The position numbers and the translations under genes are program-made. Below are positions 1 to 64,000 of a stretch of DNA of 64,000 nucleotides, one piece after another; within the stretch, counting starts at the first letter, position 1; each line of letters begins with the position of its first letter. Location: NCBI GenBank assembly GCA_964017185.1, contig OZ024875.1, forward strand, positions 42,687,486-42,751,485, read 5' to 3'. The notes under the pieces are model-generated. The model was not told the DNA's origin and ran no database searches. It was given only the letters and a program-made list of their open reading frames with translations. Source of the stretch: Rugalucina vietnamica (taxonomy: Eukaryota; Mollusca; Bivalvia; Lucinida; Lucinidae).

Positions 1-1580
1 CTAAATTGCAAAGGATTCTCACATTTTATGAACAACTAGAAATTGGCTGCAAGCAAGGCTTTCAGTATACCCCCCGCAAAATTATCTGAAGCTGGCCAAT
101 AACATGCAGAAAATTTGTCAAAGATACCTTTTCAGAATTATAATCCTTCATGTACATCCCCAGTATGCCAGTCACATCTATAAGATATTAAAAGAATATA
201 TTGAAAGCTTGAGGTTGATTTCACTGTATGCACTATGATCATTGTTTATCATGAGAAATGGTAAAAATTGGCTAAGTTAAATAAAAGCTGTAAGTTTGTC
301 AAAAATTAAATTTTCAGCATGAAGATTATTCATGCACATCTAAAATATATCTGGAACAAATCTACAAAGAATCTAAAAAAAACATTGAAAGCCCTAGGAG
401 GAGTTGATTTCACAAAGTATGCACTACCAACCATTATTGTATATAAGCAATGGTCAAGAAATGGCTATGTTGAAAAATGATGTAAATTTGTCAAATATCA
501 CTTTTTTCAGTATTATAATTATTCATGCACATCTTCAATATGTCTGCAAAGTATTGAAAAGAAATACTGAAAGCCCTAGGAGGAGTTGATTTCACAAACC
601 ATCAATGTATATAAGCAATGGTCAAAAAATGGCTATGTTAAAAAATGCTGTAAATTTGTCAAAAATTAATTTTTCAGTATTATAATTCTTCATGCACATC
701 TTCAATATGTGAGGAAGATGTCTGCAAAGTATCAAAAAGAAATACTGAAAGCCCTTGGAGGAGTTGATTTCACAAAATGTGCACTACCAACCATTTTTGT
801 ATATAAGCAATGGTCAAAAAAAGGCTATCTTGAAAAATGCTGTAAATTTGTCAAAAATTATTTTTTCAGCATTATAATTCTTCATGCACATCTTCAATAT
901 GTGTGGAACATGTCTGCAAAGTATTGAAAAGAAATACTGAAAGCCCTAGGAGGAGTTGATTTCACAAAATATGCACTACCAACCATTATTGTTTAAGCAA
1001 TGGTCAAAAAATGGCTATGTTAAAAAATGCTGTAAATTTGTCAAAAATTATTTTTTCAGCATTATAATTCTTCATGCACATCTTCAATATGTGTGGAACA
1101 TGTCTGCAAAGTATTGAAAAGAAATACTGAAAGCCCTAGGAGAAGTTGATTTCACAAACTATGAACTACCAATCATTATTGTATATAAGCAATGGTCAAA
1201 AAATGGCTATGTTGAAAAATGCTGTAAATTTGTCAAAAATTATTTTTTCAGCATTATAATTCTTCATGCACATCTTCAATATGTGTGGAACATGTCTGCA
1301 AAGTATTGAAAAGAAATACTGAAAGCCCTAGGAGGAGTTGATTTCACAAACTATGCACTACCAACCATTATTGAATATGGCAATTATCGAAAATTGGCTA
1401 AGTTCAAAATGCTGTAAATTTGTCAAAATTCATTTTTTCAGCATAATACTTCTTCATGCATATCTTCAATATCTCTGGCACATATCTGCAAAGTATCAAA
1501 AGGGAATATTGAAAGCTGTAGGAGTTGATTTCACAAAGTATGCACTATTAGCACTATGGCAAACATTCTATGTACAGGTT
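1..1580. repeat. Tandem array, about 191-bp unit, 8 copies
   Basis: A tandem repeat marked by the phrase GAAAGCCCTAGGAGGAGTTG, found at about 388, 569, 938, 1129 and 1321, with variants near 207, 746 and 1512. Spacing is 177-192 bp. Each unit also carries 'caatggtcaaaaaatggcta' and 'cttcatgcacatcttcaata'. The array runs off the left edge of the window, so its start is not seen. The short open frames inside it are repeat shadows. It probably forms the core of the mobile element whose end lies just to the right. Confidence 0.85.
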
Positions 1581-1835
1581 TAAAAAGTCCCATAACTCTT
1601 GCAAAACTGACCCTTTGGCCCCTAAATTCATACCACACATGTGTTGTCTTATCGTGCAGGTGTGTTGAAAATTTAAAGAACATCGGGCAAAAACTACTTA
1701 AGTTATTCAGCAAAGATGTCAAAATGTTGACGGAATCACGGAATGACGGAATCACGGAATTACGGACAGACTGAAAACAGTATACCCCCCTAAAACTTCG
1801 TTTTGCGGGGGGTATAAAAAATAACAGTGTATTTG
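1581..1835. mobile_element. End of the element carrying the 191-bp array, with terminal hairpin
   Basis: After the array come unique sequence, short 'cggaatcacgga' repeats and a strong hairpin at 1781-1815 (ATACCCCCC ... GGGGGGTAT, loop about 17 nt). The words CAGTATACCCCCC also occur near position 70, before the array. A hairpin near one end plus a tandem core recalls the Helitron-associated satellite elements known from bivalves, but I do not see a clear CTRR end, so the class is uncertain. Confidence 0.5.
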
Positions 1836-1997
1836 CTTTTGAAGTCATTATATAGTTAACAAACTGAGGGCTTAACGACAGCATTTAGCAAATGAAGTTT
1901 TGAACAACTGGGCCCAGGTGTTTGTGAGCACAAGGCTGTTTGAACAGTTAGTCTGTCACACTTTGTAATACAATACAATCTCTTTATAACAATAAAT

Positions 1998-2234
1998 TGA
2001 GCCGCATCGTGAGAAAACCGGATTTTTGCCTATGCGAAAACAAAGGCGCAGATCAGCTTCGCGGTAACCGCGAAGCTGATCAGCGCCTTTGTTTTCGCTA
2101 CACGTATAGTATATTTCCTCTTCTTCTTATATCCGAAATTTCAAGCTTCTAGCCTGCTTCTGAGACTGTACAGCCCGGTTTGTGTCGGACCTGGTCGGAA
2201 ACCCCGAAGACCGGTTTTCTCGCGTCGCGGCTCA
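1998..2234. mobile_element. Palindromic MITE, family A, copy 1
   Basis: Inverted ends TGAGCCGC / GCGGCTCA enclose a nested palindrome whose core is CAGCTTCGCGGTAACCGCGA followed by the mirror half (GAAGCTGATCAGCGCC). Both arms carry GCCTTTGTTTTCGC or its complement. It is one of about 16 copies in the window and has no coding capacity. The related copies lie at 4443, 4802, 6230, 33027, 33679, 37011, 42068, 42739, 44142, 45149, 46955, 47383, 48255, 49828 and 61177. Confidence 0.85.
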
Positions 2235-2286
2235 ATTGTTGGGATCTAAATACATCTTTGTGCATGTTATCCAATGCACCCTCTAA

Positions 2287-2463
2287 CAGGGACAGATCCA
2301 GGATTTTTGTTTAGGGGGTTCAGATGTGGAAAAGGGGGTTTGTTTGCCTAAGTTCATACAGTTTTCTTGAAATTCACCATGAAAATGATATAATTTGGGT
2401 CCCAATGGGGTGGGGGTGGGGGGTTCGAGCAAATCCCTTGAACCCCCTCTAAATCTGCCACTG
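2287..2463. mobile_element. hAT-like MITE (GGCGGATCCAGGA type), family E, copy 1
   Basis: Ends CAGGGACAGATCCAGGATTT and AAATCTGCCACTG are imperfect inverted repeats of the widespread CAGNGGCGGATCCAGGA type. The element is flanked by CTCTAA on both sides (2281-2286 and 2464-2469), a probable remnant of the target duplication. It is G-rich inside and non-coding. A second copy lies in Apollo intron 1. Confidence 0.65.
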
Positions 2464-2856
2464 CTCTAATGAAAAAATCTATATGTCAAAATGATATGTG
2501 TCCAGGAATGATCTGTGTTTTATAGAAAAAAATCTTATAAAGTGAATCATGTTATAAAGAGGTTGATTTCTATTCCTTGAGGTGTGAAGCTATCTTGAAA
2601 AAAAAATGTTGGTGCTCGAAATATGGCTGTGCAGGTTGTATTTGTGCCATTGTTATACGAATATGGTCGTCTGTTATTGTCTCGATTTTGTTGATGTCTC
2701 ATAATTTCTAAAACATTTTGGTCACATAAATTAAACTGGTACGTATGAAACCAAATACTGGTGTGTCAAATATTAGTGAAAGGTTATTGATTTATTTGTA
2801 TTGAGGTTTAGTATCCCAGTCAACAAGTTTTCAGTTATGTTGGTACAAAGCCACCA

Positions 2857-2996
2857 CTTTATGGATTTTAACCAATACTCTGGGGACTTGTGTCTTGCTC
2901 AAGGACACATCACATTGCCACTAGTTGGGATCAAACCCAGGATCTCTCGATTTTGAGTCCGATGCTCTACCACTACGCCACCATGTTCCCGCATAT
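2857..2996 (-). mobile_element. tRNA-derived SINE (family S2), minus strand
   Basis: Read on the minus strand it starts with a tRNA-like head (GTGGCGTAGTGGTAGAGCAT, then a B-box-like GGGTTTGATCC) and continues with GTGTCCTTGAGCAAGACAC, a phrase shared with the copy at 37501-37690. The GTTAAAC tail is missing or diverged here. Confidence 0.7.
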
Positions 2997-3235
2997 ATGT
3001 TGAAACCCAGCTTTGAAAAAGATTGTCCGAAAATATTCTTTGATCTATACATAGAAAATTGTCGTTAATTTTCCGATTTCATTTTTTATGTACAGTGTAT
3101 GTTGAATATTTCTGATCACTTGTTATGTGGCATATTTTGCAAATTCTTATGGGTATATATTGTTATGTTTTGATATTTTAAAGGAAATATTTTGTAATGA
3201 AATATTTTGGGATATTTGGATGAACTATTTTTATT

Positions 3236-4356
3236 GCACCTGCTCAGGATGCGATATAGGAGTCCAAATTTCTGTCCGTCCGTCTGTCAACATTTACGTC
3301 TAAGTTTGACATTTACGTCGAAGTTTGGTGTTTCTCTGCATCAGAGATAGCTGCGAGTGTGAAATCTTGCATCCCTTGACCTATATTTCACTGTCCATTG
3401 ACTTTATTTTTAGGTTTAAGTTACATCCAAGTTTGGTTTTCTCTGCATCAGTGAGTGTCAGGAGTGTGAAACCTTGCATAGTAATTGTCCTTGACATACC
3501 TTTCAAGCATGCACCTTGACCCATTGCCCTTGGCCTATATTTCATGGTCCATTGACTTTGTCAGTATTTACGTCCTTTCAAGCATGCACCTTGACCCATT
3601 GCCCTTGGCCTATATTTCATGGTCCATTGACTTTGTCAGTATTTACGTCATTACATTATTGGTTTTGTTAATTTTTACGTCAACGTTTGGTTTTCTCTGC
3701 ATCAGTGATACCTGTGAGTATGAAACCTTGCATTATAATTGTCCTTGACATACCCTTCAAGCATGCACCTTGAACCAGTGCCCTTGACCTATATATCACG
3801 GTCCATTGACTCTGTTAATTTTTATGCTGAATCTCTGCACCAGTGATAGCTGCGAGTGTGAAACTTTGCATACTAATTAATCTTGATGTACCCTTTAAGC
3901 ACGCACCTTGACCCATTGCCCTTTACCTATATTTCACGGTCCATCGACTTTATTAATTTTTATGTCAAAGTTTGATTTTCTCTGCATATAAGGTAGCTGC
4001 AAATGTGAAACCTTGCATAGTTATTGTCCTTGACATACCCTTAAAGACACATTTTGCATTGCATAACACCCTAATGACCTTCAGCAGACAACTGATACTC
4101 AGGTAAGACACAGCTACTTTACAGGTAGGGGCCAATGAAAGTGAAATAAAAATCAATATCAGTGAAATACAGAGCTCTAGTGAAGATGATTATTATCAAA
4201 GGAACACTGTCATAAAATCAACTTGAAATAAGGATTTTCACACATTTTGACGGATGCAAAACAACTTTACCTGGTGCCTTTGACCTATATTTCATATTTT
4301 TAATTATTTTGCCCGATGCAGGTGCGATATCAACCTCTGCTGCGATCTTGTTGCAT
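3236..4356 (+). mobile_element. Tandem-repeat mobile element, family G, copy 1
   Basis: Starts with GATGCGATATAGGAGTCCAA followed by a 'gtccgtccgtctgtc' stretch and ends near CAGGTGCGATATCAACCTC. The inside is a roughly 150-bp tandem repeat with the phrases 'tctctgcatcagtgatagct', 'gtgaaaccttgcatagtaat', 'tgtccttgacataccctt' and 'tgacctatatttca'. Similar copies lie at 38190-38890 (same strand) and 62792-63817 (opposite strand). It is non-coding and may be a Helitron-type non-autonomous element, which is inference only. Confidence 0.75.
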
Positions 4357-4442
4357 ATTGTATTGAGCATTGTATGGTAGTAGCATAAATTGTGTAAATC
4401 TTGTGATTTTTGAGAATTGAATCTCATGTGATCTAAATTATG

Positions 4443-4626
4443 ATGAGCCGCAACGCGAGAAAACCAGTCCTCAGGCTTGCCGACCAGGCTGACACAAACT
4501 GGTCTGTGCAGGTACAGAAGATGGCTAGGAGCTTGAAATTTTGGATTCAGGAAGAAGAGGAATGGTATCTGTGTAGCGAAAGGCGCTGATCAGGCAAAAG
4601 TTTGGTTTTCTCATGACAGGACTCAT
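4443..4626. mobile_element. Palindromic MITE, family A, copy 2 (partly deleted)
   Basis: Begins GAGCCGCAACGCGAGAAAAC and ends TTTTCTCATGACAGGACTCA. The central CTGATCAGC palindrome is shortened compared with copy 1, so this copy is eroded. Confidence 0.75.
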
Positions 4627-4801
4627 GTGATCTTCAGTGTAACTTTTCTCACCCAGTATTGTCATAATTGTCAAGAAATGAGCAACAAATCAAATCAAGT
4701 TTTAACATAGAATTAATAACATATCCTGTGTAGAAAATGTAGCTATTAAAAAGTGTAATAGCCAATTTCACCAGTTTGCCTTGATGGATCAATTGGATAC
4801 G

Positions 4802-5009
4802 AGCCGCGACGTTAGAAACCGGTCTTCGGGGTTTCCGACCAGGTCCGACATAAACCGGCCTGTACAGTTACAGACAAGGGCTAGCAGCTTGAAATATCGG
4901 ATTTAAGAAGAAGAGGAATTGTACTATCCGAGTGGCGAAAACAAAGGCGCTGATCTGCGCCTTTGTTTTCGCATAGGCAAAATTCCGGTTTTCTCACGAT
5001 GCGGCTCAT
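4802..5009. mobile_element. Palindromic MITE, family A, copy 3
   Basis: Begins CGAGCCGCGACGTTAG and ends ACGATGCGGCTCAT. It contains 'aggtccgacataaaccgg' and 'aaggcgctgatctgcgcctt'. One half of the central palindrome has been lost. Confidence 0.8.
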
Positions 5010-5127
5010 ACTATATCTGTTGTGATGTTTTGTGCTGTACCATCGTTACCCAGCCAAGTGACCTTGAGGTCAAGTACTTTGAAATTTTATGTTTAATTTT
5101 TTGGTTAAAGTTTTAGAATTCTATAAA

Positions 5128-5766
5128 TTCACAGTAGGGGAGCGGAAGTGAATGAAAGTAACGGCACTTGCGAATGTACATTGGATCGGGCACTTGCTTA
5201 TTGTACACTAGTCTATTGTCAATAGATGCTCAGTCACTTGCTTTTTACGTCATCAAAGCAAGTGACTGTACAAATCTTGGGTTTTACAGGTGTTATGTTT
5301 TCCATATATTTTGCATCCTTGGGACAGTTTTGCAACAAGTTTGTTTAAAAATATTTTCTCAGCAAATATTACGATTTTGTGAAATACCATTTTGTGACTA
5401 AAATTTTGTGACTAAAGCTTTTAATTCCAGGTGTTTTTTCGACTTTACACGTTTTATTCGTGTTTACAATTTCAAAAATCGCCTATCAAATCATGATACA
5501 CAAGTGATCAAAGGTCTATTTCATGGAAAGCAAGGGATGAAATAGCAAGTTCATGTAGTCAAAATGAAGTGCATATATGTAACTTACCTATAATCCAAAT
5601 AAAACAGGTCTTACTACTTTTCTGTGCATTTGAGAGAACGTTTTATTTAGGTGTAAACAAATAATCAATGCCGCAAGTGACCGATTCTCCACTGTACATG
5701 ATCGCAAGTGACATGACTTTCCGGTCTGTAGCAACTGTCCATTCACTTCTGTTCCCCTACTGTGAA
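5128..5766. mobile_element. TIR element, about 640 bp
   Basis: Terminal inverted repeats TTCACAGTAGGGGAGCGGAA at the left and ACTTCTGTTCCCCTACTGTGAA (last 22 bases) at the right. The words 'cgcaagtgac' and 'gcacttgc' recur near both ends. No transposase is visible, so it is non-autonomous. Class not assigned. Confidence 0.75.
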
Positions 5767-5956
5767 ATTGTGAACTTGCAGCTTGATCTAGTTGATACCT
5801 TGCCTGTTGCTAGATATTGGTCTAAAGTTTTATGCTATACCAGCCTGACCCCGAGTGACCTCTGACTACCATAATTTTCTTACATTTTTAGACATCATAA
5901 AATGCATTTTTATCACTCATGAATATAAAATTAATCAGCTCCAAGTTTTGCTGCAG

Positions 5957-6185
5957 GTTATAAAACTTTTTTAAGCTCAACTCAGCTGAGCATGAAACTT
6001 CAACTAATCATAAATGTTGAAATTGTCAAAATAAGTGGAAATTTCAGCTTCAAACCCCATAACTAGTAAATCATCCTGCTTAGAAATGTTAAAATGGCAA
6101 CAATTGTTGGCATTTTAACATTTATGAGCAGGATAAATTTTAGTCACAGCTGAGCTGAGCACGAAAAAAGTTTTATAACCTCGGG
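5957..6185. mobile_element. Foldback MITE, family B, copy 1
   Basis: Inverted ends GGTTATAAAACTTTTTTAAG and AAAAAAGTTTTATAACC. The middle holds a second inverted repeat (TCCTGCTTAGAAATGTTAAA / TTTAACATTTATGAGCAGGA), so almost the whole unit folds on itself. Other copies: 46078-46298 and 48054-48735. Confidence 0.8.
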
Positions 6186-6229
6186 ACCAGATTTTGCTGC
6201 AGGTTATCACTCAGAAATTCAAACAGAAA

Positions 6230-6462
6230 TGAGCCTGTGCATGAGAAAACCAACAATTTGGGTTCCGACCAGGTCCGACACAAACTGAGCTGTACAGTCA
6301 CAGTAGATGGTTAGAGGCTGGAAATTTTGGATTTAGAAAGTAGAGGAACTGTACTATCCATAAAGCTAAAACTAAGGCGCTGATCAGCTTCGCAGTTACT
6401 GCGAAGCTGATCTGCACCTTTGTTTTCGCCTATGCAGATGGTTTTACCATGCAGTGGCTCAA
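6230..6462. mobile_element. Palindromic MITE, family A, copy 4
   Basis: Begins TGAGCCTGTGCATGAG and ends CATGCAGTGGCTCA. It keeps the central palindrome GATCAGCTTCGCAGTTACTG and its mirror half. Confidence 0.8.
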
Positions 6463-6779
6463 ATCATACCACAGACAAATGTTTCATGAAACTAAATAGC
6501 AAACAGTGAATAAAGAACAGCAATTAGATATGCTCGTCTTTGTTTTCTCTGTTAATCCCAACTGAATTAAACTGGTTGCACAATATTTTGCTGTATCTAT
6601 AAACCTCTATGTATGGTAGTGCAGCTAGTAGCACTTCCAATTTGTGCTGAAAAGTAAGCATAAGTGATACAAATAAAGGAGCTCGTTGGAAATGGCATTC
6701 AGTTTGCCTATATTTTGAAATCTTGAAAAATACGGAAGTTATGACCATTACGTTTTTATAAAAGCATGATGTCATGTGC

Positions 6780-8566
6780 ACTCAACAAAATACCCAAGGT
6801 ATTCCCCCGTTGAAAAAGAGAAATGGAAGTGGAATTGCACAATCCGAATTTGAGAAGGCGGAAGAATTTAATGGTCAGTTCTCGGATGTTTTCACTAAAA
6901 GTGAATACAAACAGGTCCCTCTTATGGATAGATCTGCCCCATTCATGCATGATATTGTGGTCACAAAGGAAGGGGTGACCAAACTTCTCAAAGGTCTAAA
7001 CCCGTCTAAAGCCTTAGGGCCTGATGAGCTTCATCCCAGAGTCCTAAAGGAACTGGCTGTGGAATTAGGGCCGGTATTTGCCCATCTCTTCCAGCAGTCA
7101 ATTGATACAGGTGAAATTCCTAAAGAATGGTCTCTTGCTAATATTTACCCCCTGTTTAAGAAGGGCGACAGGTCACTTGCCCGCAATTACCGCCCTGTTT
7201 CTTTGACATGCATTCCTTGTAAGCTTCTTGAACATATTGTATGCTCAAATATTATGGCCCATCTTGATGAACATGAACTCTTGTCGGACAGGCAACACGC
7301 ATTTAGGAAATGGCATAGCTGTGAAACTCAGTTGACTACAGTGATAAATGACTGGGCCAAAATCTTAGACAAAAAAGGCCAGGTCAACACTTTTATACTC
7401 GATTTTGAAAAGGCTTTTGATACTCCTCCCCATGAACTCCTTAAAAGCAAATTGTTTAGCTATGGAATAGGTGGAACAACACTGAATTGGATAAATGCTT
7501 TCCTTTGTTTCCGACAACAAAGGGTAGTGGTTAATGGTATTAAATCGGATTGGGCTCCAGTTGTGTCGGGTGTCCCTCAGGGCACCGTTCTCGGCCCCTT
7601 GCTGTTTTCCTTGTATATAAATGACATCTCAGCAGACATTGAATCTGAAATAAGACTCTTTGCTGATGATTGTGTTTGCTATCGTGAAATCAAGAATGAA
7701 GAGGATACATTGAAACTTCAGAGAGACATTGATCGTTTAGGCAGTTGGGCTAGGAAATGGGGAATGAGATTTCAACCCGTCAAATGCAACATGATGCAGC
7801 TGACAAATAAACGGTCTAGTAAGATACAGGCTAACTACACCCTCGAGGGCACTTTACTGGAAAACGTTGAAAGCATAAAATACCTGGGTGTAACTATCAC
7901 AAATGATTTGAAATGGAATACTCATATTTCCAATGTCTGTACAAAGGCTAACAGAACTCTCGGATTCTTAAGGAGAAATTTGTATTCTTGTCCCCCAGAT
8001 GTGAAAGAAGCAGCTTATAAAGGACTGGTGCGGCCGGTCTTGGAATATGGAAGCTCAGTTTGGGACCCTCACACTCATGGCCTCCAGGAAGAACTGGAAA
8101 AGGTACAAAATCGTGCGGCAAGGTTTGTGACGGGAAATTATGTTTTTGAAACTGGGAGCATGACTGGCATTTTAGGTCAACTGAAATGGGAATCTCTTAA
8201 GAAAAGGAGGAAGGATAGTAGACTTATATTGCTATACAAAGGTCTAAAGGGTAAAGCCAGAATACCCACAGATGACCTTATCCCAAAGAATAGGCGTTGT
8301 AGAAATCAACACTCTTTGGCTTTTCAGATACCTTCAGCTAGCAAAGAAGCGTACAAAAGTAGTTTCTTTCCACAGACTATCAGGGACTGGAATGACCTCC
8401 CTGATTCACTTATCTCCTCTGCTGAAATGTCTGATGACTGTGTGTCCAAGTTCGCTACACTCGTGCGTTCAAGGGACTAATTTCTCCCCCATCCGAACCC
8501 CCTGGTGAAATAATGTCATTTGGCGTGTCACCAGTAAACTATTCAGATTCAGATTCAGAACTCTGA
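6780..8566 (+). mobile_element. 5'-truncated non-LTR retrotransposon (LINE), CR1/Jockey-type RT
   Basis: One open frame (6774-8480, 568 codons counted from an ATG that is probably host sequence) covers the reverse-transcriptase domain and the region after it, with no endonuclease, so the copy is truncated at its 5' end near 6785. RT signatures are all readable: GPDELHPRVLKEL, NYRPVSLTCIPCKLLE, the FILDFEKAFDTPPH box (first catalytic Asp), SGVPQGTVLGPLLFSLYIND and RLFADDC (the catalytic FADD). The C-terminal segment ends in the usual 'FFPQTIRDWNDLP' motif. The 3' end carries a short ATTCAG tandem tail at 8540-8558, as expected for target-primed insertion of this kind of LINE. The frame is unbroken, so the copy is fairly young. 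Confidence 0.9.
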
Positions 8567-9798
8567 ACATTTTTCATACACTTGCTATGGCTTCAGGTTT
8601 TAGAGGGTGGGGGTAGTTTTTTGACAAAAGTTTTTATTTAAAAAAATCAAGATTTCTGTCCATATCCATCTAAACACATGCCAGTTTAACATTTGGGACA
8701 TGATAAGAGGCTGCAGATGGTCCCATTTTCATAAAAAGAAAGTCAAAAATATTGCACTCCTTTGGTCTAATTATATTGTCCATAACTCATGAGCAAAGCC
8801 TGTATTACCTACAGACACACCTGAAAAATACATTTCTGTTTCCTGTATGTTTGTAAGGGGAAATTATGTTTTCAACCCAAATTTTCAACTTCAACTTGGA
8901 AAACAAACTTTGCTATAATTCAAGAACCAGACCAACTTCTGCTATATACATGTGTATTTTTATTTTTGATTTCTATAGGCAACCTTCCATTCAAAAATGA
9001 AGTTTTTCTTTAAAATCCAAACCTAGACAGACAGACACCAGATGGGAAAGAAAGACCAGCACAAATCATCACACGTGAAGACCAAGATGCTAGCTCTTTT
9101 CCAACAAGGTAGCCATCCAGCTAGTAAAACATAGGCAGACAGAATAAACAGCAAATATGAATGTAAATCAAGATCAACTCCTATGTCTAGCATTTTTTCT
9201 TCTGAAGATGTGGTCACCAAAAATTATTCTATGGCCAAACAGCCTTGATTTAACTCATTTAAGCTTGGCATCCCTTTTGTGGGACCTAGGCAAACAGGAT
9301 AGCCCCAGATGTGACACCGCAGAACGCGGCGTCCCATTTTCTGGCTATTCTGTTTGCACCGAAAAATTTCATTGAAAAATGGGATAAAAAATAAAAATCA
9401 CGCCTAACACCCATAAAATTGAAAGTGTACTCATCCAATTGATAATGATGGGAGAATCCATTTGTCAAATATGGGTTAAGATAACCAGTACACAAAGAAC
9501 TGATAAACTGCCTTCAAGATGATTGCAACAGAACAGTGTAGTTGGGATACTGAACAGTACCAACATGACCCTAGCTGCTTACAATGAATATTGAATAAGC
9601 ATTTGATTCATCTACCTGGAATAGTCATAGAAATTGTTTTTTATGACCAAATCTCCATCAAAACTGTGTCAGATGTGGCGGTTTAGTCGGGTTCACCAAT
9701 GGCCTCTTGCATTTTACATACCTTACTTCTGATGGGCTTGACTAAAAAATATATCAATCTTTTTTCGAAACTTTAATTTCATTCAATCATAATGATAA
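8567..9798. other. Intergenic, 3' flank of Apollo
   Basis: No gene, structural RNA or clear repeat recognised in this 1.2 kb. On the minus strand, ATTAAA at about 9774-9779 could serve as a polyadenylation signal some 20 bases past the Apollo stop. The open frames of 60-70 codons here look random. Confidence 0.5.
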
Positions 9799-12700
9799 TT
9801 ACATTTTAATGCCATCTGCAAATTTTGTAAGCGCCTGATGAAATCTTTGCTTTCTGAGTTTAGTAAAGTTTGGCTCCCACTTGATAACACTAACATTTTT
9901 CAATGCTAATTTATTGTTTTCATTTTCCTCATTTACAGCTTTTCGCTTATCAATTTCAAATTTATCATCATTAGCAGCATCTCTTACTTTTTCATAATTG
10001 ACACTTTGTTTGACATTATCTTGAGACTGAGGTTGAACGTCATCCATGCCACTGTTCAATTGATTTATATTTTCTGAAAGTACCTGTGAGTGCTTATCTG
10101 AATGCTTATCTGATTCAAGTTGGGAGTCATCTATCTTATTGCACACTTCATCTAAAGACTTTGATTCACTCTCTGAGCCTGAATGTTCTGTTGAAAGGGT
10201 ATCATCAAACATTTCAGCCACAGCCTCTGGCATATTGCCTGACAGGTCTGTTGTTTGAGTATTAGGTGGCTGTGTAGGCTCAGAATCACTGTTTATCATG
10301 ATCACAGAATTGTTTGAATCCTGTGAAACACCATCCAAGACAATTAAGCTTTCCTCTGCAGAAACATTATTCGTAGCCTCTTCACTCCCATTATCATGCT
10401 TCAAACGAGCACTGCATGCCTCATGAAATTCACTTCCTTTGTTATTGTTATATGTGATTGATTCTAGATTTTGTCTTTCGGACATTTTCTTGGAATGCTC
10501 CTGAAGCAGGGATTGAGATTCACATTCATCAGCCATAGACGTTGTTTCAGTTTTCTTAGATGCTGTTTCCCACTCTGTTTCCCCTCCTTGAGTGGAAGCA
10601 GCTGTACAGTAAACACTAGTACCATCTTCTTCCACATTGTCATCATTACCACCATCCTCCAGCAATTCCTTATCTTGATCTTTCTTAGCAAATCTTGAAT
10701 CATTTTCAGACATTTTATTCTCAGCCATAGGCTTTTCATTATCGCCATTTAATTTGAGACAATCAGATTTAGTTGCTGATTGTTTCTTTCCTTTTACCAC
10801 AAATTCTAATGGTCTTTTTACCATTATTTTTGTATTAGTTACTATTGGAGTTTCTTGGGCTTCTTGTAATGAAAATATAGATTCCTGAGACATATCAATT
10901 TCTGTACTCTTCTCTAAATCAGAGGCTTCAGCCTTTCTTGTTTCAGTGACTTCTTGAAGTTTACATAATCTGATTTCTTCTTCCTGCATTTCTTGGTTTA
11001 CTTTATTTTTATTTTCAAAATCTAATGCCTCTTCTTTGTTCTCTGGCAAAGTAGAAATTTCTTCACAGTCCGAGTTATATTCAAAACCTTGTGATTCTGA
11101 CAGTTTTATTTCTGAATCACAAACATCATCTTCATTAATGTCTTCATTTTCTGAATCAATCAGATCTTTCTGTAGATTTTGCTCAGTGTCTATAGTTGTG
11201 TTACTTGTTTTAGACATGATTTCTACATTTTCTTTATCTAGAGTTCCTCCAGAAAAATCATCATTCACAATCGGAGATTTATATGTCTGCGCAGTTTTCT
11301 CTGGAGAATCATCATAAACTACACCTTTCCTTACCTTCTTTGCACCTACATTGACAACACTTGGTATCCTTTTTCTTCTCTTAACACCTTGCTTAACATT
11401 ATTAAGAGGCACTAAAGCCCTACCTTTCATGAATCTCAGAACAGTATCAGGGACAGGTTGGGTATCTTCAGCAGTTGTAACATTGAGATATTTGTCAAAT
11501 CTGGACATGTTTGCTCTGTCTGAGACACTCAGACCAAATGGTCCTCTGGCCGAACCACTGACTACCGGGATTATTTTACATGGTTTCAAGAAAGATACAA
11601 ACTGCATCAGTTCTGTGTAGGAAGAATGGTCAGAATATGGAACTACAAACACTTTCTCATTATTCTCAAATGGTTTGGCATCTATGCCACAGTATATGGC
11701 AGTAGGAAGAATTGCTATTGTTTTATGCTTGGCATTTAAATTTTCAATAAACTTATTACTTATTTTGTGGAATGGTTCCACTCTAATTCTACAACTGAGA
11801 TCATTGTTCTGGAACACATCAGGTGCATTGAGTAACTGAAGACTTTCATAAAACTTTGAAGGCACAGAGATCCATTCTTTCAAAGCCAAAGCTATCTTCA
11901 CCAATAGTGTCTCTTTACCCAGGCTCCTTAGACCTAGCACAATATCATAATCAGGGTGACTTTGAATGATGTCAATAATTTTGTCTGTGGCTTCATTTCT
12001 TGTGGGAAAGCTGCATATTGGAGAACAGTAGGTGTTGTCTAGGTAAAGGATGTCTACTCTCCCTGAAATAATAATACATCGTCAAATGCAAGATCTGTCT
12101 GGCATCATTTTCATGCACTCCTGATGATAAAATTGATGAACATTGGTTGTATAAGACAAAGTAACTGCCTTGTTAAGCCCTTATGTCAAAAGAACAGAAA
12201 AACATTTATTCTCAAAATGGCAGATACAAAAAGGAACATTTTCCAATTTTAAGTTGATGAAAACCCACGCCGTGCAGCATAAAGTTGTGCAAGAAAAAGA
12301 ATTTATCATGGGTGAAGTATAGATAAGACAAATTGAAGCCTCATCATGATACCAATAATTTACACACTCTGACATTTCCATAAGGCTCAGTTTGGAAAAT
12401 AACTGTTTTAAAACAGAAAATATTACAATAAGTACGAGCACTACCTTTAAATTCTTTCAACACAGACTCCTCAGATATCATAGAAGGCTGGAAGCGGAAG
12501 TCTCCTGTATGTAGAATCCTACCAAAATACCCTTCAAACAGGAACATCACAGCGCCAGGACAGTGATTAGCATCTAACAGTGTGACAGTCATCGTTTCCC
12601 TATGTTCCTTGTCCAGGTAGATGATGTGCGGGGCATCTAGTGTCAGTGTGTGCAGGAGATCGTTCCTAATCTGGTGGTGGTGTGCTAGGAGTCTGGCAGT

Positions 12701-14663
12701 CACCTCTGAACAGTAGATGGGGTAATTCCAGGTGTGAGTGAGACCTGAGGAAAATAGATTGAAACTTTAAAAGCATTACATTTGTGTCTAAGCAAAGAGA
12801 GTAGCAATGTTTTAAAGCCTTAGCCATGTTTTTAAAGCCATGTCTTTAAAGCTTTGATTTAGGGCTTTATGTCCACAGCCAACAGCAATGCTTATGTTAG
12901 GACTGTCAGTTATCTTATCCACCCTGTTCAGTGGTGGATTTAGAGGGGGTTCGACCATTCCGGTGGTTCCCTTGAACCCCCCTCTGGGACCAAATTATTA
13001 CAATTTCATGGGAAAATTTATGAAAAATCAGGTAAAATGTTGAAAACGAACCCCTCTTGATGGATTTGAACCCCCCCCCTTCCAAAAATCCTGGATCTGC
13101 CCTTGCTGTTCCTGGGCAAACTTCATGACAGACCCTGAGGCAGGCTACCAGTACTTAGTGCATATGATGTTGAAAACGAACCCCTCTTGATGGATTTGAA
13201 CCCCCCTTCCAAAAATCCTGGATCCGCCCTTGCTGTTCCTGGGCAAACTTCATGACAGACCCTGAGGCAGGCTACCAGTACTTAGTGCATATGATGTTGA
13301 AAACAAACCCCTCTTGATGGATTTGAACCCCCCTTCCAAAAATCCTGGATCCGCCCTTGCTGTTCCTGGGCAAACTTCATGACAGACCCTGAGGCAGGCT
13401 ACCAGTACTTAGTGCATATCTTATCGCTAACTGGCAAAGTCCTTGAAGAATCATCATATTAAATTAATGTACAATCATCATGTAAAAACATTCATGACAA
13501 AATGTGAAGAATGTGGGATTTCAAGCTGAAGTGGACCCGCTACAGAGGGAGCTACCCGATTGGTTGCTAACTGTATTTAAAGCTTCAGAAAAGGAAAGAA
13601 CAAAGATCAATTCATTACAGTATCTAAAGCCCCTATCTCACTGGAATGCGACAACTGGAGACTAGTTCGCGAATAGTTCGCGACTATTTCGCGACAAAGA
13701 TAAACGATATCAATACAACTTTCACTTTGCAGTCTCATTGAATAGACATTTATGCGACAAATTCGCGAATTTCGGTCTAATATTGAAAATATATCGCGAG
13801 TGTCTCACGACTTTCCCGCGAATGTAACTTATTTTCATTTAAATTCGTACGACAGTCGTGCCACAATCGTGCGAGAGTCGCGTGACATTCGTATGAATGT
13901 CGCTTAGTTTTATTTTCTCGCCAGATAGTTGCGAGGTTTTCGCAAGACTGTCGCGCGACCGTCGTGCGACACTCGCGCGACATTCGTACAAGTGTCGCGA
14001 AAATTTCGCATTGTAAATTCGCCAAAATTTCGCAGCGACAAGTTCGCGACACTCGCACGAACGTCGCTTGACCGTCGCACAACAGTCGCGCGACAGTCTT
14101 GTGAAATATTTTGGAGAAAAAATTTGCATAAAATTTTTCAACGTTTAAAAACTTCGCGAACAGTTCGCGACTAGTTCGCGACACAAGAAAATTCTCACGA
14201 CACTCGCGCGACTAATGTCGTGCGAAAGTCCGCGACAAAATTCGCAAAACAGTCGCGAGAAATTCGCATGCCAGTGAGATATTAGCTTTAGATGTGAACA
14301 AGAAACTGTGCAGATAGGCCTGCTGCTATGTGGCTTTGCTATTTCAGTGACCTAAAATGGTTTCTCATGGTTCATGAAAGGGCTCTTATTTTGACAAACT
14401 TAATTGATGGTTTTGTTAAGTTCATAAATGAACATTACCGAACATGTATATAATTTGCGAAACAGAGCAGCACCCTGACCCAAGAAATTTTTATACAGAA
14501 TATAAGGAAAGCTTTGTATATAACCAAAAACAACTGGCTTGTAATTACCAGCGATATGATCCCCATGAAGATGTGTCAAAAAGAAGAGCCTGGCCTGTGG
14601 ACACTCCCGCAGTTTCCAGAAGTCCACCGCTATCGGTGTGTTTGGGATTATTGTACCATTCAT
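9799..14663 (-). CDS. DCLRE1B: 5' exonuclease Apollo (SNM1B), metallo-beta-lactamase/beta-CASP DNA nuclease
   Basis: Three coding exons on the minus strand: 14663-14549, 12744-12445 and 12062-9799, with GT-AG introns of 1.8 kb and 382 bp and phases that join cleanly to 892 residues. The start ATG opens [16 protein letters not shown], nearly the same as vertebrate Apollo. Catalytic residues occur at the expected places: Asp14, the HLHGDH motif at 31-36, His99 (DANHCPG), Asp120 (HTGDFRF), and beta-CASP motifs in LYLDNTYC (Asp147) and PYSDHSS (His284). Family members are 5'-to-3' DNA exonucleases acting at telomeres and in interstrand crosslink repair in the nucleus. After about residue 330 the protein becomes a long Glu/Ser/Asn-rich acidic linker, making it much longer than the 532-residue human protein. 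No YxLxP-type TRF2-binding motif is visible at the C terminus, which instead ends in a basic stretch ([20 protein letters not shown]). Gene identity is secure; the tail's role is unknown. Confidence 0.93.
12931..13430. repeat. hAT-like MITE (family E, copy 2) with expanded 128-bp tandem repeat
   Basis: Lies in Apollo intron 1. It begins CAGTGGTGGATTTAGAGGGG, like the element at 2287, but its right half (CCAAAAATCCTGGATCCGCC plus flanking 'cctgggcaaacttcatgaca' and 'accagtacttagtgcatat') is repeated three times with a period of about 128 bp. The copies are almost identical, so the expansion is recent. The repeat unit joins MITE end and host flank. Confidence 0.75.
13623..14292. mobile_element. 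TCGCGAC-rich foldback element, family F, copy 1
   Basis: Lies in Apollo intron 1. The ends TCTAAAGC...TATCTCACTGG and CCAGTGAGATATTAGCTTTAGA are inverted. The interior is a degenerate field of TCGCGAC, TCGTGCGAC, TTCGCGAA and ATTCGTACGA words on both strands, so it is unusually CpG-rich for this window and full of local palindromes. The long open frames in it are a by-product. Copy 2 is at 50065-50535. Confidence 0.75.
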
Positions 14664-15259
14664 CTCTCTATTTACAGGTTTGTCTGAAGAAAATCTGCAA
14701 GAAATAAATTAGAATGTAGAGAAAACCCTATAACAGAGCTTCATTGCAAGAAACCCACAGTTTCATATGTTGATGTAAAGAATTTTTGCAAGAGACCACA
14801 CAAAAATGTTTGAGGTGGTCAGTCTATTAGCATTTTTTATATCTGATCATATCTGTACATTTTGTACATTGTACAGAGGTGACCAACAAAACCTTAACTT
14901 TTAACCTAAGAACATTGGTTTGCTACTGTCCTTTTGGCCTCCAGTCACCTCTTAAATCCTCTTAAACCATGAGGAGAAGACAAAAAATTAAAGTCTAAAC
15001 AAGTAAATTACATGGCTTTAGTGTAGGTGAACAACTTTCAGAAGCCTGGTTTTCCATAACCCAATGTTCTGTAGGCTCAGAAAACAGCACACAGTTTTTT
15101 TTTTTGTTTTTTTTCTTGCTTTGCTTTTGTTTTTGTTGTTGTTTGGGCGGTGGGGGTGGTTTTATACACCAATTTTCTGTCAAGTGTCATCAATAATCAT
15201 TTTTAGAACCAGTTGACAAATCATACCTTTAGAACACTACCCAGGCCACTCTACAAGGA
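14664..15259 (-). other. Apollo upstream region
   Basis: Between the small gene at 15260 and the Apollo start codon. It should contain Apollo's 5' untranslated region and promoter, but I see no convincing TATA, CRE or YY1 motif. It holds a T-rich tract at 15093-15142. No repeat family recognised. Confidence 0.4.
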
Positions 15260-15565
15260 CTATGCCAATTCTTGAGTCACATATTCCCCCAGTTGTTCCT
15301 GTAACTCCTGTGGTGCTGTCTCAAACAGCTTCCATTCCAACTCAGCTGATGTACTTTTCGCTATCGTATATTCTTGAACAAGCTGCCCATTATTTTTCCA
15401 CTGCACAGTATAGCCTCTGTAGCCTAGGATAGATGGATGGTCCGCGTTGATGTGATTCCGTAGCAGATTAGTGATGGTTGTGAAGTGAGGACTTGAACTT
15501 TGAACCTCCCAGTGAGGGTCTTCTCTACCAGAAAAGACGTGTAGAACAACGACCAGGTACTCCAT
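15260..15565 (-). CDS. Uncharacterised small protein with VFSGR / LGYRGY motif
   Basis: A 101-residue frame starting at the first in-frame ATG (MEYLVVVLHVFSGR). It remains open upstream to 15604, where a good splice acceptor (TGTGTTTTTCAG) precedes it, so it could also be the last exon of a longer gene. Visible features are an N-terminal hydrophobic strand, then VFSGREDPHW, then LGYRGYTVQW about 30 residues later, and a Gln/Glu-rich C terminus. From memory, many bacterial and some invertebrate hypothetical proteins share the arrangement VFSGRPNPxW...LGYRGF, with no known function; this match needs a profile search. It sits 600 bp upstream of Apollo on the same strand, with repeats on its other side. 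No function is proposed. Confidence 0.6.
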   Translation of the reverse strand: MEYLVVVLHVFSGREDPHWEVQSSSPHFTTITNLLRNHINADHPSILGYRGYTVQWKNNGQLVQEYTIAKSTSAELEWKLFETAPQELQEQLGEYVTQELA

Positions 15566-15613
15566 TAAGTTCAAACCAAAGAATACATGATCTGAAAAAC
15601 ACAAGTATTATTA

Positions 15614-16010
15614 AACTAGAGGACCAATGGTCCTGTAAACGCTCACCTGAGATCTGGGATATATACCAATAAACTTGTTTGACTAAACTTGTATGGTCAT
15701 GGACAACCTATATTGACCTTGCCATAAAATAGGTCAATGTCATCACAGGGTCATAATTCATTTATACATTGTATTTCTCTAGTCCACAATGCTACATGCC
15801 AAGTTTTGTTGAAATTGGTCCACCGGTTCTGGAGAAGATTTTTAAAGGGCTTTTACCATGCATGAACACAGTGGCCATCTTGGTAATGTGACCTAGATTA
15901 TATATGTATACATTGGTCCACCCTTCCTATATATGACATATATAGATGCTTCATATCAAATTTGGCTTTGATTGGCCAAGTGGTTTCAGAGAAGAAGATC
16001 TTCAAATATT
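15614..16010 (-). mobile_element. Fragment of tandem-repeat element family H
   Basis: Contains AGAGGACCAATGGTCCTGTA and AACGCTCACCTGAG, the inverted form of the end of the large element at 38891-41873, followed by 'tcatggtcatggacaac', 'gttgaaattggtccaccggt', 'tctggagaagatt' and 'ggccaagtggtttcagagaa', all in reverse relation to that element. It is about one repeat unit long. Confidence 0.7.
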
Positions 16011-17202
16011 AATTTAATGCTTTATTTATTTAACTAGGATTCCTAACAGCCCAAAGGCCAGTTTGAATGTCTTTTTACTGCTTCCAAAGGATCAAACCCT
16101 TATATTTTATTTTATTTTTTTTTTACCTTTTTCTAAAAGCTTCAACTTGTATCATTTTAAGTTTTGTCTTTATTTTGTCCCTTTCAATGTCTTTGGATAA
16201 TGCAGATATTTCAGATTGGGTGCTCAAGTTGGCTGTTATTATTAAAGGGATCTACTGTAAGCAATGTACCTGTCTTAAATTAACCAGTCGGGTAGAATTC
16301 CCGATCGAGAAGCCGGAAGGATGTTGTATTTACAGGCATGCCGGTATTGATTATATTGCATTATGGGATAGTTTGCTTCCCGTTCGGGAAGTTTTTGCAC
16401 CGTATGTGGGTACCTATGTTTGAATGTACTCGCGATGTTCAGTTTTGCATTAAATTTTAAATAACCTGGATATATTGATTCTAGACTAATATTGCTACAA
16501 TTCTACCGAGGCGGATTTTTTCTTGCGGCCTTTAACAAGTTTTAAATAATATCGAAACAGCGAGGTTTTTTTATTACCTCGTATTTTCCGACATTGCTTC
16601 CCGATGGGGAAGTTTCAAAGTCTTCAACAGCCTTGGATACTTACGTTTCATGAAATGTGATTACGTTTGTGTTGGTATTTACGTTCTACTTTGCAACATA
16701 TAGCATATGGAATTTAAAGAATCGTCCGAATGACTTATGTCACTTTAGGTAAAGATCTTTGGTCGATTAATGGAAATGTGAAAGTAATGAATGATCCATA
16801 AATGTTTTATGACGCACATAGTCCGTTCATTTCACACTAAAAACCGAGGTGAAAAAATAGCTAATTTAACAAAAAAAAAAAAAAGGAAATAATACAGAAA
16901 GAACATATCGCAAGCAGAGGGAGCAACTGTTTCCCTATAGGTGGCCAATTAGTTACCCAGACTTAATATATGAAAACGTACATTAAAGGTGCATAAACAC
17001 AACTTAAAACATAAAACAGTAAATGAAATACAACAGAAGTCGGTCAGTCATAACACGTTTACAAGCATACCAGTAATATGTGACAATCGTACCTGAGATA
17101 CATGTATGATGAATGATGCCGGGATGTACTTCCTTGGACTTAATTTATATTCCAGAATTCATGATTAGCTCAATACAGTCTATAAAGGCAACCTTTGTCT
17201 AA

Positions 17203-17475
17203 CATTACGAAAACATGCCCATGTAATGTACATATTTTTTTTTCTAAGTTGAAATTATTAAAAAGTATCAATAGGAAAAACAAACAAACAAAACAACACA
17301 AACATAAATTGTGGGTTCACGATCAGACCGCGGTTCTAACAAGTACCCACAATCTATGCTTTTTAGCAAAAATACGTAAAACAGGTATACCCATGTATAC
17401 CCCAGTTTTACTGTATTAAAGTGGGGTTCAACGTGGTATACTTTTCATGGACTTGTATTCCTGATGATGCATGCC
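17203..17475. mobile_element. MITE, family C, copy 1
   Basis: Lies inside the TTAA element. Ends ACGAAAACATGCCCATGTAA and CTTTTCATGGACTTGTATTC. The interior is palindromic around GTGGGTTCACGATCAGACCG / CGGTTCTAACAAGTACCCAC, and a second inverted pair surrounds 'taccccagttttactgta'. Copies also at 42996, 44707 and 46310. Confidence 0.7.
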
Positions 17476-18453
17476 TATATTCCAACACAAATCAAAACTA
17501 ACAGTTTTTCGAAATAAATCCATGCCACTTTGATCAATGAATAAAACACGTCTGTTCATCCTGATAAGCTAGAATGACTAAACTTTGTTATATTAAGGCT
17601 ATTTTGGAGAGTGTAACCCGAGATGGATACCATCTTGGCGTTTTCTTCTCTATTTTTATATTCATTTATCTAAAAGATCTAATCTGTTTCATTTTGTAAC
17701 TTTATGTGACAAATTGTTTGGTCAATATTTTTATCGCTTTTTAGAAGTGGGGCGTCCTTTGCTCAAAGGAAGATTGCAAATTAAGTATTCATTCTTTTTG
17801 TTTGGGTCGGACACGGGGTCAATGTCGGGTCCGCTTCAACACGATTTGGTTGCACGGTTGGTATAAGTATTGTTGTTATACGTCCTACTCAGCAGCTATG
17901 GTCAAATTGAGACGGGACCTCGGTTTAAAGTCTCACCCGATGATAAGCATGGGAAAAGCCTCACGACAAGGCACACGTGGCTTAAACCACTTAAGCTATT
18001 GAGGCTTCGGCATACGAATTGGAATTGAGACCTAGACAAATAGTTATGATAAAAACGGCATTCTCTTCTCATTAATGCAACAGCGTTTCTGTTTTCTTGC
18101 TTTGTTCCCTTCTTTCGGCATTGATAACTCTGGTTTGCCATATGTTTAGCCAGTTTTGATGCTAGACCAGCATACAGGAAGAGACTTTAAACCGAGATCC
18201 TGTCTTAATATGACATGTAGCTGTTTGGTGGGACGTAAACACCAACACAACAACAAATAAACTTTTTGAAATGTGAAAATCCGAGGCGTTGCAAGACTTA
18301 AAACTTCCCCATCGGGAAGTAATGTCGGAAAAATGAGACAGTAAAAATGCTCGCTGTTTCGATATTATTTAAAAAATGTTAAAGGCCGTAAGAAAAAATC
18401 CGACTCGGTAAAATTGTAGTAATATTAGTCTAGAATCAATATATCCAAGTTAT

Positions 18454-18677
18454 TGTTGTGAAACGTCTTGGACCGTTCACCGGTACAGTCGAGTAATCCG
18501 GGAATTAGTAGGACCAAGCGGTGCGAGGGTATAAAATGTAGTAGTGAAACGAGTACGCCTGTGCTGAAAAGTTGTGCCAAGGCAGTTTGGAAGCACTGAC
18601 AGATTCCTAAGCATTTTATGACCTCTTGCCGTTAGGTTCAAGGGTTCTTGATATGTAGTTTTAATAATTATACTTTA
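18454..18677 (+). repeat. 5' LTR (224 bp)
   Basis: Starts TGTTGTGAAACGTC and ends ATACTTTA. A TATA-like GGTATAAAATG sits near 18529, a likely promoter. Identical, as read, to 24076-24299. Confidence 0.92.
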
Positions 18678-18700
18678 TTGGCGACGAGGTTTTAAAGAAC
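18678..18700 (+). promoter_or_regulatory. Probable primer-binding site
   Basis: TTGGCGACGAGG directly follows the 5' LTR, where a tRNA primer would anneal in LTR retroelements. The tRNA is not identified. Confidence 0.5.
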
Positions 18701-19329
18701 CACCGGGGAAAGAGTTAAATTGCATTTTTTCCTTAAATTTTACCTGTTGAATTTTGCCGACCGGTGTCCAGGTAAATTTTTGGTCAGTTTGAAAGTGCAA
18801 TTTAGGGTTGAAAATAACATTCACAGCACACCTCTAGGTTAATGATAGTAATAATTCTTTGAATTATTTTTCATTTCTAGAATAATCAATATTTTTGATT
18901 GTTATTTTTTCGTGTTTTTGCTTTTTGGCATTTTTGTCTGGTAGTAAAGTAGAAATACGCCGGTTTCAAAATAGCAATTAGAAATAAAGCAAGTTTTCAT
19001 TAGAGATAAAAAACCTTTGAAAATTCGACCCATAAATTGTGAAATTTATTTTGATTTTGGTCGAATTTGGCGTAAAGAATTAGAGGTCAAGTTAACAAAA
19101 AGCTTAGGTCGGGTGAGGTCTTTTAGATCCACATTAATGTCAGTAATAATTTCTTATGGCAGTCATATTGACACATAAGTAACTTCCTAAACTGCAAATC
19201 CAGAAACAGAAAGCAGTCAGCAGCGCTCAGATACAACAACTGTCTCGAAAATTTCTGGAAATTGTTCATGCTGGGTTTTATAAATTCGCATTGAACTAGT
19301 TACAACACTTGTACCAAATACAGTGAACA

Positions 19330-21714
19330 ATGTCTGTCAACGTGAACACAGCATCTGCTCAAGAATTGCAGCAAGCATTGGCAAGAATAGGTGACATGGT
19401 GGCACAACTCATTCTTGACTTCAGACAGAAGTATGGCATTGTTAAGAGAGAAGCTGTCAATTTGGCTCTTCGCGGTAACCTGCCAACACAGATTCTTGAC
19501 CTGATGGATTTCTCGGAACCAAACCAGAATAATCCAGTTGAGAGAGACCTTCCCACTCTACCATCAGTTCCAACAACAAATTCATGGGAACCGGTGATGG
19601 CAGTTAACAGAAACCATCGATTACCTGGAAGGTCAGCGTCACCGGAAATAAATGGGTCAAGGTCACCCTCCTCTGAAGAAAAGCCAAGAAACCTTCCCAG
19701 TCTACCATCAGTTCCAACGACAAATCCATGGGAACCAGTGATGGCAGTTAATGAAAACGAGCAAGCATCTGAAAGGTCAGTGTCACCAGAAAGAAAGGGG
19801 TCAAGGTCACGATCCTCTGAAGAAATCTTGCTAGATTTGGAAAGGACCCTTGCCATGCTAAGAAGAGATGATGAAACCATGGGGGAAAATGAACTGTGTT
19901 CTTCTAGGACCGGTTTCTTGCAGCCAGTTGACAGGAAAGAGAAATGTAGTACAAGTGATACAACGAGACCATTGCCAGCAGACAGACATGACCAAAACAT
20001 CAAGCAAGAAGAAAATTCAAGGCTGTCTGCAAGAATTAAATCTGAGCCAGGTTTACATGCTGCTGAAGTATCAGAAGGCACCAAGAACTTGTCTAGATCA
20101 GCTCGACACAAGTCAAGGTCACCAGTGTCAAGGTCAGATACAAAGTCAAGGTCAGATAAGCACCCTTCAAGAAAAACTGATGATGGTGGAAAGAAGAAAT
20201 CACACCATGAAACTGAGAAGCAAGTTGGTCATCAGTGCAGATCCACCTCAAGATCACGGTCAAGGTCATCCTCAAGGTCAGGTTTGAGGTCGTCCAATGG
20301 ATCTAAAAGAAGGCGTCATGAGAATAGTGACTCAAAGTCAGACAGAGATAGACACAGTCGACATTTGTTGTCAAGGTCACCATCGAGGTCAGGGTCACAC
20401 CATAGATCCAAGAGGAGACGTTATGAGACCAGTGACATTAAGCATCACAGACAAAGACATAGTCGACGGTCAAGGTCAAAGTCAAGATCTCCTTCAAGGT
20501 CACAGTCAAGATCTCCTTCAAGGTCAAGGTCACATAGAAACAAGAGGTCAAGATCCAGGTCCAGATCACGTGACAGAAAAGGGTCAAGGTCTCATCATAA
20601 CAGGAAAAGGTCAAAGCCATATGACAGGAGGGAAAATTCAGGATCTTACGACAGGAAAAGGTCAAGGTCAAGTGACAGAAAACAGGAGTCAAGGTCACAT
20701 AGAAAAAGAAGATCTAGGAAACATTCATCTTCTTCTGAGTCGGCCACTTCTGTCGATCGACACCACAGACATGGAGATCCTCGGAAACACCCTAAACATT
20801 TACGTTATGATGGGAGGTCAAACTGGTTTTCTTTCGAGAATAAATTTAAAAGTTACAGAAAAGTCATGAAGTGGACAGAGACCCAAAGCAAAGATTATCT
20901 GATCTGGAGTCTTGAAGGGAAAGCCTTAGATTTCTTTGCATCATCAATAGATGTTGACCGATATTCTTTTCGAAAGATGATGAAGAAATTGGAGACAAGA
21001 TTTGGGGTGACAGACCTAAAAGAAACAGTGAAAGTGGAGTTTGACCATGCTTGTCAGGAACCAGAAGAATCTTTGGAAGACTGGGCTGACCGTGCTTGGA
21101 CATTGGCAACACATGCCTTTGCTGACCTGAAAGAGAAACACCAAGAGCAAGAGGCGATTTCTAAATTCTGCCAAGGGTGTATTGACAAAGTCGCAGCTAA
21201 ACATGCTTGTTTTGAGAGACCCTCAACCATGGAAGAAGCATTGGATCTTGTGAAATACCATCAATATATTTCACAAGCTGTGGATGGAAAGATGAACAGA
21301 AATGAAGATCTTTTGATAAATTCTATGGACTGTCTACCAGAAGGTTGTGTTCCGGCTAATACAGATTACTTTCTGTCAGAGCATAGAGTCGAGGAACTTA
21401 TTGCGACAGCTTTGCAGCAATTTGCCGAACGACTTCCGAATACAGTTAAGCCGAAGGAACTTGTAGACACCAAGAAGAAAAGAGCAGCGCAGTGCTTCTT
21501 CTGTAAGAAATATGGTCACATCAAAAGAGACTGCAGAGTGTACCAGGCATGGCTTAATAAGCGACAAGCAAGAGCTGAGCCTGAAAGAGCAGCGCAGTGC
21601 TTCTTCTGCAAGAAATATGGTCACATCAAAAGAGACTGCAGAGTGTACCAGGCATGGCTTAGTAAGCGACAAGTAAGAGCTGAGCCTGAAACTAGTGAAA
21701 GTTCAAGCAACTAG
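19330..21714 (+). CDS. Gag-like protein of LTR element (HhH-like, SR-rich, capsid-like, two CCHC knuckles)
   Basis: A 794-residue open frame. Residues 1-62 begin VNVNTASAQELQQALARIG and then ILDFRQKYGIVKREAV, a pattern that resembles ComEA-type helix-hairpin-helix DNA-binding segments. Residues about 72-120 and 121-168 are a tandem duplication (LPSVPTTNxWEPVMAVN). Residues about 256-490 are extremely SR/RS-rich, like splicing-factor SR domains. Residues about 490-653 are a retrotransposon gag capsid-like domain (YDGRSNWFSFENKFKSY, then LEGKALDFF). Near the C terminus two identical zinc knuckles CFFCKKYGHIKRDC (CX2CX4HX4C) lie in a 34-residue tandem duplication. The likely role is to bind and package element RNA into particles. 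The SR region and HhH-like start are unusual for a gag. It could be mistaken for a host SR protein, but its place between identical LTRs shows that it belongs to the element. Confidence 0.85.
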   Translation: MSVNVNTASAQELQQALARIGDMVAQLILDFRQKYGIVKREAVNLALRGNLPTQILDLMDFSEPNQNNPVERDLPTLPSVPTTNSWEPVMAVNRNHRLPGRSASPEINGSRSPSSEEKPRNLPSLPSVPTTNPWEPVMAVNENEQASERSVSPERKGSRSRSSEEILLDLERTLAMLRRDDETMGENELCSSRTGFLQPVDRKEKCSTSDTTRPLPADRHDQNIKQEENSRLSARIKSEPGLHAAEVSEGTKNLSRSARHKSRSPVSRSDTKSRSDKHPSRKTDDGGKKKSHHETEKQVGHQCRSTSRSRSRSSSRSGLRSSNGSKRRRHENSDSKSDRDRHSRHLLSRSPSRSGSHHRSKRRRYETSDIKHHRQRHSRRSRSKSRSPSRSQSRSPSRSRSHRNKRSRSRSRSRDRKGSRSHHNRKRSKPYDRRENSGSYDRKRSRSSDRKQESRSHRKRRSRKHSSSSESATSVDRHHRHGDPRKHPKHLRYDGRSNWFSFENKFKSYRKVMKWTETQSKDYLIWSLEGKALDFFASSIDVDRYSFRKMMKKLETRFGVTDLKETVKVEFDHACQEPEESLEDWADRAWTLATHAFADLKEKHQEQEAISKFCQGCIDKVAAKHACFERPSTMEEALDLVKYHQYISQAVDGKMNRNEDLLINSMDCLPEGCVPANTDYFLSEHRVEELIATALQQFAERLPNTVKPKELVDTKKKRAAQCFFCKKYGHIKRDCRVYQAWLNKRQARAEPERAAQCFFCKKYGHIKRDCRVYQAWLSKRQVRAEPETSESSSN

Positions 21715-21889
21715 GTGCTGGAGATCATGTCACACAAGAGGAGCTAATCGACTTATCGAAGTGCATATTGCTCTGACGGTAAAACAGATTGCGATGTAAA
21801 GTTATAGCTCAGGGAATATAGGTAGAACAACTGTGTGACATGTCAGATGGAAATGATATTTATAGCACCACACCACTGAGAAGATTCAA

Positions 21890-22442
21890 GGAAGGTACTT
21901 TTATTACCAAAACAGAGGGAATATTCCAGAAGAGGCTTATAGTTCCAGAGTGGAGACAATCCTTCCATTTAGGTACTTCTAGTACCAAGACAGATGAAGA
22001 TGGTTCCAGCTGGTACTTCTAGTACCGAACCAGATGGGGATGTTCGAGATGGGGCTTATAGCTTCAAAGTGGAGATGGTCCTTCCAGTGGGTACTTCTAG
22101 TACCAAGACAGATGAAGATGGTTCCAGCTGGTACTTTTAGTACCAAAACAGATGGGAGTATTCTAGATGGGGCTTATAGCTCTGAAGCAGAGACGATCCT
22201 TCCAGTGGGTACTTCTAGTACCAAGATAGATGAAGATTGTTCCAGTCAGTACTTCCAGTACCAAAACAGATGAAGATGGGGCTTTTAGTTCCAAAACAGA
22301 TGAGAATCTTCAACATGGTGTCTATAGTATCATTGCAGGCGTAATCCTTTGGTGGCACATCTTGTGCCAAAGTCGGGGATTTCAATGTGGTGCTTTTAGT
22401 GCCACAACAGTTGTGGAGTCCCAAGATGGTACTTCCAGTACC
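21890..22442 (+). repeat. Hairpin array 1: 13-15 covarying stem-loops, about 40-bp spacing
   Basis: Short hairpins recur at about 21972, 22012, 22052, 22090, 22130, 22170, 22208, 22248, 22278, 22317, 22353, 22389 and 22428, with two weaker ones before. Forms include GGTACTTCTAGTACC (6-bp stem, TCT loop; several copies), GGTACTTTTAGTACC, GGGGCTTATAGCTTC, GGCACATCTTGTGCC (perfect, different stem), GTGGTGCTTTTAGTGCCAC (8 pairs with two G-U) and GGTACTTCCAGTACC. Loops are always three bases (TCT, TTT, TAT, TCC). Linkers share CCAARACAGATGAAGATGG. Stem sequences differ but pairing is kept. Confidence 0.85.
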
Positions 22443-22689
22443 AAGGTAAATGAAATGCTCAAAAAATTGAGAAAAGGGACGAAAATGGAGGTTAATCTCT
22501 TTTCAACGAAAACCCACCAGTTGAGCATTTCCGGTGTGACCGCCTTCACAGCAGGGGTATATTACTTAAGTTTCAATGTGTTGCAGAAGATGGCCAGCCC
22601 GGGATGACAAGTTAGCACAAGGGTGGTAAAAGTTAAATTTGTGCAGGTGATATACAACACATTTCTGTAATATACATGTAGCTGTGATG

Positions 22690-23200
22690 GAAGAAATATC
22701 TGGCGATACAAGAAAAGGCAACGCATACCGAGACTCCTAGTCAGGCTCAGACATGCGGTGGGCTTGTAGCTCCAGCATGGGGTCCGGTATGAAAGTGTCA
22801 CCAGCAGATTATCAGCATTGAGAAGCTTCCGGCAGGTATGAAAGTTTCTCCAGTTTTACGTTGCCAAGTCAGATATCTGGAGATACAGGAAAAAGGCAAC
22901 ACATACCGAGACGTCAGGCTCAGACATGTGGAGGGCTTGTAGCTCTAGCATGGGGGCCCGGTATGAAAGTATCTCCAGCAGATAGCCAACATTGAGGAAC
23001 TTACGGCAAATATAAGAGTTTCTCCGGTTTAACGTTGGCAGGTCAGATATCTGGAAATACAGGGGGAAAGACTAGTCAGGCTCAGACGTGTATGTGGGTT
23101 TTTAGCTCCAGCATGGGGGCCCGGTATATATGTTTCCCTGGTAGATGGTCAGCATTAAGAGACTTCCGGCAGGAATGAAAGTTTCTTCACTTGCGGAGGG
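22690..23200 (+). repeat. About 165-bp tandem repeat, 3 copies, each with a GGGCTTNTAGCTC hairpin
   Basis: Units start near 22695, 22870 and 23041 with AGATATCTGGAGATACAGG-type sequence and include 'gtcaggctcagaca', a hairpin (GGGCTTGTAGCTC or GGGTTTTTAGCTC), 'agcatgggggcccggtat' and 'cttccggcaggtatgaaagt'. These continue the hairpin theme of array 1 at wider spacing. Single hairpins also lie near 23198, 23280 and 23341. Confidence 0.75.
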
Positions 23201-23459
23201 CTTTTAGCTCCAGCATGGTGGCTAGATCCAGATATCAAATTTAGCAGAAGAACCTATGATATGCCTAGAAATTCACTGTGGGCTTCTAGCTCCGAGATGT
23301 CAGCAGACATGTTGCCTTATTAACACATGCAATTTCTCGCGGGCTTATAGCTAGCACCTGCATATCAATAGTTCTTCAAGTGAGCGGACATGCTGTCTGT
23401 TCAGAGTTATTGACAAACCTGTAGTCAAATTTCCTTGGGCTTGTACATGTAGCTCAGGT

Positions 23460-23875
23460 ATGTGGGCTTCTAGCTCCTGTCCAGCCATCGACGAGAATGT
23501 GGGCTTCCAGTTCCTGTCCAGCCATTGACGAGAATGTGGGCTTCCAGTTCCTGTCCAGCCATCGACGGGTGTGTGGGCTTTTAGCTCATGTCCAGGCGTT
23601 GACGGGTGTGTGGGCTTTTAGCTCATGTCCAGGCGTTGACGGGTGTGTGGGCTTTTAGCTCATGTCCAGGCATCGACGGGTGTGTGGGCTTTTAGCTCAT
23701 GTCCAGGCGTTGACGGGTGTGTGGGCTTTTAGCTCATATCCAGGCATCGACGGGTGTGTGGGCTTTTAGCTCGTGTCCAGGCATCGACGGGTGTGTGGGC
23801 TTTTGGCTCGTGTCCAGGCGTCGACGGGTGTGTGGGCCTTTAGCTCATATCCATGTATCAACGCTACTATGCCAG
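23460..23875 (+). repeat. Hairpin array 2: 37-bp minisatellite, about 11 copies
   Basis: Copies of GGGCTTTTAGCTCATGTCC followed by AGGCGTTGACGGGTGTGT, with starts at 23575, 23612, 23649 and 23686 and on to about 23834 (exact 37-bp steps). Earlier, more diverged units at 23464, 23500 and 23539 read GGGCTTCTAGCTCC or GGGCTTCCAGTTCC. Each unit contains the 5-bp stem GGGCT/AGCTC with a three-base loop. A final hairpin TGGACTTCTAGTTCA lies at 23938. Confidence 0.88.
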
Positions 23876-24060
23876 AGTGTGGTGATGGCTCCAACAACAA
23901 AGGTCATAGGACTAGCGGTTTGTCAAGAAGAATCCAGTGGACTTCTAGTTCACAAGTTTCCTGGTAGACGTAAGCTATAACAAAGAGGTAAGGTATTTGT
24001 GCTTGCTTACAGCTGGTACATCTCTTTGATTCTCCCCACCATGCCGTTGGCCTTCAACGT

Positions 24061-24075
24061 TATGGTTGGGGGGAA
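24061..24075 (+). promoter_or_regulatory. Polypurine tract
   Basis: A G-rich run ending GGGGGGGAA abuts the 3' LTR, the normal place for the plus-strand primer of an LTR retroelement. Confidence 0.7.
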
Positions 24076-24299
24076 TGTTGTGAAACGTCTTGGACCGTTC
24101 ACCGGTACAGTCGAGTAATCCGGGAATTAGTAGGACCAAGCGGTGCGAGGGTATAAAATGTAGTAGTGAAACGAGTACGCCTGTGCTGAAAAGTTGTGCC
24201 AAGGCAGTTTGGAAGCACTGACAGATTCCTAAGCATTTTATGACCTCTTGCCGTTAGGTTCAAGGGTTCTTGATATGTAGTTTTAATAATTATACTTTA
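24076..24299 (+). repeat. 3' LTR (224 bp)
   Basis: Same sequence as the 5' LTR as far as I can read. It is followed by TTAT and then the rest of the host element's right arm. Confidence 0.92.
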
Positions 24300-24479
24300 T
24301 TATTTAGAATTTAATGCAAAACTGTGCATCGCGTGCACATTTAAACACAGGTACCCAAATATGCTGCAAAAACTTCCCGAAGGGGAAGCAAACCATCCCA
24401 TAATGCAATATAATCAATACCGGCATGCCTGTAAATACAACATCCTTCCGACTTCTCGTTCGAGAATTCTACCCGACTG

Positions 24480-25103
24480 TTAACTGTAATAGAAAACATT
24501 TTGTTATCTTTCTCTTTCTTCTCCCGCGCTGTTTCTTACACTACACCGGTTTTAGTAAATTTCATAGAATAGATTACACCAACACCGATGGTCACTTTAT
24601 ATTCAATAAAGTGGAGTCTTGGAGTGGAGTGGAGTGGAGTGGATTGGAGTCACAGATTCGACTGACAGTTTGTCTTATTGCTACTTACCAACCCTTAGCC
24701 CACCGCTATATGTAAGGTTGAAAAAAGTTATGAAGGGATGGGGGACTATTTTTTCTGTTGTGAGGTCCATAGGTCGGCCCAACCATTTGTACAGAATTCC
24801 TCTTTTACGGACATGACGTTCCTGGTCATAGTGCACACGAACAGGTGGGGTTATCAGGTCCTGTGCAACTTAAATCAGGATCACATTAATCCCCATCAAT
24901 TGGATGCCGATTATATTCAAAATTTTGTCAAGTGTGATAGCAAATCTAATCCAGGTGCAGATTTTGTCATGCATGAATGCCTTGATCCAGATCATGTTAA
25001 TCAGAATCAGTCTGATGCGGATTAAAGTGTCTTTCGTGAAGTCAGAAATCAAAGAAAAGACTGCAGTTATCCAATGAAATTTGTCAATTTGAAATTTCGA
25101 CAT
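24480..25103. other. Intergenic sequence with GGAGT repeat
   Basis: No gene recognised. A pentameric GGAGT tract lies at about 24615-24650. Farther right is a diverged duplicated phrase around 'aatcaggatcacattaatcc' and 'gatccagatcatgttaatca' (24875-25023). Confidence 0.4.
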
Positions 25104-25502
25104 TATTCACCATTTTTGCATTATCTGCTGGTTCCCAACTTACATATATCAATACTGGAAATGCAGGTAACCAAACCTCCCCCCTCTCTGAAAGAAAAAT
25201 CAATAACCCAGGGGGGGGTTGGTTGCCTGTATTTTCAATATTGATTTCAGTAAGCTGGGAACTAGCCTCGTATAACATACACATAAAGTATATTCAAAAG
25301 TATATAAGGATTAAATAAAATCAGGCCGAAACGACTCACCGAAATTGGCCGAAACGACTCAGGGCCGAAACGACTCAGGCCGAAACGACCCAGGCCGAAA
25401 CGACCCACGGCCGAAACGACTCACGGCCGAAACGACTCACGGCCGAAACGACCCGTTACCCTGGGAACCAGTAGATAATTAGATAATGCAAAAATGGTGA
25501 AT
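25104..25502. mobile_element. TIR element with internal GGCCGAAACGACTCA minisatellite
   Basis: Ends ATTCACCATTTTTGCATTAT and ATAATGCAAAAATGGTGAAT are inverted repeats that continue inward (CTGCTGGTTCCCA / TGGGAACCAG). The left half is a further palindrome around 'cctcccccctctctg'. The right half (25324-25455) is a 15-17-bp minisatellite GGCCGAAACGACTCA in about nine copies. Non-coding. Confidence 0.75.
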
Positions 25503-25636
25503 AGGAGAAATGAGTTCGTTTATCCCGAGGCGTTATCGAGGCAAATTTGAAATCAGCATCCTAAAAAGTAGATTTTAAAAATGGTCGCAAATGGCCCACC
25601 AACTGTCTTAAGTAACAATTAAGTCTGTTTAGTGTA

Positions 25637-25660
25637 AAAAAAAAAAAAAAAAAAAAAAAC
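25637..25660. repeat. Poly(A) tract
   Basis: An uninterrupted run of about 24 A. It may be the tail of an old retroposed sequence, but no body is recognised. Confidence 0.8.
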
Positions 25661-25837
25661 TCAGTGAGAATATTTCAAACTCTCACCTGCTTTTTATAAT
25701 TCATATTATTAATTAACTACATTAATATTAGTATTTGTATGACCAAATCAGCCCGCATCATACGGATGACAAACTGGGCTAATACGAGAAAACTGGGCCA
25801 ATACGAGAAAAACAAGGCCAATACAGAAAAACAAGGC

Positions 25838-25877
25838 CAATGTATGTATGTATGTATGTATGTATGTATGTATGTAG
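25838..25877. repeat. (ATGT)n microsatellite
   Basis: About ten ATGT units, preceded by four short direct repeats of 'aaaacaaggccaatac' / 'aactgggccaatacgag' type, the same words as in the palindrome at 26833-26973. Confidence 0.85.
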
Positions 25878-26049
25878 TGTTCCACCGTTGACTTATCGGC
25901 GCACCTCGTTTTAACCCCGAGTAAGGGTATTACCATGATTACCATCACCAGACTCTAATGATAGAACTACACTGCCCGCCACCAACCATCACCTTAACAT
26001 TTTTACTGTATTCCCATCATTGAAGTTATCTTTTTGAGAGAAGAGAAGC

Positions 26050-26192
26050 CAGTGCTTGCCTTATGAATGCTGAGCGCCAAGCAAGGTAGCCACTGGTACC
26101 ATTTTTAACGTCTTTGGTATGACGCGGCCCGGGTTCGAACCCGCGCCTCCCGCTTCCGAAGCGGACGCTCTAACCATTACGCTATCGGGACC
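26050..26192 (-). mobile_element. tRNA-derived SINE (family S4), tRNA-Pro(CGG)-like head
   Basis: On the minus strand it reads GGTCCCGATAGCGTAATGGT, then an anticodon arm TCCGC-TTCGGAA-GCGGG (anticodon CGG), then a B box GGGTTCGAACCC. The acceptor stem does not close (the 3' side should read CGGGACC), so this is not a working tRNA gene. It continues into GACGTTAAAAATGG, GTGGCTACCTTGCTTGG and CGCTCAGCA, typical SINE body sequence. Confidence 0.7.
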
Positions 26193-26199
26193 GGTAATA

Positions 26200-26240
26200 T
26201 GACGTCATTTGACGTTCTTTTTCAAAAGAAAATGGCAGCC
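26200..26240 (+). promoter_or_regulatory. Candidate NUDT5 promoter: CRE and YY1-like motif
   Basis: A perfect CRE TGACGTCA at 26200-26207 and a YY1-type AAAATGGCAGCC at 26229-26240 in plus orientation, 1.1 kb before the NUDT5 start codon. YY1 motifs of this form usually lie just after the start of transcription and point along the gene. This would imply a 5' untranslated exon here, not proven from sequence. Confidence 0.4.
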
Positions 26241-26832
26241 ATGTTTTCCTCCGTTTCATCGCTTAAAACAGCAGTTGTATTTATAACATAAGCTTACACT
26301 GCAGTTGCATTTATAGAAGTAGAAATAATCGTCAACAGTTATCGCTAATAAAAAGGAAAAACGGAATTCAGACGACAAGCTTGGTTTCTTTTGTATCTAG
26401 ATCTAGTTAATCTTATCTGAAAACACAAGGTTTGTAGGCATTTTACTCCGGCTCACCAAGTCTCAAAGGCGTTTGTTGACTTTGTTTGAATGATCTTATG
26501 AAATGTTACTTATTTATTTATTTATTTATTTTTACTTTAGCTAAATAGTTAAAATACATTGTTATTATGTTAATTTGCCTTCTTCCTCCTCAAGTGTCGG
26601 CTCGCTATCACGAATTTCGCAGTGTTTCGATGAGACTGAATCATGCAGTGGCCTGCATTCGAGATTTTATCAGAAAATTCTCTGTAGTTTATAGCCTCTA
26701 CTCGTGGCTTCAGTGTTTAAAGCAGAGGAGGACGGTTGTTATATTTTTGTGCATGTACATGCAAGTGCCATTGCGTTGTGCACTTTGTCAAAGAGCACAA
26801 TTCAAATAGAAATGTTAATTAATAAAATTGCC

Positions 26833-26973
26833 ATTAATCAAGTAATTTCGTATTGGCCCAGTTACAGGTGATCACAGGTCCGAGGTCTGCTGTATTGGCC
26901 CGAGGCGGAGCCGAGGGCCAATACAGCAGACCTCGGACCTGTAACTGGGCCAATACGAAATTACTTGATTAAT
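26833..26973. repeat. Long near-perfect palindrome, about 65-bp arms
   Basis: Left arm ATTAATCAAGTAATTTCGTA...TGCTGTATTGGCCC; the right arm is its reverse complement ending ...ACTTGATTAAT. The loop is about 13 bases (GAGGCGGAGCCGA). The left arm carries an extra 10 bp (GATCACAGGT). Almost all other bases pair. Probably a MITE or foldback insertion upstream of NUDT5. Confidence 0.85.
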
Positions 26974-27318
26974 AACATTATATTACAGCCATTTATTTGA
27001 CCCCATGCTGTGACTCCACTTAATCCAGAACTCAAACTCAGGATTCCACTCTAAGGCTCTATGCTATAAATTACACTTTACCACACCGGTGTTTGTTTAC
27101 ATTTTTCACTCAGCCACATGTACATGTCAAATTTGTGCTGAGTCCTGAAAATCCTAAAATCTGAATGAATGATTGGAAACCGATTACTGATTCCTTTTTA
27201 TAACCATAAACCGTCTGTTCCACTAATTTTGTCTGCTGTAGGCCTTAACATATTTCATCTGTCAAACTTCAGTGACAGCTGTAAGAACAAGAAGACTTTT
27301 TCAAAAAGTTTTGTCAAC

Positions 27319-29301
27319 ATGTCAGACCAGCAAGAGAGGAAATGTACATTTGTCAAAGAAGAGGTATGTTTTGAGTAAAAAAGTCAGGTTGAAAAATGAG
27401 GAAAGCATCTGACGTTTTGCATGTTGTAGGTGGCAAATGAAAAACTAACATTTAGTGTTACCACAGGCGCTTGAAGTCCTATATATAATTATAATCCTAG
27501 TGTAAGTCAATATAGAATATATATATATATATATATATATATATTGACCTTAGACACTACCGTAAATCTGATGCTTTTTGGGTCTCTAATGTAACTTCAA
27601 GCGCCTGTGGTGTTACTTTGGGATGAGGCCAAGAGTTCCCAGGGGTTCAAATCTCAGCTGCTGCGCCTTTCATTGAGGCCTTAAGCAACTGAGCAAATGG
27701 TATATCAATAGCTTCTGAGGCAGAGCAGAGGTAAGTGTTATATTGTCAAACTCAATTCATGAACATTACTATTCACATCACCTTATTCATTAATACGAGG
27801 TACAGTCGGGTCCGGTAACATTGCGCGGCCGTTAACATTGCGCACCCTGTATCCACAGCCTCCACAATATCTTTTGAAATCAGTTTTACTTGAATGTGAC
27901 ACTGGGGCATTCGGTTCAATCCAGCTAAGAAAATTTCAGGTGGCATGAGCACACGTGCCATTTCGCGGATTTTTCAAATTTGACGCAATATGGAAACGTC
28001 CGAAGATTTCCGAATGCAGTAACGAGTTTTCCTATTGTCAAAGATGTAAATGCTTTTGTTGAAAACTTATGGAGCCCAACACCATTGCTATTGATCTTAT
28101 CAAGAGTTGTTTTATCACTAAACATCGAGTTTTATAAGTCCAAAACACTTTCAGTGCGCAATGTTGGGCGACAAAATAGCAGTTGACTTTCAAGGGGGTA
28201 ACGGTATTAAAGATTAGATTGTCTGAAACGAAACTACTCTCAAATGCAAATTATCCTTGGATTGTGTTTAAAAGGAACTGTAGTAGTTTGGCAGATTGCT
28301 TGGTTTGAGTTATGCCCTGGACAAAGTCACACACAGCTGTCAAATCTTTGTGTGCGCAATGTTACCGGCCTGCACCGTAATTATTTACATTTACTTTGAC
28401 ATATTAATAATAATTTATTTTGATTTTTGTATTGCAGCTTTGAAGAAGTTTAAGATTCCTGTTTGTGAAAAAGAAAATTTACAATAACATGTAGAAGGAA
28501 TTTGTGGATATGGCAATTATTTTTATTTATTTATTTAATGTTCTGAATCCGTTAAATAATTTTATTTTCAGCCAATATCTGCTGGGAAATGGTTAGGTCT
28601 GATGAACATCACCTATAAAGACCCAACTGGAAAAGAAAGGTGAGGCGGAGAGAGAGAGAGAGACTACAGTAATTTATCCGGTTTCGAATCTTATCCAGTT
28701 CCGAATCAAGTGGTCGTATCGTCACGAACTACACAGCAGCTGTTCAATTAAAAAACAAATATTTTGTATGGTCATGGAGTCCATCTTTTTCTCTTCCTCT
28801 GCACGAAGTCAGATTTTGAAAACTTATCTCCATGCTAAAAATAAATCTGTTTTTTCGAGATGACCTGTCGAATTAGAATGTATATTGCACTTGTGTAATT
28901 ATCCGCAAGGTGCAGGTTTCCGCAAAATGCATGACCATGGAACATTATTTTTTTACACTTTTGGTTCCAACCAGGAAAACTGAACTTCATTTATTGATTT
29001 TCTGTTGCGTAGGAGCTTGTTAATTTAATATCTACCAATTTAGCTAGTTTCGGGTCAGTAAAAATCAATTGTGTCGACATAGCACATGTACTCGTAATTC
29101 TATTAGTATCGCAGTATTTAAACCTAAAGGAACTGAGGAGGGAGTGTTTAAACCTCAGTAAGTATTTTATTTGATGTTTGTGTGTACGTGCGTGCGTGTG
29201 TGCGTGCGTGCGTGCGTGCGTGTTGCTACAATACCACAGTCTTTCATTTGCAATGCAGTTTGTTTGAATTGATGCTTAACGCTATGGTCATGTCAGGATT
29301 T

Positions 29302-29332
<31 letters not shown>

Positions 29333-32300
29333 CATCTTATGGAAGTTGTGCCCAAAGTTCTCACCGCTGTGTCTGGTGTGGGTTCGAATCCCGCTCTTGC
29401 CATGTGAGACAAACCAAGTTCTGCTTGCGAGTGTGTCAGGTCGTTTCGTCCCACCTACTGATTGGCGCGTCTCATATGTTTGTCGGCCAAATTTGTTGCC
29501 CAGAAACAGTGTTGTTACGAAAAATGGTCTTCCAGACATGATATTCACTGTTTATCATGGACGTAAAGCAGCCACTCAAGCAAATAATCAAACTCAAACA
29601 AAACATTTGTTTTTGTATTTTGGAGAAAAAGTTCTTTAATATTTAACCATATATATGCATGGCGGTCATCTTGTTCATATGATTAGAATCATTAGCTAGG
29701 ATAACTGATCATCCGATATGACCTTAGCTGTTAACCGTTGATGTAAAGCACAAGCTCAGGCTGAGACCGCGGTGGCCAAGTGGTAGTGTCGGACTGGATT
29801 CCCTGGTGTTCCGTGTTGTGTGTTTGGGCAAGACACATTTAATCCATTGTTCATACCCAGGCTGCAGTAGCTCCATCTCGGCCTGACTGAAAACTGGGAC
29901 GTTAAACCTCCAACCAAACAAACTTAAGCAAACCAAATCAGCAATCAAAAACGTTTTTGTCGGACATCGAAGGTGGAACCTCCTTGGCCCAGTGGTAGAG
30001 TTCATGAATTCGGAGGGAGTGGTCCTGGGTTAAGTATCTAACTCTGCCTTGTAGTGTCACTCTGAGTAAGGCGCTTTCAGTTCCCCCTAAAGTACAAGTT
30101 ACTGAGAAAGCGATGGTTCCTTGCCGACATGAATCGAAACTTATTTATTGGATGTTAAGCATTAACTCAACAAACAAAGGAGAACCAGTTTGTCCGAGTA
30201 ACCAAACCGATATACCTACACCTTGAATTACCACTGTTCATCTCATCCAAGTCATTGCTGCAGCTATTAGGGAGCAACCATTTGAATTTTAAGAGGGGGG
30301 GGGGGTGGCTGGAAGATGTTTCCGGGCCTGGATATTATTTTTCTCTCACGACGCGGTCTTTTTATTGATATATATTACAATACGTAATATAGTAAAATAG
30401 AATTTACTCTGTCCAAGATATGTTTTTTTGGCCAAAATTGGATCCTGTTTTTTTATTCAAAATATCTTACACCCCCCGCTCCCCCTCCCCCCCCCCCCCC
30501 CCCCCCCATTATTATAAAAATCAAATGGTTGTTTCCTTACGCAGGTGATTCTTTGTGCAGTTGATCTGCATCGCGATCGCGAACAAAACATGCTGTCTGG
30601 ATTTCTAGTCTAGTTGACATACTCCTTTTGTGCAACATTAAAGCTGTGTTTGAAATTCAATGTTAAACAAACAGGTGAAAGTAAAACTAATAAAACATCA
30701 ACAACAAAACAAACAAACAAACAAACAAATATGAAAATAACTAATGCACAGCCCATGATTACCAGCACTTAACTGCAAAAATCTGGAACCAGTTACGCCA
30801 TTATCGACTTAGAACACGTATTTGTTTTCGATTGACGCCAATATCCAGAACGTAAGTTATACGTCGTATACATGTACACAGTTTTTGGACACTTTTACTA
30901 TCTAAAATGGTAAACTGTGTGTAATTCTTGTTTTATAATGAAGCTACAAAATCAAAATCATAACGAAATAGCGCAAGTGAGTTTCTTGTTTAAAAATTAT
31001 CGCAAGTGATTCGGAACTGGACAAATGATTCGGAACTGGATAAATTGGTGGTCTCCTTCAAAGCCATCGTGTGGCACACAGAATATTCACAATTAATCAG
31101 ATCGAAGTTCATTATTTAGAAGAAGGATTATACTTTTTAATGGTAAGGTCGAAACCTAATTTGCTCTGAGCAATTATCTGGAAACCACATCGAAAAAACA
31201 GTGACCCGGAACTGGATAATTTACTGTATGTTATTCTGTAGGTCAGCCCAACCACTCTTTAATTAATGACGTTTCTGGTCATTCTGTCTCTCTATGACAC
31301 AAACTGCCAGGGTTTATAATAGTTATTCTGATGTTTTTCAAGATTGAAAAGCATCAATTCAAACAAATTCAAACAAAAATTAATAATTTATTGATCTTTG
31401 TATTATCTTTTATTTAGATAAAATGAATAAAAGATTGAACAGTCAGTCAACATATTAATGTAATTCTGTAAATTTAACCATCCAATTTTTTTTTCTGTCA
31501 AGAACAATATTTAACCTACATTTTATATTTTATATTTTGTTTATTCTGTATTTGTTTATTCTGTAGGTTATGGGAAGCAGCTCACAGGACAACCAGGCTA
31601 TCAAGTGATGCAGCTGATGGTATTTACTTAATAAGCTCATTATACTGAAACACACTGATGAAAATTCTGGATTTTTCACTGAGCACTGTAAAAAATAACT
31701 TATTAAGCTCATTATACTGAAACCACTGTCGGGAACCAATTCTGTCTAGGCTATCATTTGTGTTAACGTTAGTGACGTCACAGGTAGTATAAATTAAACA
31801 GTTCAGACTAAACCTAAGTTCAGAAAATTTGTGGTGCTGTCTGCATAAGTTATTTGTAAAATAATTTTCATATCCTATCATATGCATCACACATTATTGA
31901 TTTTTTAACAGTAAAAACTTTCACGTTTTCATCTGGTCACTGAGAACACATAGGAAACTTGAAAGTTCCGAAGTGTTCTTAATTTTGACTAATGTTTCAA
32001 AGGGTGAAAATATTGCTAAATACTGACTATAAGATGCCACATATGATTCTAAGAATATGTGTAAAACATTTTTCTTTAATATAGAAATAGCATTGCATGA
32101 TTTCTGAAATGATGTGCGGTCCGAACGCTCTATTTATTGTACGAGGTACATGTATACACAACTGATAGCAAACACAGACAGTGTTTCCTGACACTGGAAA
32201 TACTTTCACAGAATTACTGTTATTTTCACTGCTGTAAAAATGATAATTAAAATCAGCTACCAAATAGCCTTTTAGAATAATTAAAGATAAATAATTTTTT

Positions 32301-35300
32301 GTGCTTTAAATCATTTTCTTTTCAGCCGTTTGTTCCATACCCATATTGAAGCGATTGCTACATTATGACAGTGTGATATTGGTGAAACAGTATAGGCCAC
32401 CTATGAAGGCTTACACAATAGAATTCCCCGCAGGTATGTAAAATTATTTGTTAAAATGGGGGAAAAAACTTCATTTGTCATATTATTATTGCAAAATAGC
32501 ATAGACTGGGTCTGCTCAAGCTGATGCAAACATGATCTTATGTAACCATTTTCTTCACGTCTTGTTTTTAACAATACAAATATACAAGAATACATCTTGA
32601 AGAAATTGTAATTTTTATCATAATTTTACTTGTATAGTGTTTACACTTGTGGACCAATGCTTTTATGAGATCTTAGATGGACTACTTTGACATTTTGTTT
32701 TATTTTTATTTTTTTTTATGATTCCGTTTTGCGTCCCTTTCAAGCTTTTTCACTCATTTCGAGACGAATCAATCGGTAGGTGGGGCGAAAACCGGAGTAC
32801 CCGGGGAAAAACCACCTGACACACCCGCAAGCAGAACATGGCTTGTCTCACATATGAATTCGTGCCCCGTGCGAGGCGCAAACCCACATCGGTGAGATGA
32901 TTGAATGATCAAGAGCACTGAAGTCAGCGACCTTAACCACTCGGCCACGGGGGCCGCCGACATTTTGTTTTAATCATTGATACACCATACTTTCTTTTGT
33001 TTTTATTTACCATGTGAAAGTTCAGGTGAGCCAGTGCATGAGAAAAACAACAATTTGCATATGCAAAAACAAAGCCGCAAATCAGCTGTGTTATATCCGA
33101 AGTTTCAAGCTTCTAGCTTTATTCTGTGACTGTACAGCCTGGATTGTGTCGGACCTAGTCGTAAACCCAAATGGTTGGTTTTCCCATGCACAGGCTCATG
33201 TATCTTTGCTTAGGTTTGCTTGATCCCAATGAGACTCCGGAGATGTGTGCATTACGAGAACTGAAGGAAGAAACAGGTTACACAGGAGAAGCAAAACATA
33301 CATCTCCACGTAAGATTTTTGTAAATCTTCATTTTCTCGGATACTTATTTTTAGCTTTTGGTCTTCATGGTCAAATGCCTGGCATGTTACTGTAGAATGC
33401 AGAATTAGGCAAGACATTTTTGCCAGTCCTTCATTCTTTAGTAAAATATTGAACAAAAGGTATGGTTGCAGAAATCTGTCTTTTCAAGGCTTGACAAATC
33501 ATTAAATTTTTTATTCTGCCAATTTTTCTTTGCATTAGAAGTATTTTGCCTATGCTGTGTGTAAGATTGTTGTATCACTTTCAGCGACTGCGTTGGACCC
33601 TGGTCTTAGCAATACAACAGTCCAGTTGGTCACAGTAGAAGTGAGTATAATATCAACATCATCATTAATTTTAAATATGATCCGCTGCATGAGAAAAATA
33701 ACAATCTGCATATGCAAAATCAAAAGGCGCAGATCATGGTAACCCCGAAGCTGATCAGCACCTTTGTTTTCGCTTATCGGAAAGTACAATCCCTCTTCTT
33801 CTTAAATCCCAAATTTCAAGCTTTTAGCTGTCTTTTGTGGCTGTACAGCCTGGTTTGTGTCCGACCTGGTCGGAACCCAAATTGTTGGTTTTCTCAAGCA
33901 CAGGCTCAATTATCCAAATTTGTCAATCTTTGAATGGACCTAATACCTACCATCCCTTAAAATATACATTGACCAGTGAATTTGTGACAATGATCCAGGA
34001 CAAATGAATGCATGTGGCCAATGGTTGGCTTTGTTGCCATAATCACACATAAAATGAAAGCATATATAAACATTTTATTTAATGCAAGGTGGAGCAATAG
34101 TTAAAAATAGTAATTGTAAGGATTGCTGGTTCGTCCCGACGTGACTGAAAATGTTTTGGTTGGGGCGTTAAGCCTCAATACAAACAAACAAAAAATGGGG
34201 TATAAATAAAAATAAAACAGCAAACAAACAAATAAAAACGGTTATCTAGTATCATAGCTGTTGTTTGTATGGATATAACATTTGTTTCAGATTGATGGTG
34301 ATTTACCAGAAAACGAGAAACATGCTCAAAAACAAGGTAGATAAATGTTTGTACTTTAATTTTTATTTTAGACATAGCAGAAATGTATTGGCAAACAATG
34401 TATTCTAGCAAATTGCTCTTAGAAAATTATTTAAAATCATGGTATTCAGTTTTCTGATTGTGCCACTTCCTCATCATTGCTTACATTTATCTTTTCATAT
34501 CCCTGCAAAAAGTTGTTGAATAACTATGGAAGGCAAAAGCCGTCAAAAGTCCCATTTTTAAATGAAACAGACAAAATAGAAATGAACTAATTCATTTTCA
34601 AATAAAATAAACCGTTATATCACATAAAACAAACGAAAATGACACAAAACAATTACTTATGTCAAACAGACCAATTCATTTTAAAACCAAACAATCAACT
34701 TCGCCAAATGGGACAACTTGAAATCAAACGAAACAAACGTTTCACAAACCAAACAATTGATTCTGAAATAAACCTATCCGGTAATAAAAAAGGTGTAGGT
34801 CAAACAAAATACCGAAAAAACGAATATTAATGAAATGGATCCGAGTCAGTTCGGCCCAAAACGACTTACTTGGAAAACGTCAAAGTCTCATCATGGTCGA
34901 ACATCATAATCATCATCATCGATTATCATGATCGATCATCATCATCATCGATCATCACCATGCTGATCGATAGTCATCATCATGATCGAAGACCATCATG
35001 ATCGATGACCATCATGATCGATCATCATCATGAACGATCATCATCATGATCGACCATCATCATTATGATTGACCGATCATCATCATCATGATCGATCATC
35101 ATAATCAACATCCTCGAACATCATCATGATCAATCATCATCATCATGATCGATCATCATGATTCATAATCATGATCGATCATCATGATGATAATTATGAT
35201 CGATCATCATCGATAATCATGATCGATCATGATGAATATGATGATGATGATCAATCATGATGATGATGATCGAAGATGATGATGATGATCAATCATGATA

Positions 35301-38300
35301 ATGATGATCGATCATGATGATGATCGATCATGATGATGATGATCGATCACCTTGGTGATGATCGATGATCGATCATGATGATGATGATCTTCGATCATGA
35401 TGATGATCAGTCATCATCATCGACGATGATGATCGATCATGATGATCGATCATGATGATTATCGATCATGATGATGATCGAACATGATGATGATGATCGA
35501 TCATGATGATTATCGATCATGATGACGTTTATCGATCGTCATGGAGATGATCGATGATGATGATGATCGATCATGATGATGGTGATGATGATGTTTACGA
35601 TGATGATGTTCGATCATGATGAGACTTTGACGCTTTCCAAGTTAAGTCGTTTTGGGCCGAACTGACTCGGGTCCATTTTATTAATATTGGATTTTTCGGT
35701 ATTTCGTTTGACCTGCACCTTTTTTATTACCTGATAGGTTTATTTCAGAATCAATTGTTTGGTTTGTGAAACGTTTGTTTCGTTTGATTTCAAGTTGTCC
35801 CATTTGGCGAAGTTGATTTTTTGGTTTTAAAATGAATTGGTCTGTTTCACATACATGTAAGTAATTGTTTTGTGTCATTTTCGTTTGTTTCATGTGATAT
35901 AACGGTTTATTTTATTTGAAAATGAATTAGTTCATTTCTGCTTTGTCTTCTTATTTTGAAATGAATTGGTCCGTTTCACATTAGGAATCGTTTTGTGTCA
36001 TTTTCGCTCGTTTTATGTGATATTACGGTTTGTTTTATTTGAAAATGAATTAGTTCATTTCTACTTTGCCTGTTTCATTTAAAAATGGGACTTTTGACGG
36101 CTTTTGCCTTCCATAAATAACACCAATACATTTAAACACTGTACTACAACAAACAAGAGATGTGGTTTTAAAGAAAGTAAGCCTGTAAAGAAAGTCTAAA
36201 TTAATTATGACAGAGTTTACAAAATTCTGACATGTCAGACAAAAAGGAGCTGCAGTCAGACAATAATTTCAGTCAGACAATAATTTTGCCACACAGGACC
36301 AAATTTCCTGTGAAAAGTTTGGCTGAAACTACAAGCAAACACATTTTTGAGCAGGTAAAAACTTGTTTTGTTAGACAAACTCCCAGGGTCTGTCTGACTG
36401 AAGGGTTCTGAAAGGTCTTCACAAGTTTTGTGCACACTGTTATGTACAAGTCCAGAAGAGTAGGGTGGGGAGGTACAAGGCAATAACTTTTTGATTGCCC
36501 CTCATACTGCAAGGGAAATGTTGGGTTTTAACATTACTGTCTATACACCATCTTTCAGAAACTGCTTTTTTCAAAATCTCACTTTTGGGAAAATGTGATT
36601 ATACCATCTTTTTGCATTCCAAAAGTCATAAAAAGTGTCGCAAAAATTTTGAAAATCATTTCCCAAATAAAATTTTTATGCCAAAAAATAATTTTGGATA
36701 GGACTTTTTCCATTGTAAAAATGAGCAAGGAGTAACTAGGCAGTTTCTGAAAGATGGTGTATGGACAGTAGGATCCTTCTGGAATTTTGAGGAGACAGGA
36801 CCTGTTTGCATAGCATATCAGGTACAGTGTTGAAAGTAATTTCATTTTTACCTCTAGACATTACAGTTATGTATCTCTTTCAGATGAAGGTGGTGAGTAG
36901 TCTCCCTTTAAACAGTTTCCTGAAAACATGAGGTGATGATGTATTTCGAACTGCTTGAAATGTCTTGTTGGCTGTCAGAATGGTTTAACTGTATCATTCT
37001 GAAGTAAGAATGAACCGTGTCATGAGAAAAGCAGATTTTTGCCTATGCGAAAACAAAGCTGGGATCAGCGCCTTTGTTTTGGCTACACAGGTAGTACAAT
37101 TCCTTTTCTTCCAAAATCCGAAATCTCAAGCTTCTAGTTTGCTTCTTTGACTGTACAGGCAGGTTTGTGTCAGACCTGGTGGGAAATCCCCAAGACCGTT
37201 TTCCTCACGTCACAGTTCGAATAGTAGAAGGTACAGTAAGGTCCAGGAATCAACACCAGGCGGAAAACAAAGAAAAATACATTACCAAAAATACATTACC
37301 AAAAATACATTACCAAAACAATTCAACATCATGCACGAAGAACAAGATGACTAGCTCTATCTCATCTAGGAACCAAGACATTACAAAGATAAAAAATTAA
37401 CATCTCACATTAAAAACCAAGATGATTAGCTCTTTCCCAGACCTCTGCAGTGCTTTGCATCTCACCATTAGCGTTTGCATCAATTAAATTAAGGGTGCAG
37501 GGCGGCCTGGCGGTACAGCTTCAGAATCCGAATCAGGAGGTCCTGGATTCTATCCCCTCTTGGGGCACTGTGTAGTCTGTGTTGTGTCCTTGAGCAAGAC
37601 ACATCAACTCCCCAAAGTGGTGGCTCTGTCACGACATAACTGAAAAATTGTTTAAAGAGATGTTAAACTTCAATACAAACAAACAAACAATTAAATTTAG
37701 ATGCAAGACAGGTCAAAGTCTGCTTGTGGATAATTATGTCCACAATGTAGATGATGAGATAGAAAAGAAACACATTCCTTATAAAGACTTTTTTACTGCA
37801 CCTAGAAAAGAGAAAATTTAAAAAAGAAAAAAATCTGGCTTTTTACAGTGTCTTTGGCAGTTTTGGATTGCAGCATATTTTTCAAGACATTTTATAAACA
37901 TAGATTAGAGGGATTTTACAATGAAAATGATAAATGGTCATTTGACACAGCTGCATGTTTTAAAATAGCAAAACTAATGTTTCCTATGTTTTTCAGAATT
38001 TATTGAAGTTTTAACTATTCCTCTCGATGGAATGCTACAAAAGCTGAATGGTATGTAACTATTTCATAATGCGTACGATTACCTACTAGCAGGTTACTTT
38101 TCTCCATAAAGATCTAGAACGTGAAAGAAATGGAACAAGGAATAAAGCAAAGCTTGGTTATAATGAATTTTTATCACATTTGCTTATGGTAGAGTGTGAT
38201 ATAGGAGTTAGCTCTCTTTCCAACTGTGTGTTTGTAAATCACTCAACAGTTAGCACCTAGTCTAAAATGTGTGCTTCTCAATAGCTGTGATAGCTGCAAG

Positions 38301-41300
38301 TATGAAACCCTGCTTAGGCATTGTCCTTGACATACTCTCCAACCATGCACCATGACCTTGCTCCCTTGACCTACATTTCACTGCTCGTTGTGACTTTGTA
38401 AAATTTACGCCTAGTTGCAGAGTCTATAACTTGCAGTGTACTTCTCTATATCAGTGATAGGTGTAAGCATGGAAGCCTGCATAGTAATAGTCCTTGACAT
38501 ACTATGCAACCACGCACCTTGACCCTGTGCCCTTGACCTACTAGTATATTTCACTGCTCATTGACTTTGTAAAATTTACGCCAAGTTATGCCTAGTCTAG
38601 AACTTCAGTGTATTTCTCTGTAGCAGTGATAGCTGTAAGCACAAAATCTTGCAAAGTATCGGTCCATGACTCTTCAAACATCTTGACCCAGTGCCCATAA
38701 AAAATTACGCCAAGTTCTTAGTAAAAGTGTACTACTCTACCACAGTGACAGCTACAAAAATGAAACTTTGCAAAGTAATTGTCATTGACATGTCCTTCAA
38801 GCATGCACCTGAGCCCTTGACCTATATTATCACTTGAGTAATTTTAAGGGATGCAGAGGTCATATTGACTTCAGCAGCGTCCTTGTTAGCTCACCTGAGC
38901 CGTTAGGCTCACAAGGTGAGCTTATAGGATGGCCATGATTCGGCGTCCGTCCGTCGTCCGTCCGTCCACAATTTCAAAGATCTTCTTCTCTGAAACCGCT
39001 TGGCCAACCAAAGCCAAATTTTATATGAAGCATCTATAGGAAGGGGGAACCAACGTATATATAAGAAATCCAGGTCACATGACCAAGATGGCCGCCATGC
39101 CCATATATGGTAAAAACCCTTCAAAAATCTTCTTCTCCAGAACCGGTGGACTGATTTCAACGAAACTTGGCATGAAGCATTGATGGCTCAAGCACTGCAA
39201 TGTGTATATAAATCATGACCCTGTGATGACCTTGACTTATTTTACGGCAAGGTCAACGTAGGTCGCCAATGCATTTGAATGGGGAAAACTTTTAAAATGT
39301 CATTTAAAGTCATTTAAAGTGAAAGTCTTGCAGGAAATGAGCAGTAGGACTGAATATTAATGATTCTGAAAAAAATTGGACCCCAGGGGCTCATATGCCC
39401 CCACCCCGGGGCAATATACATGTATATTACCATAATATTCAAACATCATCTCCTCTGAAACCGCTTGGCCAATCAAAGCCAAATTTTATGTGAAGCATCA
39501 ATAGGAAGGGGTAATCAATGTGTATATAAATAATCCAGGTCACATGACCAAGATGGCCGCGATGCCCATATATGGTAAAAACCCTTCAAAAATCTTATTC
39601 TCCAGAACAGGTGGATCGATTTCAAAGAAACTTGGCATGAAGCATTGATGGCTCAAGCACTACAATGTATATATGAGTCATATATAAATCATGACCCTGT
39701 GATGACCTTGACTTATTTTACGGCAAGGTCAACATAGGTCGCCAATGCATTTGAATGGGGAAAACTTTTAAAATGTCATTTAAAGTGAAAGTCTTGCAGG
39801 AAATAGGCAGTAGGACTGAATATTAATGATTCTGAAAAAAATTGGACCCCAGGGGCTCATATGCCCCCACCCCGGGGCAATATACATGTATATTACCATA
39901 ATATTCAAACATCATCTCCTCTGAAACCGCTTGGCCAATCAAAGCCAAATTTTATGTGAAGCATCAATAGATGGCCGCGATGCCCATATATGGTAAAAAC
40001 CCTTCAAAAATCTTCTTCTTCAGAACAGGTGGATTGATTTCAAAGAAACTTGGCACGAAGCATCGATGGCTGAAGTACTACAATGTGCATATAAATCATG
40101 ACCCTGTGATGACCTTGACCTTTTTTTACGGCAAGGTCAACATAGGTCGCCAATGCATTTGAATAGGGAAAACTTTTAGAATGTCATTTAAAGTGAAAGT
40201 CTTGCAGGAAATGGGCAGTAGGACTGAATATTAATGATTCTGAAAAAAATTGGACCCCAGGGGCTCATCTGCACCCACCCCGGGGCAATATACATGTATA
40301 TTACCATAATATTCAAACATCTTCTCCTCTGAAACCGCTTGGCAAATCAAAGCCAAATTGTATGTGAAGCATCTATGGAATGGGGGAATTAAGGTATATA
40401 TAAATTATCTAGTTCACATAACCAAGATGGCTGCCATGCCCATATACGGTAAAAACCCTTCAAAAATCTTCTCCAAAGTACTACAATTTATAATATACAT
40501 TGTATACAATGTATATATAAATCATGACCCTGTGGTGACCTTGACCTATTTTACGACAAGGTCAACATAGGTCTCCAATGCATTGGAATGGGGAAAACTT
40601 TTAAAAAGTCATTTGAGGTGAAAATCTTGCAGGAAATGGGTAGTAGGACTAAATATTAATGATTCTGAAAAAAAATGGACCTAAGGGCTCATATGTCCAC
40701 ACCCCAGGGCAATATACATGTTTGTTATATGACTGAAGAAAATCCTGTCTCCTGATTGGCTCATTCAGTTTTAATAAATCCTAATATTTGCTTTAAAACA
40801 GGCCCAAACTGATGAAAACCAGATCAAACCAGTTCCTCGAGGTTAATTATTTTGACAGTTTTTTTATATTAACTTCCAAAATCTATATTACGCTCCTGGG
40901 TACCCTAAAATAGCATCACCATGAAATTAGCATGGGCTAGGTGAAATTGACATGATTTGCTGTATGTGTATAAAACCTGCCAGTTAGCTATAAATAGCCT
41001 GAACTCATTTCAGTTCATGAAATCTACATGCTTTGCAGTAACAAACTTTTACAGGTAAACAAAGCACTAGATAATGAGATGTATTTGGTGATGATTAAGG
41101 GATAAATTTGTTTACTTTTCATAAGAACCTATGTTGTTAGTACTCATTGAAATTGACTCGTCGTGGTGATTTTTATGAGTACCCACAACATAGGTTTTAT
41201 TGAGAACTAACAAAATTATTCTTTAATTATAATCAATTGCTCCTCATTATCTAGCCTTCTTTTAACATCTGTTATGATTTTGTTTATTTATTTCTTTTAA

Positions 41301-42488
41301 TGAAAATAAAAAAAACAACATTAAAACAGTTAAAAAGTCATATAACAAAACAGTTATTGACTTCAATTTCGGTAGATATAAGGATTTATCTACCCTCAAA
41401 AGTGATATTCACCTTGGCCTGCGGCCTTGGTGAATATCACTTTTTCAGGTAGATAAATCCTTATATCTACCTCATTGAAGTCAATAATTGTATAATATTA
41501 CCATAATATTCAAACATCTTCTCCTCTAAAACCACTTGGCCAATTGAAGCCAAATTTTATGTGAAGCATCTATAGGATGGGGGAACCAATGTGTATATTA
41601 ATAATCTAAGTCACATGACCAAGATGGCCACCATGCCCATATATGGTAAAAACCCTTCAAATATCTTCTTCTCTGAAACCAATAGATTGATTTTAATGAA
41701 ACTTGGCGTGAAGCATCCATGGACAGAATATTGATTAGTCTGAAAAAAGAAAACGACCCAAGGGCTTCATCTGCCCCTTCACTGGGGTTAAATACCATAA
41801 TATTCAAACATGTTTATTGGTATATGCAGCAGACTCAGGTGAGCGTTTACAGGACCATTGGTCCTCTGGTTTACTTTACTGTTGCCATGAGAATCTTACG
41901 CATTTTGGTATGTCAAAAACGGTTTCAGTGTAACCAGAAAGGAAGATGGCTACAGTGGATTTCATGCCTGTAGGTTTACATGTAAAATGTGCATGCTGCT
42001 TCCTTAGTAGATTAAATGTACAAGCTCACTATCAGTATTATTATAAAACCTGAAAGTAGGATCTATTTGAGCCGCCCCGTGGGGAAAACTAACAATGTGG
42101 TTTCCGAACAGGTTTGACACAAATCAGGCTGCACAGTCACAGAAGCAGGCTAGAAACTTGAAATTTTGGATTTAAGAAGAAGAGAAAGTGTACTATCCAT
42201 GTAGCGAAAACAAAGGCGCTGATCAGCTTTGCGGTTACCGCGCAGCTGATCTGCATCTTTGTTTTCGCATATGCAAATTGTTGGTTTTCTCATGAGACGG
42301 CTCATTTATTTTTTACTGAAAACTGTCAGTTACTTAGCCCTATCAGTGGCTGGATATTGCATAAGCGTGCAACACACCGTTTTTGCATTTCAGAATTGGC
42401 CTCGGAAGGTCATGTGGTAGATTCAAGAGTATATTCCTATGCTGTCGCCAGGGAACAACAGAAGAACATAAAGCCTACTATAACATAA
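27319..42488 (+). CDS. NUDT5: ADP-sugar pyrophosphatase (Nudix hydrolase, NUDT5-like), 10 coding exons
   Basis: Exons: 27319-27363, 28572-28639, 31567-31619, 32326-32433, 33214-33309, 33585-33640, 34291-34336, 36884-36892, 37997-38050 and 42394-42488. All introns are GT-AG and the phases join without a break to 209 residues (human NUDT5 has 219). The Nudix box G-x5-E-x7-REL-x-EE-x-G is complete at residues 92-113 (GLLDPNE, then RELKEETGY). The substrate-stacking tryptophans of NUDT5 are present (Trp22 in GKW, Trp40 in RLWEA), as are [26 protein letters not shown] and SRVYSYAVA. The family cleaves ADP-ribose and related ADP-sugars to AMP and sugar phosphate as a cytosolic/nuclear homodimer. 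The C terminus is shorter than in vertebrates (ends NIKPTIT). Introns total more than 14 kb and are full of mobile elements. Identity is secure. Confidence 0.93.
27454..27617. mobile_element. Short TIR MITE with (AT)n centre in NUDT5 intron 1
   Basis: AGTGTTACCACAGGCGCTTG and its reverse complement CAAGCGCCTGTGGTGTTACT form about 24-bp inverted ends. The centre holds an (AT)n tract. Non-coding. Confidence 0.8.
27801..28379. mobile_element. TA-flanked TIR element (Tc1/mariner or pogo type, non-autonomous) in NUDT5 intron 1
   Basis: Between two TA dinucleotides lie ends CAGTCGGGTCCGGTAACATT (GCGC follows) and GCGCAATGTTACCGGCCTGCACCG, an imperfect inverted pair. The GCGCAATGTT word also recurs inside at 27834 and 28157. 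No transposase is seen. Confidence 0.75.
28640..29182. other. NUDT5 intron 2, unique-looking part
   Basis: Starts with a GAGA run, then 'ttatccggtttcgaatctta', 'cagttccgaatcaagtggt' and similar. Related words recur near 31010-31035 ('gattcggaactggacaaatg') and 31196-31225 in opposite relation, so 28675-31230 may be one large, older inverted-repeat element. No coding signal. Confidence 0.4.
29183..29333. repeat. (CGTG)n microsatellite and poly(C) tract
   Basis: A GTGCGTGC run at about 29183-29223 and an uninterrupted C run of roughly 30 bases at 29303-29333. The proline-rich open frames across the C run are not genes. Confidence 0.9.
29339..29530 (+). mobile_element. SINE, family S1, plus strand
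   Basis: Contains a B-box-like GGGTTCGAATCCCGC, then GTGAGACAAACCAAGTTCTG, CTTGCGAGTGTGTCAGG and CCCACCTACTGATTGG. The same series occurs on the minus strand at 32765-32957, which has the better preserved tRNA-like head. Confidence 0.75.
29765..29935 (+). mobile_element. SINE, family S2, plus strand
   Basis: Head GACCGCGGTGGCCAAGTGGT (tRNA A-box-like), middle GGGCAAGACACATTTAATCC, tail GGGACGTTAAACCTCCAACC plus AAAC. Complete from head to tail. Confidence 0.8.
29968..30180 (+). mobile_element. SINE-like element, family S3
   Basis: Starts CTTGGCCCAGTGGTAGAG (tRNA-like), has TGAGTAAGGCGCTTTCAGTT, and ends GGATGTTAAGCATTAACTCA with a CAAACAAA tail. It lies directly behind the S2 copy. Confidence 0.65.
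30286..30512. repeat. G/C homopolymer-flanked low-complexity stretch
   Basis: A G run at 30296-30304 and a C run at 30484-30508 enclose AT-rich sequence. The ends 'gggagcaaccatttgaatttt' and 'aaatcaaatggttgtttcc' are inverted, so this is a small TIR element of about 250 bp. Confidence 0.6.
32765..32957 (-). mobile_element. SINE, family S1, minus strand
   Basis: On the minus strand the head is GGCCCCCGTGGCCGAGTGGT (tRNA-Ser/Leu-like A box), followed by GTGGGTTTGCGCCTCGCACG, then TGTGAGACAAGCCATGTTCT and GTGTGTCAGGTGGTTTTTCC. Matches the copy at 29339-29530. Confidence 0.8.
33027..33199. mobile_element. Palindromic MITE, family A, copy 5
   Basis: Begins GTGAGCCAGTGCATGAG and ends CATGCACAGGCTCATG. 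It lies in NUDT5 intron 4 and ends only 15 bp before exon 5, so it supplies much of that exon's upstream splice context. Confidence 0.8.
33679..33908. mobile_element. Palindromic MITE, family A, copy 6
   Basis: In NUDT5 intron 6, starting about 40 bp after exon 6. Ends CCGCTGCATGAGAAAA and TCTCAAGCACAGGCTCA, with GATCAGCACCTTTGTTTTCG inside. Confidence 0.8.
34084..34195 (+). mobile_element. SINE, family S2, 3' part
   Basis: Contains GGTTCGTCCCGACGTGACTG, then GGGGCGTTAAGCCTCAATAC and a CAAACAAAC tail. The head is diverged. Confidence 0.6.
34525..36115. mobile_element. Large foldback element with ATC/GAT satellite core
   Basis: Ends TATGGAAGGCAAAAGCCGTC and GACGGCTTTTGCCTTCCATA are perfect inverted repeats and are flanked by AATAAC on both sides (34519-34524 and 36116-36121), a 6-bp target duplication. 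The arms run inward about 380 bp (left) and 490 bp (right; a segment around 'aatgaattagttcatttct' is duplicated). The core, 34905-35620, is an ATCATC/CGATCATGATGATG satellite that changes strand near 35170-35230, so it also folds back. It lies in NUDT5 intron 7. The arms read open for about 60-70 codons in both copies, but only as AT-rich repeat. Confidence 0.9.
36884..36892 (+). CDS. NUDT5: NUDT5 9-nt microexon (Asp-Glu-Gly)
   Basis: Sequence ATGAAGGTG between a strong acceptor (ATGTATCTCTTTCAG) and a consensus donor (GTGAGTAG). Phases are 1/1, so it inserts Asp-Glu-Gly between KHAQKQ and EFIEV. This restores the D-G-E-F order of human NUDT5 (PKPGDGEFVEV). Because 9 is a multiple of three, the protein would stay in frame if it were skipped. 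Confidence 0.75.
36893..37010. other. Start of NUDT5 intron 8
   Basis: No feature recognised before the family A element. The intron before the microexon (36240-36840) contains a duplicated, inverted 'cagtttctgaaagatggtgt' pair (36551 and 36749), possibly a small TIR element. Confidence 0.35.
37011..37219. mobile_element. Palindromic MITE, family A, copy 7
   Basis: Begins GAACCGTGTCATGAG and ends CTCACGTCACAGTTCG. The core is reduced to GATCAGCGCCTTTGTTTTGG. Confidence 0.75.
37501..37690 (+). mobile_element. SINE, family S2, plus strand
   Basis: Head GCGGCCTGGCGGTACAG, middle GTGTCCTTGAGCAAGACACA, tail GAGATGTTAAACTTCAATAC plus (CAAA)n. Same layout as 29765-29935. Confidence 0.8.
38190..38890 (+). 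mobile_element. Tandem-repeat mobile element, family G, copy 2
   Basis: Starts GAGTGTGATATAGGAGTTAG and ends near 'aagggatgcagaggtcatat'. It contains four to five diverged units with 'gtgatagctgcaagtatgaa', 'attgtccttgacatactctc' and 'cttgacctacatttcact'. More decayed than copies 1 and 3. In NUDT5 intron 9. Confidence 0.75.
38891..41873 (+). mobile_element. Large tandem-repeat element, family H (about 467-bp unit, 5 units)
   Basis: Starts GCTCACCTGAGCCGTTAGGC and ends AGGACCATTGGTCCTCTGGT. The internal unit contains 'tctgaaaccgcttggcca', 'gaccaagatggccgccatgc', 'ggtggactgatttcaa' and 'gaccctgtgatgaccttgac'. Unit starts fall near 38981, 39448, 39915, 40327 and 41519, and the last gap is widened by an insertion (40725-41497). 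Units 2 and 3 are nearly identical. Non-coding; in NUDT5 intron 9. A reverse fragment lies at 15614-16010. Confidence 0.85.
40725..41497. mobile_element. Insertion inside the family H element, with two long palindromes
   Basis: Interrupts the repeat between 'gcaatatacatgt' and 'atattaccataatattc'. It contains TTTGTTATATGAC at 40729 inverted as GTCATATAACAAA at 41338, a palindrome at 41128-41206 (AACCTATGTTGTTAGTACTC and its mirror, resembling the family C core), and at 41352-41498 a hairpin with arms of about 65 bp (GGTAGATATAAGGATTTATC, GTGATATTCACCTTGGCC and mirrors). Probably two nested foldback units. Confidence 0.75.
42068..42304. mobile_element. Palindromic MITE, family A, copy 8
   Basis: Begins TGAGCCGCCCCGTGGGG and ends TCTCATGAGACGGCTCA. 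Core GATCAGCTTTGCGGTTACCG with its mirror. It lies 90 bp upstream of the last NUDT5 exon. Confidence 0.85.
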
Positions 42489-42694
42489 ATATCCTAAAAC
42501 TATGGACTGCACACAAGGTCATGCGAAAACAGGCAGCCTATCCATTGCCAAATAACCATCAGATCAGGGATTCTTCATTTTGCTAAAATGCATTTGGGCC
42601 ACCTTGCTTCTCCAGAAAAGCAATGGGTCTCCACCCATTGGGGCTGTAAGAAATAGGCAGCATGGCAGTGTATCTTACTGTTTTTATTTTCCAG
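42489..42694. other. NUDT5 3' flank or 3' untranslated region
   Basis: No clear AATAAA is seen close to the stop. The stretch leads into the duplicate last exon. Confidence 0.35.
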
Positions 42695-42777
42695 AAGGAA
42701 ATGTACATTCCTATGCCATTGCCAAGGAAAAACAGACAAATGAGCTGCATCATGAGAAAACCAAAAATGTGGTTTGA
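42695..42777 (+). pseudogene. Duplicate, shortened last exon of NUDT5
   Basis: After an acceptor (TTTTTATTTTCCAG) comes a frame reading EGNVHSYAIAKEKQTNE, clearly like the true last exon ([21 protein letters not shown]) but lacking the VDSR part. The phase fits exon 9, so splicing to it would give an alternative C terminus. From about 42739 it runs into a family A MITE and ends at 42777. Either a decayed tandem exon copy or an alternative terminal exon. Confidence 0.6.
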
Positions 42778-42942
42778 GAACATGTCTGACACAAAACAAG
42801 CCTAGATGGCTAGAGGCTGGAAATTTTGGATTTAAGAAGAAGAGGGATTGTATTATCTGTGAAGCAAAAACAAAGTCGCTGATCAGCTGTGCCTTTGGTT
42901 TGGCATTTGCAGATTGCTGGTTTTCCCCATGTAGTTGCTCAA
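42739..42942. mobile_element. Palindromic MITE, family A, copy 9
   Basis: Begins TGAGCTGCATCATGAGAAAA and ends CCATGTAGTTGCTCA. It overlaps the end of the duplicate NUDT5 exon and supplies its stop. Confidence 0.75.
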
Positions 42943-42995
42943 ATGTATCAAACTATGAATACCGACATAAGGTCATGAGAAAACTGGTTTCATCT

Positions 42996-43280
42996 GGATA
43001 ATAATGTGTCCGTGTAATATATACCCCCTTATACCCCACTTATATAGCAAAACTGGGGTATGCAGGGGTATACATGTTTTTCTTATTTTTGCTTCAAAAC
43101 ATAGATTGTGGGTACTCATTAGAACCGCCTCGCCGAGGTGGTTCAAACGTGTACCCACAATCTGTTTTGAGCAAAAACAAGAAATATATCAAAAATTTTC
43201 CAATGAAATTTTCAATTTTTGCTTTCCAAAAAATTCGCTGTATATTGCAGGGGCAAGTTTTCGTAATGATTGAAGTGAAA
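42996..43280. mobile_element. MITE, family C, copy 2
   Basis: Inverse orientation to copy 1. Core GATTGTGGGTACTCATTAGA / CGTGTACCCACAATCTG around AACCGCCTCGCCGAGGTGGT. Ends 'gtgtccgtgtaatata' and 'gcaagttttcgtaatgatt'. Confidence 0.75.
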
Positions 43281-44141
43281 AAAGGAGCAAATATTGTCAT
43301 GTAACCATGCAGGTGATTGTATGGTAAATGAACAGCTGATCAGGGCTGAATATAGAGTAACTGGGCTTAATTGATAGCGTGTCAGTGATCTGTTAAAGCA
43401 CATTTTTATTTCAAAATTCTTTGCACAACATATACAATGCATATTAAGAACACACATTTGTAACAGGATAGGGACAAAAGCAAAATTTTATCAATTTAAG
43501 CAGTTCACCTGATCGGTATCTACATGGCAAGAATTCCACATAGTAAGTTAAAAATTTCACTCGAGTTTGCCCTTTTCAAAGGTCATTTAGTTTGAAACTG
43601 TCACTCAAATCACCAGATCAATCAATCCAGATGTCTTTGTGGACAACATGAAAAGAAACTCAGATCTTCGGAACACATGGTCTTCTTGTGTGATGCAAAT
43701 GCTCAAACGGCAAACTCGAGTGAAAGGGGCTGTATTGTCTTGCAAATATTTCAAGGCCATTCTTTCTCTCCCTGGTTCAAGAAGAGCATTTGTCGGTTAG
43801 TGGTGAAAGCAATATGCACTAAGAATTGGTAACCTGCTGTTAGGAGTCTTGCCCAAGATCAGTGTGGCTGTTATGATTATCTATTTGCTTGTACTGTAGC
43901 AATTAAGTCTTTTTTTTTTTTGGCTTTTATGGGAAATTGCATTTTAGTTGTTAAATATACAGTGTGCTCAGGATGCTTCTAAATTGACGAATATTGTCTT
44001 TGTTATGGGATTTTATACGAAAGTTTACACTGCCACACTATAGTTTTATCAACATTTCTAGTATATTTTATTAAAAAGATAGACAATCAAGACTTTTCTA
44101 GACTTTGGTATATATATATACAAGACCTGGTGCCACATCAT
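43281..44141. other. Intergenic, nothing recognised
   Basis: About 860 bp with no gene, repeat family or RNA that I can support, apart from a T run at 43911-43921. The phrase 'ttctttctctccctggttcaagaagagcattt' recurs at 44595-44632, suggesting an old duplication. Confidence 0.4.
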
Positions 44142-44349
44142 ACATGAACCAGACATAAAAACCTGTCTTTGGGTTTCCGACCAGCTCTTACACAGACTTG
44201 TGCAGCCACAGGAGAGGGTTAGGCGCTTGAAATTTTTATTATAAGAAGAGGGATTGTAATATCCATGGTGTGAAAAACAAAGGCACTGCACAACTGATCT
44301 GAGCCTTTGTTTTCACACATACGAAAATCTGGTTTTCTGTTATATAAGC
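44142..44349. mobile_element. Palindromic MITE, family A, copy 10 (diverged)
   Basis: Contains TTTGGGTTTCCGACCAG, AAACAAAGGCACTGCACAAC and TGAGCCTTTGTTTTCACACA. The outer ends are worn. Confidence 0.65.
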
Positions 44350-44706
44350 CTCTGTCAAGGAAACCCTTTGAATCTTCAGTAGGTGTTTTTATGGACCTTG
44401 TTTTGGGCTGTCTGCACATCTTTGCATACCAACTGGTGCATGAAGGGCTAGCTTTTATTTTTAGAACTCATTCCACTTCCAAGGAAAGCATTAGCTTGAT
44501 TGGTAGCCTCTCAGATTTGTACTGAAGTGGTCCTTTGATCCATCCTGCATATTTCTTTCATGAAGAGCTGACCATGTAAATATTTCTATTGCTATTCTTT
44601 CTTTTCTTCCCATTATTCAAGAACAGCATTTGATAAAACTAGTAGTCGAGGTTTCAACTGTAGTTGAAGAAACGTGCGCTGAGTACTGTAACATTATGAA
44701 GACACG

Positions 44707-44990
44707 CGGCAGTGGCGGCACCCATGTAATATAAAGATTTTTCTTAGTTTGTAAAAATTGAAAATTTTCAGCAGAAAATTTTTGATATTTTTCTTAGTTT
44801 TGCTCAAAACATAGATTGTGGGTACACGTTAGAAGCTGAGGCGGTTCTAATGAGTACCCAGTACTACCCACTATCTATGTTTTGGAGCAAAAATAAGAAA
44901 AATAGGTATACCCCAGCAAATCCAGTTTTTCTATATAAAAGTGGATTTCAAGGGGGTATTCTTTTCATGGACATGTTTTCCTGATGATCT
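44707..44990. mobile_element. MITE, family C, copy 3
   Basis: Same orientation as copy 1. Core GATTGTGGGTACACGTTAGA and GCGGTTCTAATGAGTACCCA, end TTCTTTTCATGGACATGTTT. Confidence 0.75.
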
Positions 44991-45148
44991 GCTTCTGAGA
45001 GGCTTGCCCAGGAATAATTTGCGAAAAAAAGTCTGTAGGTAAGAATTGTCATTTGAAGAACCAGGAATTGATACAAAGTCAAAATCCCAAGCTAAGGTAT
45101 CAGGCAGAAAAGAAAGGACAATACCGGACATAACTGACAAACACAAAT

Positions 45149-45384
45149 GAGCCAATGCATCAGAAAACCAACAATTTGCATGTGTGAAACCAACGGGGCA
45201 GATCAGCTGTGCAATAACTGCACAGCTGATCAGCGCCTTTGTTTTCGCTACACGAATAGTACAATCTCTCTTCTTCTTAAATCTGAAATTTCAAGCCACT
45301 AGCCTGTTTCTGTGACTGTACAGGCCGGTTTGTGTCAGACCTGATCGGAAACGAAATTGTTGTTTTTCTCATGCACAGGCTCAA
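45149..45384. mobile_element. Palindromic MITE, family A, copy 11
   Basis: Begins TGAGCCAATGCATCAG and ends TCATGCACAGGCTCA. Core GATCAGCTGTGCAATAACTG with its mirror. Confidence 0.85.
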
Positions 45385-45794
45385 CTGAAGAGCAAGCTGA
45401 CCTGTTCTTTCCTAGCCTGTTCTTTCCTAGCCAGGTAGCTATCCAGCGAACATAACCAAAAAAAAAAATAAAGATGAAAAGCTCAACAGACAGAATAGAG
45501 AGGCAACCCAAGATAAACCACTGTATTGCGTTGATAAAAATAAAACAAGTTTATGGCTAAGGACTGGCCGGCATGAATGGCCATAGGTGTGGACATCTAT
45601 GCATCTATCTGTTCAAAAAAAAAAAAATCATGAGGCTGGGATTCTGAATTTTCAGAAATGGATTCTCATCAAAATCCAGCTGTACTATCGTTTTGCCTCA
45701 CTGTGTTGATGATGAGGTTGTCGTCGGCAAGAGTGACTCTATAGGCTTGGTGACAATTTGGTCATTTGACCTTGAGCATCTTTGCTCCTTTGAA

Positions 45795-45960
45795 GTCTGT
45801 GTGGCAAAGATTAGTGCTTAAGCTGCTAGCTAAACAAGAAGTGTTGCGGGTTTGAGCCTGGGCTTCTCTAGTCTTTCAGTCAGAACACACTTTAAACCAT
45901 GGTCCCATCCCTGCATGACCTACGCAGTTGAGTGGGATGTTAAACATAAACACTGCCACC
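45795..45960 (+). mobile_element. SINE-like fragment, family S2
   Basis: A tRNA-like stretch (GTGGCAAAGATTAGTGCTTA, then GCGGGTTTGAGCCTGG) ends in GTGGGATGTTAAACATAAAC. Followed by a poly(C)/(CA) run at 45968-46000. Confidence 0.55.
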
Positions 45961-45969
45961 ATTTTTATT

Positions 45970-46000
<31 letters not shown>

Positions 46001-46077
46001 GGGAAGGTGCTTGTCTAAGAAGTTTTAAAATTTATATAGATCTCAAAGACTGTTAGACAGACCGACCACAGGTCCAG

Positions 46078-46298
46078 AGGTTATAAAACTTTTTTCATGC
46101 ATATCGTAACTCAGCTGAGACTGAAATTTAAACTGCTCATAAATACTGAAATAGCCCAAATACATTGAAATTTAAGGTTTAAATCACCAAAGCCTGCAAT
46201 TTATCCTGCTTAAAAATGTTAAAATGCCAACAAACATTTATGAGCAGGATAGATTTTAGTATCAGCTGAGCATGAAAAATGTTTTATAACCTTGTGGC
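46078..46298. mobile_element. Foldback MITE, family B, copy 2
   Basis: Ends GAGGTTATAAAACTTTTTTC and AAAAATGTTTTATAACCTTG. Internal TCCTGCTTAAAAATGTTAAA and its mirror ATTTATGAGCAGGA. Confidence 0.8.
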
Positions 46299-46309
46299 CA
46301 GATCTCTGG

Positions 46310-46565
46310 TAACATAATGAAAACACTTCCATGCAATACAAAGATTTTTCTGTAAGTTGTAACATTGAAATTTTTCAAATGAAATAATTTAATATTTTTC
46401 TTATATTTGCCTGAAGAAGAAAAATGATTTTTTGCACACGCACAAGTTAGAACTGCCTTGCCTCTTCTAACGAGTTCCTACAAACTGTTTTTGAAGCAAA
46501 AATAAGAAAACTGTATAAATACACTCCAGTTATACCTTAGTGTGTGTGTGCGGGTGGATGGGGGG
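46310..46565. mobile_element. MITE, family C, copy 4 (diverged)
   Basis: Starts 'aatgaaaacacttccatgca'. The core GCACACGCACAAGTTAGAAC / GCCTCTTCTAACGAGTTCCT is worn, and the end is replaced by a GTGTGTGTGCGGG stretch. Confidence 0.55.
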
Positions 46566-46954
46566 CATAAGGGGAATTTTACATCACATTCTAGGAAGGC
46601 ATTCCAGGTTGGTTTGTACCATGATTAACTATCTTATAGGTCTAAAATAAACAACAGATGTATTCCTTTTTATGTCATAATAATAAAATATAAATACAGA
46701 AATCTCATTTAATAATATCAAAAGTATAAAAAAATTGAAAACAATACCATTACAACTTGTAAGACTACAAGCAAATTCATTTTTGGTTTGTTTTTATATT
46801 TAATTCATTGTGTGGTATCATTACATAACAATAGAATAACCAACATACACATGCAATATTATAGAAAAAAAAAAAGACAAACAGCTGTAGTATAGTGCAG
46901 CTATTCCCCCAGTGTGCTTCTATAATTAAATTTGAAGCACCCAGAAAGAATACA

Positions 46955-47138
46955 AACAACATGCATATGTGAAAACAAAGGTGTACTTTAACTTTTGCTT
47001 TCTCCCTACGGATACCATGATACGTCTTATTTATAAAGCTGAAATTTCAAGCTTCTAACTATTTTCTGCTGTTGCATAGTCTGGTTTGCGTCGGACCTGT
47101 TCAGAAACACAGATTAAGTTCTCATGCAAAGGTTCAAA
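46955..47138. mobile_element. Palindromic MITE, family A, copy 12 (fragment)
   Basis: Contains GCATATGTGAAAACAAAGGT, TTTCAAGCTTCTAACTATTT and GTCTGGTTTGCGTCGGACCT. The central palindrome is lost. Confidence 0.6.
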
Positions 47139-47382
47139 TTTCTCATGTATTTCAAAATACAGAAATCAACAGGCTATCATGAGCCTTTGAGGGTCTCAAT
47201 GGGGTACCTCTGAAATCAGTAAATGGTAAAATTTTGGCCAAAAATCGCTAATCATGAATGAGGTAGAGTACTCAGCTATCACAGGTTAGCACTGAAGCTA
47301 TATCTGACGTAAAACACACAGCAGTTGCTGTGAGTCCCATGAAATTGGATCATTTTCATACTCCATGCCATTAAAAATGTGC

Positions 47383-47560
47383 CGCACCATTAGATAATCA
47401 ACATTTTGCATATGCATAAACAAAGACACAGATCAGTTTTGCAGAAAATATGACTGATCAGCGCCTTTGTTTTTGCTACACTGCAACTTCAAGCCTTATA
47501 ACCATCTTTGATTTTTGTCAGATCAGGTCTGACAAAAGTCAAAGATGGCTTTAGGATTTG
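47383..47560. mobile_element. Palindromic MITE, family A, copy 13 (rearranged)
   Basis: Contains GCCGCACCATTAGATAATC, GATCAGCGCCTTTGTTTTTG and a local inverted pair around AAAGATGGCTTTAGGATTTG / CTTATAACCATCTTTGATTT. Confidence 0.6.
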
Positions 47561-47848
47561 AAGTTACGGCGACCCAAAAAGCAGCTGCAGGGTGCAAAAT
47601 AACTCATCCAGCCTTTGCATTTAGCTATTATTTCCCATCAGTAACCACTGATATTTGCTGGGCATTACAAACAACAGTTGAGTCCCCTGAAGTTGCAAAG
47701 CACACGGACTTGTGCATAAAGTAGTTTTGTATTTTTGGACATGTGCATGATGGTTTACAGTCGTTTGTGAGAAAGATTTTTTCAATAAAGTTTATTGTCT
47801 AAAGCAAAGATGTAACTTTGAACAGATGGAGAAAATACATACGCTATG

Positions 47849-47850
<2 letters not shown>

Positions 47851-47889
<39 letters not shown>
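47851..47889. repeat. Poly(T) tract
   Basis: A run of about 39 T followed by GTGGTGGTGGGGGGAGGGG. It could be the reverse-strand tail of a retroposed sequence, but no body is identified. Confidence 0.85.
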
Positions 47890-47891
<2 letters not shown>

Positions 47892-48053
47892 GTGGTGGTG
47901 GGGGGAGGGGGTATTTGTATGTAATGGTGTTCTTGCAAAAAAAAGATACCAGTACTTTATTTTAATCAGAAGGGCTTATATTATTATCTAAATGCCGTAA
48001 ATGGTCACAGTGCCCTAGTCCATGGGGCAGAATCATATATGTCAGGCACAGAC

Positions 48054-48735
48054 AGAGGTTATTAAACTTTTTTCCGCTCAACTCCTAAAGCTGAAACTGA
48101 AATTTCAGCTGCTTATAAATATTTATACACCACAACCTCTTAATTACACTACTGTTGGTCCAAGCAAATTTCCGTGCAGGCACTATTAGCTATCCAATGC
48201 ATGTTATAACAAGAGTAAAATGTATAGAGATACAGCAAAAATATACTGTAAAATGAGCCGCCACATGGGAAAAACAACAATCTGCCTAGGCGAAAACAAA
48301 GGCGCAGATCAGCTTTGCGGTAACCGTGAAGCTGATCAGCGCCTTTGTTTTCGCTACTCGGATAGCACAATTCCTCCTCAACTCCAAAATTTCAAGCTTC
48401 TAGCTCTTTTCTGTGACTGTACAGGTCGATTTGTGTCGGACCTGTGCGGAAACCACATTGTTGGTTTTCCCACCAGGCGGCTCATATAATGTAAAATGAC
48501 CCTGTGGGGTCAGCAATGATAAGTGTTTACTGTTATATCAAAACCATGCTGTAACAAACTGTGTTATAAAGAGGTCCTGGCGCATAGCCAAAATCATTGG
48601 ATTTTTTCACTTCAATATCGGACACCAAGCCAAATATTAATCTTGCTACTTGCATAATGCATTCTAACATTTATGAGCAAAATAAATTTTAAGCTCAGCT
48701 GAGTTGAGCATAAAAAGTTTTTATAACCTCTGGGC
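48054..48735. mobile_element. Foldback MITE, family B, copy 3, interrupted
   Basis: Left part 48054-48117 (GAGGTTATTAAACTTTTTTC...) and right part 48668-48735 (...AAAAGTTTTTATAACCTC) are separated by about 550 bp that include family A copy 14. The copy has been invaded after insertion. Confidence 0.7.
48255..48485. mobile_element. Palindromic MITE, family A, copy 14 (well preserved)
   Basis: TGAGCCGCCACATGGG ... CCACCAGGCGGCTCA. Core GATCAGCTTTGCGGTAACCG with mirror GTGAAGCTGATCAGCGCC. The best preserved copy next to 1998-2234. Confidence 0.88.
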
Positions 48736-48872
48736 CTCAGAATGTTTGTTTTGACATTGATGGTTTTCCTAAAAAACATACGAGTAAGATAAAGTTTGTT
48801 TTGAAAAGGAAAAACAAAACACTCATGCTTAACTACCCTCTAGGGCTATGAAATGAGATCTGAGTTTTTTAC

Positions 48873-49793
48873 TTAATATTCTCCAAAGTTTATATGACCA
48901 GTGGCCTTAGCGTGGTCTTGAGCAGCAGCTTGTCCTGTCAATGCTTTCTGACACACAAGACAACGCAACGAGAACTTGGCCACATCAGTATACTGACGAC
49001 TGGCTTTAGCTTCATTGGCCAGTTCCATAGCTTGTGCCAAGATTGCAGCATTCTGGGTTGAGAATATTGTTGTCACGTTACCACCTGGAACTAGAGGCTC
49101 TAATACTAATGGATCATAGTGAATACCGTCATAAATAATTAGAACCCGTTTTGAGTAGAACTGGTCCTCCCCAAATCTGTCTATTCTGCCACTCTGTGTA
49201 TCTACGACATCAATTTCAACATTGTAATACTTTGAGAGAATTGAAATTTCTATAGCACCACCCCAAGATTCCTCATTCATAATCCATTTACAATAATCAC
49301 TATTTGATTTACCAAGAAAAGCTGCATTGAAAGTCTCTGTATCACTCATCACTACGCCAGCAATCAATTCCCTCATCTGTCCGGCACTTGATAACTCCAC
49401 TTTGCCGTCATTCATAACACAATCAATACTCGTAAACAAACAAGAATTATTGGCCGGAACCACTTTTCTCATCAATATACCCTCACACTGACTGATCTGC
49501 TTTCTCAAGTCATCGTCTAATTTTTCCTGTTTCTTCTGCCGCAGGGAAGCATCCTCTTCAACCACTAAAGTATCCCCAGATCTGAACGGTAACGCCGACA
49601 ATGCGGTATCTTCACCACTAATATCCACAACCTTTGGTGGATATCCTTGTCTGATCTTTATACATTCCCGTGGTATTTTGGTGTTCTGTGAAATGAGGTC
49701 TTTGAGTTTACCAACTGTTGAGCTGAGTGTCAGGCCTTGCAGGACATATCTTCCCGACTTTGTTGTACATCCAAGATTCAGGGACTGGGACAT
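48873..49793 (-). CDS. YOD1: Ubiquitin thioesterase OTU1 (YOD1), OTU deubiquitinase
   Basis: One uninterrupted 306-codon frame from the ATG at 49793 (MSQSLNLGC). Residues about 5-80 form the N-terminal UBX-like domain (YVLQGLTL...GYPPKVVDIS...SGDTLVVEED), which in relatives binds p97/VCP. Residues about 108-235 are the OTU protease domain with nucleophile Cys118 (NSCLFTS), His225 (YDGIHYDPL) and the signature WGGAIEISILSKYYNVEI. Residues 278-300 are a C2H2 finger (CLVCQ...HAKATGH). The family trims ubiquitin chains from p97 substrates during ER-associated degradation. The residue equivalent to the active-site Asp157 of human YOD1 is Asn115 here (PANNSCLF instead of PADNSCLF). The rest is highly conserved and the frame is intact, so I take it as a real gene and not a retrocopy, although its single coding exon leaves that option open. 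Confidence 0.92.
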   Translation of the reverse strand: MSQSLNLGCTTKSGRYVLQGLTLSSTVGKLKDLISQNTKIPRECIKIRQGYPPKVVDISGEDTALSALPFRSGDTLVVEEDASLRQKKQEKLDDDLRKQISQCEGILMRKVVPANNSCLFTSIDCVMNDGKVELSSAGQMRELIAGVVMSDTETFNAAFLGKSNSDYCKWIMNEESWGGAIEISILSKYYNVEIDVVDTQSGRIDRFGEDQFYSKRVLIIYDGIHYDPLVLEPLVPGGNVTTIFSTQNAAILAQAMELANEAKASRQYTDVAKFSLRCLVCQKALTGQAAAQDHAKATGHINFGEY

Positions 49794-49827
49794 CACTCTC
49801 TTGAAAAATAAAAAATAAATGATTGAG

Positions 49828-50000
49828 CATTAGCATGAGAAAGCCAACAATCCGGTTTTCAGACCATGTCTGACACAAACTGCAGTAGGCTGCGCAGCTA
49901 CAGAAAAAAAAATAGAAATTTCAGATTTAGTAAGAAGAGGCAATGTAATATTTACAGAACGTAAACAAATTTAAGACACTGATCAGCTGTGCAAATTTTC
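49828..50000. mobile_element. Palindromic MITE, family A, copy 15 (truncated)
   Basis: Begins TGAGCATTAGCATGAGAAAG and stops in the core near 'actgatcagctgtgcaaat'. It lies 35 bp upstream of the YOD1 start codon, so it is probably within the 5' untranslated region or proximal promoter. Confidence 0.7.
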
Positions 50001-50064
50001 AACATCTTAATTGACTGATATTGGAAGAAGCCCTGGGTATTTCTGAACATTTTGTAGCAGACTG

Positions 50065-50535
50065 GCAGTGTTACCTGAGTCTGTCGTATGACAGTCGCGA
50101 GACATTCATGAGAGTGTCTCACTACGTTACCACGAATGTAGCTTTATTTTCATTCGTACGACAGTCATGAGGCATTCGTGAGAGTGTCTCATGACATTGG
50201 TACGAATGTCACTTAGTTTTATTTTCTTGCCAGATAGCCGCAAGGTGTTCGCATGTTTTCTCAAGACTGTCACGTGACTGTCGTATGACATTCGTACAAG
50301 TGTCGCGAAAATTTCGCACTGTAAATTTGCCAATATTTCGTGGCGACAGGTTCGTGACACTTGCACAAAAATTTGCATTAATTTTTTAAACACGTTTAAA
50401 ACCTTTGCAACCAGTTTAAGACTCGTTCGTGACACATGAAAATTCTCATGACACTCGCATGAATGTCATGCGAAAGTCCACGACTAAATTTGCAAATCAG
50501 TTGTGACAAATTTGCATGCCAGTGAGATACTTGAT
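50065..50535. mobile_element. TCGCGAC-rich foldback element, family F, copy 2
   Basis: Shares 'tcgtatgacagtcgcgagac', 'aatgtcacttagttttattt', 'gtgtcgcgaaaatttcgca' and the end CATGCCAGTGAGATA with the copy in Apollo intron 1. Many CpG words have decayed to TpG or CpA, as expected of an older, methylated copy. Confidence 0.75.
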
Positions 50536-50689
50536 TTAAAAAAGTCTTGCAATATTGGCGATGGAGCGGACTGGTGCAGTAGGAAGTAGGACTGGTCCCA
50601 GGTTTGCTCTTCAGCCGGGGTGACGTTCCTTGTGGTCTTGAGGTAACGGTCAGAAATTCATCGCGTCAGTGCACCAACAGGAAAAAAAT

Positions 50690-50785
50690 TCTCCCATTGA
50701 TAGTAATGACAACGGTATGAGACGAAATGTTGTGACGTCACAGCGTTGGTTGCTATTGGAAATTATCAAAACAATATGGCGTCGC
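50690..50785. promoter_or_regulatory. Candidate YOD1 (or bidirectional) promoter
   Basis: A perfect CRE TGACGTCA at 50733-50740, an inverted CCAAT box at 50755-50759 (reads CCAATAG on the minus strand) and a YY1-like AATATGGCGTC at 50773-50783 on the plus strand, within 50 bp. It lies 0.9 kb upstream of YOD1. The YY1 motif points away from YOD1, which suggests divergent transcription. No splice donor that would link it to YOD1 is evident. Confidence 0.4.
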
Positions 50786-51344
50786 TATGAAAACAGACCA
50801 TATATTTGCATTATCGTGTAATGAAAAATGATGAAAAAAAGACACAATAGTTCATTTTCTCATATTTTCCCTTCATAATTACAATCATTACATAGAAATA
50901 TGGTATTCCTTGCATTGTGAACTTGATCTTTTACCAAAGTAACTACAATTTTAAACAAAACAAATAATAATTCAAGCTAGGTTGGTGGTTGGTAATTCTT
51001 ATGATGTAGCGGTATTTCCATTGTATTTTTGCACTAGATGTTTGTTTTGAAAATAAATCTAAGAACCAAATTGAAAAAGTTCATTATATATAATACAAAA
51101 TTCATTAATTTTTATTTTTTCATTGCAGATATATGAGAAGAAAGAAGACATCGCCAGGTGTCTGTGTTGTTGTTGTTGTTTCTTTTATTAAATTGTACCC
51201 CTGCATGGGCCTTCGAAGATCTATTCTTACTTTACTCCCAATCAACTCATCAAAAAGTTAAGAATCTTTCTCTAAAACTTTCAATCCCTGTGTGAAAAGA
51301 AATAGAATATGGTTGTTGCTGATCCCAGTAAGACATACCGAAAA
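50786..51344. other. Intergenic, one exon-like stretch
   Basis: AT-rich. At 51129-51156 a short exon-like piece (acceptor TTTTTTCATTGCAG, then ATATATGAGAAGAAAGAAG, donor-like GGTGTC) precedes the minisatellite. No protein match, so not called. Confidence 0.3.
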
Positions 51345-53191
51345 AAATAATAGAAGAGACCGACAAATTCTAGGTGTAAATAATTGAAGCCATGGAATTT
51401 TCTATCAAGTCAATGAAACTAAACCGTCTTTTCTGGTTAGTAAGAGAGACTGACATATTCAAGGTGTAAATAAATGAAGCCGGTGAACATCCTATCTAGT
51501 CAATCAAACTTAGGCGACTCTTCTTGTTAGTAAGAGAGAACGACATATTCTAGGTATGAATAATTGAAGTCGATGAACATTCTTTCTGGTCAATTAAACT
51601 AAACCGACTCTTCTGGTTGGTAAGAGATACCAATATTGTATATGTAAATAATTGAAGCCGGTAAATTTCTATCTGGTCAATCAAACTAAACCGTCTTTTC
51701 TGGTAAGTAAGAGACACCAACATATTCTAGGTATGAATAATTGAATCTGATGAATATTCTTACTGGTCAATTAAACTAAAGTATCTCTCCTGGTTAGAAA
51801 GAGAGACAATATATTCAAGTTCTAAATAATTGATGCCGATGAAGAAACTAAACCGCCTTTTCTGGTTAGGAAGAGAGACAATCTATATTCAAGTTCTAAA
51901 TAATTGATGCCGATGAAGAGTCTATCTGGTCAATCAAACTAAACTGCCTTTTCTGGTTAGGAAGAGAGACCGATATATTCAAGTTCTAAATAATTGATGC
52001 CGATGAAGAGTCTATCTGGTCAATCAAACTAAACCGCCTTTTCTGGTTAGGAAGAGAGACCGATATATTCAAGTTCTAAATAATTGATGCCAATGAAGAG
52101 TCTATCTGGTCAATCAAACTAAACCGCCTTTTTCTGGTTAGGAAGAGAGACCGATATATTCAAGTTCTAAATAATTGATGCCGATGAAGAGTCTATCTGG
52201 TCAATCAAACTAAACCGTCTTTTCTGGTTAGGAAGAGAGACCGATATATTCAAGTTCTAAATAATTGATGCCGATGAAGAGTCTATCTGGTCAATCAAAC
52301 TAAACCGTCTTTTCTGGTTAGGAAGAGAGACCGATATATTCAAGTTCTAAATAATTGATGCCGATGAAGAGTCTATCTGGTCAATCAAACTAAACCGCCT
52401 TTTCTGGTTAGGAAGAGAGACCAACATATTCAAATTCTAAATAATTAAATCTGATGACCAGTCTATCCGGTCAATCAAACTAAACCGTCTTTTCTGGTTA
52501 GGAAGAGAGACCGACATATTCAAGTTCTAAAAAATTGATGCCGATGAAGAGTCTATGTGGTCAATCAAACTAAACCGCCTTTTCTGGTTAGTAAGAGAGA
52601 CCGACATATTCAAGTTCTAAATAATTGAAGCTGATGACCAGTCTATCTGGTCAATCAAACTAAACCCTCTTTTCTGGTTAGGAAGAGAGACAGACATATT
52701 CTATTTGTAAATAATTGAAGCTGATGAACAGTCTATCTGGTCAATCAAACTAAACCGTCTTTTCTGGTTAGTAAGAGAGACCGACATATTCTAGTTCTAA
52801 ATAATTGATGCCGATTAAAAGTCTATCTGGTCAATCAAACTAAACCGCCTTTTCTGGTTAGTAAGAGAGACCGACATATTCTAGTTCTAAAAAATTGATG
52901 CCGAGGAAGAGTCTGTGTGGTCAATCAAACTAAACCGCCTTTTCTGGTTAGGAAGAGAGACTGACATATTCAAGTTCTAAATCATTGAAGCTGATGACCA
53001 GTCTATCTGGTCAATCAAACTAAACTTTTTTTTCTGTTTAGGAAGAGAGACCTACATATTCTATGTGTAAATAATTGGTCAATCTATCTGGTCAATCAAA
53101 CTAAATTCTGGTTAGTAAGAGAGTCTCCGACATATTCTAGTTCTAAATAATTGATGCCGATGAAGAGTCTATCTGGTCAATCAAACTAAAC
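51345..53191. repeat. 90-bp minisatellite, about 20 units
   Basis: Unit phrases: CTATCTGGTCAATCAAACTA, AACCGCCTTTTCTGGTTAGG, AAGAGAGACCGATATATTCA, AGTTCTAAATAATTGATGCC, GATGAAGAGT. Steps are 90 bp (for example 52191 to 52281). The outer units are diverged and the middle ones (about 51890-52400) nearly identical, the usual sign of unequal exchange. The array resumes at 55109 after a hAT-like insertion. No open frame or promoter is evident. Confidence 0.92.
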
Positions 53192-55108
53192 CAGAGATGG
53201 GGTCAATTACTTTTGAAAGTAATGAATTACATTACCATTACATTGCATTTTCTTCATTACCATTACCATTACCATTACACCCTTTTTAGAAAAGTAATCA
53301 TTACCATTACCATTACATTGGAAATGTAATCATTACCATTACACATTACTTTTTGTCCCGATATGACCGACTTGTCCCAATATGGCGGATTTGAACAAAG
53401 TTCACTTTGGACTAAACATACAATTACAAGTGCCTCACATTATTAAAACATGGTGTTAAATTTCTATACTGATACCTTACCAAAAATGAGTGTACTGGAC
53501 AAATTCTCCCTCAGACATTTGCCCCAATTTGAAAAAGGATGTTTGCGGATATCTGCCGCACACCAACTTAGGAGAAGGTTAGACATATTAAAACAAGACT
53601 GTCTGCAACTGCTTCTTTGTGCAACAAATAAAAAAGTTAGATTTGTAAAATCTGTTTATAGAGGAATATCTTAATTCTTTTGAAATTCTTTTTCTTTATT
53701 CATGTAAGCTGACTATCAAATAAGAAAGGACTGTTTCACAAAAACAAATTATCACTGGATGAAGTTGTTTAATGTGTTTAATATGATGTTTTGCTTTGAG
53801 TTAAAATCAATTTTCATTTTTATTAAAGTTAACTTTCATGTTCTTGTATGCACAGCTAACTTGTTTTATGTTTTTGCAAGATTGAAATTGAAGCCCCTTG
53901 TGACTTTATAGACTGATTCATGTGTGCATCTGTCAAACAATGTATCAGGGTAGTCTTTAATTTGAGTTAATCTTGAGGAACTGTTTTCACACTTTGCAAA
54001 CTCTTTTGTTCTACTTTGTCACCTTTTGTAACAACAGAGTAGATTATTAAGGTTGATTTAGATAGATTGCTTTAGAATTGAATTGTACCATAGTGAACAA
54101 TAATAAAAAAATATTACCTTCTGGGAATATGGGCCACAACGTGACAAAATGTACCTTCGGACAATTATTTGAGTATTAGAAAAACAAAGTTACGCTGAAT
54201 GTCTGATGTTTCTAGAGTCTGTTACTCTTTATTTGACCCGATTATTTCATTTATTTTGTGAGTTATGACCAATTTACTGTATGAACCCTACAGACGTCAT
54301 TGTCCTGAAAAATGACGTCAAAGTTGCGTAATGCATTTCTGCATGTTAGCAGAACTTACAAAACTCGATGCATTTGCTTAAAGCTGTTTAAGCACTGGTC
54401 AGAACCTATTGCTAAGATAGAAGCACACTATCCTAACCGGCAATCTGTCGTAATTATTTTGTGTATTTTTATGATGATGCGGTTGCTATGGTTACCATTT
54501 AACGATACATATAGGGAAATTATGTGTATTATGGGCTAAAACAAGGGCAGATAACTCAAAATATTGACAATAGATATGTTTTAAAACTCGTTCATTTGGT
54601 AGCCCAGTGTTCAAAGATTACAAATACAGTGTTATTTCTGAAACGTATATTACATCATTTTCCCCGCTTTTTTCTGCTTTCTACTAATAATGTCAGAATG
54701 TCCGAAGGTACATTTTGTCGCGTTGAGGTTCATATAGGATCTTTAAATCCTTAATCAACAATAATATTGTTTTTCATCAACATCATCATCACAACTGTTG
54801 TTCTCTTTGTTTCTAACATTATATAAATTTACAACTTGGTGAAGAAAATGTATTTGGTTATTCATTTGCTGTTGAACCTAATGCACAGAATGTGAAGTTG
54901 TAGAAGCTGTATAATTTTTGATATACAAAGTAATGATAATGTAATGAGAAGTAATGGTGGCATTACAGGCATTTTTTCAATTGTAATTCATTAAATTACC
55001 ATTACTTGTAATGATAAAATCCTTCATTACACATTACTTTTCATTACTTTGAAATTTGTAATGCATTACAATGCATTACCATTACACATTACCATTACCC
55101 CATCTCTG
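53192..55108. mobile_element. Non-autonomous hAT-like transposon, 1917 bp, inside the minisatellite
   Basis: Ends CAGAGATGGGGTCAATTAC and CATTACCCCATCTCTG are inverted and flanked by an exact 8-bp duplication AACTAAAC (53184-53191 and 55109-55116), the hallmark of hAT elements. The subterminal zones are dense in ATTACCATTACC / GTAATGGTAATG words, likely transposase-binding repeats. No transposase is encoded; a 74-codon frame at 53450-53674 has no recognisable motif. Confidence 0.92.
54131..54740. mobile_element. Inverted-repeat element nested in the hAT-like transposon
   Basis: GACAAAATGTACCTTCGGAC at about 54139 and its reverse complement GTCCGAAGGTACATTTTGTC at about 54700 are terminal inverted repeats of roughly 35 bp. 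The interior has CRE-like TGACGTCA at 54313 and no transposase. Flanking words ATATG / CATAT may belong to the ends or be the target. Confidence 0.7.
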
Positions 55109-55216
55109 AACTAAACCGTCTTTTCTGGTTAGTAAGAGAGACCGACATATTCTAGGTATGAAAATTTGAAGCCGATGAACATTCTATCTGGTTATTCAAA
55201 CTAAACCATCTCTGCT
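55109..55216. repeat. Minisatellite remainder after the hAT-like insertion
   Basis: A little over one 90-bp unit (AACTAAACCGTCTTTTCTGG and on), continuing the array from 53191. It ends where the next TIR element begins. Confidence 0.85.
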
Positions 55217-55647
55217 GGTAATTATTCGCCACCTTTGGAAAACTCCATAAACTGGAAAACTTTGTGTTACTGATCGTTCCAAGGCGATACTTCTGTGGTG
55301 GTTCTTTTTGTTTTATGTCTTGGTGTTTAAAATTTTTTGTGCTGTTGGCGCCTTATGTATGTTTTCATATTTTTAATTAAGTTAAGGTAACTGAGTGGGC
55401 ACCTATTGGGAAAATAGCTGCTCATTCGGCTTACGATATGTTTAATGGTATAAGTGCCTGATTGTTAGTTTGGTTTTTTCCCACCTCAGTTTTTGGAGTG
55501 GGAATCTCTTTCTGATTGCGCCTTTTCCTGATCTTTGCCTGCTTGTACCTTTCCATAGCCTTCCATGTATTTTCATGTTTGCAAGAAAAATTATCCTGCC
55601 TTTTCTGTTCAACATATATTCATGATTTAGGTGTCATTTGATCCCCC

Positions 55648-55681
<34 letters not shown>

Positions 55682-56036
55682 CAAAAAAAAACAAACAAAA
55701 CACTTTCCCATTGACGCCAAATGTCCATAACAAAAATCACAAGTTTAAAATAAATTGTAGCTTTAAAATGTATGCATGGGATTAGATCTAAATTAAAACT
55801 TCATGTGTACACAATCATAATGTTTCTGTCATAATCCTGTATGTTTTGGATTGAATGCAGATTAAATTTTGAATCTTTGAATCTTTGTGTATCTTGTTTA
55901 TTGCTTTATCAATTTACCTGTCAATGACACCAAAAACATGAAAATATGTTCACCAGGAGAAGAAGAATATTTTTTCTTGCAAACATGAAAATACATGGAC
56001 GTCTCTGGAGTGTTTCGAAGGTGGTGAATAATTATG
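55217..56036. mobile_element. TA-flanked TIR element, about 820 bp
   Basis: Ends ATTATTCGCCACCTTTGGAA and TTCGAAGGTGGTGAATAAT are inverted, each next to TA. A second inverted pair lies inside (CCATGTATTTTCATGTTTGC at 55563; GCAAACATGAAAATACATGG at 55978). A poly(C) run of about 33 bases lies at 55647-55680. No transposase. Confidence 0.8.
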
Positions 56037-56439
56037 TCCACTGACTGTATAATTATGGTAATTTGCAAAAATCTAATTATCTCTGAACAACTGAACTGAG
56101 AATATGATAATAAAATCGTCAGTAATGATGGATATCACAGTGACACTGTGTATAGTTAATAGCCTATAATTCAATAGGCGGAACAAAACGAAGAGATAAA
56201 TGAATAGACTCGCACTGTGATAAAAAGAAAATAAAAGGAAATAAAAACTTTGTGTAAATAATTTGATATACGATATATTATCTGAAACATATACATGAGT
56301 CATTGATTTTAAGATTTATTTATTGCTATAAAACACTTTTATCAAATAAATAACCGGAGGTAATTGACCGAACATATTTTAAAACAGCCAAATTGATTAT
56401 TTGTTTTCATAGCCGCTAAGCGTTGCTAAGGTAAGGTTT

Positions 56440-56705
56440 AAAGGGCGAACCGGAAGCGCGGTATTATGAATTGATCAATAATGGCCGGCCTATCTGTCAA
56501 CATACAAAGTTCGCTCAGAAAACTCGTTCATTACAAAGCTAATAAAAGAGATAAAATTTAAAGAAAACATTAGTTTTGTAGCGGAATGTTTTTTCTTTAT
56601 TTACATCTATTTTTATAAGCATTGATTGACGCATTCAGTCATGAAATTAGGTCAAACTCGAAGATCGTTTCAACTTCACAGCGAAAGCGTGACGCCATTT
56701 TTATG
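56440..56705. promoter_or_regulatory. Orphan promoter-like region
   Basis: An ETS-type site ACCGGAAGC at 56449-56457, a plus-strand ATAATGGCCGGCC at 56479, and a minus-strand YY1-like AAAATGGCGTC (56691-56701) next to TGACG. A 26-codon plus-strand frame starts at 56481 (MAGLSVNIQSSLRKLVHYK) and ends without an obvious donor. No gene is visible on either side in the window, so it may be a bidirectional promoter whose genes were displaced, or chance. Confidence 0.3.
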
Positions 56706-57269
56706 CTGACCCGCTGTGTCGTGTTTGCAAAATTAATTTAAAAATATCTTCTAGTGATCTAATTTTGAATATCTTTAGACCATATGACGCAGGTGAAACT
56801 CATCTATGATCCAATCAAAAAACATTTTTCAATTTCTCATATATCACATGACTAAATGAAGTCTAAAGATTGGTGAACTTTGAACACGTGTATCTCGCCT
56901 CGTTTTGAATCGGACCTCTTCGGACCTGCGCAGAACGAAAGATTTGGGCCTTCCCAACAAAAAGAAACTAATTTTGGCAACATTGACGCATGCGCTTTTC
57001 TGCGCTTTGCTCTAGAAGTCAGTACCTGTTCACGGGATTTCCCATTATAGTGCAATGACCGATGTACGTGAGACACATATTTGTGTACTGGGTTTACCTG
57101 TAAAAATCAATCGATTTTGACAGATGGTTTTCGGAATAGTAGTAAAGTTCAAAGGTGCATATCTCGCTTAATAATGAATGGATTTTAATAATTCAAACAC
57201 CATTATTTTCTGGAAAAATTGAATTTTTATCTGATGTTAAAATTTTTGAAAAAAGTTTAGATTTTAAAA
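56706..57269. other. Intergenic, nothing recognised
   Basis: No gene or repeat family identified. The phrase 'gaacacgtgtatctcgcct' resembles 'aaaggtgcatatctcgctta' at 57151, so a small diverged duplication is possible. Confidence 0.35.
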
Positions 57270-57491
57270 ATGGCTTGTTGGTTGGTTGATTATGGTTTAA
57301 CGTCCCACTTGTAACTTGTAACTTGTAACTTGGTTGTAGTAGAATCTGTAAGTCCTAACGACTTGTCTTCTACTTCTCTTCTTTTCACACTATTTAAAGG
57401 TAACTTCCGGTGCTTATTTAAAGTCTCTATTAGTCGTGTTAGTTGACTGGCTTTATAATGTCATATTGAAGAATTATGTTGAATTTCTCCT

Positions 57492-59414
57492 TTAGTAGAT
57501 TTCTCCAGTTTGGTATTTTTGGTCCCCCATGTATCTGTCATACATGGTTTTAAAGCTCAGAACTGTAGATGTGTTCACCATATCATCTGGCAACGCGTTC
57601 CACTTATCAATAACTCTGACACAAAATGAATTTTGTCTAAATGATTTCAAAGCTCTTGGTTTAACTAACTTTTTACTATGGCCACGTGTGTTTAAGTCTG
57701 AGAACTCGAAAAAATCTTCCATTTTCACATCATCTATGTTGTGTATAATTTTGAAAACCTGTATCATGTCCATTCGATATCTTCTGTATTGTAGTGTTGT
57801 CAGATTTAACATTCGTAATCTATCCTCATAGCTGAATTGAGCAAGCTCAGGGAGCAGTCTCGTAAGTCTTCTCTGAACATTTTCAAGGGCACGTATGTCT
57901 TTCTTTAACATTGGAAACCAAACAGTATTGCCATAATCGATTATTGGTCTGATGATTGTTTTGTACAATATCAATAATGTTTCTTCATCAAGGTATGAGA
58001 AGGCACGTTTGATTAATCCCACTAGTCTATTAGCTTTGTTTACTGTCAGGCTTATATGTTTATCAAATTTCAAATTCTCCTGTACATGAACTCCCAGATC
58101 TTTTTCCAATTCAACCGATTTTAATACTTTGGTGTTTCCATCTCTGTCTGTCATTTCATATTCAAATCTTGGATTGTCTTTACCTATGTGCATCACTTTG
58201 CATTTGTCAACATTAAACAACATAAGCCATTTTATAGTCCACTGACACAGTTTAAGATCATTTTGAATAGTGTCAAAGTCTTCGAGATTTTGTAAGTCCT
58301 TGTATAGTTTTGCATCATCGGCAAAAAGACGACAATAAGAGTCAACTTCCTCTGGCAAATCGTTCACAAACATGATAAATAACAGGGGTCCCAGGACAGA
58401 ACCCTGGGGTACTCCACTTGAGACGTCTGTCCATTCAGAAGATTGGCCATTTATTACCACACGTTGTAGTCTATTAGACAGGAAATTTTCTATCCATTTC
58501 AAGACATTTCCGGATATTCCTAACTTTTCTAGTTTCAACAGAAGGCGTTTGTGCGGGACGCTGTCAAACGCCTTCCGAAAGTCGAGAAACACTGTGTCGA
58601 CGGGTACATCTGAGTCAATATATTTAGACCATGAGTCGAAAACTGTCAATAGTTGTAATATACATCCTCTTCTCTCTCTAAATCCAAATTGGGCATCTGT
58701 AAATATGTTATTATCTTTACAATGTTCCATGACTGCATTTTTTATGATACTTTCTAACATTCTACATAATATACTGGTTATACTTATAGGCCTATAGTTT
58801 GAAGATTTCGTTTTATCACCACTCTTGAAAATACTGGTTACATTTGCCAGTTTCCAGTCGCTGGGCAAGATACCCTCACTGAGAGATTTATTAAACAGTA
58901 TCATGATTGGATATGAAATATTGTCAGCTGTTTCCTTTAAGAACTGTGGATGAAAATTGTCAGGTCCTGTGGATTTGGATACATTCAGTGCTTTCAATAG
59001 TGATTTCACTTTGGTTTCTGTTACAACAATGTCACTTATTGAACTATCTGTTTTTGATGAAAAGTCAGGTAATTCATCATCCTCTTCCTTTGTAAAAACT
59101 GAACTGAAAAACTCATTTAGTTCAGTAGCTTTGTCTTTGTCATTTGTAATCCACTCTCCTTTGTCATTCTTTAAATCACTTATACCAGTTCTAGTTTTAG
59201 TTTTACTTCGTACATACTTCCAAAATGATTTGGGGTTTTCTTTTACTTCAAGTGATATTCCTCTTTCAAATTTTCTTTTCGCATATCTGACACTCCTAGT
59301 TACTCTATTCCTTATTCTACAATAATCCAAGTAGTGCTCCCGATTTCTGGAGTAAGAATATTTCTTCCAGGCTTTGTACTTTTCCTCGACCAATTTCAAA
59401 CAATATTTGTCCAT
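57492..59414 (-). CDS. LINE reverse transcriptase (ORF2, RT part)
   Basis: 640 open codons. It begins just after the endonuclease/RT linker (WMDKYCLKLVEEKYKAWKKY) and carries the full RT palm (FLDFRKAFD and FADDAK supply the three catalytic Asp), thumb and C-terminal domain. It copies the element RNA at the nicked target in the nucleus. No internal stop, so the copy is young. Confidence 0.92.
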   Translation of the reverse strand: MDKYCLKLVEEKYKAWKKYSYSRNREHYLDYCRIRNRVTRSVRYAKRKFERGISLEVKENPKSFWKYVRSKTKTRTGISDLKNDKGEWITNDKDKATELNEFFSSVFTKEEDDELPDFSSKTDSSISDIVVTETKVKSLLKALNVSKSTGPDNFHPQFLKETADNISYPIMILFNKSLSEGILPSDWKLANVTSIFKSGDKTKSSNYRPISITSILCRMLESIIKNAVMEHCKDNNIFTDAQFGFRERRGCILQLLTVFDSWSKYIDSDVPVDTVFLDFRKAFDSVPHKRLLLKLEKLGISGNVLKWIENFLSNRLQRVVINGQSSEWTDVSSGVPQGSVLGPLLFIMFVNDLPEEVDSYCRLFADDAKLYKDLQNLEDFDTIQNDLKLCQWTIKWLMLFNVDKCKVMHIGKDNPRFEYEMTDRDGNTKVLKSVELEKDLGVHVQENLKFDKHISLTVNKANRLVGLIKRAFSYLDEETLLILYKTIIRPIIDYGNTVWFPMLKKDIRALENVQRRLTRLLPELAQFSYEDRLRMLNLTTLQYRRYRMDMIQVFKIIHNIDDVKMEDFFEFSDLNTRGHSKKLVKPRALKSFRQNSFCVRVIDKWNALPDDMVNTSTVLSFKTMYDRYMGDQKYQTGEIY

Positions 59415-60534
59415 CCAAGGAGGTTTCGGCTTTTTTTGGATTTATTTCTTTATGAATAGGAATTGTTTCATTCACAATATGGTTTACATGTTCTGAGAAA
59501 AATTGCCAGCTGGCTTCAAGGTCCATATCAAGCATAGAACTCCAGTTTATATCTGACAGTTTTATGTTGGCATTAACATAATCTCCTTTATAATAGTTTC
59601 TCTTCTCTGTATATGAGTGTGGTCCAATTCTGGGAAAGGTCAATTCAATTTCAATACTCAAATGATCACTACTCCCAAGTCTTGTAGTAATTTCAATGTT
59701 TTTAATGATATCAGAGTTATTAGTTACACAGAGATCTAAAACATTTCCAGGCTGATCATTCACCCATCTCGTTGGCGAAACAACAGTTTGTTCCCAAAAA
59801 TTGTCTCTTAAACACTCAAGAAATTTATATGAGATGTGATTTTCACTCTTACTGGTAGTCCAGAGCTCCCAATTTATTTCTGGCATATTAAAATCTCCTA
59901 ATACAAGAACATTGGAGAATTTAGTCTCTTTGGCTTTATGTAACAAGTCTAATAATAAGTCATTGTTTTCATAATTGGATTGGGGACTTCTATATACTCC
60001 TCCGACTAAAAAAGTATCTGTTTTACTCAACTGTATGTTCACCCACACACTTTCAGAAAATATATGGTTTGTCAACTCTGTATTTAGTGTAGATGAAATA
60101 TTGTCTTTCACATAAATTGCAACACCTCTACTATTGTCCATGACGTTAGAGCGATATAAAGTATAGTTTTCTATCTGAAGCTCTTCTGCCGTTATATTCG
60201 TTGATTTTTCAGTTTTAGGGTAAATTTCAGTGATTATTAAAATGTCTGGTGAAATAAGTTCAATTCTTACTTTCAGTTCATCCAGTTTAAACAACAAATT
60301 GTCTGCATTAGTATAATACAGTGACAAGCCTTCTCTACTTCCCTTGAACTGTAAATTAATGTCATTTTCATTTACCGAATCATAAGACAAAGTACTTTCT
60401 TCTTCACTTCCCATTGATTCATTTTCAGTATCTGATATTTCTGATAAATCCGACTCATCTTGACCGTTTTCATCACTAACATTGTCAATACCACAATCAT
60501 TTGATAATATGAAATAGGCACGCCTAATGGGCAA
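59317..60534 (-). CDS. LINE AP-type endonuclease (ORF2, N-terminal part)
   Basis: 405 codons open, but the first in-frame start is not an ATG, so the true beginning may be altered or lie in another frame near 60572. An acidic N-terminal leader of about 75 residues precedes the endonuclease domain. It should nick target DNA to prime reverse transcription. It ends in the RT frame overlap after the A7 run. Confidence 0.85.
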   Translation of the reverse strand: MPIRRAYFILSNDCGIDNVSDENGQDESDLSEISDTENESMGSEEESTLSYDSVNENDINLQFKGSREGLSLYYTNADNLLFKLDELKVRIELISPDILIITEIYPKTEKSTNITAEELQIENYTLYRSNVMDNSRGVAIYVKDNISSTLNTELTNHIFSESVWVNIQLSKTDTFLVGGVYRSPQSNYENNDLLLDLLHKAKETKFSNVLVLGDFNMPEINWELWTTSKSENHISYKFLECLRDNFWEQTVVSPTRWVNDQPGNVLDLCVTNNSDIIKNIEITTRLGSSDHLSIEIELTFPRIGPHSYTEKRNYYKGDYVNANIKLSDINWSSMLDMDLEASWQFFSEHVNHIVNETIPIHKEINPKKAETSLDGQILFEIGRGKVQSLEEIFLLQKSGALLGLL

Positions 60535-60600
60535 CCAACCAATCTATCAGGATACCGCACGCTTGAATTCATGATTTTTGTTGCTTAACCAAATGAACAA

Positions 60601-61176
60601 CTTTGGTCAATGGTTATATCTGTGCATCAAATTTCCTTTTGTAAACATAACTTAAGATACCTTTACTTACAAAAACGTATGGCTCTCATCATTGAACTGT
60701 ATGCAAAATGGACTTTCAAACTGGTTTACATGACCAGATTACGGATATGCATCTTATGCACCAGAAGTTTTCAACAAGGCATCAATAAATGTATTATTAA
60801 ATAACCAGTCTGCAATTCTATAGCTTTTCTGTTCCAAGACACTTATAGATCTCTTAAAAAGTTGTAAATTGAGCCTATACGCCACCAGGTCGTCAACCAT
60901 TTTTCATTATTACAAGACAGGCCACATTTTTTGGATACTTGATGGTTACAAAAGCGTTGTTCAACAACACATCCTAGTACTTATGTCTTAGAAGCAGGAT
61001 TTGAACTACAACCTTTCTATCGAGCTAAGCTACATGTACAAGTACATGTATGTCAACATAATGGAAATGATTTTGGGTTAAATATCTGGCACAGAGTCAC
61101 ATGTACAAACTGTATATAAACACAGCCAGTATATGGGTGTGTAGAATTTATTCTTTTAAAATGTAACATTTATAAA
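60601..61176. other. Intergenic, nothing recognised
   Basis: Possible 5' flank of the LINE. A tRNA-like phrase 'aagcaggatttgaactacaac' near 60992 hints at an old reverse SINE, too diverged to call. Confidence 0.35.
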
Positions 61177-61401
61177 TGAGCCACATGAGAAAAACAGGAT
61201 TTTTGCAAATGTGAAAACAGCAGATCAGCTGAGTAGTAGCTGTACATCTGATTAGCGCCCTTGTTTTCGCTACACATATAGTACAATCCCTTTTCTGCTT
61301 AAACTTTCTAGCTTCTTTCCTTTTCCTGTGACTCAACAGACCGGTTTGTGTAAGACCTGGTCGGAAACCCTGAAGACCAATTTTCTGGTGTCATGGCTCA
61401 T
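61177..61401. mobile_element. Palindromic MITE, family A, copy 16
   Basis: Begins TGAGCCACATGAG and ends GTGTCATGGCTCA. Core GATCAGCTGAGTAGTAGCTG with its mirror. Flanked by AAA and TTT. Confidence 0.8.
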
Positions 61402-62791
61402 TTAATAGTCTATTTCATTTCTGAAATATTTTATTTAACAGAACTCATATATGGAAAATGTTGCCAAGCATTTTTCAGTTCTAATGTCTCACTTTTCTAA
61501 CTAAGATTCTTGAAGTTAAGTTTTAATATTTAAGTGACACCTTCACAGGTCTGTCAATTTAATAAATAAAGTGCATTTTCTTAAGCTAAAACAGACAACT
61601 TTCACATGAAAAAGAAGATGGTATTTGCTAACTTTTACTAAAAATATTTGAAAAACAGTAAAGTAGTTTGATGATTCAACTGTAGTAATTGCGCTTTGAC
61701 AAGACAGAATCCTGAATGAATGAACTTGCTGGCAAGATGGGTATCTCAGAATTGAATCTAAATCAGTCCATCATGTTTATGCTGACTGGGCATAAATTTC
61801 TCTGGTAATGCGTTAACAATGTTCCAGTTTCCATGGTCAATGATGCATTTGACACTGGTCAATACTGTATTCCCACTTAAAAGATCAAACCGTAAATAAA
61901 TCTGAAACAGATTTAAACACCTCTAATAAATTACATGAAACCTTATCAAGGAAAATGCATCAACTTCTATAAGAGTAAAGTGCCTATAAATTCAATCTAT
62001 ATTCATAATAATTAGTTCTGTAAAAGATTTCATATTTTAGCAATTAAGATGGATATTCCAAAACTTTATACTTATGATTAAGTTTTAAATCATAGATGTA
62101 TAAGTACACATTTATTAGATGCATATTTGCTTGACTTAATGTTTTACATTCGCAGACAATTGCTGTGTTATTAGGATGGTCAGATATATACAAATCAATC
62201 TGAGGCAGTTATTACCATCCTGTATACCTGTGATTCTTACAGTGCAGACTGATGCAGCATTTCACGACACATGACACGCAGTCCAGTGATTGGAAGCTAA
62301 ATGATCCATTGGGATTCAACCTACAGCAAAGAGGTCATTGTCTCTCTGTAGGTATATGCCTCACGGTAAGTTGCACTCAAATCAATCTGGCTTCCAAACA
62401 CTACACTCCATTTTGTCATGATGGAATGTTGCATCAATCTGTGCTTAAGAAATTTGGTTGCATCACGGATATACAGGGCTTTACCAGTATATTTTACTGA
62501 GATCTGTTCTTGGATCAGGGGAAGCAGAATATGAGGAAAGAAGTATAAATATCTTCATGACCAAATCTTCATGAATAACCATACTGTACTTCAACCAAGC
62601 ATTCTTAAAACCTACCTTTTTAGCTATTCACCTAGTTCAAAAATGTATCTGATATTGTTTTCCCATTGCAATCCTCGAGCCCTAAAAAGTTCAACACAAA
62701 TTTTGAAAATCAGTTGACAAAATCATAACATTATAGTACTGAATAGAACCTTGCATTTTACATGCACTGGTGGGAGGTACTTCAAAAATTT
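61402..62791. other. Intergenic, nothing recognised
   Basis: About 1.4 kb of AT-rich sequence in which I see no exon, repeat family or RNA. The 82-codon frame at 62252 has no recognisable motif. Confidence 0.4.
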
Positions 62792-63817
62792 AACAAGAAC
62801 GCCGAGGAGGTCGATATCGCACCTGCACTGGGCAAAATAACTAAAAACCTGAAACATAGGTCGAGGGGACCAGGTCAAGGTATGTTCTAAAAGGGTATGT
62901 CAAGGACATTTACTATGCAAGATTTCACACTCACAGCTATCACAGGTGCAGAGAAAACCACAGTTTGACATAAAAATTAACAAGTCAATGGACCATGAAA
63001 TATAGGTCAAGGTCAGCGGGTCAAGGTGCATGCTTGACGGGTATGTCAAGGACAATGACTATGTAAGGTTTCACACTCGCAGCTATCACAGGTGCAGAGA
63101 AAACCAAAGTTTGACATAAAAATTAACAAGTCAATGGACCATGAAATATAGGTCAAGGTCAGCGGGTCAAGGTGCATGCTTGAAGGGTATGCCAAGGACA
63201 ATTACTATGCAAGGTTTCACACTTGCAGCTATCACTGATGCAGAGAAAATCAAACTTCGACAAAAAAATGAACAAAGTCAGTGGACCTTGAAATATAGGT
63301 CAAGGGCACTGGGTCAAGGGGCGTGCTTGAAGGGTATGTCAAGGACAATTACTATGCAAGGTTTCACACTCGCAGGTATCACTGATGCAGAGAAAACCAA
63401 ACTTCGACGTAAAAATTAACAAAGTCAATGGACCGTAAAATAAAGGTCAAGGGCACCGGGTCAAGGTGCATGCTTGAAGGGTATGTCAAAGGGTATGTCA
63501 AGGACAATTACTTTGCAAGGTTTCAAACTCGCAGGTATCACTGATGCAGAGAAAACCAAACTTTGACATAAAAATGAACAAAGTCAATGGACCGTAAAAT
63601 ATAGGTCAAGGGAACAGGGTCAAGGTGCGTGCTTGAAGGGTATGTCAAGGACAATTACTTTGCAAGGTTTCACGTTCCTAGCTCCCACTAATGTAGAGAA
63701 AACCAAACTTCAACGTAAATGTTGACGGACGGACGAACGAACGGACGGATGGACGGACAGACAGACGGAAATTTGGACTCCTATATCGCACCCTGCTATA
63801 AGCAGGTACGATGAAAA
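62792..63817 (-). mobile_element. Tandem-repeat mobile element, family G, copy 3 (best preserved)
   Basis: Opposite strand to copies 1 and 2. From 'gaggaggtcgatatcgcacc' to TTTGGACTCCTATATCGCAC. Holds six units of about 144-156 bp, marked by 'gtcaaggacaattactatgc' near 62903, 63047, 63192, 63342, 63499 and 63646. Units are 85-95 percent alike. It ends in a GACGGACGGA-type stretch (63722-63770), the mirror of 'gtccgtccgtctgtc' in copy 1. Open frames in it are shadows. Confidence 0.85.
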
Positions 63818-64000
63818 TCAATTATTTCAGCACAGGACTTCTGTTGTGAGAAACAGTCCATTTAATTTTCAGGATGGAGCCTAATTCAAGAATATTTTTG
63901 GAAATAAAATTGATTTGTGAACACAGTTTGAAAACTTTTGCATGTCAAAACATTTGGAAAGCAAATTTTATGCATGTCAATCACTAAATTTTATTCTACT

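Follow-up and report, generated by a model that had tools for sequence, protein, structure and literature searches.

A gag-bearing, pol-less LTR retrotransposon with an array of covarying triloop hairpins, a candidate cis-acting RNA element

What occupies the place of pol in an LTR retrotransposon that encodes Gag, and could it influence which RNA is packaged? This question is raised by a locus in a 64-kb window (the whole stretch of DNA that we analyzed), where an earlier note had described about 30 short hairpins in a gag-only LTR element, with stems that change on both sides and stay paired. The choice of LTR-retrotransposon RNA for packaging is imprecisely defined even for Ty1 and Ty3 of yeast (PMC4974528). 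An element with dozens of related sites that has its own Gag and borrows the rest would make RNA selection and retroelement parasitism testable in vitro. If the array is neutral, it would show plainly that the mechanics of copying, and not selection, can generate paired changes, a point of consequence for tests of covariation in repeats.

The element lies at 18454-24299 and measures 5846 bp from end to end of its LTRs. It has two LTRs, a target-site duplication, a primer-binding site, a polypurine tract, and a Gag with CCHC zinc knuckles, as expected of an LTR retrotransposon (Table 1). Its two 224-bp LTRs are identical and therefore indicate a recent insertion; the identical block extends over 226 letters, the last two of which we read as chance agreement with the target-site duplication. 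The primer-binding site presumably corresponds to the complement of the 3' end of tRNA-Ser. In Pfam searches, Gag matched zf-CCHC over two stretches (E = 4.3e-8) and HHH_3 (helix-hairpin-helix) at residues 3-39 (E = 9.1e-7, above cut-off), while its PNMA match of 21.1 bits fell below the 25-bit cut-off. The best match of Gag to PDB by sequence was a Copia VLP protein, over the knuckle region (E = 0.0084), and AF2 models built from single sequences were poor, with a mean pLDDT of 62 for residues 1-90 and 38 for residues 475-794. Membership of the Ty3-like (Metaviridae) lineage, which is assigned by pol or by a confident capsid match of Gag, is conjectural on these values. Five pattern matches to Gag were obtained in viral contigs, none of them a relative by tblastn.

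No pol domain was found among the element's ORFs tested against Pfam, and the six short ORFs of the hairpin region, searched for a pol domain or second gene, gave no match at curated cut-off. The description of the element as gag-only thus agrees with our annotation. Tandem duplication is widespread, involving segments of 144, 24, and 105 bp in gag and then of 118, 174, and 37 bp. We considered the repeats as coding sequence and rejected this, as periods of 37 and 118 are not multiples of three.

Table 1. Coordinates of the features of the element within the 64-kb window.
Feature	Position	Strand	Basis or remark
Target-site duplication TTAT, left copy	18450..18453	.	TTAT seen on both flanks; right copy 24300-24303
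5' LTR, 224 bp	18454..18677	+	Identical to 3' LTR
Primer-binding site TGGCGACGAGG	18679..18689	+	Sequence; directly after 5' LTR
Isolated full-motif hairpin in leader	19116..19130	+	Outermost pair not formed
gag ORF, 794 aa, intact	19330..21714	+	HHH_3, zf-CCHC; PNMA below cut-off (Pfam)
Isolated full-motif hairpin inside gag	19897..19911	+	Outermost pair not formed
Arginine/serine-rich stretch of Gag	20090..20750	+	Translation; limits by eye
Zinc-knuckle segment, duplicated (105 bp x 2, 97%)	21479..21691	+	Repeat search; zf-CCHC
First hairpin array, 15 units, partly 118-bp higher-order repeat	21894..22442	+	Motif search, repeat analysis
Sparse middle, 6 units, first three in 174-bp repeat	22759..23354	+	Motif search, repeat analysis
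Variant unit, same stem, nine-base loop	23436..23456	+	Not in counts
37-bp array of 11 units; G-U-rich, extended stem on sense strand	23463..23847	+	Motif and repeat analysis
Last hairpin unit TGGACT-TCT-AGTTCA	23938..23952	+	Motif search
Polypurine tract GGTTGGGGGGAA	24064..24075	+	Sequence; precedes 3' LTR
3' LTR	24076..24299	+	Identical to 5' LTR

Between gag and the 3' LTR, 33 hairpin units (24 distinct 15-mers) are distributed over 21894-23952. They share a 15-base register and were picked partly by pairing; we did not count the unit at 23436 or what looks by eye like a decayed relic close to 23875. Spacings in the first array range from 30 to 40 bp and are 38-40 bp in 11 of 14 cases, so the 38-40 bp given previously describes most of that array. 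After a gap of 331 bp, the middle units lie 61-173 bp apart, as expected from the sparser middle part noted before, and are succeeded by 11 units spaced at exactly 37 bp, also as noted, and one final unit.

The common motif is NGNNCU-UNY-AGNNCN. All 33 loops have T at their first base (T7) and T or C at their third (Y9), whereas position 8 is free, with a pyrimidine in 26 of 33 units. A U-A pair closes the loop in 29 units, G2 is kept in 32 and C14 in 30, and both the C-G and U-A pairs adjoining the loop are mostly conserved. Across the 165 cells of pairs 2-6, 126 are Watson-Crick, 34 G-U, 3 A-C, and 2 other, with the wobble G3-U13 alone recurring in 22 of 33 units. Two units, at 22354 (GGCACA-TCT-TGTGCC) and 23796, have lost the AG and kept their pairing. 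The statement that the stem always closes a three-base loop holds for the 33 units but not for the nine-base loop at 23436.

The array is real and above chance. Dinucleotide shuffles of 21715-24080 gave an expectation of 0.57 stems with at least six Watson-Crick pairs and a three-base loop, and the region contains 8. When loop lengths of 0-10 were compared for Watson-Crick stems, only a length of 3 stood out and, to a lesser degree, 5 (3 versus 0.52), where we take the stems to be identical to those of length 3 but with their inner pair opened. Allowing G-U pairs left a loop of 3 in the lead (24 stems of at least six pairs versus 9.2 in shuffles), with loop lengths of 5, 7, 9, and 10 likewise above shuffles.

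To quantify covariation, we aligned the units (33 rows, 28 distinct; 168 cells) and used 500 column shuffles as a control. Pairing amounted to 92.9% of cells versus 76.5% when shuffled, two-sided changes to 28 cells versus 9.4, and the covariation score to 0.518 versus 0.220. None of the 500 shuffles was as high on any of these measures, or reached the observed value for pair types, although 54 of 500 did as well as the observed two-sided change at four of six pairs. Sliding the partner by 1-3 columns reduced pairing to 26-50% and the score to 0.109 at best. Because related units inflate column shuffles, we also connected the 24 distinct hairpins by a minimum spanning tree and derived a null from it, with the same number of changes per branch and the same transition share and with pairing ignored; such a tree is a crude one with minimal branch lengths. 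Pairing at pairs 2-6 was 0.958 in all units versus null means of 0.65-0.81 depending on root and model (P = 0.00025-0.00055). Since the 33 units were chosen partly by pairing, we repeated the calculation on the first array, whose 15 successive units are fixed by spacing, and obtained 0.950 versus 0.73 (P = 0.00015-0.00035).

These results bear out the two-sided stem changes claimed by the earlier note, which exceeded column shuffles on four of five measures and, with P values of 0.00015-0.00055 over both sets of units, a tree-based null without structure. Clear cases are 22354, in which two pairs are swapped (GGCACA/TGTGCC against GGTACT/AGTACC), and 23938 (TGGACT/AGTTCA). The claim that stems stay paired applies to 92.9% of cells, but the outermost pair is open in 8 of 33 units and there are a few A-C and other mismatches. 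Likewise, the stems quoted as examples are paired, but with wobbles: one each in GGGCT/AGCTC and TGGACT/AGTTCA, and two in GTGGTGCT/AGTGCCAC. The tendency of the two arms to change together suggests that the RNA shape has a use, perhaps in offering a protein a series of places to dock.

In the 37-bp array we looked for two-sided change and found none; variability there was 0.069 in stems, 0.177 in linkers, 0.327 in the outer pair, and 0.255 in the loop. The 174-bp repeats had hairpin identities of 13/15, 13/15, and 11/15 against 81%, 74%, and 76% in linkers, and hence no extra conservation of hairpins. An overlapping second hairpin, formed by the right arm and the next downstream segment, was rejected: it showed two two-sided changes, a number that 113 of 500 shuffles reached and the slid control equaled.

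Linkers and stem classes of the first array were partly decoupled. At 22317, a left linker like that of GGGGCT-type units (z = 7.3) accompanies the stem GGTGTC/AGTATC; at 22278, a right linker like that of GGTACT-type units (z = 6.1) accompanies the stem GGGGCT/AGTTCC. Weaker linker matches were seen at 22428 (z = 3.8) and 22389 (z = 3.7), and 22354 had no clear match to any linker class. This decoupling is compatible with paired stem change and with recombination of units at hairpins, as the data fit both. At 23279 and 23340, the motif persists in linkers that look unrelated by eye.

Such shuffling of linkers and hairpins relative to each other is expected under neutral repeat expansion, the most serious competitor to selection, which we nonetheless consider unlikely. 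According to this explanation, reverse transcriptase or replication stalls at hairpins and units are duplicated, while template switching copies arm to arm and generates paired changes without selection. Tandem duplication of much of the element, across all six segment lengths given above, argues in its favor, as do the hairpins of the 174-bp repeats in being conserved no better than their linkers. However, repair of palindromes should yield perfect pairs, rather than the G-U pairs found in 34 of 165 cells and the G3-U13 wobble of most units. Neutral expansion also leaves unexplained the invariant U and Y of the loop, the motif in the unrelated-looking linkers, and the full motifs that stand alone in gag and the leader. 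The earlier note had offered gene conversion between complementary strands, in which copying repairs imperfect palindromes, as an alternative to selection; it fits less well and seems less likely, given the many wobbles that were kept. For this one copy of one element, selection on structure accounts better for the first array and for how the classes differ.

The isolated hairpins fit the strict motif with pairs 2-6 paired, which occurs 26 times in the 64 kb when both strands are counted: 24 times in the array, once in the leader, and once in gag. It was absent from the minus strand and from outside the element throughout the window, and from either LTR. Shuffles of leader plus gag (3035 bases) contained 0.017 strict motifs on average and at least two in 1 of 2000, where it should be considered that both sites were seen in looser searches before the strict motif was set. 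The looser motif was not enriched in leader and gag (2 versus about 1.7 expected, calculated by hand from the plus-strand density outside the element).

A second alternative to an RNA element is that the units function as boxes in double-stranded DNA, that is, as inverted repeats with 3-bp spacing bound by a dimeric host transcription factor or insulator protein. Inverted repeats with this spacing recall steroid-receptor sites, and the conservation of G2 and C14 is likewise in keeping with such boxes. There is also published precedent for high-copy palindromic boxes in LTR elements. In the Sireviruses of plants, 13 elements have 8-32 copies each, some with intervening bases, described as possible regulatory sites (PMC2829016). 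Like our array, those boxes are short inverted repeats in high copy number that share a core and occupy noncoding stretches of LTR elements, and the 33 units here exceed the minimum of eight copies, albeit with an asymmetric center. This precedent raises the standing of the DNA explanation, and it makes the presence of many inverted repeats in an LTR element less novel. Sirevirus boxes differ in that they occur within LTRs and ahead of env, make up CpG islands, and have mostly a CGG-CCG core with 0-4 intervening bases (our reading of Table 3 in PMC2829016). In contrast, the present element has a fixed three-base asymmetric loop, wobble pairs, a position 3' of gag, no boxes in its LTRs, and no CpG island (CpG observed/expected of 0.50 and GC content of 0.47 in the hairpin region; CpG observed/expected of 0.19 in the first array). 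The gypsy insulator of Drosophila, with 12 Su(Hw) sites in 460 bp, is similarly an array of degenerate binding sites in an LTR element, but it is located in the 5' untranslated region rather than 3' of gag, and its sites are not described as hairpins in the part of PMC7800606 that was accessible.

Several observations weigh against DNA boxes and make them, in our estimation, rather improbable. At its center, every one of the 33 units departs from dyad symmetry (T7 with T9 or C9), which is better explained by a loop than by a dimer site, as for a single-stranded loop read in one orientation. A strict match is missing from the LTRs and from the window outside the element on either strand, and the array lacks a CpG island. 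Furthermore, mismatches on the sense strand lean toward G-T over A-C (34 versus 3 cells of pairs 2-6), which duplex DNA would not favor, with an excess beyond the null at P = 0.033 in the first array and 0.096 in all units. This excess is weak after allowing for arm composition, a point in favor of DNA boxes. The rarity of A-C at pairs 3-4 is mostly due to composition, from which we expected fractions of 0.21 G-U and 0.03 A-C in the first array (observed 9/30 and 0/30) and 0.40 and 0.04 in all units (observed 29/66 and 0/66). Counted as changes on the tree, there were 8 wobbles versus 3 A-C (P of about 0.11, by hand). The 37-bp array is G/T-rich. As isolated hairpins, 29 of 33 units were predicted to be more stable in sense and 2 in antisense, many of the 33 being tandem copies, with mean stabilities of -5.6 and -3.1 kcal/mol, respectively. 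Hence, the array leans to sense RNA, but not conclusively. Statistics drawn from the letters of this locus show, at that level, hairpins, pairing maintained under substitution, and a lean to the sense strand.

Predicted folding of the hairpin region as a whole is modest. Fold z-scores of sense tiles over 21754-24153 ranged from +0.3 to -3.0, with two of eight passing -2, as did two of eight antisense tiles of the hairpin region; it is the leader that holds the element's lowest sense value (-3.2). The hairpin was predicted with a probability above 0.5 for 19 of 33 units in sense and 12 in antisense when given 70 nt of context, and for 12 and 6, respectively, when given 200 nt. The consensus fold of the three 174-bp repeats uses other pairs and does not include the motif hairpin, and RNAalifold preferred pairing between units for two of three units of the 118-bp repeats.

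Given these results, we tentatively regard this part of the pol-less LTR retrotransposon as a multivalent cis-acting RNA element, consisting of sense triloop hairpins that are putative protein-binding sites for packaging, with Gag as the likeliest partner. Each unit would fold in the sense transcript into a short hairpin with a UNY triloop and would represent one weak binding site, so that about 35 sites along the RNA could provide avidity. Gag is the natural candidate because it is encoded by the element and has two zinc knuckles and a long basic stretch rich in arginine and serine, and because a pol-less element gains if its RNA is chosen. Packaging by way of the duplicated knuckles, or a decoy function, had been put forward in the earlier note and would be putative here as well. 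The RNA would then be selected for packaging in competition with that of a helper supplying reverse transcriptase and integrase. We infer transcription, protein binding, the identity of the partner, packaging, and the helper from the sequence of the locus. Zinc knuckles of known retroviruses prefer an exposed G, and only 2 of 33 loops carry a G, which speaks against binding by the knuckles of Gag. The main alternative within this explanation is a host RNA-binding protein for export or stability. A partner in RNA export is possible by analogy with the CERV protein, which serves the genomic RNA of Cer1 (PMC10309623).

A bolder version, which we regard as doubtful, is that the space of pol has been turned into a multivalent RNA landing platform, on which some 35 covarying triloop hairpins of the sense RNA would nucleate the RS-rich, double-knuckle Gag that the element encodes, letting the element out-compete its helper for packaging and enzymes. 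If true, it would be a retrotransposon counterpart of packaging-signal-mediated virus assembly. Dispersed packaging signals in MS2 and other RNA viruses are likewise many degenerate stem-loops with a common recognition motif along the genome, and the array here also consists of multiple stem-loops with a common loop motif. However, viral signals have been linked to binding by capsid protein, as far as the accessible text of PMC6281560 extends, whereas the sites described here are in tandem clusters and known from sequence alone.

Two further roles for the hairpins in RNA fared worse. In the first, the 3'-splice-site-like CUUNYAG of each unit would act as a decoy that titrates or misleads the splicing machinery, with genomic RNA exported unspliced, perhaps together with the RS-rich Gag. 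The core does fit YYNYAG, whose N coincides with the free position in most units, and Gag has its RS-rich stretch, but there is no long pyrimidine tract ahead of the core (by eye), the AG sits inside the stem, and 22354 and 23796 lost the AG while keeping the pairing, making this role very unlikely. Least probable of all is a decoy or target for a Roquin-type host decay factor that reads triloop hairpins, since many copies of a short stem plus triloop would suit such a factor but in the Roquin element the loop is YRN and is closed by a C-G pair, as opposed to the predominant middle pyrimidine and U-A closing pair here, and no Rfam family reached its curated score over 18000-24800.

Among the known classes of element closest to this one are the terminal-repeat retrotransposons with a GAG domain (TR-GAG) described in plants, which have a gag ORF, no pol, and an intact LTR structure. 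The element has each of these features. It resembles TR-GAG elements in its LTRs, primer-binding site, polypurine tract, and intact gag ORF without pol, presumably being helped in trans, and differs in residing in an animal-looking window and in having a hairpin array in place of pol. LARDs and TRIMs are noncoding LTR elements said to specify conserved RNA secondary structure (accessible part of PMC7215508). LARDs share a long noncoding internal domain, said to hold such structure, but they code for no protein and thus exclude an element with an intact 794-aa gag; a tandem array of short hairpins is absent from the portion of their description that was available (PMC7215508). TRIMs are under 1 kb according to the available part of PMC6934838, far smaller than this element. 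Ty1 and Ty3 are similar in that their Gag is believed to choose its own RNA by means of sequences acting in cis, which for Ty1 have been mapped, though not precisely, to the 580 nt nearest the 5' end; a hairpin array is not described in the accessible part of that packaging account (PMC4974528). No such hairpin array in an LTR retrotransposon was found in the literature covered, which mostly excludes subscription journals.

Database searches placed the motif in a broader context. Rfam, including ribozyme and retrozyme families, gave nothing at curated score for 18000-24800 with E up to 1; the sole match was IS009 inside gag, at 18.9 bits against 117. The 15-mer GGTACTTNTAGTACC was present in at least 120 stretches of viral contigs, and a two-unit hairpin pattern in no viral contig. 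Three-unit patterns matched at least 118 stretches in prokaryotic contigs, and 6 and 5 in viral contigs. Of 249 fetched loci that were scanned, the best fifteen hold 6-8 motif matches each, mostly near-identical copies per locus. None of the viral and prokaryotic contig matches listed was taken as a relative; in the one locus examined closely (L103), the motif matches sit in long open frames of repeated sequence. The window is read as eukaryotic, and its content outside the element fits an animal: an ORF for a metallo-beta-lactamase of DNA repair, another that is OTU1-like, and two for reverse transcriptases that we read as non-LTR.

Three tandem duplications lie inside the gag ORF itself (see the table), implying that the entire element, not only its hairpin arrays, is prone to tandem duplication. 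At the Gag N-terminus, Pfam HHH_3 (helix-hairpin-helix motif) gave a match above the cut-off (E = 9.1e-7), a motif that is unexpected for a Gag protein. When residues 1-90 were modelled with AF2 from the single sequence, one long helix was placed at the HHH_3 region, with low confidence.

In some hairpin units, the right arm could also pair with the adjoining downstream segment to form a second triloop hairpin. This alternative may represent a switch; for the 118-bp repeats of the first hairpin array, the control gave no support for the second hairpin.

Among the loci listed by hairpin-pattern searches of public contigs is a viral one in which a GTACTTGTAGTAC palindrome recurs seven times almost unchanged. 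The seven copies fall within long open frames of repetitive sequence and were read as coding repeats, and the locus was judged unrelated.

Elsewhere in the window are two further tandem arrays and two reverse-transcriptase ORFs, the minus-strand one of which is preceded by an endonuclease ORF.

Coordinates of features within the element and elsewhere in the window
Feature	Position	Strand	Detail
HHH_3 match	19336-19446	+	Gag N-terminus
gag tandem duplication	19543-19825		144 bp x 2
gag tandem duplication	20470-20532		24 bp x 2.6
gag tandem duplication	21479-21691		105 bp x 2, 97%
Possible second triloop hairpins	21943-21955, 22062-22074, 22180-22192, 22402-22416, 22769-22783, 22943-22955, 23106-23118		
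Tandem array	257-1547		192-bp units (5 copies, 597-1547) or 382-bp units (3.4 copies)
Long tandem array	51355-53192		90-bp unit; 5.5 copies (77%) followed by 15.1 copies (89%)
Reverse-transcriptase ORF	6762-8480	+	RVT_1, E = 8.5e-35
Reverse-transcriptase ORF	57492-60543	-	RVT_1, E = 2e-32
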